Made by a program: the position numbers and the translations under genes
Notes under the pieces: model-generated
What the model was told of the DNA's origin: nothing
Seen by the model: the letters and a program-made list of their open reading frames with translations, nothing else
Databases searched by the model: none
Shown here: positions 1 to 64,000 of the stretch, in pieces
Layout of the letters: every line of letters starts with the position of its first letter
Position numbering within the stretch: the stretch's first letter is position 1
DNA from: Polytrichum commune
Lineage: Eukaryota; Streptophyta; Polytrichopsida; Polytrichales; Polytrichaceae
Assembly: GCA_950295325.1 (NCBI GenBank)
Contig: OX485809.1
Location: 5,518,001-5,582,000 of the forward strand
DNA: 64,000 nucleotides
Direction of reading: 5' to 3'

Positions 1-192
1 AAAATACATGTGCCATGTCAACTGTGACATGCAGCAGTGCATGAGGATGTGTTGGACATGATGTCCCAAATGACATTCTTTCTGAGATATACGCGTCACA
101 TGTGATATTGCAGATGATGGCCATCACACTTTTGCATCACCTTTATATACATGCAAGGGCCATTTCTAACCACAATTTAATGGCACACAACC

Positions 193-1047
193 TTGTGCAG
201 GGAATTTATGGCAGCTAGAGTTTCGCGTTGGAAAGAGAGGAAGGCCTTTCGGAAAATGTGTCGCCGCCGGCATCCAACTTTGGCAGTGCGGTATCCGTTG
301 GAACTACACGATCTTCCTCCCTTTGCAACATGGTTGACGTCGCGTCTGTCACGTCAGCGTTCCTCCGGCGAAGTTGTGGACGTCGATGTTGCGCAATACG
401 CGCAACCTCCCGAGCGATATGCAATCTCACACCAGAAAATGTATGCGTTTGGCATGCACTTCCGAGTACGAGGTGCTGAGGATGGCCTCGTCACGCGCGA
501 TTCATGTGTGGTGGCCTCATTTACACGACAAATACCATGGGGCTTGAGAAATGGGCGATCCATAGAGACAACCGAGGAGTATGTGGGCTACATCGAAGAG
601 ATCTTGGAGCTAGACTACCGAAATCATTGCACCACTGTGCTAGTGTGCGATTGGGTTCGCCCAAGTGCAGATCCTCGATACCCTAACATCACACGGGATC
701 AATATGGTTTCACCGTTGCGAACTTCAACCGCATGGATGGCAAAGTGCACTCAAACTCTTTTGCATTTCCATTGCATTGTCAACAAGTTTTTTTCTCCAA
801 TGACCCGACGAAGCCAGGATGGAAGGTTGTATGTCGCACGGACGTGAGGGGTAGACGTGGGCAACTACAAACCAACCAGACCTTACCGCGCATAATCGAT
901 GTCGGCCACGATGCTGACTTTGTGGGTTTACAACCACAAATTCAAGATGTAGAGCCCACTAGAGAGCCCACAACGGACGGCGGCATGCACATCCCAGCCT
1001 CGTTGGATGTTCGTAGGGAAGAAGAAAACGAAGGAACACAGTATTAG
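193..1047 (+). CDS. CACTA (En/Spm) TNP2-like transposase, C-terminal fragment (DUF4216-like)
   Basis: This is an open frame of 284 codons; the first ATG is at 208, and the frame also extends 5' of it. The middle carries the pattern of the DUF4216 region found at the end of CACTA TNP2 proteins: a segment around MYAFGMHFRVRG where the family has its 'inGyrF' block, then EEYVGYIEEILELDY, then VLVCDWVRP, then QQVFFSND followed by GWKVV. Catalytic parts of the transposase are not present in the window, so this is a 3' piece of an element that begins to the left, or a decayed copy. AG dinucleotides just upstream (near 191-200) could be a splice acceptor. The family assignment rests on motif memory, not on a search. 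Confidence 0.65.
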   Translation: MCREFMAARVSRWKERKAFRKMCRRRHPTLAVRYPLELHDLPPFATWLTSRLSRQRSSGEVVDVDVAQYAQPPERYAISHQKMYAFGMHFRVRGAEDGLVTRDSCVVASFTRQIPWGLRNGRSIETTEEYVGYIEEILELDYRNHCTTVLVCDWVRPSADPRYPNITRDQYGFTVANFNRMDGKVHSNSFAFPLHCQQVFFSNDPTKPGWKVVCRTDVRGRRGQLQTNQTLPRIIDVGHDADFVGLQPQIQDVEPTREPTTDGGMHIPASLDVRREEENEGTQY

Positions 1048-2212
1048 TGGTTACAACCCAAAGCACCTACAGCAACGTCACATCACACATGGCATGCAAT
1101 GTATAAGGTTGCGTCACAAGGGACGCCTTGCTGGAGAGGAACCGACTGTCAAGGCTGATGTCTACTCGGGTGTCCGCGGAGACGTCCTTTGTGTTCAAAC
1201 AGACGGATGGTCATAATTTTCTAGGCACTAAGATTTTCCAGTAGCAGTTGCTCGTCTATATGTGGAATGTGGCCACGAGATCCAACGTGGGCACTCCCAC
1301 GTTTGGCGCATGTATTTTTGGAATTGTGAGAGCAATGAAGTGCCATATTTTGCTTGCAAAAGTCTTCCCTTGATTTCCTTGTGTCTAAATGTACAAATAT
1401 ATAACCTTTGAAATCCTTTGAAATCAAAATCAACATATGACAAACTAAATTATAAACAAGTGAATGAGAAAATATTCCTTTTGTAGCAAAACTTGAAATT
1501 TCATAATTTTTCTATTTTAATCCAAAGGGAATTTTTCCACTTTAATTAATTATTCGGCTAACATGTGTTGAACCAGCTATATATGAACCTACGGTATACA
1601 ATTGTGGTCCCGTATGTCTACCTTATGGCAATTAGAGAATGACTCAACCACCCCCGTGTTTTTTGGCTCATCCGCTACAAATATTTGAACGGAATTCGGG
1701 AGAATAACATGCATGCCAAGAACCATATTGATGCACCGTGAGAAATTTATGTGGCATTCCCTCAAATTTTTGGGAACAAGTTTGTCTTTTATAGCCAACC
1801 ACACATAGTTGAACATTCTCCAACCTTTTTTTCCCGGGCAACACTTTAAGTCTGCCCGCCGCAACTTTATACATGCCGTGGATAGACCTGTGGGGATGAC
1901 GTGGCGTTAGCGGCCTTACAAACGGCCCGACGCAGGACGTCAGCATGTTTTAAATGACATCCACAAGAACATGGCTATCCTTCCTGACATCGCCATGTCT
2001 TGGCCCATGATCTGTCATGTTTCACGCAACATCCAATAAAATCTGCAATTCTGTGGGCATTTATTGCCGAACATAGTGACATCTCGGAAGACATCACTCG
2101 TTTCCCCAAAACGACCCCAAAAACGCGGGTTTCTTATAGTGGGGGAGGGGACTACTATCTCCCTATGACCCTCCCCATACTCGCCCAAGATCCAACCCAT
2201 ATCCCTAGTGGT

Positions 2213-2376
2213 TGGCCGATATCCGCCGATATCCTCAGGGGGACGGTTAATATCCGGGGGTTTACACCTTCAACCCATCATTTATCTGTTAATTCAAAAT
2301 CAAGACCAGTCGATATCCGGTTTCCTCCCTTTATAAATTGGATGCTCATCCGACTACCCTCTTTTATATCCGGTTA
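2213..2376. repeat. Cluster of GATATCCG-type short repeats
   Basis: The octamer-like motif GATATCCG or its close variants (AATATCCGG, TATATCCGG) occurs at about 2217, 2226, 2249, 2312 and 2367, all in the same orientation. CACTA elements typically have arrays of short subterminal repeats that bind the element's own regulator. With a CACTA transposase tail 1.2 kb upstream, this cluster could be the subterminal region of the same element. No CACTA terminus was found beside it. Confidence 0.4.
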
Positions 2377-2954
2377 TTTGCCCATAGCAATAGGTTCATT
2401 TGTAATGAACCATCGGTTATCCTCATTCACTAGAACAATGTATCCTACAAAATGGGGGTGAACAATAATTCTTGTGCATAGTGCCGAGTGTATAACTACA
2501 CCCAAATTTCCAAATTCACCCTGAATGTATGAATACTAAACAAATAAGCTTAATTTGTTCGATGGGTCCATGGAATATAATTGACATATTCTAGGGTCAT
2601 AGAACTGACCCAAATGGCTTAATAATGTTATGAAATCTATGTGGTACAAAAATGTATCTATTATGTCTGGTTCTTTTTTTAAAATAAGTTTTCAAAGGAA
2701 AAAATGAGACATTTTAGTTCAAAGTTTCACACAGGTTTTAAAGGGTCATTTTCATTTTTCTTTCCTTTTTTTCTTGTCAAATAAAAAATTACAAGTAATA
2801 AGATAATATCCAACAATAATTATCCTAAATTTTATCATAATAGCATAAATAGGGGATAATAGCATTAATTCCCACTCACATCATTTTGAGCCTCAACATT
2901 AAGTGTACCCTTAGGATTTGACTGTTGAAGCTAAAATAACTAAACTTAACAAAT

Positions 2955-3400
2955 TTTGAGCATGTATAATTCAATCTCTTGTAAACACATATCTATTTGG
3001 TGTCCGTTCTTATTGCCACACCCAATTGGAAACTACACACCACCTAAATATAGGTCTTTGTTAATTTAAGTGAGAGAATTAGTCTTGCTTACCTTAAGGT
3101 ATGCGTGCCTAGAATTGACATTTTTATTTAATTCCTAAACATGTGATTAATACAAGATGATAGTAATTGAATTCAAATCCATGTTGTTACCATTCTCTTC
3201 ATAATTGGAGCTTGGTTTAACTAGTGTCCTTTTCATAATTAGAGTGATAATTTCTTTCTCCTTGAATGATTGTATATGACCATTGTAGACTAATAATCCT
3301 TAAATAATTAACTTGGAAGTTTGAGCACGTAGTTCAATTTCCTTCAGCAAATATTTTTTTGGTCTTTATTCTTAGATGAACGCAACTACCCCCAAGTATT
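2955..3400 (+). repeat. Two degenerate copies of miniature element family M1
   Basis: Segments at about 2955-3110 and 3183-3400 share word-level similarity with the M1 element described at 49680. Shared words include a GAGCATGTA-type word followed by CAATCTC, TTTGGTGTCCGTTCTT, CACACCACCTAAATATAGG and a CTTACCTTA-like end. They are too decayed to define ends. Confidence 0.4.
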
Positions 3401-3435
3401 TCACTATCTCATAGTTTATGTGATACGTGCGTAAA

Positions 3436-3491
<56 letters not shown>
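3436..3491. repeat. (AT)n(GT)n microsatellite
   Basis: A perfect run of AT dinucleotides passes directly into a run of GT dinucleotides, about 56 bp in all. Confidence 0.95.
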
Positions 3492-3493
<2 letters not shown>

Positions 3494-4317
3494 CTAATCA
3501 TGTGTTAATTCAAAGAATGTCTCTTCTATGTTGTTTGAAATCACTGTACGTGTGATGTTTTACGACACCTTTTATCAACAAGCTTAATAAGCTTTATTTT
3601 GCACTACGTGAATAAAATTGATGCTAAATTATGTTGATTATTTTTCAAAAAAAATCTTGTGCAATCAAAGAGTACCCTATAATAGGTCTCACCCTATTTC
3701 TAATAGGTTCCTAGTGAAGTACCCAAAAACTTCCCACACCACTCTAAAAAAAAGAAAATTCAAATTAATCAATTATTTGAATTAGTCTTGCTTGCTTTGT
3801 CTCAACCTTTAAAGTATAGAGAAATAAAACAGTGGTTGGATATAAATAGGTACACATGAATTCAATATTATTATTATTATTATTTTCTCATCATTTTGGT
3901 AAGACGAGAAACCTTGAATGTAGGAACAAAAATTTGTTTGACGGTTGTTCGGACAAAAAAAAATTAAAAAGGACTTTGTTGACATTAGTGAAGATTGAGG
4001 CAAAATCGGCCAATGTTTTGTTGGCCAAGCTCTTTTATGTTGAGGGGATGTTAAGTATGGGGCCTCTCTCTCTCTATATATATATAAAGCATATTTCTTT
4101 TGTTATAAGACATGCAAATCAAAATGCGGTTGTTATCCCACATGACTTTGTAATGGGTAATAGGGATATATGCAACAATCGGAGAAGTTTACAAGAAGTA
4201 TGCCAAAAAATAATGCAACTCTTATGACATCACATGTAGACAGATAGTATAGGTGAGCATGTAGGAGAGTTGGAGATTTGGAAGTAGAAATCATTTGTCT
4301 TTGGTTTGTCGAATGTA

Positions 4318-4485
4318 AAGGCACCACGGGCCTTGGCTTGGTGGTTAGGGCTCATGGCCCCCAATGAGGAGGTTGTGGGTTCTATTCCCCATGCCGGCGT
4401 GGTGCTCACCACCTTGGTCCACCCAACTATGGTGGGGGGTCCTTGGACCTTGTTGTATGTATGGGTACCTCAGAGCCCTTTGGGG
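4318..4485 (+). mobile_element. tRNA-derived SINE, 5' part
   Basis: The head has the layout of a tRNA gene with internal RNA polymerase III promoter boxes: an A-box-like TGGCTTGGTGG at about 4334 and a B-box-like GGTTCTATTCC at about 4378, roughly 33 bp apart. A non-tRNA body follows. It contains the inverted pair CACCTTGGTCCACC / GGTCCTTGGACC and ends in CCTTTGGGG. The gypsy element described next begins directly after this TGGGG. TGGGG recurs at 14332-14336, so the SINE body may continue from 14337. Confidence 0.6.
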
Positions 4486-4579
4486 TGTCGTGTAAACTAA
4501 GATCGTTAAACACAACAGATCGAGTGTCGTTGTCAACATCAATTAGCAAACTAAAATGTTAAACAACCACCTCTTCAAG
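4486..4579. repeat. Direct repeat A', left of the 3' LTR core
   Basis: This 94-bp segment starts TGTCGTGTAAAC and ends CCACCTCTTCAAG. It is repeated as 107 bp at 5016-5122, on the other side of the same LTR core. The second copy has a 13-bp internal extension. It is absent from both sides of the other LTR core at 13.9-14.3 kb. Confidence 0.85.
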
Positions 4580-4580
4580 A

Positions 4581-5013
4581 TGAGGGTTTCTCTCTCCAAG
4601 CTTAAGAAACTAAAATGTCTCCTTACAAAGCTTAAGAAACTCTAAAATTCACACACAAGAGTCAAGCTATCTCTCACTCCACGAAGGGAGAATCCAAGAG
4701 TGCAAGTGGTGGAGAAAGAATGCAAAGGCTTTACTCATAATCTACTACACCATAGCCATGAGAAAGCAACAACAAGCTCTCTCTCTCTCTCAAAACACAC
4801 TCACAAGACTTGACTTGACAACAATGGCAAGTCAAGAGGCCTTCCTCTCCATACAACCCCAATCCTATGTGGAGTTCATCAATGGAGTGGATGAACAACT
4901 AACTAGGACTCCCAATGGAGTCCGTTACTCGTCCCAACACACATGGACTCCTAATGGAGTCCATTTACTTCTAAATTGACGTAATTTAGCCCCCGATGTC
5001 ACCTCACGTGACA
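4581..5013 (-). repeat. 3' LTR core of the DNMT-bearing gypsy element
   Basis: The segment begins TGAGGG and ends GTGACA on the plus strand, so it is bounded by TG...CA in both directions as expected of an LTR. It matches 13898-14330 at 432 of 433 positions; the only difference I found is T at 4970 versus C at 14287. It contains two 18-bp imperfect palindromes of the form GGACTCC-YAAT-GGAGTCC at 4906-4923 and 4945-4962. An antisense open frame of 73 codons (4758-4979) is intact in both copies but resembles nothing I know. Confidence 0.9.
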
Positions 5014-5015
5014 GA

Positions 5016-5122
5016 TGTCGTGTAAACTAAGATCGTTAAACACAACAGATCGAGTGTCGTTGTCAACATCAATTAGCAAAATAAAATAGCAAACTAAAAT
5101 GCTAAACAACCACCTCTTCAAG
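5016..5122. repeat. Direct repeat A, between 3' LTR core and polypurine tract
   Basis: This is the second copy of the repeat at 4486-4579. It sits directly beside the polypurine tract, so the functional 3' LTR may include it. See the finding on LTR asymmetry. Confidence 0.8.
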
Positions 5123-5133
5123 TGCCCCCACTA
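5121..5133 (-). other. Probable polypurine tract
   Basis: The minus strand reads TAGTGGGGGCACT here, just upstream of the 3' LTR region in the element's sense. This is the usual position and composition of the plus-strand DNA primer of LTR retroelements. Confidence 0.5.
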
Positions 5134-5415
5134 GCAGATAAGGAGCCCCTCCAATCGGCTAGGAACAAACACACACATTGGTAGAGTTGTTGAACATGAT
5201 GAAGTTGTTGCTACATCTATACATATTTAATTGGGTAGTAGTAATCGAAGGAATTAAACTCGTGATTGATAAAGTAATCCAAGAACTGTAGACTGGGTGC
5301 AATGTGAACCCCATCCTTAATCGCCTTCAACAATTAATGTTGAATTCTTGGATAACTCTTTCAATATGGTCTTAATTCCATAAAATTTCCAACCAACTAA
5401 ATAACAACTTCACCA
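5134..5415. other. 3' untranslated region of the DNMT-bearing gypsy element
   Basis: This lies between the end of the integrase/PHD frame and the polypurine tract. I see no coding or structural signal. Confidence 0.5.
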
Positions 5416-7434
5416 CTAAAACATGTGGTAAACATCCACAAAATTCTCAATCATGACCATTAACGGCCACGGAATGAGAGGCTTTCCGACAACGAGGACA
5501 AACCCAATTGCCAGAAGGAAGAGTAAAAAGGGAGGTGTCAAACATGCCATATGCCATCCACGTTGACATTGGTCGCACAATAACATTGTTGCAGCTCCTT
5601 TCTTCTCTCCACAAACATAACAAGGCAGACCCTGTGGTACAATTGCCAACTCGGGATGCACAGAGCCGTCGATGGGAAGGTGACATGGAGCACAATTCTT
5701 TGAATGCTCACGACATTCCCGTCTATGCTTGCCTTCAAGCAATAATATACCACTTGGCAAGACATCTTTTATCCGCAAAATCGTGCGCCCAGCCTTGACA
5801 TCCAATGTCGTAGGCGCCTCCCGTTGCAAGTAAACATAATCCCCCTTGGAAAATCTACGAACCTGAGGTCGATAAGCTCCACTGCGGATCCGGGCATACC
5901 GTAATGTATCACGATGTTGAGCAATATTTAAGTTCTCCATAGCCATAGGCATGGCCTTTTGGAAGAACGTTGCTCGGTCATGAAGACATTGAGCCCAAAC
6001 ATCTGGATCATCCAAGTTTACCACGGGAGCCAATTTCTCTCGCACCGAGCTAGGTAAAATTGGTTCCCGTCCATACAAGAGTTGGTAAGGACTATAGGAT
6101 GCCAAAGATGCTTGCCTGCTGAAACGATAACCCATTGCTATCCATGGTAACATCAAGTCCCAATCGCGATGGTTGCCATGAAGCAATCCATACTTCCGCA
6201 AACCGCGCTTAACTGTCTGAACAACTCGTTCAGCTAAACCATCTACCTCATGGTGATCTCTGGAAGTCGTCCGATGATCAATCAAAGCCTTGGTACACAA
6301 AGCCTCGAAAGATCCAAGGAATTCTCTCCCTTGATCCGTCAACACCTCTGCAGGTGCTCCAAACCGTGCCAAAACTCGATCAAGAAATGCCATAGCCGCC
6401 AATTCTGAGGAATTTTGGGGAAGAGCCACGAGTTCAATCCACTTACTAAAATGCTCCACCATCACAAGCACATACTTGGAACCACGTGGAGTGATAGTAA
6501 GCGGTCCGGCAAAATCCAAAGACCAACGATATCCCAAGCCCATAATAGGTAAAGGCTGAAGTTGAGATGACAAAGTATTAAAACTTGACCTGACCCGGTC
6601 ACATACCTCACACCGAAAAACATAAGTGGCAACCTGTTGATACATACCAGTCCACCAATATTGGTTGCGCAACATAGAGTGCGTCCTTCGCACTCCAAAA
6701 TGTCCAAGCTCCTCGTGCACTTGCCGCACCAAAGAAGCTCTTTGATCTGGCCTTGGAACGATGCGCCTCGTTCCGTTCGGCCACACACGAAATAACAAGC
6801 TGTTTGCCCAAAGAAACCTTGTTATCCGGTGACTAACTCTATCTCGCTCCATAGCAGATAGTCCAAGAGGAAACATCCATTGTTGAAGTTTGTGCAAGAC
6901 CGCCTGGTCTTCCCACACATCACTAACAACGAGATATTTGTCAACCTCCTCATCTTGTTCTTCTACAAGGATCTCAGCAGCCAATCCCGACATCATTGTG
7001 AGATATGTGGCAGCATGCCAACCCGACACTGCCTCACGATCACAATCTCCATGCCACCTGGCTCCAGTTAAATCCTCATCTGAAGGGCTTGGATTGCGAG
7101 ACAATCCGTCAGCATCCAAGTTGGCAATTCCTGCTCGGTGAACAATTTCAAAATCATATTCCTGAAGTAACAATGCCCACCTAGCAAGTTTCCCGGTGAG
7201 CTTATCTAATTCCATAAGCCATTTTAAAGGCTGATGATCAGTCACCAAAGTAAACTTTTGCCCATACAAATAAGGTCGAAAATGTGCAATGGCCCAAACG
7301 GCCGCCAAGGCCTCGCCTTCATAAGAAGAATAATTAGATTCAGCACTATTATTGCTTCTAGATGCATAAGCCACCACATACTCCTTTCCCTCTTCATCTT
7401 TCTGTGTCAATACCGCTCCCAATCCCACTGCACT
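5416..7434 (-). pseudogene. RNase H, integrase and C-terminal PHD finger of the gypsy polyprotein
   Basis: The segment follows an in-frame TGA at 7435-7437. RNase H is seen from GLGAVLTQ through YASRSNNSAE, EALAAVWAI, LVTDHQPLKWL and ANLDADGLSR. Integrase follows, with the H2C2 zinc domain (HEELGHFGVRRTH ... CEVCDRV) and a catalytic core: D in WSLDFAGP, D in VLTDQGREF, and E in a LAERVVQT block where the family usually has the catalytic glutamate. Instead of a chromodomain, the C-terminus carries a PHD finger: CYVC (5611-5622), LLCDQCQRGWHMAC, then CPRC (5489-5500). The last zinc pair is in another frame because one base is missing at about 5527; in that frame the protein would end at 5447. 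PHD fingers typically read histone H3 tails, so a targeting role like that of chromoviral chromodomains is plausible but inferred. Confidence 0.88.
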
Positions 7435-7548
7435 TCAATCCGTGTGCAATTGAAAAGCTCTAGACACATCCGGGCGTCGAAGCACCGGCGCTGAACCGAG
7501 CCTCTGCTTCAATGTATCAAATGCCTGGTGTTGTTCCCGACTCCAATT
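7435..7548 (-). pseudogene. RT-RNase H connection of the gypsy polyprotein, bounded by two stops
   Basis: This 38-codon piece is in frame with both neighbours and encodes the block around WSREQHQAFDTLKQRL and APVLRRPDVSRAF that precedes RNase H in gypsy elements. TAG (7549-7551) ends the preceding piece and TGA (7435-7437) ends this one. The TGA stands where LHTD-W-S would be expected, so TGG to TGA is the likely change. Confidence 0.75.
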
Positions 7549-8357
7549 CTATGGTTGGTCTTTCTCTGTGAGAATGGTAAGAGGTTTGGCAATCAAACTA
7601 AAATTTTTGACAAACCTCCTATAATAATTTGCCAATCCTAGAAATGCACGAAGCCGTGGTACATCACTAGGTGCGGGAATTTTGTGCAAAGCATCCACCT
7701 TCGCCTGTTGCACACCAAGACCGCCAGGAACAATCATGTGGCCTAAATAGGACAATTGATCATGGAAAAACTTACATTTTCCATGATGTAAACAGAGTCC
7801 CCACCGTTGAAGTCGTTCAAATACCGCTTGTAAATGTCTCACATGATCCTCTGGACTATTACTAAAGATGATAACATCATCAATGTAACATCTAGCAAAC
7901 GGCAAACCAGCCAATAATTGGTCCATCACCCGCTGAAATTCAGCTGGTGCATTCTTGAGACCAAATGGCAGAAATTTCCAATGATAAAGTTGATCCTTGC
8001 CATCTTTATCAATTCCCCAAAATGCGGTCTTCACCCGATCACCCAACAACAAAGGTAATTGGTGATAACCAGACCTCAAATCCAAAGTGCTAAAGATTCT
8101 AGAAAATCCTAGTGCATCAAACAACTCCTCCGGCATCGGCATTGGATATCGATCCGACTTGGTCTTGCGGTTCACTGGACAATAATCACCACACATCCGT
8201 TTTTCCGTCCAGTTGCCAAAGATATCCTTCTTTGACGGCATAACCGTGGCACAAGCATACTCTCCATTGGAGAGTTCAATCAATTCCGCTGCCAATAACT
8301 CTTGACATCGAGTTTGAACACCCAACCTTTCAGAGGTACTAAGTCTGTACGGCCTGT
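7549..8357 (-). pseudogene. Reverse transcriptase core of the gypsy polyprotein
   Basis: Canonical gypsy reverse-transcriptase blocks run in order: RMCGDYCPVNRKT, FSTLDLRSGYHQL, KTAFWG, FLPFGLKNAPAEFQRVMD, the catalytic YIDDVIIFS (7860-7890 region), and FLGLANYYRRFVKNFS. The catalytic aspartates are intact. The frame is entered from the upstream piece by a one-base shift at about 8357 and leaves at the TAG at 7549-7551. Confidence 0.92.
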
Positions 8358-8590
8358 CTAAAAATAGGGTGGTCGTCCTCGAGTTGAATACGAACAGGTT
8401 TACCTTTATATCCTTCAAGATCATGAAGACTAAAGGCAAAACAATTACGGTAAGAGCGAATAAATGCCCGTACCTTTCGTGCTTCGGCACTAGTAAGCTT
8501 TGGCCCCACTTCAATTGGCCAATCGTCAAACTCCGTGGTTTCCTTCTTCATAGAAGGATTGCCACTTGGTGCCAGCACAGCCTGTGATTG
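8358..8590 (-). pseudogene. Reverse transcriptase N-terminal region of the gypsy polyprotein
   Basis: This is in frame with the methyltransferase piece upstream but separated from it by TAG at 8591-8593. It encodes the lead-in to the RT domain (EARKVRAFIRSYRNCFAF, then the DLEGYKGKPVRI and DDHPIFR blocks). The frame then runs to a stop at 8339, because one extra base puts the following PYRLST block in another frame. Confidence 0.8.
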
Positions 8591-9526
8591 CTAGTCCGTG
8601 GAGAGGGCAACACCTTTGCCCCCATCATCTGCACTTGAATCCAAATGCGTATCCTCTCCACTACAATCAGTTTGTGTAGCTAAATAGCTACCCACATATG
8701 AAGTATCACCAAGAAATAGAAGTGGAAACATTTTATGGGCCTCCAACTTCCCAAACTCTTGGGCCAAAGCCGAAAAAACACGTTGGGCTCGAAGCTCTTC
8801 CGCAACATGAAGTTTTAAAGAAAATAATCCCTCGGTGTCATTGACCTCAATGTGATCCTGGGATTGTGGCTCCATTGCCCCCTGACCATTGTTCTCTACC
8901 CTCAGAGTAAGCAATTGGTCATCCATACGTTGTTGAGCAGCAAGACAAATTCCAATTATCCACACAATGCTATTAAGATCCATAGCTTGCCCCAATAGGA
9001 AACGTCTCTGACCTTCCTGAAGCCCGTGAGCAGCCGTGGTGCATGTAGGAAAACCCATGGCGCATTCCCGCTCATCTGTCATAGGCTCCTTATAAGTTTG
9101 GAATTTTGAATCCCAAACCATGCCAGGTCCACGAGATCGAAATGCAAAAGACTGTGGATATGTCACAAAAGTAGGTAGTGCACCTCTCGGAATTCCCACC
9201 TTGTTAATTAATGCAAATGGCAAGGTGTCACCCTTGGTAACTGCTAAGGAAACACGATGATCATCTAAAATGTCATCCACCTTGCGATCCATAAGGCGGG
9301 GAATGCGGGCAATCGCCGCTGAAAGCACCCGAGGTGATACCAAGTTGGTCCAAAACCAACGAGGCCGATGAGCAAATGATCCCAAAGATGCAGTATCCAG
9401 AAATGTTGGAATACCCAGAATTTGGTTAATGTACTCACCACCCTTCACCACTTTGTGCCGGGTATCACCCAATAATGGTACATTTTCGAAAATGTACCTT
9501 GGCGGAGTTGATTGGTGGGTAAACCA
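8591..9526 (-). pseudogene. C-terminal half of a C5-cytosine DNA methyltransferase plus linker, gypsy polyprotein
   Basis: This continues in the same frame as the next piece, after a single TGA at 9527-9529. Just after that stop comes PPRYIFENVPLL, which carries the ENV of methyltransferase motif VI. Next are HRPRWFWTNL (motif VIII region, as in DNMT3 and DRM enzymes), TYPQSFAFRSRG, ERECAMGFPT (motif IX region) and RRFLLGQAMDLNSIVW (motif X region). From about residue 175 onward a linker without recognised domains leads to the RT. The motif order and the short target-recognition region resemble DNMT3/DRM-type de novo enzymes more than DNMT1 or CMT, but only a phylogeny would decide. Confidence 0.85.
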
Positions 9527-11246
9527 TCATTGCGTCAATCGTATCAAATCCGCAAACAAACTAGACCTAGGATCATCCAATGCCTGGCCAGTTCCTGCCC
9601 GCGAATGGCCTTGACAAGGCCATCCTGCAATAATCAAATCCACGTGGTCCAACCTTCTCAAATCCTCATCACTAATCATAGTGACATCTTGAGGAAGTTG
9701 ACCACAACATCCATGAATGGCAGAGGCTGACAATTGTGCGGGGTATCTCAACAACAATTGTTGGATGTGGTGTCGGACGGCTCTGTTGGCTGCATACCCA
9801 TTGTCCACATGAATGTATCGCCAAACTGTAATTCCAGCTTCCAAAACTGCCGCCAAACCTGTGCCAATGCCTCCAAAGATCTCCACAAGGACAATACCTT
9901 CAGGTGATGGTTGCCAACGAATGGGTTGAGCAAAAGAAAATGAGGATGAAGTTGGAGGTGCCTCTCCAAGCTCTAAATCTGCTACAATGTGTTGACAATG
10001 GTCGGATAACTCCTTAGGAGTTCGCCATGGTGGAGGTGGATCCTTGAAATGTCGAGCAGGAATTTGAAAAGATGGTAAAAATTGTTGTTCTGCCGCATTA
10101 CAACTGTAGTCCATTGTTTCCTCCAATAAAACTGGAGCACAAGGCAAATCTGCAACTGAACCGCTGCAACCAAACATTGCCTCCGCAACCATAGTCATAG
10201 CAGTGGCTGCAAATGTGACAGGAATAAATACCTTCCTGCCATCTCCAGTGGACCATCCCGGTCTAATCCATGCCTCTTCCGTCCAATTATCCAAACCAAA
10301 GCCAAGTGGGTAAAGAGCTTGCTGACCAACAAGTATATCATAGTTGGTAGCATTAGTAACAACACACTTCATTGACAAATGAATGTAAGTAGGCCCTGCC
10401 CCCACATGAAAAATCAAACGTAGAGGTGCCTTGGTGTAACCTGTTGCACGTTCAGTGCCCCCTACTGAAGTCACAATAGTGAATGGACAAGGATCCAAGT
10501 TTGCTGGCGTCAATCCAAGAGTGTCAGCAAGTCCTTTGCCAATCATAACCGGTTGAGCACCGGAATCCATCATAACTCTCAGTGGTGTAGCACGGATAGT
10601 GGGCATATCCGTGCGTGAAACGACAAACAAAGATTTGTCGTTCATCAGCCGTACAACTCCAGGTTGCAAATTATGTCGTTCGCGAGCAGGCCTTGCAGAA
10701 ATGTCTGCAAGATATGCCGCTCCCGACGCATAATTCGAAAATGACGTATCCACTGCTGAAATTGATGCTGGAGGAATATCAGTTTGCTTACCAAAAGCAA
10801 TGATCGCCGCATCCGCAAGACTCGCTCGCAAATTGGCTAAGTCCTCCACCTCCTCAGCCACAGGTACGTCAACCACAGCTTGGGATACTTGAAGGGATGG
10901 CAAATCCGCCTTACCTTCTAACATTCTCCCAGCTAAATGAAAAACTGCAGCAGGCTTGAAATCCGAAGCCATAAATTCCGAACCCGAGAAAATTGGCATA
11001 TGGAGAATTTTATATGCCAATGCCTGCGTAACATCCTTCGAGATGGAATCCCCATCTCTCAAAGGTACAGGGTTTTTAGCCCCAACAACAGTGGTGTCTA
11101 CCAATCCAAATGAAAGAGGTAAACGTGCTTGACCAATTTGATCAGCTGGTCCGACATGGCGAGGATGTAGCACCTCGTTGCTACCACCACTCGTGGAAGC
11201 CACCGCATCTGCCAATGTTTGTAAGCGAGTAGAAGCCGCCGCCACA
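9527..11246 (-). pseudogene. Aspartic protease and N-terminal half of a C5-cytosine DNA methyltransferase, gypsy polyprotein
   Basis: The 572-codon frame begins at 11245 in the gag overlap. The retropepsin site is VMMDSGAQPVMIG (about residue 222), followed by YDILVGQQALYPLG, as in gypsy proteases. The methyltransferase starts at about residue 448 with LVEIFGGIGTGLAAVL (motif I, S-adenosylmethionine binding). It continues to VDLIIAGWPCQGHSRAG (motif IV, about residue 541), which has the catalytic Cys in PCQ. The frame stops at a TGA at 9527-9529, between motifs IV and VI. The domain thus lies between protease and reverse transcriptase, inside the polyprotein rather than beside it. Confidence 0.9.
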
Positions 11247-12687
11247 CCTCTCCAGCTGCTCCAAACATATACATATCCGAACCCGAGGTGCCACCACCCG
11301 CATGCGGCTCAGAAATTTGAGCAAAAGATGCAGAAGATTTGAGCTTTTGCTCAAGCTCTGCCACCTTAGCCTCAAGACTCTGCTCACTTGGAGACTTTCC
11401 AGTGACATAACTGGCAGGCTGCATCTCAGGATGAAGTTGGAAACAATGATCCACATCGTGATTAGTGCCACCACAATGGTTACATTTCAATTGTCTCTTC
11501 TTAGAATTGTCCCCTGCCTTTACTGGTTCCATCTTTTGTTTTAATTTTCCCAAAGGCTGAGTTTTCTTCTTCTTAGGACAATTGGGATCATTCTTCGAAT
11601 GACCAGCTTCTCCACAACCCCAACAATGCAAAATCTTTTGTTCCTTGACGGGTTGAGTCTCAGCTAAACTACTAGTAGCTGTGACAATTCTTCTTGGTTT
11701 CGGACTCTCTGTCATCCAAGATACCATATCCGTGGCATCATGTTGGCAAAGAGCCCGATCACATCTCTCAACCACGGCAAATGCTTGTGCAAGCGTAGCT
11801 CGGCCCTCGTAGTCGAGGATAATCCGAGGTGATGCCAACTCAAGTAGCCGCTTGTCAATCTTAGACAAAAAGATTTTAACAAGCTGACTCTCAGCAAAAA
11901 CATCTCCCGACTCCACAGCAAATCGCGCGAGTCGCGTATACATGGTCCGTGGAGTATCATCCTTCTCTCGGCGGAAATCCTGGATGCGCTGCATCTGGTC
12001 TCGCCGAAACCCACCATACTCCACTTCCAAATGTGCGACAAATTCAGTAAGGGGATTAAACGGAGGTGGTGGACCAACAGCCGTCAATGCTGCCTGTGTA
12101 GCACGTGCCACCCGTGAAAGGGTTGCCGTGCTACTGCTAGCCACCATTGGCCCAAGTGCCAGTTCCGTGTCCTTAGACTCCGCCGGCGATTCCTCCTCCT
12201 TTAAGGTGGGTGGAGCTAAGGTAGCAACCGCCCCATCCTTAAGGGCTGAAATGAGCTCAACCCGAGCCTCCCAATACTGCTCCACCTCCCGAAGTTGTCG
12301 CTGATGACCCTCTGTCCAGCGTTCATAAGTTTGGAGTGCCTCATACTCCAAATGCTGAGGCAGAAGTTCAAAGGCATACCAATCATTGAAATTGGAAGAC
12401 CTTTGACGTTTCTCCTTAATCCAGGTACGAAACCGGAGTTTCCAATCGGGCAAGGAAATGCCCCCAGCTCGACCTGAAAACCGATCACGCACTGAATTGT
12501 GGCGATCGTCCTCCATTTCGTCAAACGTGCCAACACTCCAAATCCGAAGCCTACTAGTAGTGTCCAACGCCGAAATAGGCTCAAAAGCCTCGTTGGTATC
12601 TACCTCTGGCTCAAGATTTGTGGTATGCACGTCCTCCAAGTAATCTGGTGATGGAGATCGATAATATCGGCTCCTAGTTTGCACCAT
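11247..12687 (-). pseudogene. Gag with two zinc knuckles, gypsy polyprotein
   Basis: The frame starts at an ATG at 12687 and runs about 480 codons before the protease frame takes over; the original frame remains open to 11098. It has a capsid-like helical region (WKLRFRTWIKEKRQR; YTRLARFAVESGDVFAE; KIFLSKIDKRLLEL) and two nucleocapsid knuckles. These are CWGCGEAGHSKNDPNC (near residue 353, a CX2CX4HX6C variant) and CNHCGGTNHDVDHC (classical CX2CX4HX4C). A short coiled-coil-like stretch, EAKVAELEQKLKS, follows. The protease frame is one base off at about 11246-11256, which could be a small indel or a recoding site. Confidence 0.85.
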
Positions 12688-13897
12688 AAAATAATCACTT
12701 GAGTACCTGCAACTATCTACAAGGTAATGGCAACCTGCACCTGTTGCGGGCTATCTAAATGGCAATCCCTTGCCAAATGCCAAGTGTTTATGCCCCCAGA
12801 ATTCCAAAATTGTGCAAGGTTTGAGATTGGTAATTAAAATGAAAAATCAGCGTTGAAAAGGCTCATTTCCAAGGTGATTATGGACTCCCATCAACAAACT
12901 AATTGCACCAATGGACTCCTAGGAAGATTTCACACAAATTAGGCTCAAATTTCACTCCGTTCGGAGTTAATTTGCTCCCAAAAACAAAAATCAGCGTTGA
13001 AATTGCTAATTTCAGCAATGATTTTGAATTCCAATCAACAATCCAATTACACCATTGGATTCCTTGGCAAATTTCACACAAGATAGGCTCAAATTTCACT
13101 CCGTTCGGAGTTAATTTGCTCCCAAAAACAAAAATCAGCGTTGAAATTGCTAATTTCAGCAATGATTTTGAATTCCAATCAACAATCCAATTACACCATT
13201 GGATTCCTTGGCAAATTTCACACACGATAGGCTCAAATTTCACTCCAATCGGAGCTAGTATGCCCCCAAATTTGAACCTCAAAGTTTGTGAGAAGTGAAT
13301 GCCAAGTTTGAAAGGTGAAAGGAAAAAAAAAAAAAAAAAAAAAACCAAAAACCAAAAATTTATTTAAAAAAAACAAAAAAAAACAGAGGGAGGCTTACCT
13401 GGCCTGGCTGGCGCCGCCCGCCCGCCCGTGGGGCCCGGCCTGCGCACGCACGCCCGGCCCGGTTTGCGAACGCCGCCCCTTGCAGAACCGGAGCTCCAAG
13501 AGGGTCCGGTGAGCTCCGGATCCGTCCGGAGCTCAACAATTAAAAACAATTCGGATTTTTATTTTATTGTTGTTTTATTTTATTGTTGTTTTATTTTATT
13601 GTTATGTTTGTTTTAAAAGAACAAAAATTAAACTTTGCTTCCACAATTTGCAAGCAAGAAAGATGTGACTTGAGATTCCATTTGGTCTCAAGATTCAACC
13701 ATCAACAATTCAAGAAAACACAAAGAGACACCAAAAGAAAAATGTGAAGATTTTTCTCAAAATCTTCTTGAGGGTTGCAAGGAATTGCAAACTAAGCTTT
13801 CATACACTTGTATCACTCATTTGCTCTCATTACTGGGCCATTCTAGCTCAGAAATACAACCAAAAATGAAAAATTTGAGTCGAATTGTTGTCAAGTG
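12688..13897 (-). other. 5' leader of the DNMT-bearing gypsy element
   Basis: This lies between the 5' LTR core and gag. It holds the 144-bp tandem repeat described separately, an A-rich tract (13321-13384), a GC-rich block (about 13409-13530) unlike the surrounding DNA, and a TTATTTTATTGTTGTT repeat at about 13559-13605. I could not recognise a tRNA primer-binding site next to the LTR. Confidence 0.5.
12843..13275. repeat. 144-bp tandem repeat, three copies, in the gypsy leader
   Basis: The word TCAGCGTTGAAA recurs at 12847, 12991 and 13135, giving a period of exactly 144 bp. Copies two and three are nearly identical; the first is more diverged. Because 144 is a multiple of three, a frame stays open across the array on both strands (12903-13298 and its complement). 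The translated sequence has no recognisable features, so I do not call it coding. Confidence 0.9.
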
Positions 13898-14330
13898 TGA
13901 GGGTTTCTCTCTCCAAGCTTAAGAAACTAAAATGTCTCCTTACAAAGCTTAAGAAACTCTAAAATTCACACACAAGAGTCAAGCTATCTCTCACTCCACG
14001 AAGGGAGAATCCAAGAGTGCAAGTGGTGGAGAAAGAATGCAAAGGCTTTACTCATAATCTACTACACCATAGCCATGAGAAAGCAACAACAAGCTCTCTC
14101 TCTCTCTCAAAACACACTCACAAGACTTGACTTGACAACAATGGCAAGTCAAGAGGCCTTCCTCTCCATACAACCCCAATCCTATGTGGAGTTCATCAAT
14201 GGAGTGGATGAACAACTAACTAGGACTCCCAATGGAGTCCGTTACTCGTCCCAACACACATGGACTCCTAATGGAGTCCATTTACTCCTAAATTGACGTA
14301 ATTTAGCCCCCGATGTCACCTCACGTGACA
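13898..14330 (-). repeat. 5' LTR core of the DNMT-bearing gypsy element
   Basis: This copy begins TGAGGG and ends GTGACA on the plus strand, with the same length as the copy at 4581-5013. Unlike that copy, it has no flanking A repeat. It is followed by G and then TGGGG, which matches the sequence left of the element. Confidence 0.9.
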
Positions 14331-14331
14331 G

Positions 14332-17300
14332 TGGGGATACCATGTCTGGTATCTTCAAGGCACTAGTGGCTAGCTAGGAACTAGTATAGTGTGTCACTAT
14401 AGTGCCCATCCTCGAAAGGGGAGAGTAGTATTGTCTCAATGTCCCCTTGTCCAGTGGGCATTGGTTCATTGACATTACGAACGGACACTTTATTCACGCC
14501 GGCCCCTTGCTAAAAAGGGACCGGAGTTTCTGTCTATCTATCTTTGTCGAATGTTTCCCTAGCACATAGAGTGGCCAAAGCGGGACTATTTGACAAAATG
14601 GCAATTTATGAAAGATATCAAAGGCGAGTTCCTTGGGGAGAAACCTTGGAGGGGGGATTGTTTGGAATACAGTCCCAAGCTTGTATTGATATTTATGTGA
14701 GCACCTATGGAAAGTGAACACGTAAATAAATGAATAAAGAAACTATCATTTTTTATCAAATAATAATAATAACTATAGTTGCATGGGAAAGCAAACCAAG
14801 TTGTGCCAAATTAGATGAATATTTACTCAATATTGTGGGAAAATATATATCCACGTCAAGTCGATAGGTCTACACATCATCAACTACACATTGCAAATAA
14901 AGATAGTGTTACATGATTAAAAAAATAAATTGCTACATGGAATACTACTGGAGACAATAAATATTGTATCCAAAAATTTATGCCTATAAAATTTACTTTT
15001 ATCGGCACCAAAATGATGAAGGTAATGGTAAAAATTAGGAAAAGATAGATCATAGTCAATCTCAAAATCATCTTTGAAGTAAAAAGAATAGTATTCGCCA
15101 TAGTGACAGTTTCTAGGACAATAGCGTTGATTGGAATCAACGTAGGACTATCAATGCTCATCTGTTGATATGAACAAAGATTGCAAAACTTAATGTAGTT
15201 AACAACACCATAGCCATAGATCCCCCCCCCCCACTCTCCTAGTTCATTCTTAAATGTTGCATGGACAAATCTATTAAAGTTTCTACCTTAGAAAATGAAT
15301 GCTTTTCGGAAGGTTTGAATAACAAGAATATGCAAGCTTGAAAAGTTTTCGTGCAGAATACAACAATTTCAACCTCACAGCAACAGGTGTGTGCAAATCA
15401 AGTATTTTATATTCCCATTAAAGTCCATTTCAAAGTCTAAAACAAAGAGGTAGTCAACTTCCCCTACTCCAACTCCCCCCTAGGGCCTCTGCGCCTCCAT
15501 GTTAATGGAGGTCATTGTTTTTCCATTCAGGGCAGAGGGTCCTAAAACCAACAACTTCAAATCTTGCACAACAAGTACTCCAGTACATATTTGCTATGAA
15601 GAACATTCCCCCGCAGGAACAGTTTTGGGTACTCTACTAATGATATTTTGAACCTTTATAACTTTTGCATATGAAGTCCAAAGAAGGTATACTTTGGTGC
15701 ATTGAGATCCCTTTTCGATTGCTAACTAAGATGTACTTTAGTTTCTTTCAATGTAGTGATTTTATATGTACTCTCAACACTTAAAGTGTCGGTTTAAGAC
15801 CGTCTACCTTAGTGGTTACCGCCAACTTGGCCAACACATGGAAAGGTGCCCTAAATACCTAGAAGTCATCATTAGAGTTAGAGTGCTTTCCACTTTTAGT
15901 ACATTCCATGCGAAGTGCGTTAGCCTCAAGTAGCACATCAATTAAGGATTTGTGTGGGTGCATATGTACTTTATTAGGGGGAGTGCCTTTTGTGTCTTTC
16001 TTATCATTTGCGCAAAACAAATATGACTTTTAATTACTACAACTTTCATAACATTACTCAACTCCTTAGTTGCGCTCCCTCAAACCATGTATTGGGCGAG
16101 CATAATTCTCCTTTAAGTATGGGAATCCATGTTTCTAGGGAGCATTGAAGTTGTGTACTATAAGGTTTTTGACAAACAACTATAATTTACTAAATATTTT
16201 CTTAATCATATCCTCTTTCTTTGGAAAGAGACCATCATCTAGCTGCTTAATAATCTTATGTTGAAGACATGGCTACTGTGACATTTATACAAATTGGAAC
16301 CTAACTAAACCATAATCATCAACTCTAAGTCAAGCACACCAACGTATACTTTTAGAAATAACAATTCTTATTAATTGTACAATTTTGGAATCTCATGCAT
16401 ACTAACGTGATCCAAGTTTATTAAGGCTTACTTTAACTTGCTAAAAAAATGGGGCCTAATTATGGTGAATCAACTTTCCAACTTGTCATACTTCAGTGGG
16501 TGGGTAAAACTAGCGTCATGTAAGGTATAAGGTGCTTAAACCAACACTTTTAAGCAATTTAGCCTATTTTAAAAGTCCGTTTGGATTAGTGATATGCATG
16601 ATTGGCTTAGCAAATTGGCTTAGACATAGTAGAAACAAAAATAAAATAAATTGCACATCGTGGATATACTTCAAATGTTTGAAGTCACCTACCCTAGCTT
16701 CCTAAATCTGTCCCTAGACTCCCACAAACGGTTCCAAAACCATCTTGACGTTTTTCCAAAACACTCTCATTTTTCACCCAAAATCAACCCTACTTTCTCC
16801 CAAACCCACCCCCACCTTTTGCCTAGACTGCCTCAACACTAAAACCGACTTTCCACCCAATAAAAAAATTGAGCTCTTATAACTTTGCATGTGGGATCTT
16901 AATAAATACATATACATGTAAGTAAGCCACCCATACGTACATTCCAATGCTTGCTCAGATCCAATCCCACTTTCTTCCAAAACAACCTCGCATTTTCCTG
17001 CAACCACCCCGCTTTTCACTTGAATATGCCTATGCTTTGCATCAGAGACTTTCAAATAGGTTGACCCTTAAATACTCAAGCAACCTCCAAATGGTTCGCC
17101 ACCTAATATTCTACTAGGGTTTGCAACCCACTAGGTGGCAATATACGTGGATTAAAAGGCATCAACTGGTGTAGGGTGGTGTCCACTACCATGTGGCCCA
17201 AAATAACATATAGAAATCTCATACTTCAAGCATGTGGGGATTTTTGTTTGGTTGGCATTGCTTGTTTTGGGGAACGGTTCCATGCATTGCTCAAATGTAG

Positions 17301-18579
17301 GAGCCGAATTTAGGAGCCAAAGTTACAAGACAATCTCTTTCACATATGATGCCCAATTTGGGTGGGGTTTTGTTTTCCTTAGGACAAGATGATGGTCGTG
17401 CACAACTTGACCAATTGGATTGGGAAAACTTAGTGCACATGTTTTTTGCTTCCATGAAGAAGGGAAATCTCCCAAAATGCCGTCATGTGGCCTCTCCAAC
17501 TTTGAGGGTGATGGACTTCATCTAAATTTGCACCCAAAACCCAATTTTTTGGGAGGAGCTCATTTGTCATCCACATAACATATAATGGCAAAGTGTCCAA
17601 CTTTCTAGAATTTGTGAAATGACTGAAATGGTCATGAAGCAAAAAAAAATCATATTTTTCTCTAGTTGCCCCCCCCCCCCCCCAAGCGCCGGAAAATGGC
17701 ATGTGAAGGCTTGAGCATTTAGGGGTTAAGGTGTGTTTTGGGTATAGAGGTGTTGGATATAGCACCTTGTACCTTGTTCCAACTGGAGTTTGGGGTTGTG
17801 ATGTCCAAGGGTTAGATCCTATTTGAGATTTAGAAGTTCATTTAAAATTCTTTCAAGGGCCAAGGAGTTTCATCTTTTGTTTCAAATTGAGACTATGACA
17901 CAAGAACTCCAATGAACTCTTAACTATCAAAATTTCCTCTACATAACCATAACATCATTCATCTCCATAGGTGTGTTTTGTGGGACTAACAATATTCTGT
18001 GGAATATTCTTCCATTCATACTAAATGGGGGGATATTCCACATAATAATGTTAGTTCCACATAATAATGTCAGTTCCACATAATAATGTCAGTTCCACAT
18101 AACACAATTATGGATCTGAACAATGTTATGTATAGAGACACCCAAAAGCTCTTGGCTTAGCTCCTCCTTGAAGGACTTTGCAAATAAGGGTGAATTTATG
18201 CTCATTAGGGTCCGGTTACAAGAAGCTTAGGGTGCAAAGCACTTCATAATGGACCTTAATTTCAACTCATGATTGGACCCACACTTGGTTTTTGGTTCCT
18301 TGAATTAGGACAAGCTTTATTCTATTCAATGAAATCATTGAGATTTTTGGTAGCAAAGTGATGCCACATTAATGCCACGCTGATTTTTATGAGTAAGACC
18401 AAGATCCTAATGTAAATTCCTTGGGTCCAAAAATTTGTTGCCTATCAATAAAATTGCTCGACTTTGGAGTTACTTTGACCTTGGACCCTAGTGTACACCC
18501 ACACACGTATAAAACATATGCATTCCAACGAGATCAAACACTCTCCTACTCACGGTTTGTAAAATAACAAGAACTTCAA
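14332..18579. other. Gene-free stretch
   Basis: No convincing coding frame was seen. The left end may be the continuation of the SINE at 4318. It includes poly-C runs (about 15222-15231 and 17670-17685), the small tandem at 18045-18105, and otherwise AT-rich DNA with decayed repeat fragments. Confidence 0.5.
18045..18105. repeat. 21-bp tandem repeat
   Basis: The unit TTCCACATAATAATGTYAG (with one or two extra bases) is repeated about three times and is preceded by a related ATTCCACATAATAATG. Confidence 0.8.
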
Positions 18580-18904
18580 ATCCCCGTCGGTAAATTGAAT
18601 TATGACACTTGTTCTTAAACCTACATCCTTATTTGAGTGATATATGGTTTGATGTGGTTCCCAAACCGAATACCCAAAAAGAACATATTCTTAAAAGAGC
18701 TTGAGTTGTGTGTTCGAAATACGATTATCATTCATAACTCGGTAGTCAACATAATTGGGCTATTCTAATTGACCATTTAATGAGCATGAGAACCTTCTCA
18801 TAAGATACTCATACGAGCTCCAAAGAGTATGAGATAAAGTGCCAACGACCTCGGTTTAAGTGGGCTAAGCGGGTAAAGTAACCATTTAAGACCCACGTAC
18901 CTTA
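18580..18904 (-). mobile_element. Miniature element M1 copy
   Basis: This is a reverse-orientation copy of the family defined at 49680 and 52024. Recognisable words include the complement of the TTGGTGTCCG region, GGTAGTCAACATAATTGGG, and a right end reading AAGACCCACGTACCTTA. The left end is decayed. Confidence 0.6.
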
Positions 18905-19346
18905 TGCATTGCAATGATGGATTCGGATGATAATGATGGAGCAACCCATCTCCGTATCCCGTACATCCGAGAAATTCATCCACGTCCCCAATTATATGTG
19001 GATCTCGAGAAAGGAAACGGAGAAGGGAACTCCTACTTGGGAGCCTCTCCTCCTGCATACTAACTTATTATTCTAACATTTGCTTGCAGTTGGTCGGTTG
19101 TCGGTAAAGTTAACACTCCACGTGTCCTTCAAAATTGAAAGCGTAAATATAATATAAGGGAAGAAAAGGGGGAAAGAAAAGAAAAGAACTAAGTCCCACA
19201 ACGTTGTCATGTCCGTACACTTAGAAGGCCACTGGAGTGCTTCGACAGTCTAGGGAACTCAGGGCTACAAGTGTCGGTATTCTTTTAAAACGTTTCTTCC
19301 TCTCCATTCTTACTCGTTTGATAACAAAAGGTTTTTAGCACCGCCC
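18905..19346. other. Gene-free stretch
   Basis: I see no gene or clear repeat. An A/G-rich run lies at about 19155-19190. Confidence 0.4.
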
Positions 19347-19784
19347 AAGGGTAGATGTGTCTTAAATGGTTACATTTGCCAACTAGCCCACTTCTTCTAG
19401 GACGTGAAACACGCGATTAAAAGTTAGTACAAGATTACACGTTAGCACATCGAAATCGAAACCAAAACCGAAACCATGGCTATGAGTAGGCCCACTTTCC
19501 TCATTAGTTTTTGGAGCTCATATGAATATCATATTCATCATCCAAGTGAAGATTCCCATGTTCATTAAATGGTCTTATAGACCTCCCCCCTCCCCCGAAA
19601 TCATGTTGAAGTATGCGTATCATATTTTCAAACATGCATCTCAATCCCTTTCAAGCATATGTCTTTTTTATATCCGTACTTGGAACCGCACCGAACCTCA
19701 TACCACTCAAATATAAGTGTCTTAAAAATAAAAAGTATAACAAAATAAAAATACCTAGATAAGGGTTGTCTACTTTACCTTACG
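19347..19784 (+). mobile_element. Miniature element M1 copy
   Basis: It begins AAGGGTAGATG and ends with AAGGGTTGTCTACTTTACC. The typical interior words are present: CCACTTCTTCTAGGAC, GGAGCTCATATGAATATC and CTCAAATATA. It passes directly into the 138-bp tandem at 19781. Confidence 0.75.
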
Positions 19785-20055
19785 AAACATGAACTAACAA
19801 TCTTTGTGATGATTTGCAATTACTAACATGACGAGACAATTCTCAAGCCGATCCAACGGTCATAAATTGTGTGTAGATTGGGTGTACCCACCATATGACC
19901 ACGTGCCTTACCTTACCTTACGAAACATGAACTAACAATCTTTGTGATGATTCGCAATTACTAACATGACGAGACAATTCTCAAGCCGATCCAACGGTCA
20001 TAAATTGTGTGTAGATTGGGTGTACCCACCATACGACCACGTGCCTTACCTTACC
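19779..20055. repeat. 138-bp tandem duplication
   Basis: The segment starting TACGAAACATGAACTAAC at 19781 is repeated at 19919 with a few base changes (for example TTTGCAAT/TTCGCAAT and CATATGACC/CATACGACC). It is bordered by short CCTTA runs. The near-identity suggests a recent duplication. Confidence 0.9.
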
Positions 20056-23000
20056 TTACCTTACTTGGCATGTATAAGGATGATATTCATTCCGTATTTA
20101 TTGAAGGGTCGGAGTACGATCGATCTTCATCAAAGTCACTGCCAAACCTTACATTGTGATTCTTATCCAATGAATGAATGGGGAGAACCGACCACTAAGT
20201 TACAGATGAAAAAACTAAGTTGAGTTTGAGAAAGAAAAAAAGAATAGTCGGTTGACGTTCATCAATTACTCCCGAGAATCTACCAACTGTTTTGGAGAAA
20301 TCTACGGAACATAGAAAAAAACCAGAAAATCACAACACGTAACCGGTCGGACTCGGGAACACTAACTTATGATCTTCCACCGATCCTGCCCAAAAATCTC
20401 TCCGGGCATTGAAGGGCTGTTCACACCAACCACTTCTGGCACCATCTGTTGGCATCTCCAGCTGTAACAATGTGAAAAGGAGTGGGCCAACATCTACCTC
20501 TGAAAATAATCCCCCCCTCCCAACCTTCACGGTTGGAACTGGACAGAAAGATTGGTGTGATCGGGGCATGAGTCTTCTATCTAGAAAATTCAAGTTGTGA
20601 ATCTTCTTCTTCTTCTTCTTCTTCTTCTTCTTTTTTGTCTTAGTACTAGAAGTTCTTAACCCCCAACCTGCCACATGCCAAGCCGCTTTAATAGACACCG
20701 GGTATTTAAATCGCAAAGGGGTTAGTTAAAGGAAGTACAATTTTGGAGAGTACGGTTTGTGGGTGGCGACACATTTAAGCATGACCCATGACCCATCTCT
20801 GGAGCACCACCGACTAAAAATAAAATGAAATAAAATAAACTCCCTCTTCCGGTTGGTAAAAGCGCCACTTTCAACGTGGCGTTAACTTACTTGGCATTAG
20901 GGTTTAGGTCCCCTAGTGCGGGGAAGAGTGATCCCCCCTTCTTTTATGTTGGGCCACTTCGTTAGAATGAATAGTATTCAGCTTGAGTATTGTCCACTTT
21001 TGCAGGGGAGAAGAGACCCAAAATCAACATGGGTAGTTGATGTTGAAGTGGTGGGCATTCTCATCATCAATGTGTACTTATTGTGCAAATTATAGGGTGT
21101 TGGCTCTGGGAGAGGGGTGTGGATTTTAAGATGCTCTACTCTATTAGTGTGTGAGTCCCATGCCAACACATCCTACACATCCTTCTTGACCGACAACCTT
21201 GCAAGTGATTATAACGTGGTGGCTTTGTGGAGTTTCCAAGGACAAAGGATGTGTTGGTGTAGGGCTTTGTATGGTGGTATCGTTCGGGAGTGTGTTGCGA
21301 ATCCTCATTGGGACTTGATACTTGTTACTAGGATCCCTCTCTCGTGCCCAAAAAGCTTTAGCAAAAGGGGTAAAAGAAAAATACATGGGATCTACATCAT
21401 GACGGGTCAATGGGCCTCCAACCACACTACACTAAATATGATGATTAGTGTCACTATGGTAGCTTTTGGATGACACTTCTTATGAATGAGTGAGCAAATA
21501 CTGTCATGGATGATGGATGAGTTCGTCTATTGGGCCAAAACCCTACCTTCTCTTGTCCACAGCTTGTGATGAAGCATTGTCATGGGTGATTGAAATTTGG
21601 ATGAAAAAACAATTGGTAAGTGACAGAAATTGCAACATTGTAAATCTATAATCCCCCAAAAATTTTCAAGGAATGCCAAATAATGTTGGGTTAACATTTA
21701 GTGTCGGTGACACTACACCACGGTTTACAATTAGTATTGAGCAAGATAATTAGAATTGGTGACACTAAATATCATTTTTAGTTTACTTAGCATGACATGA
21801 CATAACTTAAGCCATGTTTGATTGAAGTTGCTCACTTTGAACTATTTAATAACACATGCCGGCGAGAGGAAATTGGTACCTCTCATCCATCCAACATAGA
21901 AACCTGACCTCCTATAGGTTTGTGGTCAATTCATCTAAAATGACTTGGACTAGATGGATTTAAGGTTTTGAAACTAATTCCGGTGTCAAATCATCTTAAA
22001 CTAGTAGCATATGAGATGCCTACTAATTCATGACTCTTATGTTGGATGAAGGAGAGGAATTCCCTCTCGCCAAACTTGATAAGTTCCATAATAAGTTAAA
22101 ATAGACTCAACACTTATTTTGGCGGTTTTAGATTTACTTAAGTAAGTTAATATAATATAAATGGGAATAATTCAAATGACCACACGGTTTGTTAAAATGA
22201 CCACGAAAACACATCATTCAGTCACATGACTTATCAAATTTTGACTTTTTATTGCACACATGAAGAGGAGCAAGGTGTCAACTTTGTGTCAAAATGAATA
22301 ATCTTGGCTGACTTGGATGACAATTAAGAACCTAATCGACACTTTACATATTGATTGTGCTCGTTTCCACTAGTATGTGGTTGATTTAACAATCCCCTAG
22401 TAAATATGCTCAATTGCTCAAATGCTCAAAATCACAATTGCACATGGGGTGCACCTACACTTGATTTATGTATACATGTGCGAGAACCCCCTTATTTAAC
22501 GGGAGTTATTTATTTGTTGAATATTTTCCACCCTATATATCTACTTATAATAAAGTAAACTTTTTTTTCATCTTAAAACATGCTTTTTTCAATGAAACCA
22601 GATCCGCTGGATTATGTGGAAATCTAAATGGTTCCGTGCTAGATTATGCTAGATTTATCGAATCGGCTTGGCTTCTTGATCCTAAGACCTAGAAGCCCCC
22701 ATTATTGGCATATGCTTGATAAATGCATAATGGCTTATATGGGAAAATTGGCCCCCATTATAATCTTATTACAATGTGTAGTTGAAAGCGGCCTCCAACC
22801 CAAAATGGGCTCAAATTTCATGCAATCAGCCTCAAGGGGAATTGGCCCGGCCTCTAGGTGTAAAGCGGCCCTAACTTCCGCACTAACTAAGCTTGGCTTG
22901 GAAAGTGCTAATTCGAGTGGGGAGAATGATAAGTGGTTCAGATTCGATGCCACAAACGTAGGCAACTCTATCTCGAGTCAGCATGTTCACTTAATTTGGT

Positions 23001-23139
23001 GCCACCACCATCTTCTTTAAAAATTATTGGAGCCATTTCGAGGTCTGGCTACGAATGGAAGCTCCCATTTCGAGGTGAGAAGCTTCACGCCAAAGACATC
23101 GACTCACTCATAACTTAGATAACTTATATAGAAGCAAAT

Positions 23140-23217
<78 letters not shown>

Positions 23218-23439
23218 AGTTATTGCAAATACCGACACCTGACAAGTGTCAATGCGTCCACATGTGTGTGTCATTCGGTGCAGTGTTTGAGGTGAAAGAC
23301 ATGGTGTGAGGTGCGGAATAATCTACTAATTAAGTTGCTCTCCACCCAAGTGAGCACCAAATTCTATCCATCACGTGATACGAACAAAGGCGCTATATAT
23401 ACATACATAAGAATCATATCATAGAGTCTTGTGGGTTGA
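20056..23439. other. Gene-free stretch
   Basis: No supported gene was seen. It contains a (TTC)n run at about 20603-20632, a palindromic word TAGTGTCGGTGACACTA at about 21700, and a long perfect (GA)n tract at 23141-23213. Open frames of 60-130 codons here have no recognisable features. Confidence 0.5.
23141..23213. repeat. (GA)n microsatellite
   Basis: An essentially perfect GA dinucleotide run of about 73 bp. Confidence 0.97.
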
Positions 23440-23818
23440 TAAGGTAGATGGGCATTAAATGGTTTTGATTTCGACTTCTTAGCCCCACTTCTTGTAAGAT
23501 TGAAAACATGCGATTGGTTAGCGAATCCAAATCGAGGCCATAGCCGCGTCTCTCGTACTTTTCGGAGCTCATATGAAGATCTTATTCATTGTCAATGTGA
23601 AGGTTTTTGTTTCTCATTAGATGGTCCATATAGGTCTCTACCCAATTACGTCGACAAATATGAACCTCGAATGGTTGTTATGTTTTGAGCATGCAATCCA
23701 ATCTCTTTTGAGGACGTGTCTTTTTGGTGTCTGTTTTTGGAGATACAATGAACCACGTACTGTTCGAATATAGGTGTTTTGATTGAGAAAAGTAACCAAA
23801 TTAGACATGTGTACTTTA
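23440..23818 (+). mobile_element. Miniature element M1 copy
   Basis: It begins TAAGGTAGATGGGCATTAAA. It contains the GGAGCTCATATGAAGATC, GGTCCATATAGGTCTC, TTTTGAGCATGCAATCC and TTTTTGGTGTCTGTTTTTGG words in family order and ends near TGTACTTTAG. Confidence 0.75.
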
Positions 23819-25700
23819 GATTTGATGCATGAAGTTTGGAGATCCAACTCCCGGTCAATTGGCCAAAACGTGCGTTTGAGAGCTAAATCGTAACGTCATC
23901 CACGTTATCAGAAGGTTTCAATCAACATGTTTGAAAGAGTGATGCGAGACTATTTAAAATTGGCTTTCTAACTCGTCCTATCAAAAGGGATGGACCAAAG
24001 TAACAAAGTTGCAGAGGCCGACCCTAGATTTAGGATAGCGGATCCCATGGATACCTACTATAAGTTTCATAGTTCTATCCCAAAAAAATAGGTACTACCA
24101 CGAGGAGGTTTCACCCAACTTTTAAAACGAACCTTCTACACACGACAAGCTAGCTTCTCTTAATAGAAATATCCCTCAAACAGGAACCAAACCTCAAGGT
24201 GCTTTTCAAACATCTCTAACGTGGGTTCCGTTATGCCGCACTGTGGAGTTCCATAACACATGTCTTGTGGAATATTCTTCCACACATCTCAAACAAGCGG
24301 TGAAGATCATTCTGAAATTTATGCCTCTTCATTGTTGCAAGCTACAATTAAGATGTGTGGACAGTGAAATTCTTTGCTTGTAATTTTTTTTTTAATCCCC
24401 AAAACCCAAAAAACCAAAACCCTTGGCTGGCGTGTGCTGCACACACTTACCGACGCTGGGCTACGATTTGCATCTTGTGATGATGATGATCATGAATGTC
24501 ATGTGCTAACGGGATTTCACTTTTATGTCAGCCCAATATTTTTCCTTTGTGTCAGTGTCCGGGGAGATTTTTGGGCATAACCGGCCAAAATCCTAGTGTA
24601 TACAAGTACAACCAGTTACTTCTTGTGATGTTTCGGATTTTCTTTGTTAATTTGAGGTAAGTTCTATGGATTCCTCTAAAGTGATGGGTAAATGACCCTG
24701 AAGTCTTGAACTTCAACCGGTTATTTCTCAAACTCGACCGATTCGTCGGTAAGTAGTGGTCGATTCGATTCTCCCCGTTCATTGCTTTGTGTGGTTTTCA
24801 TTTTGTCTTTTGTCATGTGACAGCGTGGCTATGAATAATCGGCTGCTGTGTAGAAATTCCAGCATTACCATGCAACTTGGCGACTGTTCTATATTTACGG
24901 GAGTCTTTCCATAGATACAAAAAAAAAAAAAAACTCATCAGTTTGCATTGATTCAAAGTTTGAAACATAGTTTCAACCAAATTGAAATGAAATACTTGCT
25001 TAATGTCAATCAGTACCACAAAAGCAAGACTAATTTGATGACTAATTTGAATTTCCATCGAGACCTACCAAACCTCCAAGAAAAAAAGAAATACAGTACA
25101 CGGAAAGCATCAAATAAAGACATCCAATTCCACATGGACCTCATGCTGAAATTTGCAAAGTGCAGGAAGACAACGTGCAAAACTTTATGAATGATAAAAG
25201 ATATAGTGTTTGTTTGCAAAAAGTGGCAAAAATCACGACTTCCCATGTCTCTGACGGAGTACACAATCTTATTGCACCCAAATTTGCCAAACATCAAATG
25301 AAGACATCATCATCATCATCATCATCATCAGGGCCACAAAATCAAGCAATAATAATAGCAAGCCGATTGACCAACTAAAATTTCCAAATTAAGCACATAA
25401 ATTGCATAACTTGCAAAACATTAATTAGTTGGATATGAGATCTGATTATACAGTAGTGCAAAATCTCAGATTTTTGCTTTCTTGTTTCAACCCAGCCGAT
25501 CTCATCACTCACAAATTTCATGACGAATGGATGAGAGAGGCTGAGTTTTTGGGGTTGCGGTTCCGAAGTATTGATCATCCACATAGACTGATAAGGCTGA
25601 GGTTCTAGTAAATTCTGTGGGTAAAGAGTTAATGCAAGCCGCACTTAGATCTATTTATGTACAAAATTGGTGGTTGGTGCAAAATTTCGGCGTTATTCTT
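23819..25700. other. Downstream region of the minus-strand HMA gene
   Basis: This holds a 235-bp dispersed repeat (24556-24790) and a (CAT)n tract (25304-25330). No supported gene was seen. Confidence 0.5.
24556..24790 (+). repeat. Dispersed repeat, copy 1 (partner at 42533)
   Basis: It begins TCCGGGGAGATTTTTGGGCA and is about 70% similar by eye to 42533-42745. Both copies have the CCTAGTGT, CAACCRGTTAC, CTGAAGTCTTG and GGTTCTCC-type words in the same order and orientation. It lies about 0.9 kb downstream of the minus-strand HMA gene; its partner lies about 0.5 kb downstream of the plus-strand HMA gene. Confidence 0.7.
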
Positions 25701-27203
25701 CTACTTCTTGTTCCACAATTCGGCACCCGGATCCACCTTTTTCACTTTTTTGAGGACAACCTCAGGTTTCACAGTTCCCTTGACTGTCACCTTCTGTGTC
25801 CACTGGCAGCAGTCCACCTTCTCAATCCCTGAAAAATAAGAATTCTCCTATATGAATAGAGGCTAGATAAAAATATTCAGAATTAGGGCTGCAAGTATTT
25901 TTTAGAGGTTGTTCAAGTGCATCATATTCTGATGCTGCCATGAAACATCATCATTTGAAGTCTAAGAATCGACAGTTTAAAACAACCATTTTGACAGAGC
26001 AATGCATAAGAACATAATTAGAGGAACTCTTAAAAATTAGTTGATTGACTGCTTTCATTTCATTCACATTTAAGGTTGGAAGAAAAAAATAAAAATAAAA
26101 ATAAAAATACCATCCATCTTCTCAATTTTTTTCTTCACTTTGTTTACGCAGTTGTCGCAACAGAGCTTCACCCTCAACTCAAAGATCTGCACCTGTTCAA
26201 GTTCAGCAAGCAAAAAAATTTCAAGCTTGGTGAGATAGAAAGACACACATGGGTTTCGCCGCCTTACCCTGAAGAAAAGTTATGCAGGAGTGAGACAGAA
26301 TTCAAGCTCCAGAAATGCCACCGGACTTTCATTCAAGCGAGCAAGAAATTTCATTTAAGCTTTCGATTTTGTTACCTTTGGTTTTTCATCTTTCTTCTCC
26401 TCCTTTTTCTTATCATCCTTTTTGTCGACCTTTGTTTCATCCTTCTTCCCATCGCCATCCTTTTTGTCGCCTTTCGTGTCATCCTTCTTCACATCAGGTT
26501 TCTTGATGTCCTCGTAATATTTCATCTCCCTCCCGGGATAGAAAAACTGCACCCACAAATGAAACCTCAGAGGAGCATTCAAAGAAAGACTCCAGGTACT
26601 TAAACTCAAACAAGAAGCTCACTTCGTTTTGGCGCTGCACATCATCACCACGAAAAATTTGCCTTCAACCCAGAATTTCAGAGCAAATTCATCCCACATA
26701 ATCAAACCTACTAAGAGGGGCATTCACAAAAAATTCTTGGCAATAAATTCACAAAAAGCAGTTGCCGCCATTTGAACGTCGTTTAAATGGCGCCATCCGA
26801 TCACTTCATTTGGCGATTCACATCACCACCATTAGAAAAAACTTCATGCAACCCACTATTTTCAGAGCAAACACACCCTGCAACTTAAATCTCGAAGAGG
26901 AGCAGCCACAAGAAAAAATCCAGGTACTTACTCAAACAAGAAGTTCAATGACACCACCGTTAGGAAATTGCGGGCAACTCACAATTTTCAGAACAAAATT
27001 AAGCACATCATCCTACAACAACTCAAACCTCGAAGAAAGAGGAGCATTCACACAAGAAACCACCGTGAACATCAACTCAAAGAAGAAAATGGTCAGGGCC
27101 CTCAAAACGAGTTTGAAGTTTTGGCACTGACATCCTCGAGGCGGGGAAATGTGTAGTCGCTGTAGTAGAACGGTGGATTGAAATAGACATAGTGGCCTGC
27201 CAT
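25701..27203 (-). CDS. HMA (heavy-metal-associated) domain protein with a charged linker, 150 aa
   Basis: Four exons join in frame with GT-AG borders: 27132-27203, 26376-26546, 26111-26192 and 25701-25828 (453 bp with the stop). The first 24 residues (MAGHYVYFNPPFYYSDYTF...) match the start of the plus-strand paralogue at 40272. Exon 2 encodes a 57-residue linker, mostly lysine and aspartate/glutamate, with KKDD/KKDE-type repeats. Exons 3 and 4 encode an HMA-like fold: VQIFELRVKLCCDNCVNKV, carrying the CxxC metal-binding pair, then GIEKVDCCQWTQKVTVKG and PEVVLKKVKKV. HMA folds bind soft metal ions such as Cu+ or Zn2+. There is no C-terminal CaaX box, so it is not a prenylated HIPP. Intron 1 is full of degenerate repeats. 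The metal and partners are unknown. Confidence 0.88.
26555..27080. repeat. Degenerate tandem repeats inside intron 1 of the minus-strand HMA gene
   Basis: Blocks containing GAGGAGCATTCA or GAGGAGCAGCCA, TCCAGGTACTTA, CTCAAACAAGAAG, and CATCACCACC with ATTTTCAGAGCAAA recur two or three times between 26571 and 27060. Spacing is uneven and divergence high. Confidence 0.65.
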
Positions 27204-27426
27204 CTCGAGTACTACAGCAACAAAAAAAATTCAGATTGCAACAAGCTTCTGATCTTCTCCTGGTTCAATCGACTCGACTCGAAATTTTGGTCGCCCTCGC
27301 CGACTCGAAATTCTGTCTTCAACTCAACAACTACCATGAACTTAAAACTTCTAATGCAGCCTCCGAATTCTCCCAAGCAAAGGAGAGAAACATGAGAAAT
27401 TTGAGATCGCCTTGGGGACTTCCCAG

Positions 27427-27433
27427 CTTTATA
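27427..27433 (-). promoter_or_regulatory. Possible TATA box of the minus-strand HMA gene
   Basis: The minus strand reads TATAAAG here, about 225 bp upstream of the start codon at 27203, which allows a normal 5' leader. There is no transcript evidence. Confidence 0.35.
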
Positions 27434-28871
27434 CGTTAGCCTGGTGATCGAAGTGCATGGAGACATCAGTCAGTCGGTTGACGGGAAAATTTTAGACCAA
27501 GTGAATCACTTTGAACTCAAAAGTACATACAGTTTGCCTTGACTTTAACCCCGGTACAGACAGTGATTATAAAATTCATACCCATTGACATCAATGACAT
27601 CAATGACATCATTCATTGATCACAGCCCAGATATGCCACCTTTTGCAGCCACAGGATTCTACTCACATTCTGTACTGCAAATGACTTCCCCTAACTTTTC
27701 CCACGACTTCAAGTTTCTCATACTTAACCCACTTGAACTGGAAGACAAACTGAATTGAATGATATTCGTCCTTGTTGTCGTACTTAAGTTACTGATAATG
27801 GGATGCGTTACCCTTGCTGGCAGTCTGTGTTTAGGAATCTGTGTCAGGGGCCAATTTAATTAGACTCAAAATTTGACCCAAGGCTGTGCAGACACGCTTT
27901 TCCTACCTCTTCCCTAGTATCAAAATCTCCTAAACCCCATAAGATAAATTCACACAGAAAAAGAATTTACTGGGTTAAAATTCTCACTCAGCTCAAAATT
28001 TGATCCGAGGCTGTGCAGACACGATTATTCTACCTCCTCCCTCGTACCAAAATCTCCTAGACCCCATAAAATAAATCCACACAGAAAAGGAATTTACTGG
28101 GTTAAAATTCTCACTCAGCTCAAAATTCGATCCGAGGCTGTGCAGACACGATTATTCTACCTCCTCCCTCGTATCAAAATCTCCTAGACCCCATAAGATA
28201 AATCCATGCAGAAAAAGAATTTACTGGGTTAAAATTCTCACTCAGTGCGTACAGTTGATGCCCTCCCTAGATCCTCCTGCAACTGGGATCCAATGACTTA
28301 CTCACCGCTCGCTTCAAATTCTCTTAACTTAAGCTTAACCCACTTGAAAACATAACTAGACGACCCCCAAGGATTAGATTTGGGTCAACCCACCCATACA
28401 CTCGTTCCTTGTTGGATGCCTAAACCCTTGCCTCCAAGGAACCAGTGTAAGGGTTGGTTCACCCCAGCCCAAGGATTACCTATCATCATTCTGATGCTTG
28501 CTGAAGTAGTTACTGCGGGCCGGTTTACACTATGGACCATGAAGTTGGACCAGGGCTTTGCAAGGCAGCTGATTGGTTGCTGAAGTTGTCCTGGGACAAC
28601 TTTGGTTTACACTAAGGAAAAGATGTCAGAGGGACCATGAAGGTCGAGGTCCCCTAAATATAATTTTTAAGGCCTAATAAATGCACTGACATGGTCCAAC
28701 GGTTTTTGTGGTGAGAGAGGCAAGAGAGGTGGTCTGGAAGGAAAAGGCAAGGGCCCATAGTAGAGAAATGTTGTTTAGAAAACAATTTAATAAATCTACC
28801 CTCTATGTGCCTTAATCATATCATAACCCATGCGACATAGCATCACTACCTTGCCCTACCCCTTAAAGCGG
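27434..28871. other. Intergenic stretch between HMA gene and inserted LTR element
   Basis: This contains the 127-bp tandem array (27866-28246) and, at 28518, a GGCCGGTTTACACTATGGAC terminus related to the Harbinger-type MITEs at 38.2 and 47.4 kb. No gene was seen. Confidence 0.5.
27866..28246. repeat. 127-bp tandem repeat, three copies
   Basis: GGCTGTGCAGACACG starts at 27882, 28009 and 28136, an exact 127-bp period. Copies two and three are closest; the unit ends TTAAAATTCTCACTCAG. Confidence 0.92.
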
Positions 28872-30021
28872 TGTCGTGATGTAAATACGTACACTATATA
28901 GATGTGTACGTATTTAATATTGCATTGTGATTCTTGGTCTTGGAGAAAAATAATAAAGAATAGAAGTAGATTACTTTTTTTATTTACTCATAGTTTATTT
29001 TAGCTATCATTACCTAAGGATAGAAGTGGATAGAAGTTGCTTACCTTTATGTTTACTCATAGTTACTCTTAGTTACCTTTACCAAATGATAGAAATAGAT
29101 TACCTTTTTATTTACTCATAGTTTATTTTTGTCTTTTAGTTATCTTGAGTTACTTTGGACCAATGGGTGATTAGAAGCCATGTGATGAGGATAAGAGAGA
29201 ACTTTGTCTCTCGCATGGATAGGGAGAGGTGGTGAAGGAAAGATGTTATGTGATTATTGTGGGAGAGAAGTGGTAGAGAGAGAGAAGTGGATTCGAAGCT
29301 CACGGTGTGAGTTGTTTTTTAGAAGAATATGAAATAAAATACGAGGGATTTGTGATTCATGAGAGATCTCACTTGTTGTTTTGGAAGTTAGCAATCAAGA
29401 TTTGTGCTTGTTTGAGTGGAGGGAAGTTTGTTGGTTCTTAAAAGAAGAGCTGAGACTTCGACCGACCATAGAAGACGGACAGATTAAAGAATTGAAGGCT
29501 TCAAGACTCGAATGTGTGGTTGCTTGTGGCACGTTGTCTTTTTCTTGTGTGTGTGATTCCAAGCCGGTTTTGGAGGCTAGTTGCATTTCATTTCTGCATC
29601 GTAATTTGTTTCTTGTGTGACAACGAAGTGGGATTAATGACCCACAAGGTTGTTTGTGACAACGAAGTGGGATTAATCACCCACAAGGTTGTTTTCTGTC
29701 GTTCCCACTGGTGAGGCGCGATTGCTGGTCACTGTGGGTTTGAAAGTTTAGGAGCCAATCTTTTCGGACGTCAGCTCGTGTTCTGACGTCCCGTTTTACC
29801 CGTCCGAAGCCCGTGGTTTCTTATCACACTACCCTTACCCTTTATCCATATAGAGCCGCAACAGGATAGGTCGACGGGAAAGAGGTTGAAGATTAGAAGA
29901 AATTGAAGACTAGAAGACCGGAAGATTCAATTGAAGATCAGAAGATTCGACGGGTCCGATAAAATCTAGTTGCAGCCAGAAGCCCAACGCTTTCCCAAGG
30001 CGGAACCCTCTCTACCCGACA
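28872..30021 (+). repeat. 5' LTR of the second gypsy element
   Basis: It begins TGTCGTGATG and ends CCCGACA. Close to the start is a 12-bp perfect inverted repeat, AAATACGTACAC / GTGTACGTATTT, with a 9-base spacer. From about 28958 to 29148 three related units (GATAGAARTAGATTACC then TTTACTCATAGTTTA) lie in tandem with periods of about 61 and 69 bp, resembling promoter-proximal enhancer repeats. A 38-bp direct repeat (TGTGACAACGAAGTGGG...) lies near 29616-29692. Confidence 0.95.
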
Positions 30022-30040
30022 TTTGGTGCTTCCACTGAGA
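30022..30040 (+). other. Probable primer-binding site
   Basis: TTTGGTGCTTCCACTGAG directly follows the 5' LTR, where the minus-strand DNA primer tRNA should anneal. I cannot assign the tRNA. Confidence 0.5.
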
Positions 30041-30071
30041 GGTGTTTTGGGGCAACTGGATAAACATCGCG

Positions 30072-32600
30072 ATGGCAGATTCTGAAGGGATAGGTGGTGC
30101 CGGCGGAAAAGGCGGCGGTGGAACCCAAGTTCCCATGGAGGACATTCTTGGGGCGTTAGCCTTGTTCATGGAGCAGCATCGAACCAATCAAGGAGGACAA
30201 GGGGCCACGAAGGCTCTTAAAACGGTTGTTGCTAATATTGGGAGATTTGATGGCAAGAACATCTCTAAGTTCTTGCGGGTGTACATCTGTGAGATGGAAG
30301 TACACCAAGTTGGTGAGGACCGCATGTCTGAGACATTTGACATGGCGGTTGTGCCTGAAATTCGTGAACGGGTGAGAGAAATTCGTGAGCGGTCACAATC
30401 ATGGAGTGAGTTTGCTGAGCTTCTTCGAGATGAATATTTTGAAGAAGACTCAAAAAGAATGACTAAGAGATCTTTTCTTGAGTGGGTGGAGCGGCGACCT
30501 GGAGACAACATGAGCCCAAATGAGTTGCTGAAAGATTTCGAGAAGAAGTTTAGCCAATTACCTTTGGCAGAAAGACATCTCCTAGAGACTAGGAAGACAG
30601 AGTTATTTCTTCAAGCTGCTGACGAAGGACTTGAAGATAGGCTTCTCTTACTTCTTGGAGATCGCACGACAGAAGGTGGTTTCACCAACGATTGGAGGAG
30701 GGTAGAGGAGACAGTTACTCTCTTGGCCAAACAACGACGTGTAAGGTCAAGGGGTATTGGAGCAAGAATTGATGTGGAGCCTATTCAGACTCCAAGGGCT
30801 CCTAGGCTGTCGGCTGATTCAACACCTTCCATAGCTCCAGGATCCATATTTAGAGCTACAAAGCCAAGTGAAGGAAATACCCTTGAAGACCTTATCAAGG
30901 GATTTCAAGAACTCAGAGTTGAGTTTGGTGAACTTAAGAAGGCTAGAGGGGCTTCTTCTTCTCAACGATCGGAAGAAGGACGAAAATATGCTAGGAGGTG
31001 TGTTTGGTGTGATGAAGAGACTGAGCATACTTTGAGAGGATGTGAGTCCTATGAAGAAGCCCTTAAGAATGATCTTGTCATCTACAAAGATGGGAAGATT
31101 CATGATGCAGCTTCAAATTCTCCATTGAGGACTAACGTCGGGAAAGGGGGAATGAAGAAGTTAATGGAAGAGAAGATGACAAGAACCAACCGTGTGCAAG
31201 TGCATGGAGCTGAAACGTATCATGTTCAAGTGGAACAATACTCAGTTGGTGTTTCATCTACTCAATCACATGTTCAAATGAAGAGGGGGGCTCAAGCCAT
31301 TAGAAGAGCAACTGGATGGGAGGATCCTGTTGATGCAAACAACATCAATGTCTTTTTGAATGAAGGAAAGCACCATGATGACTTGCATGATGCTTCAGTT
31401 GAAGAAAAACGTGTGAGATTTGATGTTGAGGATGAAGAGGAGCCAATGTCTAAAAGAAGGCCTCCAGTAAACAATGATCCTGCAAAAGAAATGAGGAGAA
31501 AAATCCCTACAAGGTCAAAGTCAGCCAATCCTGACATTGTACACCCAGGAGATGGACCACTTCCTGATAAAGAGTGGGGACAGTCTAGTGGCAGCAAAAA
31601 AAACAAAGAAAAGGAGGATGTAAGCAAGACCAAAGCAAAGACACCTGCTTACAAACTCCAATCAGACATTGAGACTTCCATTGACTTGAAGGGGGTATTG
31701 GAAGAAAGAATCTTGGATGCCAAGATTGAATTCACCTTGAGGGAGGCTCTTGGCATAGCCAAGAAAGATTTCCATGAGCTAATCATCGACATCATCAAAA
31801 GGAAGAGACAAATGACAGCTGAGGCTGTAATGGTGACTGCCTTAGACACCCACATGATTGAAGATGAAGAGATGGCGATTGGTGAGGTATTTGCTATGAT
31901 GAGTGATCCAGTAGTTGAAGATGGTGAAGCTCTAGCAAATGATCAAGAGAAGGGGAAGATCACATTTTCAACAAATCAAGAGAATGTTGAAGCAAATACC
32001 TACGGAGTAAAGATTGAAACTCTGAATGAAGAAACTCCAAAGGTTGAGGTACAAACTTTTGAATGTACCTCTGATCATTCTCTTATGAAAAGAAGTGAAG
32101 AAAAAACCGAATTTGATCAATTGTTTTGGGCAAGGGCCACCACTGAGACAAATGTGAAGCTTGGAGGATTGGATGACCCCATTTTAGCCCTTGTTGACCA
32201 TGGTTCAGAGATCAATATTATGTCTCGTGATATTTATGAGAAAGGCAAATGGCCAATTGATACAGACCATGGCTGGATCATGAGAGCAGCCAATACTGGG
32301 CGGACTCGATTGTATGGAGCTTGTCCTGCAGTTCCTACGAAGATTGGAGATGTAGAGGTTGAACAAAATTTCTTTGTTCAAAATCTTAGTGCTTACCCGG
32401 TACTCTTGGGCCAACCTTTCATCACTGCTTCACGAATGGAAACCAAAGTTTTGGATGATGGGTCTCATTATGCCCGAATTCGGAGTGTGGATGGAAGGAA
32501 ATCAGTGCAATTCTTGACGGTGAAGCCTGACAATGAGAGACACCGACTCCAACTAAGGGAGAATCCGCTACCGACATCTCCAAACTTTCAGGATTTCTAG
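30072..32600 (+). CDS. Gag-protease of the second gypsy element, 842 aa
   Basis: The first ATG is at 30072, though the frame is also open from a GTG at 30042. A glycine-rich start leads to a capsid-like helical region (DEYFEEDSKRMTKRSFLEW; LLKDFEKKFSQLPLAERH). A variant zinc knuckle follows, CVWCDEETEHTLRGC, spaced CX2CX5HX4C at residues 310-324. The end holds a retropepsin-like domain with LALVDHGSEINIMS (Asp at about residue 709, DHG in place of the usual DSG/DTG) and YPVLLGQPFITASRM. A long charged region (residues about 330-670) has no recognised domain. The frame ends at TAG 32598-32600, before the RT. Confidence 0.85.
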   Translation: MADSEGIGGAGGKGGGGTQVPMEDILGALALFMEQHRTNQGGQGATKALKTVVANIGRFDGKNISKFLRVYICEMEVHQVGEDRMSETFDMAVVPEIRERVREIRERSQSWSEFAELLRDEYFEEDSKRMTKRSFLEWVERRPGDNMSPNELLKDFEKKFSQLPLAERHLLETRKTELFLQAADEGLEDRLLLLLGDRTTEGGFTNDWRRVEETVTLLAKQRRVRSRGIGARIDVEPIQTPRAPRLSADSTPSIAPGSIFRATKPSEGNTLEDLIKGFQELRVEFGELKKARGASSSQRSEEGRKYARRCVWCDEETEHTLRGCESYEEALKNDLVIYKDGKIHDAASNSPLRTNVGKGGMKKLMEEKMTRTNRVQVHGAETYHVQVEQYSVGVSSTQSHVQMKRGAQAIRRATGWEDPVDANNINVFLNEGKHHDDLHDASVEEKRVRFDVEDEEEPMSKRRPPVNNDPAKEMRRKIPTRSKSANPDIVHPGDGPLPDKEWGQSSGSKKNKEKEDVSKTKAKTPAYKLQSDIETSIDLKGVLEERILDAKIEFTLREALGIAKKDFHELIIDIIKRKRQMTAEAVMVTALDTHMIEDEEMAIGEVFAMMSDPVVEDGEALANDQEKGKITFSTNQENVEANTYGVKIETLNEETPKVEVQTFECTSDHSLMKRSEEKTEFDQLFWARATTETNVKLGGLDDPILALVDHGSEINIMSRDIYEKGKWPIDTDHGWIMRAANTGRTRLYGACPAVPTKIGDVEVEQNFFVQNLSAYPVLLGQPFITASRMETKVLDDGSHYARIRSVDGRKSVQFLTVKPDNERHRLQLRENPLPTSPNFQDF

Positions 32601-33055
32601 AGAGCACACGTGGAATGAGGGGAGCCACGGGTGCTATGGAAATTCATGCTACTAAATTCCCCAATGTAAATACCGATCTTAGGAGTGGAATTTTAGGTGT
32701 CACAGAGTGTGGATTTGTGAGCTTTACAAGTCTCAAAGACTTGGATCTTGTACATAAAAGATTTGCAAAGAAAATGGAGAAAAATTTCAAAAAGATGAAG
32801 GTTCTCTTGCGAGATGAATGTATCTCCGGAATTTATGAGGATAATGGGTTGCCAAATGATATTGTGCATCTCTTAGAGGATTTAGTTGAAGAAAATGATG
32901 CCATGGAGACAGTTGATTGTCTTATTGGCATTCACTCAAGTCAACTGTATCATGAGATTTCTCAAACAGTGACGATGCTTGGTGACTTCAAAACCAATGG
33001 GGTGAGACCGGAGGCAACAGTACATACAAAATACAAGACTGTTGCTAAGAGGTGA
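32594..33055 (+). CDS. Gag-pol linker frame of the second gypsy element
   Basis: This is the polyprotein segment between protease and RT, open in the -1 frame relative to gag (ATG at 32615, 146 codons). It ends at a TGA at 33053-33055 that overlaps the start of the pol frame. It has no recognised domain but shows clear continuity: its last residues (HTKYKTVAKR) lead into the VKPVATQLP block of pol. The AAG-AG-GTG junction looks like a one-base deletion from AAG-AAG-GTG, or alternatively a recoding site. Confidence 0.6.
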   Translation, partial: FLESTRGMRGATGAMEIHATKFPNVNTDLRSGILGVTECGFVSFTSLKDLDLVHKRFAKKMEKNFKKMKVLLRDECISGIYEDNGLPNDIVHLLEDLVEENDAMETVDCLIGIHSSQLYHEISQTVTMLGDFKTNGVRPEATVHTKYKTVAKR

Positions 33056-36000
33056 AGCCAGTTGCAACTCAGCTACCCTTTGACACTGAGGAGCATATCA
33101 AACAAGCTGAGAATGAGCCAAGTTTGAGAGAAATGAGAAAGATTGGGCACAAGTTTACTGAAGAAACTTTGGCAAGATTAAAGATTGGAGGAGATGTTTT
33201 TTTGACTAAGCCGGAGAAGAAGAAATTTCAAGACATGCTTTCTATGCATGGAAAGGCCTTCGCTTCTTCGCCAGATGAGATTGGGTGTGTGCAACCAAGT
33301 GTTGTAGCACCAATGGTAATTTTCACGGTACCATGGGATTTGAAGCCTATACCTGTACCTAGGACTCTAATTCCAAAGCTTGTAGAGTTATTCAAAGAAA
33401 AGATACGCATGGGCATACTTGAGCCTTCAATGGCTCCGTATTCAAACCGTTGGTTTACAGTGCCAAAGAAGTCAGGAGCACTTAGGTTCATCCAAAATAT
33501 GCAACCTGCCAACAAGGTGACAATCATAAACAAAGGATCCGGTCCAATTGTTGATGAAGTAGCAGAAGCATTTGCTGGACATGCTATCTATTCCATTGGA
33601 GATCTATACTCTGGTTATGATCAGTTTCAATTAGCTACTGAGAGCAGAGATTTGACAACCATGAAGACTCCACTTGGATTAGTACGCATGTGTACGTTGC
33701 CTCAAGGTGCTACCAACTCGGTGGCGCATATGCAGAGTGCCATGAATCAGATTGTAAGAGACTTTGTACCTGAGAAGACGATACCCTTTGTAGATGACAT
33801 TCCCATTAAAGGATGCGATGAGAAGAAGAAATATTCGACAATCCAAGATGATGGTTGTAGAGCTTTTGTGAATGATCATATCAATGATGTAACCAAAATC
33901 TTAAGCAGACTCGAAAAGGTGAATTTGACCCTCTCCATTGACAAATCCAAGTTTGGGGTTGGTAAGATTTTGGTAGTTGGGCATTTATGTGGTTCCTATG
34001 GAAGGAAACCAAATCCTGAGAAGGTGAATGCTATAGGAAGAATGAAGGCATGTAGTAGTGTCACCGAAGTAAGGAGGTTTCTAGGAGCATGTGTCTTCTA
34101 TCAGATATGGATTCCTCATTTTGCTCATGTATCAGAGCCTCTTTACAAGCTATTGCGCAAGAGAAACAAATTTCTTTGGCAACATGAGCAAGATATAGCT
34201 ATGAGGGAGTTGAAGAAAATTTTAGAGTCACCACCGGTTCTAAAGCAAGTGAGCTATAATTGTGGAAGACCAGTAATTGTGACTGTTGACACAAGTCCAA
34301 TTGCAATTGGATGGGCAATTGGACAAGATGATGAAGAAGGAAGGAGATTTGCTATCCGATTTGGAGCAAAGATCTTGACAGAGCGGCAAAGGGCTTATCC
34401 ACAAGTGAAGAGAGAGTTATGGGGAGCTCTTACAGCTCTAAAGGCAGACATAAACTATTTGATTGGAGCAGAGGTGGTATTAGAAACGGATTGTTTGCCT
34501 TTGTTGGGGATGATTACAAATTGCTCCACACCAGACATTACAATATTGCGATGGATTGCCTACATCAAATCTTTGAATCCTATTCTAGTGCATATTGAAG
34601 GCAAAAATAATAGTGTTGCCGATATGTTGTCTAGAGCTAGGTATTTTAAGGAGGAGGAGATGATGGCTCCTAAGAGTGAAGGAAAATTGTCACATGGAGG
34701 CTATGTGATGAGGATTGATGGAGAGAGTTCATCCAATTCAGCTTTACCTTTTGCGACCGAGCTTTATGAAGGAAAATTAAGAGATATTGGACTTTACTTG
34801 AGTACAATGAAGCGGCAAGCGGGTTGGGTGGATAAGACATTCAAATCCATCAGACATCAATCCTATGGTTATCTGTTAAGAGATGGAGTTTTGTGGAAGA
34901 GAGCGAAAAGAACTGATCAAATGCCATTGAGAGTGGTTGGGGATTCTGAGACTAAAACCCAAGTTCTTAAAGAATTTCATGATTCACTTTGGGCTGGTCA
35001 CAGAGGAGTTTGGGCCACTTATACAAAAATCAAGGAGAGATATTGGTGGAAGGGGCTATACAAAGATGTTGAAGAATTTGTATCATCTTGTGTAGTATGC
35101 CAATTGCAATCGAATGTACGACATAGAGATGAGTTATATCCTACTTATCCCATTGCAATCCATTTCCAATGGATGATTGATTTGGTTGCTATGCCAAATG
35201 CAATGTGGGGAATGAAGTATCTTGTTTTAACTAGAGAAGAACTTTCAAACTTTGTTGAAGGAAAAGCTTTGAGGACTAAGACAACAGAAAATGTATGCCG
35301 ATTTATACTTGAAGATATTTTTAGTCGGTATGGGAGCATTGGTAGGATGAGAGCTGACCGAGGAGAATTGGATGTCGCTGAAGCCAAAGAATTTTTCAAG
35401 CGATATGGTGCGCAATTGAAGTTAACAACGGCTTACAATCCTGAGGCTAATGGCAAGATTGAGAGGGGACATCCTCCAATCATTCATGCATTGGTTAAAG
35501 CTTGTAAGGGAAAACATAGTATTTGGCCAAAATTGCTACCATTTGCTCTATGGGCCGATAGAACCACACATAGCACAGTGACGGGTTACATGCATGTGGA
35601 GCTTTTATATGGACAAAAGCCAATGATGCCAGGGGAGGAAGATATTCCCACATGGGTTTTTCTTTCATGGGAGGATGTCATTAGTACAGAAAGATTGTTG
35701 GAGCTTCGTATACAACAACTTGAGAGATTGCCTGAAGACATTGCAATGGCATTGGAACGATTGAAGGTTGCAAGGCTCAGTAACAAGGAGCGGTTTGACA
35801 AGACGCACCGATTGAGGGTAAGGAAAATTGAAGAAGGAGATTGGGTACTTGTATTTGATAGTTCCTTGGAAAATCAACATAGCACGGTGCGCAAGTTTGC
35901 AAAGAGATGGTTTGGGCCTTATGTGGTGATCAAAGTGCATTCCAATGGCACTTATTCACTTCGCGAATTGGATGGGACTCTTCTACGAAGACCTGTAGCT

Positions 36001-36165
36001 GGGAAAATAGTTAAGGTTTTCAAAAGAAGAGATGGACGCTTTTACTATGAGGAGCTTGCAGAACTTATGGATCCAGACTCCCGAATTGACGAAGACGAAA
36101 CTCAAGGAGAGTATGAACCAACAGAAAATACATCAAATGATGACCAAGATGATGAAGAAGACTAA
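33049..36165 (+). CDS. Pol of the second gypsy element: reverse transcriptase, RNase H, integrase
   Basis: The frame opens after a TAA at 33046; its first usable codon (GTG) is at 33052, giving about 1037 residues. RT blocks: WFTVPKKSGALRFIQNMQ, YSIGDLYSGYDQFQLA, CTLPQGATNSVAHMQSAMN, and the catalytic FVDDIPIKG (Asp248-Asp249). RNase H: VTVDTSPIAIGWAI, VKRELWGALTAL, LETDCLPLL, NNSVADMLSRA. Integrase: H2C2 zinc domain (HDSLWAGHRGVWATY ... CVVCQ), then the catalytic triad in WMIDLVAMP, MRADRGELD and NGKIERGHPP. There is an acidic tail and no chromodomain. All catalytic residues are present, so the enzyme could be active if expressed by frameshifting or supplied by another copy. Confidence 0.92.
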   Translation, partial: EVKPVATQLPFDTEEHIKQAENEPSLREMRKIGHKFTEETLARLKIGGDVFLTKPEKKKFQDMLSMHGKAFASSPDEIGCVQPSVVAPMVIFTVPWDLKPIPVPRTLIPKLVELFKEKIRMGILEPSMAPYSNRWFTVPKKSGALRFIQNMQPANKVTIINKGSGPIVDEVAEAFAGHAIYSIGDLYSGYDQFQLATESRDLTTMKTPLGLVRMCTLPQGATNSVAHMQSAMNQIVRDFVPEKTIPFVDDIPIKGCDEKKKYSTIQDDGCRAFVNDHINDVTKILSRLEKVNLTLSIDKSKFGVGKILVVGHLCGSYGRKPNPEKVNAIGRMKACSSVTEVRRFLGACVFYQIWIPHFAHVSEPLYKLLRKRNKFLWQHEQDIAMRELKKILESPPVLKQVSYNCGRPVIVTVDTSPIAIGWAIGQDDEEGRRFAIRFGAKILTERQRAYPQVKRELWGALTALKADINYLIGAEVVLETDCLPLLGMITNCSTPDITILRWIAYIKSLNPILVHIEGKNNSVADMLSRARYFKEEEMMAPKSEGKLSHGGYVMRIDGESSSNSALPFATELYEGKLRDIGLYLSTMKRQAGWVDKTFKSIRHQSYGYLLRDGVLWKRAKRTDQMPLRVVGDSETKTQVLKEFHDSLWAGHRGVWATYTKIKERYWWKGLYKDVEEFVSSCVVCQLQSNVRHRDELYPTYPIAIHFQWMIDLVAMPNAMWGMKYLVLTREELSNFVEGKALRTKTTENVCRFILEDIFSRYGSIGRMRADRGELDVAEAKEFFKRYGAQLKLTTAYNPEANGKIERGHPPIIHALVKACKGKHSIWPKLLPFALWADRTTHSTVTGYMHVELLYGQKPMMPGEEDIPTWVFLSWEDVISTERLLELRIQQLERLPEDIAMALERLKVARLSNKERFDKTHRLRVRKIEEGDWVLVFDSSLENQHSTVRKFAKRWFGPYVVIKVHSNGTYSLRELDGTLLRRPVAGKIVKVFKRRDGRFYYEELAELMDPDSRIDEDETQGEYEPTENTSNDDQDDEED

Positions 36166-36196
36166 ACTTGGCACATACCGGAGGATGTGCAGGTTT

Positions 36197-36208
36197 AGAG
36201 GGGGTGAA
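36197..36208 (+). other. Polypurine tract of the second gypsy element
   Basis: AGAGGGGGTGAA lies directly before the 3' LTR. Confidence 0.8.
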
Positions 36209-37358
36209 TGTCGTGATGTAAATACGTACACTATATAGATGTGTACGTATTTAATATTGCATTGTGATTCTTGGTCTTGGAGAAAAATAATAAAGAATAG
36301 AAGTAGATTACTTTTTTTATTTACTCATAGTTTATTTTAGCTATCATTACCTAAGGATAGAAGTGGATAGAAGTTGCTTACCTTTATGTTTACTCATAGT
36401 TACTCTTAGTTACCTTTACCAAATGATAGAAATAGATTACCTTTTTATTTACTCATAGTTTATTTTTGTCTTTTAGTTATCTTGAGTTACTTTGGACCAA
36501 TGGGTGATTAGAAGCCATGTGATGAGGATAAGAGAGAACTTTGTCTCTCGCATGGATAGGGAGAGGTGGTGAAGGAAAGATGTTATGTGATTATTGTGGG
36601 AGAGAAGTGGTAGAGAGAGAGAAGTGGATTCGAAGCTCACGGTGTGAGTTGTTTTTTAGAAGAATATGAAATAAAATACGAGGGATTTGTGATTCATGAG
36701 AGATCTCACTTGTTGTTTTGGAAGTTAGCAATCAAGATTTGTGCTTGTTTGAGTGGAGGGAAGTTTGTTGGTTCTTAAAAGAAGAGCTGAGACTTCGACC
36801 GACCATAGAAGACGGACAGATTAAAGAATTGAAGGCTTCAAGACTCGAATGTGTGGTTGCTTGTGGCACGTTGTCTTTTTCTTGTGTGTGTGATTCCAAG
36901 CCGGTTTTGGAGGCTAGTTGCATTTCATTTCTGCATCGTAATTTGTTTCTTGTGTGACAACGAAGTGGGATTAATGACCCACAAGGTTGTTTGTGACAAC
37001 GAAGTGGGATTAATCACCCACAAGGTTGTTTTCTGTCGTTCCCACTGGTGAGGCGCGATTGCTGGTCACTGTGGGTTTGAAAGTTTAGGAGCCAATCTTT
37101 TCGGACGTCAGCTCGTGTTCTGACGTCCCGTTTTACCCGTCCGAAGCCCGTGGTTTCTTATCACACTACCCTTACCCTTTATCCATATAGAGCCGCAACA
37201 GGATAGGTCGACGGGAAAGAGGTTGAAGATTAGAAGAAATTGAAGACTAGAAGACCGGAAGATTCAATTGAAGATCAGAAGATTCGACGGGTCCGATAAA
37301 ATCTAGTTGCAGCCAGAAGCCCAACGCTTTCCCAAGGCGGAACCCTCTCTACCCGACA
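36209..37358 (+). repeat. 3' LTR of the second gypsy element
   Basis: This is a 1150-bp copy of 28872-30021, with the same TGTCG start and CGACA end and no difference noticed by eye. Confidence 0.95.
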
Positions 37359-37362
37359 GCGG

Positions 37363-40271
37363 CTCCCAAGTGTTTCATCAAACAACGTGGGACATCTAAA
37401 ACTCAAGAATTTGAGTGCAAATTGTTTTTTTGCTCTACCAACTGCAATGTTTGGAATTTAGGGGATTGTAATATACCGTTGGAAAGATATTAAAATACCT
37501 TTTTAACGGTATATTACAAGACCCAAAAGTTTAAAAATAGAGTTGCAAACCGAAATAGAAAAACCTGTAGTTATTTAGTGACTGTAGATCAGGGTGGTCA
37601 AAAGAACCGCAATGGGAAATCTTCTAACACTAATTATCAAAGAATTGAACTTTAGTGTTGAGCAAGGTAGGGTGGTAACAACATTAAATATTATCAAACA
37701 CTAAATATCCTATTTAATGTAGTGACAACACAAGGTACATGTCACATGTAAATTACATTGAACATGTACAATTTAAATTGCTCTTTTTTTTTGTAAAAAT
37801 TGTTGTGAGAAGATTTGCAAGCCACCTCTTCGACATATTCAACAAGAAGCGAAGACAAGTGAAGCCCAAGAGAAGACAAGAGAATGGTCAAACTTGATTT
37901 TTTTCAAAATTGCCCTTTTTGGGCAAGTACTAAGAAAAACTGCACCTTCACTTTTTGGTGCATGGTCATTCTTCTTGGTCCATATTCGGTTTACACCTAC
38001 TGAGGGCCTCAAGGCTCTCAAAACTAATTTTTTATGAAGTTGGACCATGGAAGTCGGACCATGAACTCGGACCATCGACAGAGGCCATCTTCCATGGTCC
38101 AACTTTGTGGTCCATAGTGTAAACCGGCCATGTATATGCTCTTCCAGAATCCTCAACTCAATAAACATGGTAATTAAGTAGTCTTCACATTTCTACATCA
38201 TCATGATGGAACTTAGGGGCGGTTTACACTATGGACCAAGAGCCATGACCAAGAAAATTAAATCATTTTCATGGTCATAGCTCTTGGCCAAGAGCCGTGA
38301 CCATGAAAAATAAAAAATGGATTTTTGAGTGGCTTGGTCACTCTTGTAGTGTAAAGTGGATTTGGACCGGGACAACTTTGGGCTGATTTTTTTAATATAA
38401 ATACAGTAACGTCAAAAAAAATTATTAAAAAAAATTCGGCCAATGGCTGATTTTCAGCCTTACGGCTCCCTTGATTTCCGTTGAGTCGAGCATTTTGCCT
38501 CGCCTCAACGGAAAACCCGTTGGACCATGGCACATTATCCAAGTGGCAAATTTTAGTAGTTTTTGGGGACTTCAAAGTTAGTGGTCATTCTCCTTTTTTC
38601 AAGGTAGTGTAAAGCCAAATGGGACCAAGAGCACTTTACTCTCCAATCACAGATTTTAGAATTTCATGGTCATGGCTCTTGGTCCATAGTGTAAACCGCC
38701 CCTTAAACTTATCAACCTTCACATCAATGATTGATTCATGATGAAGAATCTATCTATGATGACAACTATGGCAACTTCAATGGTTCCTATTCGAATTTCA
38801 AAAAGCTTCTACGTGCAATTTAGCATGAGTGTGCTGCAATTGCATAATATTATCCAGCCACGTGGTTGGGTTCCATGGCCTTGGAATATGTCAATTATAT
38901 TTCGTGAACCCCTTGAACAAAATGGGAATATTTGTTTACTATTGGAATTGGAAATTTGGGTGGAGTTACACTATGCACAAGAATTATTGTTCATCACAGG
39001 AATACTTGTAGGAAACACTCTTCATCCCATTATTATTCCCTGAAATTATTGGTAATATCAAAAAATCTATTGAAAATACCGACAATATTCACAATAATTC
39101 TTATTATTGAAAGTGGCCCTATTCAGTGTTCATAGCGATGTCAGTTTCTTCCCATGAAAGTAAAATATTGGAGGCCCATGTTAGATGCTAATTATAGAAT
39201 GGAACACGACCTTCACCTAAATAATGTTATGTGACTCTAAAGTAAGAAACAATGAAAAACCACGGTACTTGAGGAAGTGAAGAAAGAATCAGGGACACCA
39301 GGACCCACATGCTTTTTGAGACCCACACGATGCCTTTGACCTGCCCACGTGTGTGTGTTCTTTTTCTTATCCTGTTTTATGGGTGTGCCTTCATGAACCC
39401 CAAGGCTTATACCAAAAATACTGACGTGATTTATTTTCTTTAGAAAATATATATTTTAAAGAAGAGGTCTAGAAAAAGAGCCAATGAAGCAACGTGGTTT
39501 GATGGGTTCGTACCAACTCCACATTAAATATCACATGCACAACCTAGAGTATCACAAACACATTAGTCATCATAGTTCCTCCTTGTGACCTAACTCCCAA
39601 TTTTAGGAAAGAAATTTACAACCTATCGTCACCGCTAATTTGGTTTTAAGTTTTAAACTGAGTCGGGTCAACTGCGTGTGTGAGTCGGTTGAATCTACAC
39701 TGTGGTAAAATGAGGTTAACACAATGTTCTCGCTGAGAGACTAAAAAGAATGAACACTTGATGCGTTGTTGATGAATGATGATGATGAATTCGGAGCAAG
39801 CATCCATGGATCGATGAGACGGCGAGTGGCAAGATGGTGTCGATGATTTTCCCCAGCTGCAGCCGAACCTTGGATGAGATAGCTTATTATAGGCGTAGCC
39901 ATAACCCAACTTTAATCACGTCCGTAAGGTAGCGGGGTAGCGGAGATAACCTTACGGCATCATGGCGGTTGTCATTCCCGTGAAACCTTTGCGAATACCG
40001 ACAGTCCCTAGAATCTGAGCTTCCCAGTGCAGCAGTGGGGAGAGAGGAGGATGGAGAGAGAGAGACGAGAGCATATATTGGGTGTCGAGAATCCAAAACC
40101 TCATTCCTTGCTTTTGCATTCCTTCCTCCCTCGAGAGCAGCATTCCTTCAGAACAGCACTCCTTGTTTGCAATTCTTGTCCCAAAATTCCAGTTGTGGGA
40201 GAGAAAAGGCTTAAATCTCTCTCTCTCTCTCTCTCTCGCAGTAGCATCAAGAAGAGGTAAGTCTTGCAGCG
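37363..40271. other. Upstream intergenic region of the plus-strand HMA gene
   Basis: This contains the Harbinger-type MITE at 38216 and, at 37930-38129, a related reverse-orientation terminus ending GTGTAAACCGGCC. The last 250 bp before the gene hold a pyrimidine-rich (CT)n tract at 40218-40241, common near plant transcription starts. No other gene was seen. Confidence 0.5.
38216..38702 (+). mobile_element. PIF/Harbinger-type MITE, 487 bp
   Basis: Perfect terminal inverted repeats GGGGCGGTTTACACTATGG / CCATAGTGTAAACCGCCCC extend further inward as GACCAAGAGCCATGACCA. They are flanked on both sides by TTA (38213-38215 and 38703-38705), the target duplication typical of PIF/Harbinger. There is no coding capacity. 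About 270 bp of its right half is nearly identical to the copy at 47387. Confidence 0.92.
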
Positions 40272-41997
40272 ATGGCGGGGCAGTATTTCTACGACCCACG
40301 CCCTTTTTACATGCAACCTGGCGATTACAAGCTCATCTCCCTGGACGATGTAAGTGAAGTAGCAGTAATGGCAGTAGTAGTAGTAGTAGTAGTAGTAGCA
40401 GCAGCAGTAGTAGTGGTAGTGGTGCAATAGTCATGGAGAAGTAAAGTCCTTGTTTAATTTGTTGTGGAATTCGGCACTGAATACTTGGACTGTGAGGAGT
40501 TTAGCTTTGCGTTGGAAGCTCCAAGATTTGCAGTGTGAGAATCCCTCGCTCCTTTTTTGTGAGGCAGAAAGGCAGGCAGAGAGATGGCATTGAGCACTTC
40601 CTTCTTCCTCTTCTTCCATATTTGTTGTTGTTGTTGTAGTGTGTGTGTGCGCGCGTGAGTGTCTGATGTGGTGCGTGGTGCGTGGTGTGTGGTGGGGGGG
40701 GGGGGGGTGAAGTGTTTTGTGCAGCAAAAGGGACCGGCTGGCGGAGGGAAGGCTGGGGGAGAGACTAAGACTGGCGGAGGGAAGCCTGGGGACGAGGGTA
40801 AAGGCGTAAAGGAGAAGCCCGAGAAGCCAAAGGTGGTACCAACCATAACCCAAACAACCACACAAAGAATTCCTCAACATTAGCTTCGTTACCTTTGCAG
40901 AATGATTACCCAAGATCATTCATTAGCTTCTTTTGTTTGTCTCAACATTGGCTTCCTTACCTGCCAGAATGATCACCCAAGATCATTCACTATCTTTTGT
41001 TTGTCTCAACATTGGCTTCCTTACCTTCGAGAATGATCACCTAAGGCATGCGTATCATGAAGGGTCATTAAGCATCTTTGGTTTTTCTCAACGTTTGCTT
41101 TCTTACCTTCCAAGAATGACCACCTCAGACATACGTACTATGGAGATTGTTAGCAACTTTCGTTTCTCAGCATTCGCTGTATGGACTTCCAGAATGATCA
41201 CCTAAGACATGTGGATGATGTAGGTCATTAGCCTCTTTTGTAGTTTCCATCATTCGCTGTTTTTTACTTGGAGAATGAGAATGGCATGCTAAGACTGCGT
41301 ATCATCACGAGTAGTAGCATTCAATGGCCACCATCTCATCCTCTCTTTCTTTCTTTCCTTAATTTTTTCTGTCGACTTCACATAGTGAGAGGCTTGCCAC
41401 CACCCAAGAATGAATCGTCCATCCTGACTTTGGTGGCTTGGATGTATGTGCAGGTGCAAACGATTGAAGTGAGGGTTCACTTGTGCTGCGACAACTGCGT
41501 CTCCAAAGTGCGCAGGAAATTCCAAGACGTCGAAGGTTAGCCTTCCTGCAAAATTTTCACCAACAAATCTGTCACCAAGCAACCATCTTTAATTTTTTTG
41601 TTGTGTTGGAATGCTGATGATTGCTGCAGACAGATTATCCACACTCCAATGACTCAGCACAACCTGCTGCTAGTCTGTTATTTTTTATTTTTTATTTTTG
41701 GTCTGTGTTTTGTTCTCCCCCCCCCCCCCCCCCCTTCTCTCTCTGTGGTCTGCATCATTCCTAAATCACTTCTCCTGAAAATTTTGAGCAGAAATCTTCT
41801 TCTGTGTGTTTATTTTTAATTATTTTGTTGGGCTTTGTTTTGTTTTGTTTTGGATTTGAGCAGGAGTTGAGAAGGTGGATTGTTGCCAATGGACGGAAAG
41901 GGTGATTGTCAGAGGAACAGTGAAGCCAGAAGTGGTGCTCAAAAGAGTGAGGAAGGTGAAAGCAGATGCTGATCTCATCACCCCAACCAAAAAGTAA
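40272..41997 (+). CDS. HMA (heavy-metal-associated) domain protein, 133 aa
   Basis: Four exons join in frame with GT-AG borders: 40272-40349, 40725-40832, 41454-41535 and 41864-41997 (402 bp with the stop). Residues 1-26 read MAGQYFYDPRPFYMQPGDYK and on; exon 2 gives a 36-residue linker rich in glycine and lysine. Exons 3-4 encode the HMA-like domain: VQTIEVRVHLCCDNCVSKV with the CxxC metal pair, GVEKVDCCQWTERVIVRG, and PEVVLKRVRKV. Intron positions and phases (0, 0, 1) and the 82-bp third exon are the same as in the minus-strand paralogue, so the two arose by duplication. There is no CaaX box. Intron 1 has (GTA)n/(GCA)n repeats, intron 2 a degenerate tandem array and a poly-G run. Confidence 0.9.
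40370..40425. repeat. (AGT)n/(AGC)n trinucleotide tract in intron 1
   Basis: This is a run of AGT units with a few AGC units, just inside intron 1 of the plus-strand HMA gene. Confidence 0.85.
40870..41285. repeat. Degenerate 60-90 bp tandem array in intron 2 of the plus-strand HMA gene
   Basis: About five units share the words CTCAACATTGGCTTCCTTACC or variants, AGAATGATCACC, and TCATTA or TCATTC followed by CTTTTG. The first three are closest to each other; the last two are more decayed. Confidence 0.8.
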
Positions 41998-42532
41998 TTC
42001 TTAGGTCCACACAACTTTATTCCCTGTAGTTCACGCATAGCTCGCTTACTACCACTAAAACCTTTGAAGTAGGAGAGGTCTGGTTTTTGCAGCACTACAA
42101 TTTTGCACTTACCGCCATAGCCACTTGTATTTATGATGTACAGTAGCACAAAAACTTATCACTCGAGACAGATAGCCTCGATTTCCTCACATTTGGAAAA
42201 CATCATCACCACAAGATTCGAGATTTGGCCGACCTTCCAATTTTCTAATGGATTGATTCCACAGCCAACTGAGGCGAACTATCATCGAAATCTTGTGAAC
42301 CCAAGTTGAAAGTGAAGGTTTTTGACAGCTTAACCTCTACCTGGAGGGACACCGAGGAAGTATGTAACTGCGCATGCAGTCATCTATCCTCCTGCACAAA
42401 TTGCAAGTTTTTTGGAGATGGTACTCAGTGACGCAATTCAACATGTTGCTACTTGATGGGATCAATTTAAGAGTTTGTGTAATTGCTTCACTGTCTCTGT
42501 GGAATTTGTTGTCATTCTTAATCTGATTCAAT

Positions 42533-42745
42533 GTCCGGGGAGATTTTTGGGCATAATCCTAGTGTTTACAAGACCAACCGGTTACATGTTCTGATCTTTC
42601 GGTTCTCCTTTATTAGATAGAGGAACATTCTGCAAATTACTCTAAATGGGTTGATAGTATTCTGAAGTCTTGGATATGAGCCGGGTGTCTCTAACCTGTT
42701 TATCTGTCACTAGCAGTCGGTTCTCCACGTTCGTTGATCTGATAG
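42533..42745 (+). repeat. Dispersed repeat, copy 2 (partner at 24556)
   Basis: It begins GTCCGGGGAGATTTTTGGGC and shares word order with 24556-24790 in the same orientation. Confidence 0.7.
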
Positions 42746-45700
42746 TGAATCTATTGAATTAGAGGAAGATTATGACTGGATAAATTGGTCTGATCTGTCT
42801 TCATTGGAGATTAGGAATTGATGGAATTTCTCGGTGCAATCTGGCGAACAATGTGTTGGCTTTCGTCATGGGATCTGTGCTTCGTGTTCATTGCTTAAAT
42901 TTCAAGCACAGTTCTGAGAATTTTTGCAAATTGTTTTTGGGGAATGAGCTTAAAACCAGGTCTTCAGGGCTGGCATTTGATGAGCCCCTTCACTTTCAGG
43001 GCTTTAAATTTATTAGAAGAGTATGCTTCGGAAAACAAAGGCTGTGAGCACAATTTTAACCTGAGTCACCTGTGTCAATTTTGAGCACAGTTCTGAGAAT
43101 TTTTGCCAATTCTTTTGGTGAATGAGCTAAAACCCAGAATACACGAGATGCATTTCCTTCTCCATGCCTGCTTTTTGGGTTAAAACTTTGTGGCTTTTGT
43201 GAGTGTCTGCACAAAAGACACCCGTTAAGAGGGAGCTAGCAGAGGCGATGGACCACATGCGTATATACTAATAAGGTCCCAAGTGTAACTCCTGTGTACA
43301 CATATCATGCTAGTGCTCCTCCATCTCGAAGTTTGTGCTCGAGCCTCTGAATCTCTGAAATCTACCAACATACAGGCATACATGTACGGTCTATAAACAG
43401 AGAGTTCCTGAAATGTACCGGAGAGTGAAGTTACATGTCCCCAAAGAGTGTTGATGCCTCACTACATAGCTGTTGGTGTTGAGCTCTTTAAGTAAAATAG
43501 ACGAAAAAGGCATCTAGTACGAGGGTTGCAAATTGTCTCTGGGTCAAAAATGGCATCGAGATTCATAAGCAATCACTCATCTGAAGTGGACTGCACTTCC
43601 AACTACTCTCTCACACTACTCTATCCCACAAAGTCATTTTCATTCAAAACCTAGAGTTTACATCCATGAGCAAATTGGTTATGTCCCATAATGGGCAAGG
43701 GTCAATGAATGTCTCGTTGCTGTTGTGGTTTATCATATGCTCTCTCGTCCATTTTGTAGTTTGTAGCGTTGACTATCTAGAATCTCGTTGATGTGTCTTA
43801 TCCTAATTGGACATGAGCACGTCAATTATAGACTTAACACATTATCTTCACAACCTGATCACTACTCTATCTGATATTGTGCATGTGTCACGTTGCTATG
43901 GACTATAGCATGAGGAGATCTTTCTACATCCTATAGCAAGGCTCCTGACATATAATTTATATACTATAGTGTATAGTAGATATTGGCGATGAAACACACA
44001 TGCGAGGCATTGTACTCGGCAAAAGGGGAAAGGGAAGGCCAACCACCTGGAAACTAAGGCAGGTGAGGCTAATGTGGGCACCTCTAGCTCTGTGAAATCA
44101 TCCATCCAATGGATTCGAGCATTAGTAGCTTGAGCATGTTAGCAATTGCGAATCACGACCAAAGAATTTGAAATTGCTAAACTCGGAGTTGAGGAAGGTG
44201 TTGATCTAGGCTTCGGAATTAGAGATTCTCCACTTCCCATTGTGGCGTTATAGGGGGAACCTTTGTTTCATACAATGTTGTGCGAGGGGACAACATCATT
44301 AGCAGATTCTACATGGTTCATTTGCCAATGAAAACCAAGTTTAATGCCAATATTGGTTGTGTCATGTCTCTAAAGTGATCACATGTAAGATAAGATGTTG
44401 TTGAATTGTTTTTTCATTATAGAATACCCATAATACAAGTTGGTCGGCACCTCACAACCACATCCAACCTCCTCATTTGCCCTCCTCGGGCACAAAAATC
44501 AAGCGTGTCATAACTCAGTAGATAGCACTCCTCATTATGGAGGGTAGTGGGTGTAGTTTGACTTATGTGAAGGTGATTAACAAAAATATCATCAAGCGGC
44601 AACTCAACACCGTATATTACTCACCCACCCAATTAAAGTGATTGTACCACTGATTAGGAACCCAAAATAGGTGTATGATTGAGAAAGCTAACTAAATCAG
44701 CCTCATCAACCTCAGGAGTTATTAGCATCTATGGATGTATTTGAGCATCATTGTCCTGAGGTAAACTGAATAGTGTTTCACTTTCCCTAGTTGAGAATAT
44801 GGAAATTAAAATAATATTGGAACCACCCAGTAAGCAACGTGTACTCTTTTGGAATATTAGAATAATATTTTCATGTGCTTGGAAGTGACCTTGTTATTGA
44901 AGAGACACATCCATTTCAACTTCTAGTAGTAGTACATCACTTTATGGAACTGCACCATTCATTTTCAATTGGTGTATTGTTTACTATCTGGAGTTATACA
45001 CTGCTCCCGCTAATTATAAAGATAACACATCCTTTTTATCCTTGGAATATAGACTTATAGTACTATATGTAGTTTAACTGCAAATAACAATCCACACTAA
45101 TTGAAATAAAAGGCATAACGCTAGTGCTCCAGAGACAGAGACAAGCTCTATGATGCACCAGCAATTTTATTGCTTCTCAAAAACCAAAGTCTATCTGAAC
45201 TCCATCACCTCAACATGCTTCTAACACAAGCTGCTAAAAACTAACATGTAAGTAAAACTAGACGAAGTCACAAGTCCAGAATTACACCATGTTGAATTCT
45301 ATTGTTTTCACTATCCAACATATATTATATAGATTTCACGTGTTTGGTTTTTTCATCATATTTTAATAGCATAATATTCAAGTAATCACTAAGTATTCAC
45401 ATATCTCTCGTAAACTGTTAGGTATATGAGAAGTGTATCAACGGATCCGCCCATAGAAACCAACCAACCCAAAAAGTCCAACTTTTGGAAATATGTCAAG
45501 ATTTACTTAGGCCCATGCCACACGAGAGCTAGAGAAAGTTTCACAACTTCCTCCAACATGGCACTTTGCTTTTGAAAAGTCTCCTTTTCCTTGTTTTCCT
45601 CCTTATACTGTGGAATTCCAAGCACTAGTGCCCGGTAGTATTGAACTACATTTATTGTGCCATGTCACTCTACTTTATTGCCAAGTAGATCCCGAAGCAA

Positions 45701-46079
45701 TATCCAAAGCAAAATCCAAAGCTAAAAAGTCATTGTTGCCACCCCCCATACTTCCTCTCATGTGGCAACCACTTGCTCATTTGAACCAATGCTATTCATC
45801 CAACTCACTGCCGTTCATGCAAGTTTCCTCCTGTGTGGTTCCCACCTTAGATACGAATTTAAACCTAAATATGAGTACATGGTTCCCCCTAGTCATTGAG
45901 CGAAACCAAAATTCCCCTCCTCCATGAACCATATCCATTATAGTGGACTAAGCCTAAGTAAAGTAAACAACATAATCAAATCGTTACCTAATAAACCATA
46001 ATTTATATGAGCATAGAACCCACCTTCCGAAAGGTAGGCAGTAACTCACTCAAATGGGCTCACCATCATATAAAGCCCT

Positions 46080-46094
46080 CACTACAAGAAAATG
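46080..46094 (+). mobile_element. CACTA-type transposon terminus
   Basis: CACTACAAGAAAATG matches the common terminus of plant CACTA elements. The matching right end (TTTTCTTGTAGTG) was not found in the window, so this is probably a truncated or outside-extending element. Confidence 0.4.
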
Positions 46095-46429
46095 AAGCAC
46101 TCATGGGTGGCCCTTCCTTTTCAATTTACATGGACTTCTAGGGTCTCGATTTAGGAGACCTACTTAATTTTTTGTTTTTGTGTTTTTTTTTTTAAAACAC
46201 ATGAGGTGCGTGGTCACTTGGCTAGTTTTTTTTTGGTCAAGTAGAGACAAGATTTCACGATTGAGAATCAAACCGCCAACCACTTCATTTGGTTTTCGGC
46301 ACCTCTCCACTATCATCCAATAGTTTAGGGTCATCTCAAAACAACTTATTTAGAGTTCTCAAGTTCAAATTCTAGAATGCCTCTCACTTGAGTTATTCCA
46401 AACACACACACATGGGCATCAGTTCTACA

Positions 46430-46800
46430 TAAGGTAAGCGGGCTCAATTTGGTTTCTTCTCTTAAGCAGACACCTATATTTAAATAGTGTGGGGTTATGT
46501 GTGGATCTAAGAACGAACATCGAAAAGACATGTATTTTCAAAGAAATTGAACTACCATGCTCAACATCTCTCAATCGTTCTAAATTCAATAGTCAACTTA
46601 ATTTGAGAGGGGGATGCTATAATAATTATCTTATAATAGAAAGAGAAGCTTCACTTTGACAATAAATACGTTATTCATGTGAGCTCAATAAATTGAGAGA
46701 GATATTTCTATGGACACGATTTAACTTTGCTAATTATTTTGCACTAATTGCATGTTTCATATCCTACGAAAAGTGGGTGGAGAGCTAAATGAGAGTTGAA
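46430..46800 (-). mobile_element. Miniature element M1 copy
   Basis: This is a reverse-orientation copy starting TAAGGTAAGCGGGCTC. It includes ACACCTATATTTAAATAGTG, CATCGAAAAGACATG, AATAGTCAACTTAATTTGAG and, near its right end, TTTCATATCCTACGAAAAGTGG. Confidence 0.65.
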
Positions 46801-47386
46801 AGTGTCTAAAAGTATCAAACAATTGACATGTGTTGTATTTTAAAGAGAATGTACATATGGCACAAACTAATCATATAAATGTGAGCATCATGGATAATAA
46901 CCATGATCAGTATTATACAAACGGGCTCACGTTCATGTTGATGCTAGAACACCAACATTATTTCTTCTTCTTTTCCTTTTCCTTTCTATTGTGGTGAGCA
47001 CAACTTCCAAGTTGAGTCCATAATTGTACGAAAGACCAACTTAGGATTCCACGTTGTTTCCAATTTTTGAAAAGTCAAGAATAATTGCATTTATCATTGG
47101 AGTGCAATCACGATCTTTAACATGTAGAATTTTCAAATATTGTTCATAGAGAATATTGACAGCTGGTCACTTGTTCTATTATTATTCATTAGTTCAACTA
47201 ACAACCAGAAACAAGCTCCGGACCTTCAACCAGATTTTCATAAACATTTAAAGGATGATAAAGTATTTTGGAGAGTTGGATTGTTGAGTTGAATTCAATT
47301 GGAATCCATTCCGAATTTATAAGCACGTCAAGCATCATGTGCTTACATTTTAGTATACAAGAGGAAGATATTCTTGAGCATACTAA

Positions 47387-47901
47387 GGGGCGGTTTACAC
47401 TATGGACCATGAAGTCGTCCCACGTAAGAGGCCTATTTTGCGTGGGACGACTTCATGGGACGACTTCCATGGTCCGAGTTACTAAAATATTAGTTTTCAT
47501 GGTTCATGGGCCCTTCACTAGGTGTAAACCGAATGTGGACCAAGAGGAATGACCACACACCAAAAAGTGAAGGTGCTGATTTTTTTAATACATGCCCAAA
47601 AAAAATCGGGAAAAAAAATATTAATTTTTTTTTTTCAGCCAATGGCTGATTTTCAGCCTTACGGCTCCCTTGATTTCCGTTGAGTCGAGCATTTTGCCTC
47701 GCCTCAACGGAAAACCCGTTGGACCATGGCACATTATCCAAATGGCAAATTTTAGTAGTTTTTGGGGACCTCAAAGTTAGTGGTCATTCTCCTTTTTTCA
47801 AGGTAGTGTAAAGCCAAATGGGACCAAGAGCACTTTACTCTCCAATCACAGATTTTAGAATTTCATGGTCATGGCTCTTGGTCCATAGTGTAAACCGCCC
47901 C
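47387..47901 (+). mobile_element. PIF/Harbinger-type MITE, 515 bp
   Basis: The termini GGGGCGGTTTACACTATGGA and CCATAGTGTAAACCGCCCC are flanked by TAA on both sides (47384-47386 and 47902-47904). The right 270 bp nearly equals that of the copy at 38216; the left part differs and contains its own short inverted blocks around GACTTCATGGGACGACTTCC. Confidence 0.92.
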
Positions 47902-47904
47902 TAA

Positions 47905-48049
47905 GTGTCAAGTGTCATTTGTGTACACTTTTAATCAACTTGTACACCATTGTGTAAGAACATTATTGAGCATACCCATGCCATGTAAGCGCACTCGAGC
48001 GCCAAGTGTCATGAGGTGACACTAATGGTGAAGTTGTTGATCATTATTA
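47905..48049. other. Spacer between two MITEs
   Basis: Nothing recognisable apart from two copies of the word AAGTGTCAT. Confidence 0.4.
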
Positions 48050-48410
48050 GGGGTTGTCACACCTCTTTCTTCGCATTCTCGGAGAATGGAGAATGGGGAC
48101 GTGGCACGCTCTCCTTGAATGTCAGAGGGCCCATTCTCGGAGAATGGAGAATGGAGAATGAAGAAAACTTCTTGTGCGAAGGTTTTACATATTTTCACCT
48201 GGGGTCGCTTCTTTTTGAAGTGTGTGAATAGAGCACAAATTCTTACCACATGCAGGCGACAATGGTAATTCCCATTCTCCATTCTCCATTCTCCACGGGC
48301 CACAAAGAGGTATCGCACCTTTCTCCATGGAGAAGCTATCCTATTGGCTCCTCTTTTTCCTCATTCTCCATTCTCCATTCTCCCATTCTCCGAGGAGGTG
48401 TGACAACCCC
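48050..48410 (+). mobile_element. MITE with GGGGTTGTCACACCTC termini and internal hairpin repeats
   Basis: The ends GGGGTTGTCACACCTC and GAGGTGTGACAACCCC are perfect inverted repeats, flanked by TA (or, read one base differently, by ATT). The interior is mostly short repeats of GGAGAATGGAGAATG in the left half and CCATTCTCCATTCTCC in the right half. The whole 361 bp could therefore fold into a long imperfect hairpin. The superfamily is unclear. Confidence 0.85.
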
Positions 48411-49491
48411 TATTGTAACCTAGCATATGCCTCAAAATTGGATAAATATTACACATGTTAAACTTATTACCATAATTGGTGTAGCGCATATAAAAGACTT
48501 TCATGCTCAACTTGAAACGAAGCATAAAGCACATGCATTTCAATGTGAACCCTGTTGAAGCCTTTCATTCTTGTCAACAAGTAAACATGGCAATACGTAA
48601 ATATGTTCTTCATTATCAAAGTGATGATTGCCAAGTTCATTAATTGGTCTCATAGGTACCCCTAATTTATGTTCACTATTGAACCTAGAATGGTGACCAT
48701 ATTTTGAGCACGCGGCTGGTTCTCTTCTAAACACATGTCTTTTGCTCAACAACTATCAAAAAGATGAAAGATCCTCAATCCATCTTCATGTTTTCCAACT
48801 TCTACCAATTAGATATCCATAACAAAAACTTGTGTTGCATTAACAAATCTACAAAACACAAGCAAAAGTTGGATCTCCCATGATTTACTTAGGATTATCA
48901 AGAGTGCATGCTTGTTGATTGCTTACAAATATCCTCAAATTGTGTTCCATTATTAGAGTGGAGTAACAAACTCCACACTTAGAATCTGCAGGCATAGTTT
49001 AATCTCTGTTAAACATGTGTCTCTATGGTGTTTGTTCTTTGATCCTCACCTAACCACACTGTATGCTGCACTATGTCCACTCTGATATGTCTGCTCTTAA
49101 TTTAGACTAAGAAGATAATTCAATAGAGTCTCAGAGACTACACTCTCCCCCCATGTCAATATTTTACAGATATAAAAAGCAAGCAACCAACCAACCATTC
49201 AATGGTTCTAAATTCTGGCAACTGGTCAACCCAATCATTCGATCAACCCATTTCTATCAATATATTTATGTGGTTACCAAGAGAAACCTGTGGGGGGCGC
49301 TTATAAATTGCGTCCACCATACGAACTTCATAATCCCCTCAATATACAAAAGGTAGCTGCAAAATGCAAGCCAACACGTGTATGGCTAACCTTATGATCC
49401 TACGCAATGGTTGTCTACTCCAGTCTTCTAAGTGTTTTTAAGTATGTGCAGGAAAGTGCAAAAGAATATTGTGTACAGCGGTACATGTCAG
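48411..49491. other. Region downstream of the synthase gene
   Basis: This includes a partial M1 element copy (48598-48770). It probably also includes the 3' untranslated region and end of the minus-strand synthase transcript, without a clear polyadenylation signal that I would commit to. Confidence 0.45.
48598..48770 (+). mobile_element. Miniature element M1, partial copy
   Basis: This is only the middle of the element: TTCATTATCAAAGTGATGATT, CATAGGTACCCCTAATTT, TATTTTGAGCACGCGG and CTTCTAAACACATGTC. Both ends are missing. Confidence 0.6.
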
Positions 49492-52400
49492 TCATGCGGT
49501 TGGAAAGGAAACTTGATAGGAGCCCAATGCAGCTTCATTTCCAGGCCTTGAAAACACAATCTGGAAGAACCAATATGCACATGTCACTTATTGTAGATAA
49601 AAGTTTCAGAGAAAATTAGCAGATTTTCAAAGGCACACTGCTTCTTCCCAGTGAAACAAATTGCAACCCAACAAACATGCAAGGTAGATGGGCCTTACAG
49701 GGCTACTCTTTCTGACTAGCCCACTTCCCCCACAAATAGTACAAGATGGTTAGCAAATCAAAATCAAGGCTGTAGCCCCTTTCCTTCAGCTTTTTAGCTC
49801 ATATGAATATATTCTTTGTTATCATAGTGAAGATTCTCATGATCCTGAAATGCTCATGTAGGCTCCCCCAATTATATTGACTATTGAGCCTACAATGGTT
49901 ATCATATTATGAGTATGCAGTCCAATCTCTTCTAAACAGATCTTTTTTTGGTATCCATCCTTGGAGCTACCCTAAACCAACCCACATACCACTCAAATGC
50001 AGGTATCCTGATAAGAAGAGTAACCAAATAAGGGTTGTCTACCTTAGAAGCTTACTCCAGTCCTCATCGCAAAGTTTTCAACTGCTACACACTGAGCTAA
50101 CACAAGCGGGCCTAATTCAATTACTTATCTTAATTTGAAACCTATATTTGAGTGGTTAGGTTTGGATCCAAGAACACTAAAAAGACGTTTAAAAAAGATT
50201 GCCCTCAGTGCTCCAAACTTGTTAAATAATATGTTAAGGTCAATAGTCAACATAATTGGAGGGGCCTGTGGGATTGTTTAGGAAGAAATAGAATCTTTGA
50301 TTTCATAATGAGTCTTCAATTTAAAATATTCATAATAGAATCTTCGGTTTTACATATTCTTGCCAAATATTTCTAATAGTAAGTATGGCTAGCACTATAG
50401 TTATGTGTCTGGGTTATCTCAAAGAAGAGAGTTTGAATGATTTTGAATCTATTGTCTGAACTCTACTTTCTACTTGCAGTACGCTATTCATGATATCCTT
50501 TATGATTTAGTTGTCATAAGATATTCATTAGAGCTCCACAAATTATGAGGAAAAAGGCTACAGCCTTGATTTTGATTTGCTATTCATCTCATATTAATCG
50601 CATATTTTATATCCTAGAAGTGGGCTAATCAGATAAAGTAACATTTGAGTACCTTACAAGTTATGATGGATTAAGGGCTTGAAGTACCTGGAGGACTCCT
50701 AGGGTGCAAGACTTGAAACCCGCAGCACAGTAGAAGAAATAGTAATCCCACATGCGGATGAACTTCTCGCTGAAACCAAGTTGCAATATTTTGCTGTAGA
50801 AACAAACAAGTACTTTCAGCTTATAAGCCTCACTTTCATCAATATTTCAAGGCTCTGAATAACTCCCAACAGACTGTAATATGCTTCTACAAACTTCCTC
50901 TGTTGGTGTACAAATACAAATACTGCTGGGTACTTTCTCCTACTTCCAGTCATGTTTACCCTTGGTAGGTATTCTCCAAAGTCTCTTCAACATACATAGT
51001 TAGGTCTACAAGTTGCAGAAAGACAATACCTTCGATTATTTTGAAACTGCTGTTGCCATCTGAGAAGAGTTTCACAATAGTGGACCCCAATGTTCTCCAT
51101 GTGTTCTACACTGCACCACAAACCAGAGATATGTAAAGGCTGTGAGATTCAAGAACAATTCCCCACAGGTCCCCCAGAGGTAGTGCCAAACATTCTGAAC
51201 CTTTTCCAAACCATATACCAAAATATTATTTCTGAAAAGTAGAGGTATCCTTAAAAGTCTCTCAGAAACTTGTGAAAAGTTCTTTTTCATATAGCCAAAC
51301 GCTTCCCTTTCATTTCATCAATATTGGATGTTTTAATACCACTTGAACACTCGACCACTACAAATTCACAAGTGGGGAGCAATTCCTTACCGAGACATAA
51401 GCTTAAAGAAAAATTAGGGTGAACTCTACTATGGTATTTCAAAAAGCAGTTTCGTTAGTGCATGGAGCTGTACCAAAAGGAAGAGCCAGAAGCCATAGCT
51501 GCAGTGAGGGTAGCAAAAGCTGGAAGGCAACCCCCTGGAAAGATATACTCTTTGATGAAGTCAGAGCTTTGTCGGTATGCGTCATATCTCTCCTCTGGGA
51601 TTGATATAACCTGCAAAACATTGCCCTCACAACATTACTCCAAATATACAGATTGGACCCAAAAAGTTTGTGAAACAACAAGGGCTTCTAACAGCACCCA
51701 TGTTGCACAAGATGTGTGGACCTCAATTGGAAACTTTTAGCTCTGCACTCCATTCTCATGGAATATGACACACAACCAGTGTCACATAATTAGCAAATCC
51801 AAATCATGCCCACAACCATTTTCCTCACAATTTTTTGAGCTCATCTGAATACCAAATTGAAGATTCTCGTGCTTATTAAATGGTCTTATAGGTCCCCCCC
51901 CAATTATGTTGGCTATTGAGCCTAGAATAGTTATCATATTCTGAGCACATGGTCCAATCTCTTTGAAACACGCACCTTTTTGGTGTCCGTTCTTAGATCC
52001 ATACCTAAACACACACTACTCAAATCTAAGGTAGACAACCCTTATTCAAGTACTATTCTTATTACGACACCTATATTTGACTGGTATGTGGTTTGGTGTG
52101 GCTCCAAGAAAGGACACCAAAAAGACATGTGTTTACGAGAGATTGGACTACATGCTCAAAATAAGATAACCATTCTAGGCTCAATACTCATCATAATTGG
52201 TAGGACCTACATGACCATTAAATGAGCACATGAATCTTCACTTTGATAATGAGTAAGACTTTCTTATGAGCTCTGAAAATCATGAGGGAAGTGGTTACAG
52301 CGTCGATTTGGATATGCCAACCATCTTGCACTAATCTCTTGTTTCATATCCTATGAGAAGTGGGCTAGTCGGAAAGTGTAATGATTTAAGACCTATCTAT

Positions 52401-55400
52401 CTTAGATGTGTACATTTTAGAGGTGTTGGATTAAGATTCGTCTACCTTATATTAGAATAATTACTGCACATGGAGGAAACTCCACTGTTCAGGTTAGAGA
52501 AGAATTGTGTTACTTTGCTCAGCCCTCAAATGAGGGTGATCAACTGTAACTAGCAGTCCAAAAGATTGTTAATTTCAGGCCCAAACATCTCTATAACCAA
52601 TATGTGGTACAGTCGATACTTTTAGGGCACATACAGTTTATGCTTTCATGTACTCATCGTGTAGAATTTTGATCTCGCTCATGAGAGTTATGTACCTGAA
52701 CAACTAGGAGGCCGTCCTTGGCAAGAAGTTTATCACAGCATGTGAACCACTCTCTGTAGTACTCGTGACCTACTGCTTCCAGCATCTCACTGCAAATCAA
52801 ATGCGTCTTTTAGGAGAAGAAAAAACAAGAGAGTTATTTTGCTTGAAATTACAAGTTTTAGCAGAAAAAAACTGGAAAAATTTGTTCCAAACTTTTGATT
52901 GATATAGAGTATCCCCAAAATAATGGTATAAATTAGCACCATACAACTGGAGACCTCCGCGACTTATCAATAGAAATACAATTGAAAACACTATGACATG
53001 GGATATGGTAACAAAAACATCTTCGAAGGGTGTCAATCAAAACACTCCCTTGTGGCCCCACAAAGGGTTTTTAGTACACATTGTTCCTAAGATGGCCTGA
53101 ACTTTGGATTGATGGGATTGTACCATGAAATGATACGGTTGTACTTATGATAACCTCGCACATTCCGATAATCCACTAGTTGGAATGTGATTTTATCCTG
53201 CGACAGAAAGTCAAAATCAACAAACCAAAACATCAGAACGTCCAACTTAATCAATCGGTTCACATTCTTTAATCTTTAAATTAAATCTGGGTTATGTCAA
53301 GATGATCCTATGCAAGTGACCAACATGTATAATCGATAGTGAAACGTTCCAGTTACCCTTAAGCTTGACCTGAGTTTTGGTAAGGAGTAGGTTGTTTTGC
53401 ATACAACACCTTCCATATTCTATAAATTTTTGGTGCACACTTGGGGGTAGCCTGGAGGATTGAATGAAAAACATTCTATACCGGTTCATTGAGGGTCAAA
53501 CTCACTTTGCCATGCCAAGTGGAGCTAAAATGAGTTTGGCCCTCAATGATCTGAAATAGGTTGCTCTGCATTCAAATTCAAGCACTACTGTACCTCTGAG
53601 CATACACCACAAGTGAAGACCCAAAAAAAAATTTAAAATTTAAAAGAAAAATCTGTATGTAAAACATCCAATGGGAAAACATAGGGACCAACTCCTAATG
53701 AAAGTCCCATTGACTTGGTAAAGATAACTCTATTGTTCACAAAACAACCTGGTAGAAAAAACATAGAATTCTATAAGAAATAACATACCTCTAAATGAGC
53801 CTCCTTGACACGAGCCTGGGCATAATGAAGTTGCTCCTCCGACAAAGTGATGCCAGTGTAGCAGCAACCAGTCCGCCGCACTAGTTGAATTGCAAGCGCT
53901 CCCCAGCCAGAGCCAATTTCAAGCACCTCGTGTGTACTTTCAACCCGTGCCTGATGAAACCCAAAAACTGCATTTTAGGGGAGCTGGAGCTTTCATTTTT
54001 ATTTACATGTTACGATTCAATGGTGACAACCAGTCAAATAACCTAAGGTCGGCAGGCCTTAAACAGGCACTTCTAGCTCTGTGGCTACTGGTAGGATATG
54101 ATCACGCAATTAGTGGGAGGTAATTAGCAAATCCAAATCACGCCCATAGGCATTTTCCTCATGATTTTTGGAGCTCTCATACATTGTCGAAGTGAAAATT
54201 CTCTTTCATCTTAAATAATCAGATGGGCTCCATCAACTATGTTGAATATTGAACCAAGAGCCATTAACAATTTTGAGTATATAGTCCAGTCTCTTTTGAC
54301 CACACATAATTTTGGTGTTTGTTCGTACATCCACACCTAACCATACACCACTCAAATATAGTTGTTGGATTGGAAAAAAGAAACCATGAAAGGCCCCCTT
54401 ACATCACATGATTAATATGCCTTCATCAGACTTGTTGTATTCCATCAGAAGACACTATCCTCTAAAAAGTGCCAAGAATATGATTTATATACACCATAAA
54501 CCTTTTGCAATTCAAAATTCCACCAAGTCTCACAAACCCATGAATATGATTTATACCTTGTCAATCATGTGATTGATTTTGCGCATCTGAGCATCGATCA
54601 ATGGCTCCTCTGGCCCCTGCAAAATTGAAGGAGACAGCAATTACTCTTCAGCCTGGATAGAATGGATTTTAGTCAATTGGTAACGCATGGTACAGAAAGA
54701 AAAAATCCATTGATTGGGAGATATATTCACCTTAAAAATAGCACAGGAGTAGGTCATGGTATCATCCAAAAATGAAGCGAACATGTCATTACTCTGATCC
54801 CCATCAACACAACCATATCAGATCAAAGCACATCAAGAAGCCTTATTACAGCATTTTAAGGATTCAAATGATTTGGGTTCAAATTTAGGCCAATGTTGTC
54901 ATCACAATCAATTTCAGATGACCTATCTTTCCTTCAGAAGATAGATAGTACTGTGAAAGAGACCAAACTGGCTAAATATAAGAATATACAATAACTTCTA
55001 AGATTTTAAGTCAAGGTTACCAGGTCATAGTGTTGCGAGATGTTTCTTCGTGTGTTGGTAAGAGAGTTGTCGTGCATGACATGGCGCAAGTAAGAAGTTG
55101 CAGACCCAAATGCTGATGTGAGCAGCACTGGATTCCACCAGGCCCTGTAATTTCAGATTAAAAAAACAAAATTAAAATTTTGCTATTTCGCTGTAACCTT
55201 CAAGTAGAGGCAGAAACATTTTGTTGGACAATTGGTGCACCAATGATGCAAGTTACAATAGGGTACAGGGATCTTAAATGGATACTTTGTCCAATTAGCC
55301 AAATTATCCTATGACATGAAACACACAATAAGTGCGAGATGATTAGCAAATCTGAATTGAGGCCATGGTTATTCTTGGAGCTCATACAAATATCTTACTC

Positions 55401-58400
55401 ATTATCAAAGTGAAGATTCGCTTCTTAAGATCCCCAGAATTATGATGTTGAGTAACAAACTTAGAACAGTTACCAAATTTTGAGCAAGTAGTCCAATCTC
55501 GTTTAAACACAGGATGTGTTTTTGGTGTCCGTTCTTAGAAGCACACTTAATCACACACCACTCATTATAGGTTTCTGATTCAGAAAAGCAGGCTTACCTT
55601 ATCAAAATTTGTAAGTAAGAAGTTGTAATTGACCTAACAACTGCTTGCAAGGAAAAGCACAATCTCCCTCACATTTGCCATTGCACTTGCATGGAAAAAT
55701 ATGATGCACAAGCAAGAAATGAAGGCACACTTACTTTGTAGATTTTTGGCTGGAAGTCAAGCGGTCAATGTCTCGGTTTGCGATGATGATCTGCAAATGT
55801 GGAATTCAGAAGGTATGATAAAAAAAAAATTGCAAAAGTCCTGATCAAACTTTGACATTTACATTTTTAAATAGTGCAAGATTGTCAGCAACCATATTGA
55901 TGTTTCACCAGTCACAAAAAAGATATGTTCTTACAAGCAAAAAGTTGAGAAGGCCGTTTTTCTTGTCCACAAAATCAAAGTCTCCATCTACATAAGCATC
56001 TGCCAATCCCAAGTCTTGTCGTGTCGCAATCTGTTCACCAATTATAGTCAAATGGCAATTTAATCACATGTCAAAATAAAGTGTTATTTATAAATACTTC
56101 TTGTTATAAATGAACTAGTTAAAAGGCATACATCTCACCATAATATGTAGCTGCTAAAATGCTCTGTGTTTAATAAACAACTCAAGGGGGCCATCATGGC
56201 TCACCTTCCAGTAAAAGGCAGGGTTCAATATGCGCAAGCCAGCTTTGAGTGTGGTTCCTTTTTCGTCCCCAAGAAAATCAAATACTGTTCCACCAGACTC
56301 AAATAATCTGGTACACCAAAATTGCGAGTTACTTTATTTGACAAGGACTTACAATTGGAGTTACTATAAGTTAGAAGAATTGAAATGCACACAAACCACC
56401 ATCTACATTCTCAGGTTCTTTTTCTATAAGAAAACTACAAATTATTTGATTTTCATTACAAGAAATTATGCAAAAAAAATTATTATAAATAATACAGTCT
56501 TTTATAGCCAATATTTAACTGCAAAATAAAGGGAATATGTGTGTCCTTCATTGTCAATTCCACAAAAAAGACTCACACAGTTATTAATACAAATTCTACC
56601 TACCATAAGTTAGTGAGACTATTCAGATGACTTTAACACAGGTGACATTCTAGTGATCAAATGCTCCTTTGGAAGTGACATAGTTTATTTGCTATCAAGG
56701 GATTTGTTTAAGCAAGATATAAAAAAATAAAACCCATGTACAACTTGGGGGAATGCATACTTACTGGACATGTCCTGTCCGGATAAATTTTTGGAAGAAA
56801 CTTGTAACCACCAAACGGGTGGCGAATTCTAGATAAGTGAACGTCATTTGCTTCACCAATGGCAGTGGTTGAAAGTTGGTTCCAAGCAGATTGGCAGCTG
56901 CTTCCAGACCAGACTGCAATGCAATTTCATAAATCACAATTACTAAATCAGATCGTAAATCTAATTCATGATTCGCCCAACTTTTGACAATTTAAAATGT
57001 TGTCAAAACCCCCAACTTTTGTGAAGTGAAGGGGAGGTGTATGACTTTCACTTAAAGAATGATACATTAAAGTGAATTTCATGCCAAACTTTTGAAGGCA
57101 CCTAATATGGTGCTCTCAAAACTTTGACAAGGAGTTCGAAAACTGATGCAAGAATTCAAGGAGATTAATTACCTTGAGTCCATCTTCGTGAAATCCATAA
57201 CCTGCAATACCAATGCCAGCAACAAATTTACCCCATTTTCATTAGCAAAACATTCTCAAGCACACAACTCTTTCCAACAAATATATATTTTACATGTGTT
57301 TTGTTTTCATAACTTGTTTTCAATCATTCACCTTGATAGGCTCCACAAAACCAGATGCCTCGCTGTCCCTGGATACTTCCAAAATCTTTTGAAGCTTTTG
57401 CGGCTCCTGGGGAAGGAACGGGATGGCTGGTGTGCCACACATTAACAATATCCCTTGGTGGCTCAGGAGGATTGAGTGTCACAAGATATGGTTTTCCTGT
57501 GTTACCAAGGTTCTGCTCATCCCACAATGAAGGAAATCAAAATTCAGGAAACTTGAATTTCAATATCAAGTTTTGATCAGAATACTAAAAACTCAAAATA
57601 GGTGACTACAGTAAGTGGGCCTAAAGAAGACACTTGTGGCTCTGCACCCACTTTCTTCTAAGAAATTAAACACGCAATTAGAAAGAGATGTTTAGCAAAT
57701 TTGAATCAAGGTTGTAGCCATTGTCCTCATAATCTTTGGAGCTCATATGAATTAATCATATTCATTTTCAAAGCGTAGATTTCTCTTTCTTTAAAAATCA
57801 CATAGGACCCTCCAAGTATGACGTTGACTCTTGAACCTAGAATCATTGACAAAATTATGAGCACTTAGTCCAATCTCTTTTTAAACACATCATGATGTCC
57901 TTTTGGTGTCCCTTCATAGATCCACACCTAACCACACACCACTTAAACGATAGATGTTCGATGAAAATTAGTAGCCAGATTAGGCCAGCTTACCTTCCTG
58001 CCTAGACTGCAACAAAGGCTCATTTCGCGCAAGGCACAGAAGCAAACGCAAGTTCAAGGAAGACTGTAAAATGTTCCATTTTGGAGAATTACAAACCTGG
58101 AGGATATTGAGCCAGTACGTGACACACACTTGACTGTTCACATCACCAAGGAAATTCCATGCGGCCCATGCGGACGTGTTTCGGGGCATCAATTGGTCAT
58201 CCCGATGGAGGTATATTGTGCTGTAATCCATCAACAAGGTCAGGTGCTAAAAAAGATGATACAAAAACCCAAAACACTTTCATTTTTTTACAAAACAATA
58301 TCACTACCTCCTGTGTCACATATGACAATGCATGGCATTCTAGTGAATATGTTGCAAAACTCTTAACCCTTCAATGGTCCAAAAGGACCCTCTTAAGCCT

Positions 58401-61400
58401 CAAGATGTCATACAGAAGGGTTTGAGAATAATCTTGGTAAGTTTAGCTAAATGTGTGAAAAAGTGACTCTACCAAAAATTAACCCATATATCATCTGTAT
58501 TATTCCAATTAGAGTCCAAATGTAGATTGAATTACAAGGAGATTTGAGCTTGTATAACTAAAACTAGACTTGAATACATACCATGCATATCTAATCACCA
58601 TTGTCACCCATGGCTTTATTTTCACTCTCCTTTTCATAGTCATGCTAAATATGAAATTGACACCATGGACCAAATTAAATATTATTTCAACACTTGTTGG
58701 GGGCTCAGGAATTTATACAAATCATCACATATCTTGCATAAAGACACCTCCGGTCCTTCAATGGTTAAGATAATGGAGGGACAATGCAATACCTGGGGCT
58801 ATATTGGAATGCACCCAAAATTGTGCGTTCCTGAAATGTGGCCTCCTCCCCAAGCATTCGCAAGGCATCAGGTGCATGGGCACCTATAACACATTTATCA
58901 TATATCTCTTTTCCACCACGGACATCTTCTACAAGTACACCTGAACACCCAGCTCCATGTCAGAAAAGGGTGTAGAAATTACAACTATGGCCAAGGGCCA
59001 TGACCATGAAATTGTGGGGGGCCTTGTAACTCATCCGAAGGCTGTACCATGAAAAATTGAAATTAAGTGTAGTGTAAAGCCGTATGCAATCAGGCTCTCA
59101 ACCGAATGCTATTTCAAAACCACCCTATTCATGTGGGCGCTCTATAAAAATACGTAATATGAAATTAAGGGTTGTGTTATTTTCAAGTGCCATAGTCTCC
59201 CAGTTTTGTGTTAGACCCTGCAACTCTTTGAGGTGGGCTTGACAAAAACTCCAGTAGACCACGAAACATCATCCATTGCATGCCATGTAGGATTCCATGT
59301 AGGTTTGTTCATCCATTCAAACTTCCTTTGGTCCCTTGGGCACTAAAGCTCTAGTGTACAGTGAGGTGAAACAGTCTGAGAAGTGAAGCTCTAGTGTCTC
59401 ATTGGCATTTTCCACCAATGAGAGATATAATATTTCAATGGTCGCGGAACTTGAATCTACAGTGTAAAGTGCCCCTTAGAGAGTCAAGTCAGCTAAAGAA
59501 ACATATCAAATTGTAATGCCAGGCCAGCAACAAGAATCTAACCATACAGTCATTATGAAAATATTTTGAAACCAGAAACTCCTTTTCAAGCAATATAATT
59601 GATTACCCGTCACCCTACCTTGTGAAGATGTGCTGATCTGAGTCACCTCACAATTTTTCCGTATGTGCGCACCTGCTGCCTCGAGATCTGCTAGCATCTG
59701 CCACTCAGAAACTGTAATATTTACTTACTAGAAAATTGTTCTCTGCTTGCACAATACCAGAAACACATTTATAATGGCAGGTTTTGTATGAACTTGTTAA
59801 CTGTAAAGCAATACCATCTGAGAGTTAAAGTGTTAAAAACCTTTGTGACGTATGTTTTGGACCGGTTCTTCACTGTTAACCACTGTGGGCGGCCAAACAA
59901 CTGCACAAGTCAAAAAGATGTGCTCAGAAAAACAGGGATGATATCATGCAGGGCAACTTGATTTACCAAAATCAGCACAATTGTGAGATTCTCTACTAAA
60001 TTGATAGCCAGACATTATGCTTAACTGATTAATGGATTGGTGACAACCTTGTTATACTGAAAGTTATCACTCACTTCTTAAGGATAACAACCATAAGGCA
60101 TAATACAAACCTCATGGCCCATGTGAACCTCAAGACACCATATGGAGGGGTTTAAGAATCCTTCTTAAAAAATTTAGCTAAAAGCGTAAAAAGTGACCCT
60201 ATCCACATGTCAGTCCCTTTATCATATGCATTGTTCCAATTGGAGCATGCATGTATGTAGAATAGATTGTAGACAGATTTGAGCTTGTATTACACTCGAA
60301 TACATACCATGTATATCTAAACACCGTTGCCACAGATGACTTTATTTCACTTTTTGCCTTTTAATGGGTTGTGCTAGATATGAATTCAGTATAATAGACC
60401 AAATCAAAATACAGTGAACAAATTTTACCTGAAGCAGGTGATGATTTTTGCAGAAGGTGAGTATTGAAGCAGCTGAGAAACCAAGTACAACATCCGATGA
60501 GCATGACCAAATTGAGGCACACACAGGTATCTGTATGAAATGCAAGCAGCCATCAATCGATTATGAAACTAAAAATTGCACTAAAATTGGGTGGCATGTA
60601 AATCACTCACCAATGGCTAGCAAACCAACCTGCACTAGTGCCAAAATCCAGAATTTTATCAGGTGTTACTGAAACTAGAGAAAGCATGAGGCACATCGAT
60701 ACCACATGTGGATCTTGAATACAACCCATTAGAAAACTTCAATTATTCATCAGAGAATAGCTCCTATGGTTATTTACCAGGTAGCATTCACGAAATTTTT
60801 GGGAGTATTTGTGTGACATCAGGAACTCTCCGAGAGTTTCATTCTCCTTAATGGCCCCGTCGTGGGCCTCGAGCTTTTCCAGGTACCTGACTCAGAATTC
60901 CAGGCAAAAGAAACCATTAGGTAATATTCATCAAGGAACCCTATACCAAGTCATTTTACACACCAAAAAAATAATGTTTTTATTCCATGTTCATAAGCAA
61001 GTGCCAATTCAGGGGGGGGGGGGTTCACCTCATGACATCATCCTTAAATTGTATGATCTCGCGAATCATTTGATAGAAGTAAGGATTTGCAGCATTCCTT
61101 CTCTGAGCAAACAGTCCACCCAGACTTTTGCTGCCCCACTCACAACCCTTTCCTCTATTCAGGCTGACAGAAAATGACATGTCTGACTCCTCCATCTCTA
61201 TGCCAGCTTGTTCAAAGTAATCGATCATATTTGGATAAGTCACCTGAAGTATACACATTCAGCCAACAATGAGACTTAATGGAACAACCAAAGTCCCAAA
61301 GTCCGCCAGAATGACCTTCAAATATGATTCTAAAATGCAACCCATAAATATCTCCTGCTCGTTGGCGATGTCACTCAATTCAGATATTCACATCTATTGG

Positions 61401-62027
61401 CATGTCTTTGTGAGAGATTTTAGAGTTATCCTCTTCAGCATAACTTTTAGTTGGGAGCTGGTTGTTCTGCATACAGTACCTTTCATGTCCAATAACTTTG
61501 CGGTGCATGCTTGGAGGTAGTGTAGAGATTTGAGCGAAGAACATTCTATATCGGTTCATAGAGGCTCAAACTCATTCTGGCATGACAAGAGGTGATTAAC
61601 TGAGTTTGGCCCTCAATGAACCAACATAGGCTGCTCTTCATTCGAATTCAAAGGCTACTTACGAGCATGCACAACAAGTGGAAAGAATTATTAATATTGT
61701 ATGCAAACCAACCAATGGGAATCATAGGGGACCAACTTCCAATGAAAAGTCCCATGGAGTTGAAAGGATAATTCTAATAACTATGGGTATATGAATTTCA
61801 GAGAATAGAGAAATCTGCCATTTGAGTGAATTGGCGCATGTAATCTAATTTACCCGATTGAAGACCATGAAGCCTGTGTCAAGTCCCACTCCCTCATTGT
61901 AAATTGTTCTTGAGTGCCCACCAATGTAATCATCTTTCTCATAGATGGTAACTTCAGCTCCAGCACAAGCGAGTGTCCGGGCAGCCGTCAATCCAGCCAC
62001 CCCAATCCCAACTACAGCCACCTTCAT
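49492..62027 (-). CDS. FAD-oxidoreductase/cyclopropane-fatty-acyl-phospholipid synthase fusion, 864 aa, 24 exons
   Basis: Exons on the minus strand: 61854-62027, 61029-61243, 60778-60886, 60429-60530, 59841-59900, 59619-59697, 58793-58940, 58097-58220, 57332-57512, 57173-57201, 56765-56913, 56205-56307, 55935-56030, 55735-55790, 55021-55144, 54731-54793, 54557-54616, 53789-53950, 53124-53197, 52696-52789, 51474-51610, 51030-51110, 50688-50793, 49492-49560. All borders are GT-AG and the 2595 bp read through in frame. Residues 1-420 form a flavoprotein of the amine-oxidase type: GIGVAG (7-12) with Glu30 ending the second strand, GFMVFN, and the later GIWFCGAYQGYGFHEDGLK near residue 400. Residues about 560-850 are the cyclopropane synthase: MTYSCAIF (Cys600), VLEIGSGWGALAI (633-645, S-adenosylmethionine site), ITLSEEQ, and EMLEAVGHEYY. 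The family transfers a methylene from S-adenosylmethionine to a double bond of a phospholipid acyl chain; the role of the flavoprotein half is less clear. Length matches plant homologues (about 865). Nothing is missing or broken. Confidence 0.93.
49680..50047 (+). mobile_element. Miniature element M1, well-preserved copy, in synthase intron 23
   Basis: It begins AAGGTAGATGGGCCTTA and ends AAGGGTTGTCTACCTT, an imperfect terminal inverted repeat with outer word AAGGTAGA. The interior, in order, has GCCCACTTCCCCCAC, GGTTAGCAAATC, AGCTCATATGAATAT, GTGAAGATTCTCATGAT, GTAGGCTCCCCCAATTAT and CACATACCACTCAAATGC. There is no coding capacity. The class is undecided: the ends are short and I found no convincing target duplication. 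Confidence 0.8.
50100..50656 (-). mobile_element. Miniature element M1, reverse copy with inserted DNA, in synthase intron 23
   Basis: It carries the family words in reverse, from AAACCTATATTTGAGTGG to ATATCCTAGAAGTGGGC, and ends TTTGAGTACCTTA. It is longer than normal because about 180 bp of other DNA lies inside. With the forward copy at 49680 it makes an inverted pair that fills most of intron 23. Confidence 0.7.
51745..52022 (+). mobile_element. Miniature element M1 copy in synthase intron 20
   Basis: It starts with CTCTGCACTCCATTCTC and runs to CACACTACTCAAATCTA, where it meets the reverse copy at 52022. Family words are well preserved (TTAGCAAATCCAAATCATG; GGTCTTATAGGTCC; CTTTTTGGTGTCCGTTC). 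Confidence 0.7.
52023..52420 (-). mobile_element. Miniature element M1, well-preserved reverse copy in synthase intron 20
   Basis: It begins AAGGTAGACAACCCTTATT and ends AAGACCTATCTATCTTA, showing the TAAGGTAGA-type terminus at both sides. It is joined tail to tail with the preceding forward copy. Confidence 0.8.
53385..53720 (+). repeat. Dispersed repeat R2, copy in synthase intron 18
   Basis: It matches 61440-61770 in order and orientation: AACATTCTATACCGGTTCA, CTCAAACTCACT or a variant, GAGTTTGGCCCTCAATGA, GCATACACCACAAGTG, and CCAACTCCTAATGAAAGTCC. No terminal repeats were recognised. Confidence 0.75.
54040..54390 (+). mobile_element. Miniature element M1 copy in synthase intron 17
   Basis: It begins in AAGGTCGGCAGGCCTTAAA and contains GGCACTTCTAGCTCTGTGG, TTAGCAAATCCAAATCACG and CACACCACTCAAATATAG. 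The right end is decayed. Confidence 0.7.
55258..55601 (+). mobile_element. Miniature element M1 copy in synthase intron 14
   Basis: It contains CCTATGACATGAAACACAC, GATTAGCAAATCTGAATTG, GGTGTCCGTTCTTAG and CACACACCACTCATTATAGG, and ends GGCTTACCTTA. Confidence 0.7.
57600..57996 (+). mobile_element. Miniature element M1 copy in synthase intron 8
   Basis: It begins AGGTGACTACAGTAAGTGGG and ends CAGCTTACCTT. It contains TGGCTCTGCACCCACTTTC, GGAGCTCATATGAATTAATC and CACACCACTTAAACGATAG. Confidence 0.75.
58375..58690 (+). repeat. Dispersed repeat R3, copy in synthase intron 7
   Basis: It matches 60110-60410 in the same orientation: TTAGCTAAATGTGTGAAAA versus TTAGCTAAAAGCGTAAAAA, GATTTGAGCTTGTAT, and GAATACATACCATG followed by TATATCTAA-type words. 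Confidence 0.75.
58941..59618. other. Synthase intron 6 with remnants related to the Harbinger-type MITEs
   Basis: GGCCAAGGGCCATGACCATGA (58990 region), TAGTGTAAAGCCGTAT (59069) and CAGTGTAAAGTGCCCCTTA (59460) resemble inner and outer parts of the MITE at 38216, but they are too decayed to define an element. Confidence 0.4.
60110..60410 (+). repeat. Dispersed repeat R3, copy in synthase intron 4
   Basis: This is the second member of the pair described at 58375. It lies wholly within the intron, upstream of exon 4 in plus coordinates. Confidence 0.75.
61440..61770 (+). repeat. Dispersed repeat R2, copy in synthase intron 1
   Basis: This is the second member of the pair described at 53385, with the same internal word order. 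Confidence 0.75.
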
Positions 62028-62103
62028 TTCTTTAACCTTTTTAAGCTACCTGCACAGACAGATTTTGACCCAAAAAACTGGGCTTCAGCAATAAAGAATT
62101 CGA

Positions 62104-62525
62104 TGCTCAGGATTGAGGTTCAATATCACTAATTTGACCACATTTGGGCTAAAGAGGCATGCCTGGAAGCATCCTAGTGGCCTTTGTGAGCATCCTTTAA
62201 TGCTCACAAACATTTGGAGATTGTATCATGTATGTCAACAGATAGACTCTTTGTTACTTCGGTCACAAGGAAAGCTTCTAGGAGGTACAAAGTTAAACTC
62301 AAGCAAGAACTCAGACTCCACTGTGACTGGGATTCGTTAACAGACAATTTGATGCTCCAGGTATAAAAGGTTCAAATCTCACTCAACCAAATTTGGGCAG
62401 AAAATAAGGAAGCCTGGAAGCATCCTGGTGCCCTTTGTGGGCATCCTTACATGCTCACAAAAATTTGGTGATTTTTATGTGTACGTCAACAGAACAAAGT
62501 CCAAGTTACTTCAGACAAAAGGGAG
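62104..62525. repeat. Diverged direct duplication of about 245 bp
   Basis: GATGCTCAGGATTGAGGTTC...GCCTGGAAGCATCCT...GAGCATCC...GTCAACAGA in the first half recurs in the second half at the same spacing with many changes. Confidence 0.75.
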
Positions 62526-63780
62526 GTAAATATTTATATTTAAGCAGAAAGTAGGTCGCACAGCAAACTCTGGGGAGTACATATACGTTAGATATTCCTC
62601 CTAAATGATTCGATGAAGTCGATCAATATTGATGACGATATTCTACCAGATCAATTAGACTCCTCATGACCTCCAGTAATAGGTAACGGTTCATGTAAAT
62701 GAGACGAAGTAAATTTAAAGTTAAACATGTCAGGGTCCATGTAAATGGGTTTAAGTTGACAACTACACCTCCCTTCATCTGTCCTTCTCTAAACACACCG
62801 CCAATCACCTTCTCCAATCTCCATTACCTCGTAAATGGTGTGGAGATAAGAGAGGCCAAAATCATCGAGACTAAGTATATCATGTGGCAGACTTTGATGC
62901 TTACTTGAAGCTAAATAATCTACATAACTCGATTCACGAGCGCATTGATAGTAAAGGAGGTTTTGATTGATTGCAGTGACAGCCAACATGTTACTTGTTG
63001 TCTTTAAGTAGCGGTGGTGTCAGGGTGTGTGAGCACATACAACCATCTGGGTATGGCCTAACTTACCTCCCACCGTAAACCTCTCGAACTAAGGTTCTAA
63101 GAGAGAAAAATACTTAAATAAAAAAATACAAAACTCTTTCGCCACTCGTCCCATAATCCTAATTCCAGATTGGCCGCATTCCATTTCATTCAGAAATTTT
63201 GGCCTGATCAGGAGGGCTTCTTAAAAAAAAAAGCACACTGATGATAACCTCCACACCTAAACCTGCTCAGCATCATGATGGTATTAAAAAAAGTCAGAAG
63301 GGAGGGAGTGGGGGGGAAAACATTACTAAATGCAAAACCTTATCGGGTTAGGAATGTGTAGACGAGAATCACAAGTGCGCGGCGGGGGCACAAACGAGGC
63401 AATGTAAAATCTTTCGAAACCGGCAAAGGGAAAAGGAACAAGGAGGCATTGAAGCAGACTAATACACTTTACTACAAGGTACCTACTTATGCGTGTTTAG
63501 GATCTATAAGTCCATACAACGCAGGCGATCTTCTATGGTGAGGTCGGTATTGGGAACACCAAGCGCACTCACAACCACTCACAGAATGAGTGGCGACCTT
63601 GGCAAGGTGGTTCATCCTAATGAGGTCAAGAATGCTTAAACCCAGCATCTAACTCCTCCACACAGAGAGAGAGAAGGGGGGGGGGGGGGGGTTCGTGTGC
63701 TACTCTAAAGCACTGTAACATGTGTCTCTGGGATGTCCGTGTGAGCTGCATTTTTCCACTCTCCCATCTGCCATTAGAGT

Positions 63781-63782
<2 letters not shown>

Positions 63783-63815
<33 letters not shown>
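63783..63815. repeat. (GA)n microsatellite
   Basis: A perfect GA run of about 32 bp in the upstream region of the synthase gene. Confidence 0.95.
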
Positions 63816-63816
<1 letters not shown>

Positions 63817-64000
63817 AAAACCTTGGAGAAGTGTTATCTGCAAATGTATGGTCCTGTAAGCAATGCTGAAAAAAAACAGTTGAAGCAGTTCAGCCAGCTA
63901 CAGAAGCCCCACGTGCAGCGGGAACTGAAGTGGACAGAAGCTGCAAGACAGACAAATAAACCTCCACTTAAGCTTCCGGCAACCTAAAAAAGGGGTGAAA

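Follow-up and report, generated by a model that had tools for sequence, protein, structure and literature searches.

Retroelements that carry a captured cytosine DNA methyltransferase (MTase) are known from dinoflagellates and charophyte algae, as the original prediction had noted. The available parts of PMC5890265 (de Mendoza et al. 2018) describe SymbioDIRS-Dnmt3 and SymbioLINE-Dnmt from dinoflagellates and KnitGypsy-Dnmt3 from Klebsormidium nitens, the last with DIRS-like repeats and gypsy domains (Fig. 4 legend) and with purifying selection reported; tests of the KnitGypsy enzyme in yeast showed no methylation, a result that its authors call inconclusive. Streptophytes and dinoflagellates are again given as carriers in the accessible text of PMC12344493, and a 2019 paper, in the part available, lists such transposons as absent from "land plants, such as tracheophytes". 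Our literature search, largely confined to open-access papers, found no description of such elements in bryophytes.

Here we report an element of this kind from the moss Polytrichum commune, located in a window of 64,000 nucleotides (the whole stretch of DNA analysed). KnitGypsy-Dnmt3 is its closest published counterpart and, by sequence comparison, of the same lineage: as far as the published description extends, both have gypsy-type domains, a DNMT3-type MTase and DIRS-like repeats, and presumed K. nitens copies likewise place the MTase between protease (PR) and reverse transcriptase (RT). The moss element differs in its land-plant host, in being closer to bryophyte elements and in its demonstrated target duplications. 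The dinoflagellate elements, as described in the same source, are likewise retroelements with captured DNMTs, and two domain orders coexist in SymbioDIRS as they do among the relatives found here, but they use a tyrosine recombinase or LINE machinery, whereas the moss element has a DDE-type (rve) integrase and 4-bp duplications. Such elements are known but rare, and this one adds a land-plant member whose expression layout goes unmentioned in the available portions of the texts compared; the terms PHD and readthrough are absent from the text of PMC5890265 to which we had access.

In coding order the family reads gag-PR-MTase / UAG-CAR-YYA / RT-RNase H-integrase-PHD. Its repeats are split, its insertions are recent and flanked by 4-bp target duplications, and its catalytic residues are conserved. 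We consider it probable that the window holds a damaged member of a high-copy gypsy-type family that was recently active and has a standing DNMT3-type MTase, expressed in the manner proposed below.

The element in the window and its copies

One Ty3/gypsy-type retroelement occupies positions 4486-14330 of the window on the minus strand, to which all features below belong except the flanks and the leader repeats, which are given without strand. Read on its own strand, it consists of A1, leader, gag, protease, MTase, TAG, RT, RNase H, integrase, PHD, B1, A2 and B2; its ends were set by repeat comparison with ten other copies and have TG...CA termini (TGTCACG.../...ACACGACA). The left LTR-like repeat A1 (13898-14330, 433 nt) is identical to A2 (4581-5013, 433 nt) at 432/433 positions. 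It is bordered at 14331-14336 by two extra nucleotides (GT on the plus strand), absent in the ten other copies, and then by GGGG, a presumed target-duplication copy whose presumed counterpart, GGGG on the plus strand, was read at 4482-4485 in the right flank. In the untranslated leader a 144-nt unit stands three times in tandem (12836-13267). The gag ORF (11098-12687) includes two CCHC-type knuckles (11578-11625 and 11443-11484) and forms one ORF with PR and MTase in another copy. The aspartic protease (10316-10597), with MDSGAQP at 10550-10570, matched PF13975 (E 3.6e-4) and PF13650 (E 4.1e-4), both below the curated cut-off. The DNMT3-type cytosine MTase domain, from about 8918 to 9916, was assigned from a significant PF00145 match, its motifs, the structure model of an open copy and 93.4% identity with that copy over 361 aa; a premature TGA lies within it at 9527-9529. 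The conserved ORF1 stop and its context (8585-8593; TAG at 8593-8591, CAATCA at 8590-8585) fit UAG-CAR-YYA. ORF2 is represented by an RT piece (7549-8529, PF00078 E 5e-30), a piece with RNase H and integrase (5416-7428; H2C2 and rve; PF17917, PF17921, PF00665) and a C-terminal PHD finger (5498-5622, PF00628 E 2.2e-6) whose end lies in another frame; the PHD finger of another copy matched PF00628 at E 2e-10 over 47/47 positions. Repeat B1 (5016-5122, 107 nt) is joined to A2 by two nucleotides (5014-5015), TC in the window and GC in the eight other A2-bearing copies, and repeat B2 (4486-4579, 94 nt) is shorter than B1. An Rfam search gave no match at gathering cut-offs.

The window copy is defective: the gag and protease frames differ, the MTase is interrupted by its TGA, the frame changes before RT, a stop lies between RT and RNase H, and a frame break interrupts the PHD finger. 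A gag-pol frameshift as a family trait was rejected, the gag/PR frame change being private to this copy among those compared and the ten fetched copies being open there. Because A1 and A2 differ at a single position, the copy must have inserted recently; few changes are expected since then, so it may have been copied already damaged, by the proteins of other copies.

The host genome (408 Mb in 64 contigs) was searched with PF00145, giving 123 matches scored among 353 first-look candidates. Fifty-nine MTase loci, the window among them, were examined; they had been picked partly for high score and long frames. One was a presumed host DRM exon; all others fell into two subfamilies, sub1 and sub2, with best-segment identities to the reference copy of 90-100% and 54-65%, and the MTase was open over its length, by the criterion of this analysis, in 30 of the 59. 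Allowing up to two mismatches, the sub1 ORF1 end was found at 144 sites (reversed control: 0). Ten copies selected for long open frames were fetched end to end as two overlapping pieces; all ten share one layout and, as chosen, have an open ORF1, which in copy L029 unites gag, protease and MTase in 1365 aa from ATG. ORF2, from RT to PHD, comprises 1047 aa in the same frame directly after the TAG and is open in seven of the ten. The second subfamily also carries the MTase as part of the element. A further element, L105, on a contig binned with a cyanobacterial MAG, has a 68% identical MTase, TAG-CAATCA and a 1047-aa ORF2, and a scan of viral contigs with the MTase alignment found 28 loci, mostly partial matches, with best-segment identities of 26-55%. 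The predicted placement of a cytosine MTase inside a gypsy polyprotein, in the order protease-MTase-RT, is thus borne out by the significant PF00145 match, the ordered motifs and ten copies alike; the same order was found in every fetched copy, in the second subfamily, in L105 and in relatives from Klebsormidium to Marchantia.

Split direct repeats are known from PAT-like elements, and REM1 of Chlamydomonas was weighed as a possible split-repeat gypsy relative. The text available for PMC2774666 describes REM1 as a chromovirus with a truncated and reversed integrase, and that of PMC5890265 gives DIRS elements split direct repeats, which recur here in the arrangement A-coding-B-A-B in the window and in eight of the ten fetched copies. 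The other two end after B1, a short form that could have arisen by recombination between B1 and B2 or by integration in that form. One sub2 copy has B-A-B at its 3' end, with B1 equal to B2 over 106 nt. The B1/A2 joint reads ACACGACA-GC-TGTCACG, two element ends head to tail, and the same junction occurs in sub2 and L105. Perfect 4-bp target duplications flank all ten fetched copies: GAAG, TTAT, TAGC, CATC, ATTG, ACTT, TCTT and GAAG for the eight with A-coding-B-A-B, AACG and ACTT for the two that end after B1. A tRNA primer site (TGG) was looked for in the 30 nt that follow A1 in the window and in eight other copies; the window and seven copies lack it, and in the eighth the sequence available falls inside a duplicated part of the repeat.

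A plain-LTR reading was rejected, since A occurs once at the left and then between two B copies at the right. The Ty3/gypsy assignment of the original prediction stands as to domain order and sequence kinship; the repeats are split rather than plain LTRs, and in the strict sense the element is gypsy-like. The call is made from domain order and sequence relatedness, not from repeats or primer site. The order PR-RT-RNase H-integrase with an rve integrase, the TG...CA ends and a short target duplication are all present. Membership in DIRS was rejected and, unlike DIRS and PAT elements, the moss element has an rve integrase, no tyrosine recombinase (phage integrase) by Pfam at E 0.01, and target duplications. 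For DIRS-type elements, restoration of lost terminal bases from an internal junction has been proposed; the missing terminal bases of the moss element's RNA may similarly be restored from the B1-A2 junction, after which the DDE integrase would insert the product.

Proposed expression and possible targets of the methyltransferase

ORF1 ends after the MTase at UAG-CAR-YYA, and RT, RNase H, integrase and PHD continue in the same frame. The claim of a single polyprotein accordingly holds for gag, PR and MTase, which are joined; RT lies beyond the conserved UAG and is probably joined to them solely by readthrough. The conserved leaky-type stop suggests that the MTase is made at the level of Gag and RT as a fraction of it. 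Most ribosomes would halt after the MTase and yield Gag-PR-MTase in bulk; a minority would read through the UAG to give a fusion with RT and integrase, and the MTase would greatly exceed RT in each particle. There, or just after exit from the particle, the enzyme might methylate cytosines of the new cDNA, so that the copy might arrive already marked and could resemble resident silenced DNA. The PHD finger that ends the integrase protein could direct integration to chosen chromatin.

The MTase might instead act in trans on the host genome or its chromatin, shifting host methylation or hiding all copies, rather than mainly on new cDNA; we regard this as unlikely, though deserving of real weight. 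Its probable excess within Gag-PR-MTase means that much of the enzyme could act away from RT, and the protease could release it from the Gag fusion. The fusion itself favours particles, and nothing found counts decisively against action in trans. CpG depletion as a mark of self-methylation was not seen in the element, where CpG o/e is 0.66; the values of 0.74 for window positions 1-4485, 0.47 for 14331-64000 and 0.45 for two host loci single out neither target. Transitions per site are 1.85 times as frequent at CG sites as at CHH sites.

Relatives and possible origin

Two protein searches (62 matches in the first, 36 among 8000 scored candidates in the second) found relatives in bryophytes, Klebsormidium and environmental proteins, with Marchantia polymorpha, Calypogeia fissa, Sphagnum troendelagicum, S. 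fallax and K. nitens as named sources. A third search, with ORF2, gave 530 matches at E 1e-100, the best 120 of which extend the set to Riccia, Closterium, Haematococcus and Tetrabaena; among the matches listed, no MTase was seen in the proteins from Riccia and Haematococcus. Among 191 relatives listed, 115 carry the MTase and 57 have MTase and RT in one ORF. The land-plant lineage of such elements that had been proposed is upheld by the ten host copies, the second subfamily and the relatives in Marchantia and Sphagnum. Two K. nitens proteins are related to the moss element in sequence and domain order and are presumably copies of KnitGypsy-Dnmt3: KFL_013780020 (gag-PR-MTase; 34% identity across 87% of the MTase, E 3e-43) and KFL_009030040 (MTase-RT-IN). 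KFL_013780010, with RT, and KFL_013780020 share a reported contig size of 7497, which suggests the same two-ORF layout.

The MTase precedes RT in the host, Marchantia, Sphagnum, Klebsormidium and Closterium (order 1), and lies between RNase H and integrase in environmental proteins and in the chlorophyte Tetrabaena, where the MTase match is partial (order 2). Order 2 forms one side of a branch with SH-aLRT 99 in the RT tree (53 rows) and 81 in the MTase tree (50 rows), both being quick trees of hand-picked sequences (52 listed RT proteins; 45 of the 115 listed MTase-bearing proteins). For 31 proteins with both domains the two trees share 13 of 28 splits, where 200 label shuffles gave 0.24 on average and never more than 2, and the MTase and RT distances correlate at 0.53 (0 of 9999 permutations as high). 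The correlation reaches 0.91 within order 1 (13 proteins) and is weak within order 2 (18 proteins; r 0.24, 523 of 9999 permutations as high). The shared splits and correlated distances indicate that the MTase is an old, largely co-inherited part of these elements and not a passenger.

Bryophyte and Klebsormidium elements could each have captured a host DNMT3 independently, which we think rather doubtful. The accessible text of PMC5890265 inferred a separate acquisition in the K. nitens lineage, and our tree was built without plant DNMT3 genes. Against this, the MTase occupies the same slot between protease and RT in both, the MTase and RT trees agree, and every element MTase groups apart from DNMT3A and the host DRM exon (SH-aLRT 96), a weak test in a quick tree with two distant, partial outgroups. 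A single capture is likely on these sequences. A search for a host DNMT3 gene by way of DUF3444 found no MTase motif in loci L075 and L076.

As a tentative wider history, a green-lineage gypsy element may have captured a DNMT3-type MTase before the chlorophyte/streptophyte split, and the lineage may have persisted in algae and bryophytes, with one later move of the MTase from its place before RT to one between RNase H and integrase; in bryophytes the leaky UAG would then have put MTase in bulk into particles, where it would pre-methylate cDNA.

The stop codon and the integrity of the enzyme

In all ten fetched copies TAG is followed by CAA and then TCA or CCA. Among 48 further loci, 41 sites were readable (six were unreadable and one was the DRM exon), and 41/41 fit TAG-CAR-YYA across the two subfamilies, with CAATCA at 19 sites in sub1 and CAATTA at 16 and CAGTTA at 6 in sub2. 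The second codon after the UAG varies between Leu and Ser (once Pro, CAA CCA), and the YYA rule is kept. With synonymous sites of the MTase near saturation between the subfamilies, selection most likely maintains the stop context. The type I leaky stop of tobamoviruses is likewise UAG-CAR-YYA, the element having UAG CAA UUA, CAG UUA or CAA UCA; unlike the viral stop, the element's putatively leaky UAG separates Gag-PR-MTase from RT.

That the UAG is a plain stop, with RT and integrase made by re-initiation or from another RNA, is improbable. TAA stands at two of the 100 sub1 junction sites listed of the 144 (TAG at 98), and readthrough is a prediction. A plain stop fits poorly with the exact CAR-YYA match in two subfamilies and L105 despite the changing second codon, and with an ORF2 that follows immediately in frame. 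PMC2754532, in the text available, holds that readthrough in TMV requires CAR YYA after the UAG, gives a value of 32% for the TMV site in its assay and names rice gypsy candidates.

The MTase motifs are unrearranged (I-IV-VI-VIII-IX-X), with DNMT3 the best match and first in PDB searches. A DNMT1- or CMT-type enzyme was rejected, neither being among 55 PDB matches at E up to 0.1, as was a DRM type: motif I precedes IV-X in the element, and the presumed host DRM exon (L060) has a motif X-like stretch ahead of motif I. The motif order and modelled fold are those of the mammalian DNMT3A/3B catalytic domain, from which the element MTase differs in its 20-26% identity in structure alignments and its place inside a retroelement ORF. 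Median MTase dN/dS is 0.41 within sub1 (152 of 171 pairs, dS >0.02), 0.27 within sub2 (51 of 55) and 0.125 between subfamilies (190 of 209 pairs, the rest saturated), where median dS is 2.3 and 19 of 209 pairs lie beyond correction. Pooled pN/pS among recent copies is 0.57 for the MTase (10 copies), 0.09 for RT (8) and 0.24 for integrase (9). The low value between subfamilies and the higher recent one suggest that the MTase has been kept over the long term and is now under looser constraint than RT. The criterion for the KnitGypsy-Dnmt3 lineage is a DNMT Ka/Ks below 0.2; here the between-subfamily value lies below it, with dS near saturation, and the within-subfamily and pooled values above.

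Little credence attaches to the view that the MTase is no longer an enzyme and serves as a structural or decoy part of Gag. The pooled pN/pS would suit it, as would the altered motif IV of at least one relative (P0069, WECQG). It is opposed by the between-subfamily dN/dS and by the 30 open copies, all of which retain the motif IV/VI Cys, Pro, Glu and Asn and the motif X Asp, a conservation partly built in for motifs IV-VI because the loci were chosen by PF00145; exceptions among the 30 are loss of a motif VIII Arg in one and two copies and of a motif I Gly in one. That the MTase is a later separate insertion, or a host gene beside a gypsy element, has only the broken frame of the window to suggest it and is refuted by the 1365-aa ORF of L029 and by an MTase within the element in every copy fetched end to end, with the relatives that join MTase and RT in one ORF also against it.

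DNA methylation is ordinarily directed at transposons, and these elements carry the writer. Their host is a land plant whose genome contains well over a hundred related sites, recent insertions among them, and liverworts and Sphagnum hold named relatives. Because bryophytes can be worked with in the laboratory, experiments in plants with known methylomes could address why a transposon would methylate, and the leaky stop gives a sharp prediction of dosage: MTase at the level of Gag.

Ends and repeat forms of the copies

The Ty3/gypsy-type element in the window (4486-14330, minus strand) carries several frame breaks despite near-identical repeats, and this defective copy may have been mobilised by the proteins of other copies. 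At its left end, two extra nucleotides (14331-14332) lie outside the TG terminus; these are absent from the ten other host-genome copies with which it was compared (L009-L028). Two of those copies (L009/L010 and L025/L026, each fetched as two overlapping pieces) have the form A-coding-B, lacking A2-B2, and both are flanked by perfect 4-bp target duplications. The short form may have arisen by recombination between B1 and B2 or by integration of a one-unit form. Elsewhere the window holds two further tandem repeats, of 127 nt in 3 copies (27865-28245) and of 138 nt in 2 copies (19771-20046).

Relatives in public data

In a sister clade the methyltransferase is placed between RNase H and integrase (P0116, P0132, P0135, P0174 and further listed proteins); the named member is Tetrabaena socialis. 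Retroelement sequences similar to those of the host and deposited under bacterial MAGs were found in the public contig CADCWO010000201.1 (L105, labelled as a cyanobacterium) and in protein P0002 (an Obscuribacterales bacterium), an assignment most likely due to contamination. P0074, a eukaryote transcriptome protein (EukProt, Trinity), shows 65% identity across 98% of ORF2; as this match is transcriptome-derived, an element of such a kind is transcribed in some organism.

The PHD finger of ORF2

A PHD finger closes the C end of ORF2 in the family of the window copy (window 5498-5622) and is listed for many relatives, including proteins where no methyltransferase was found. This finger could read histone marks during integration.
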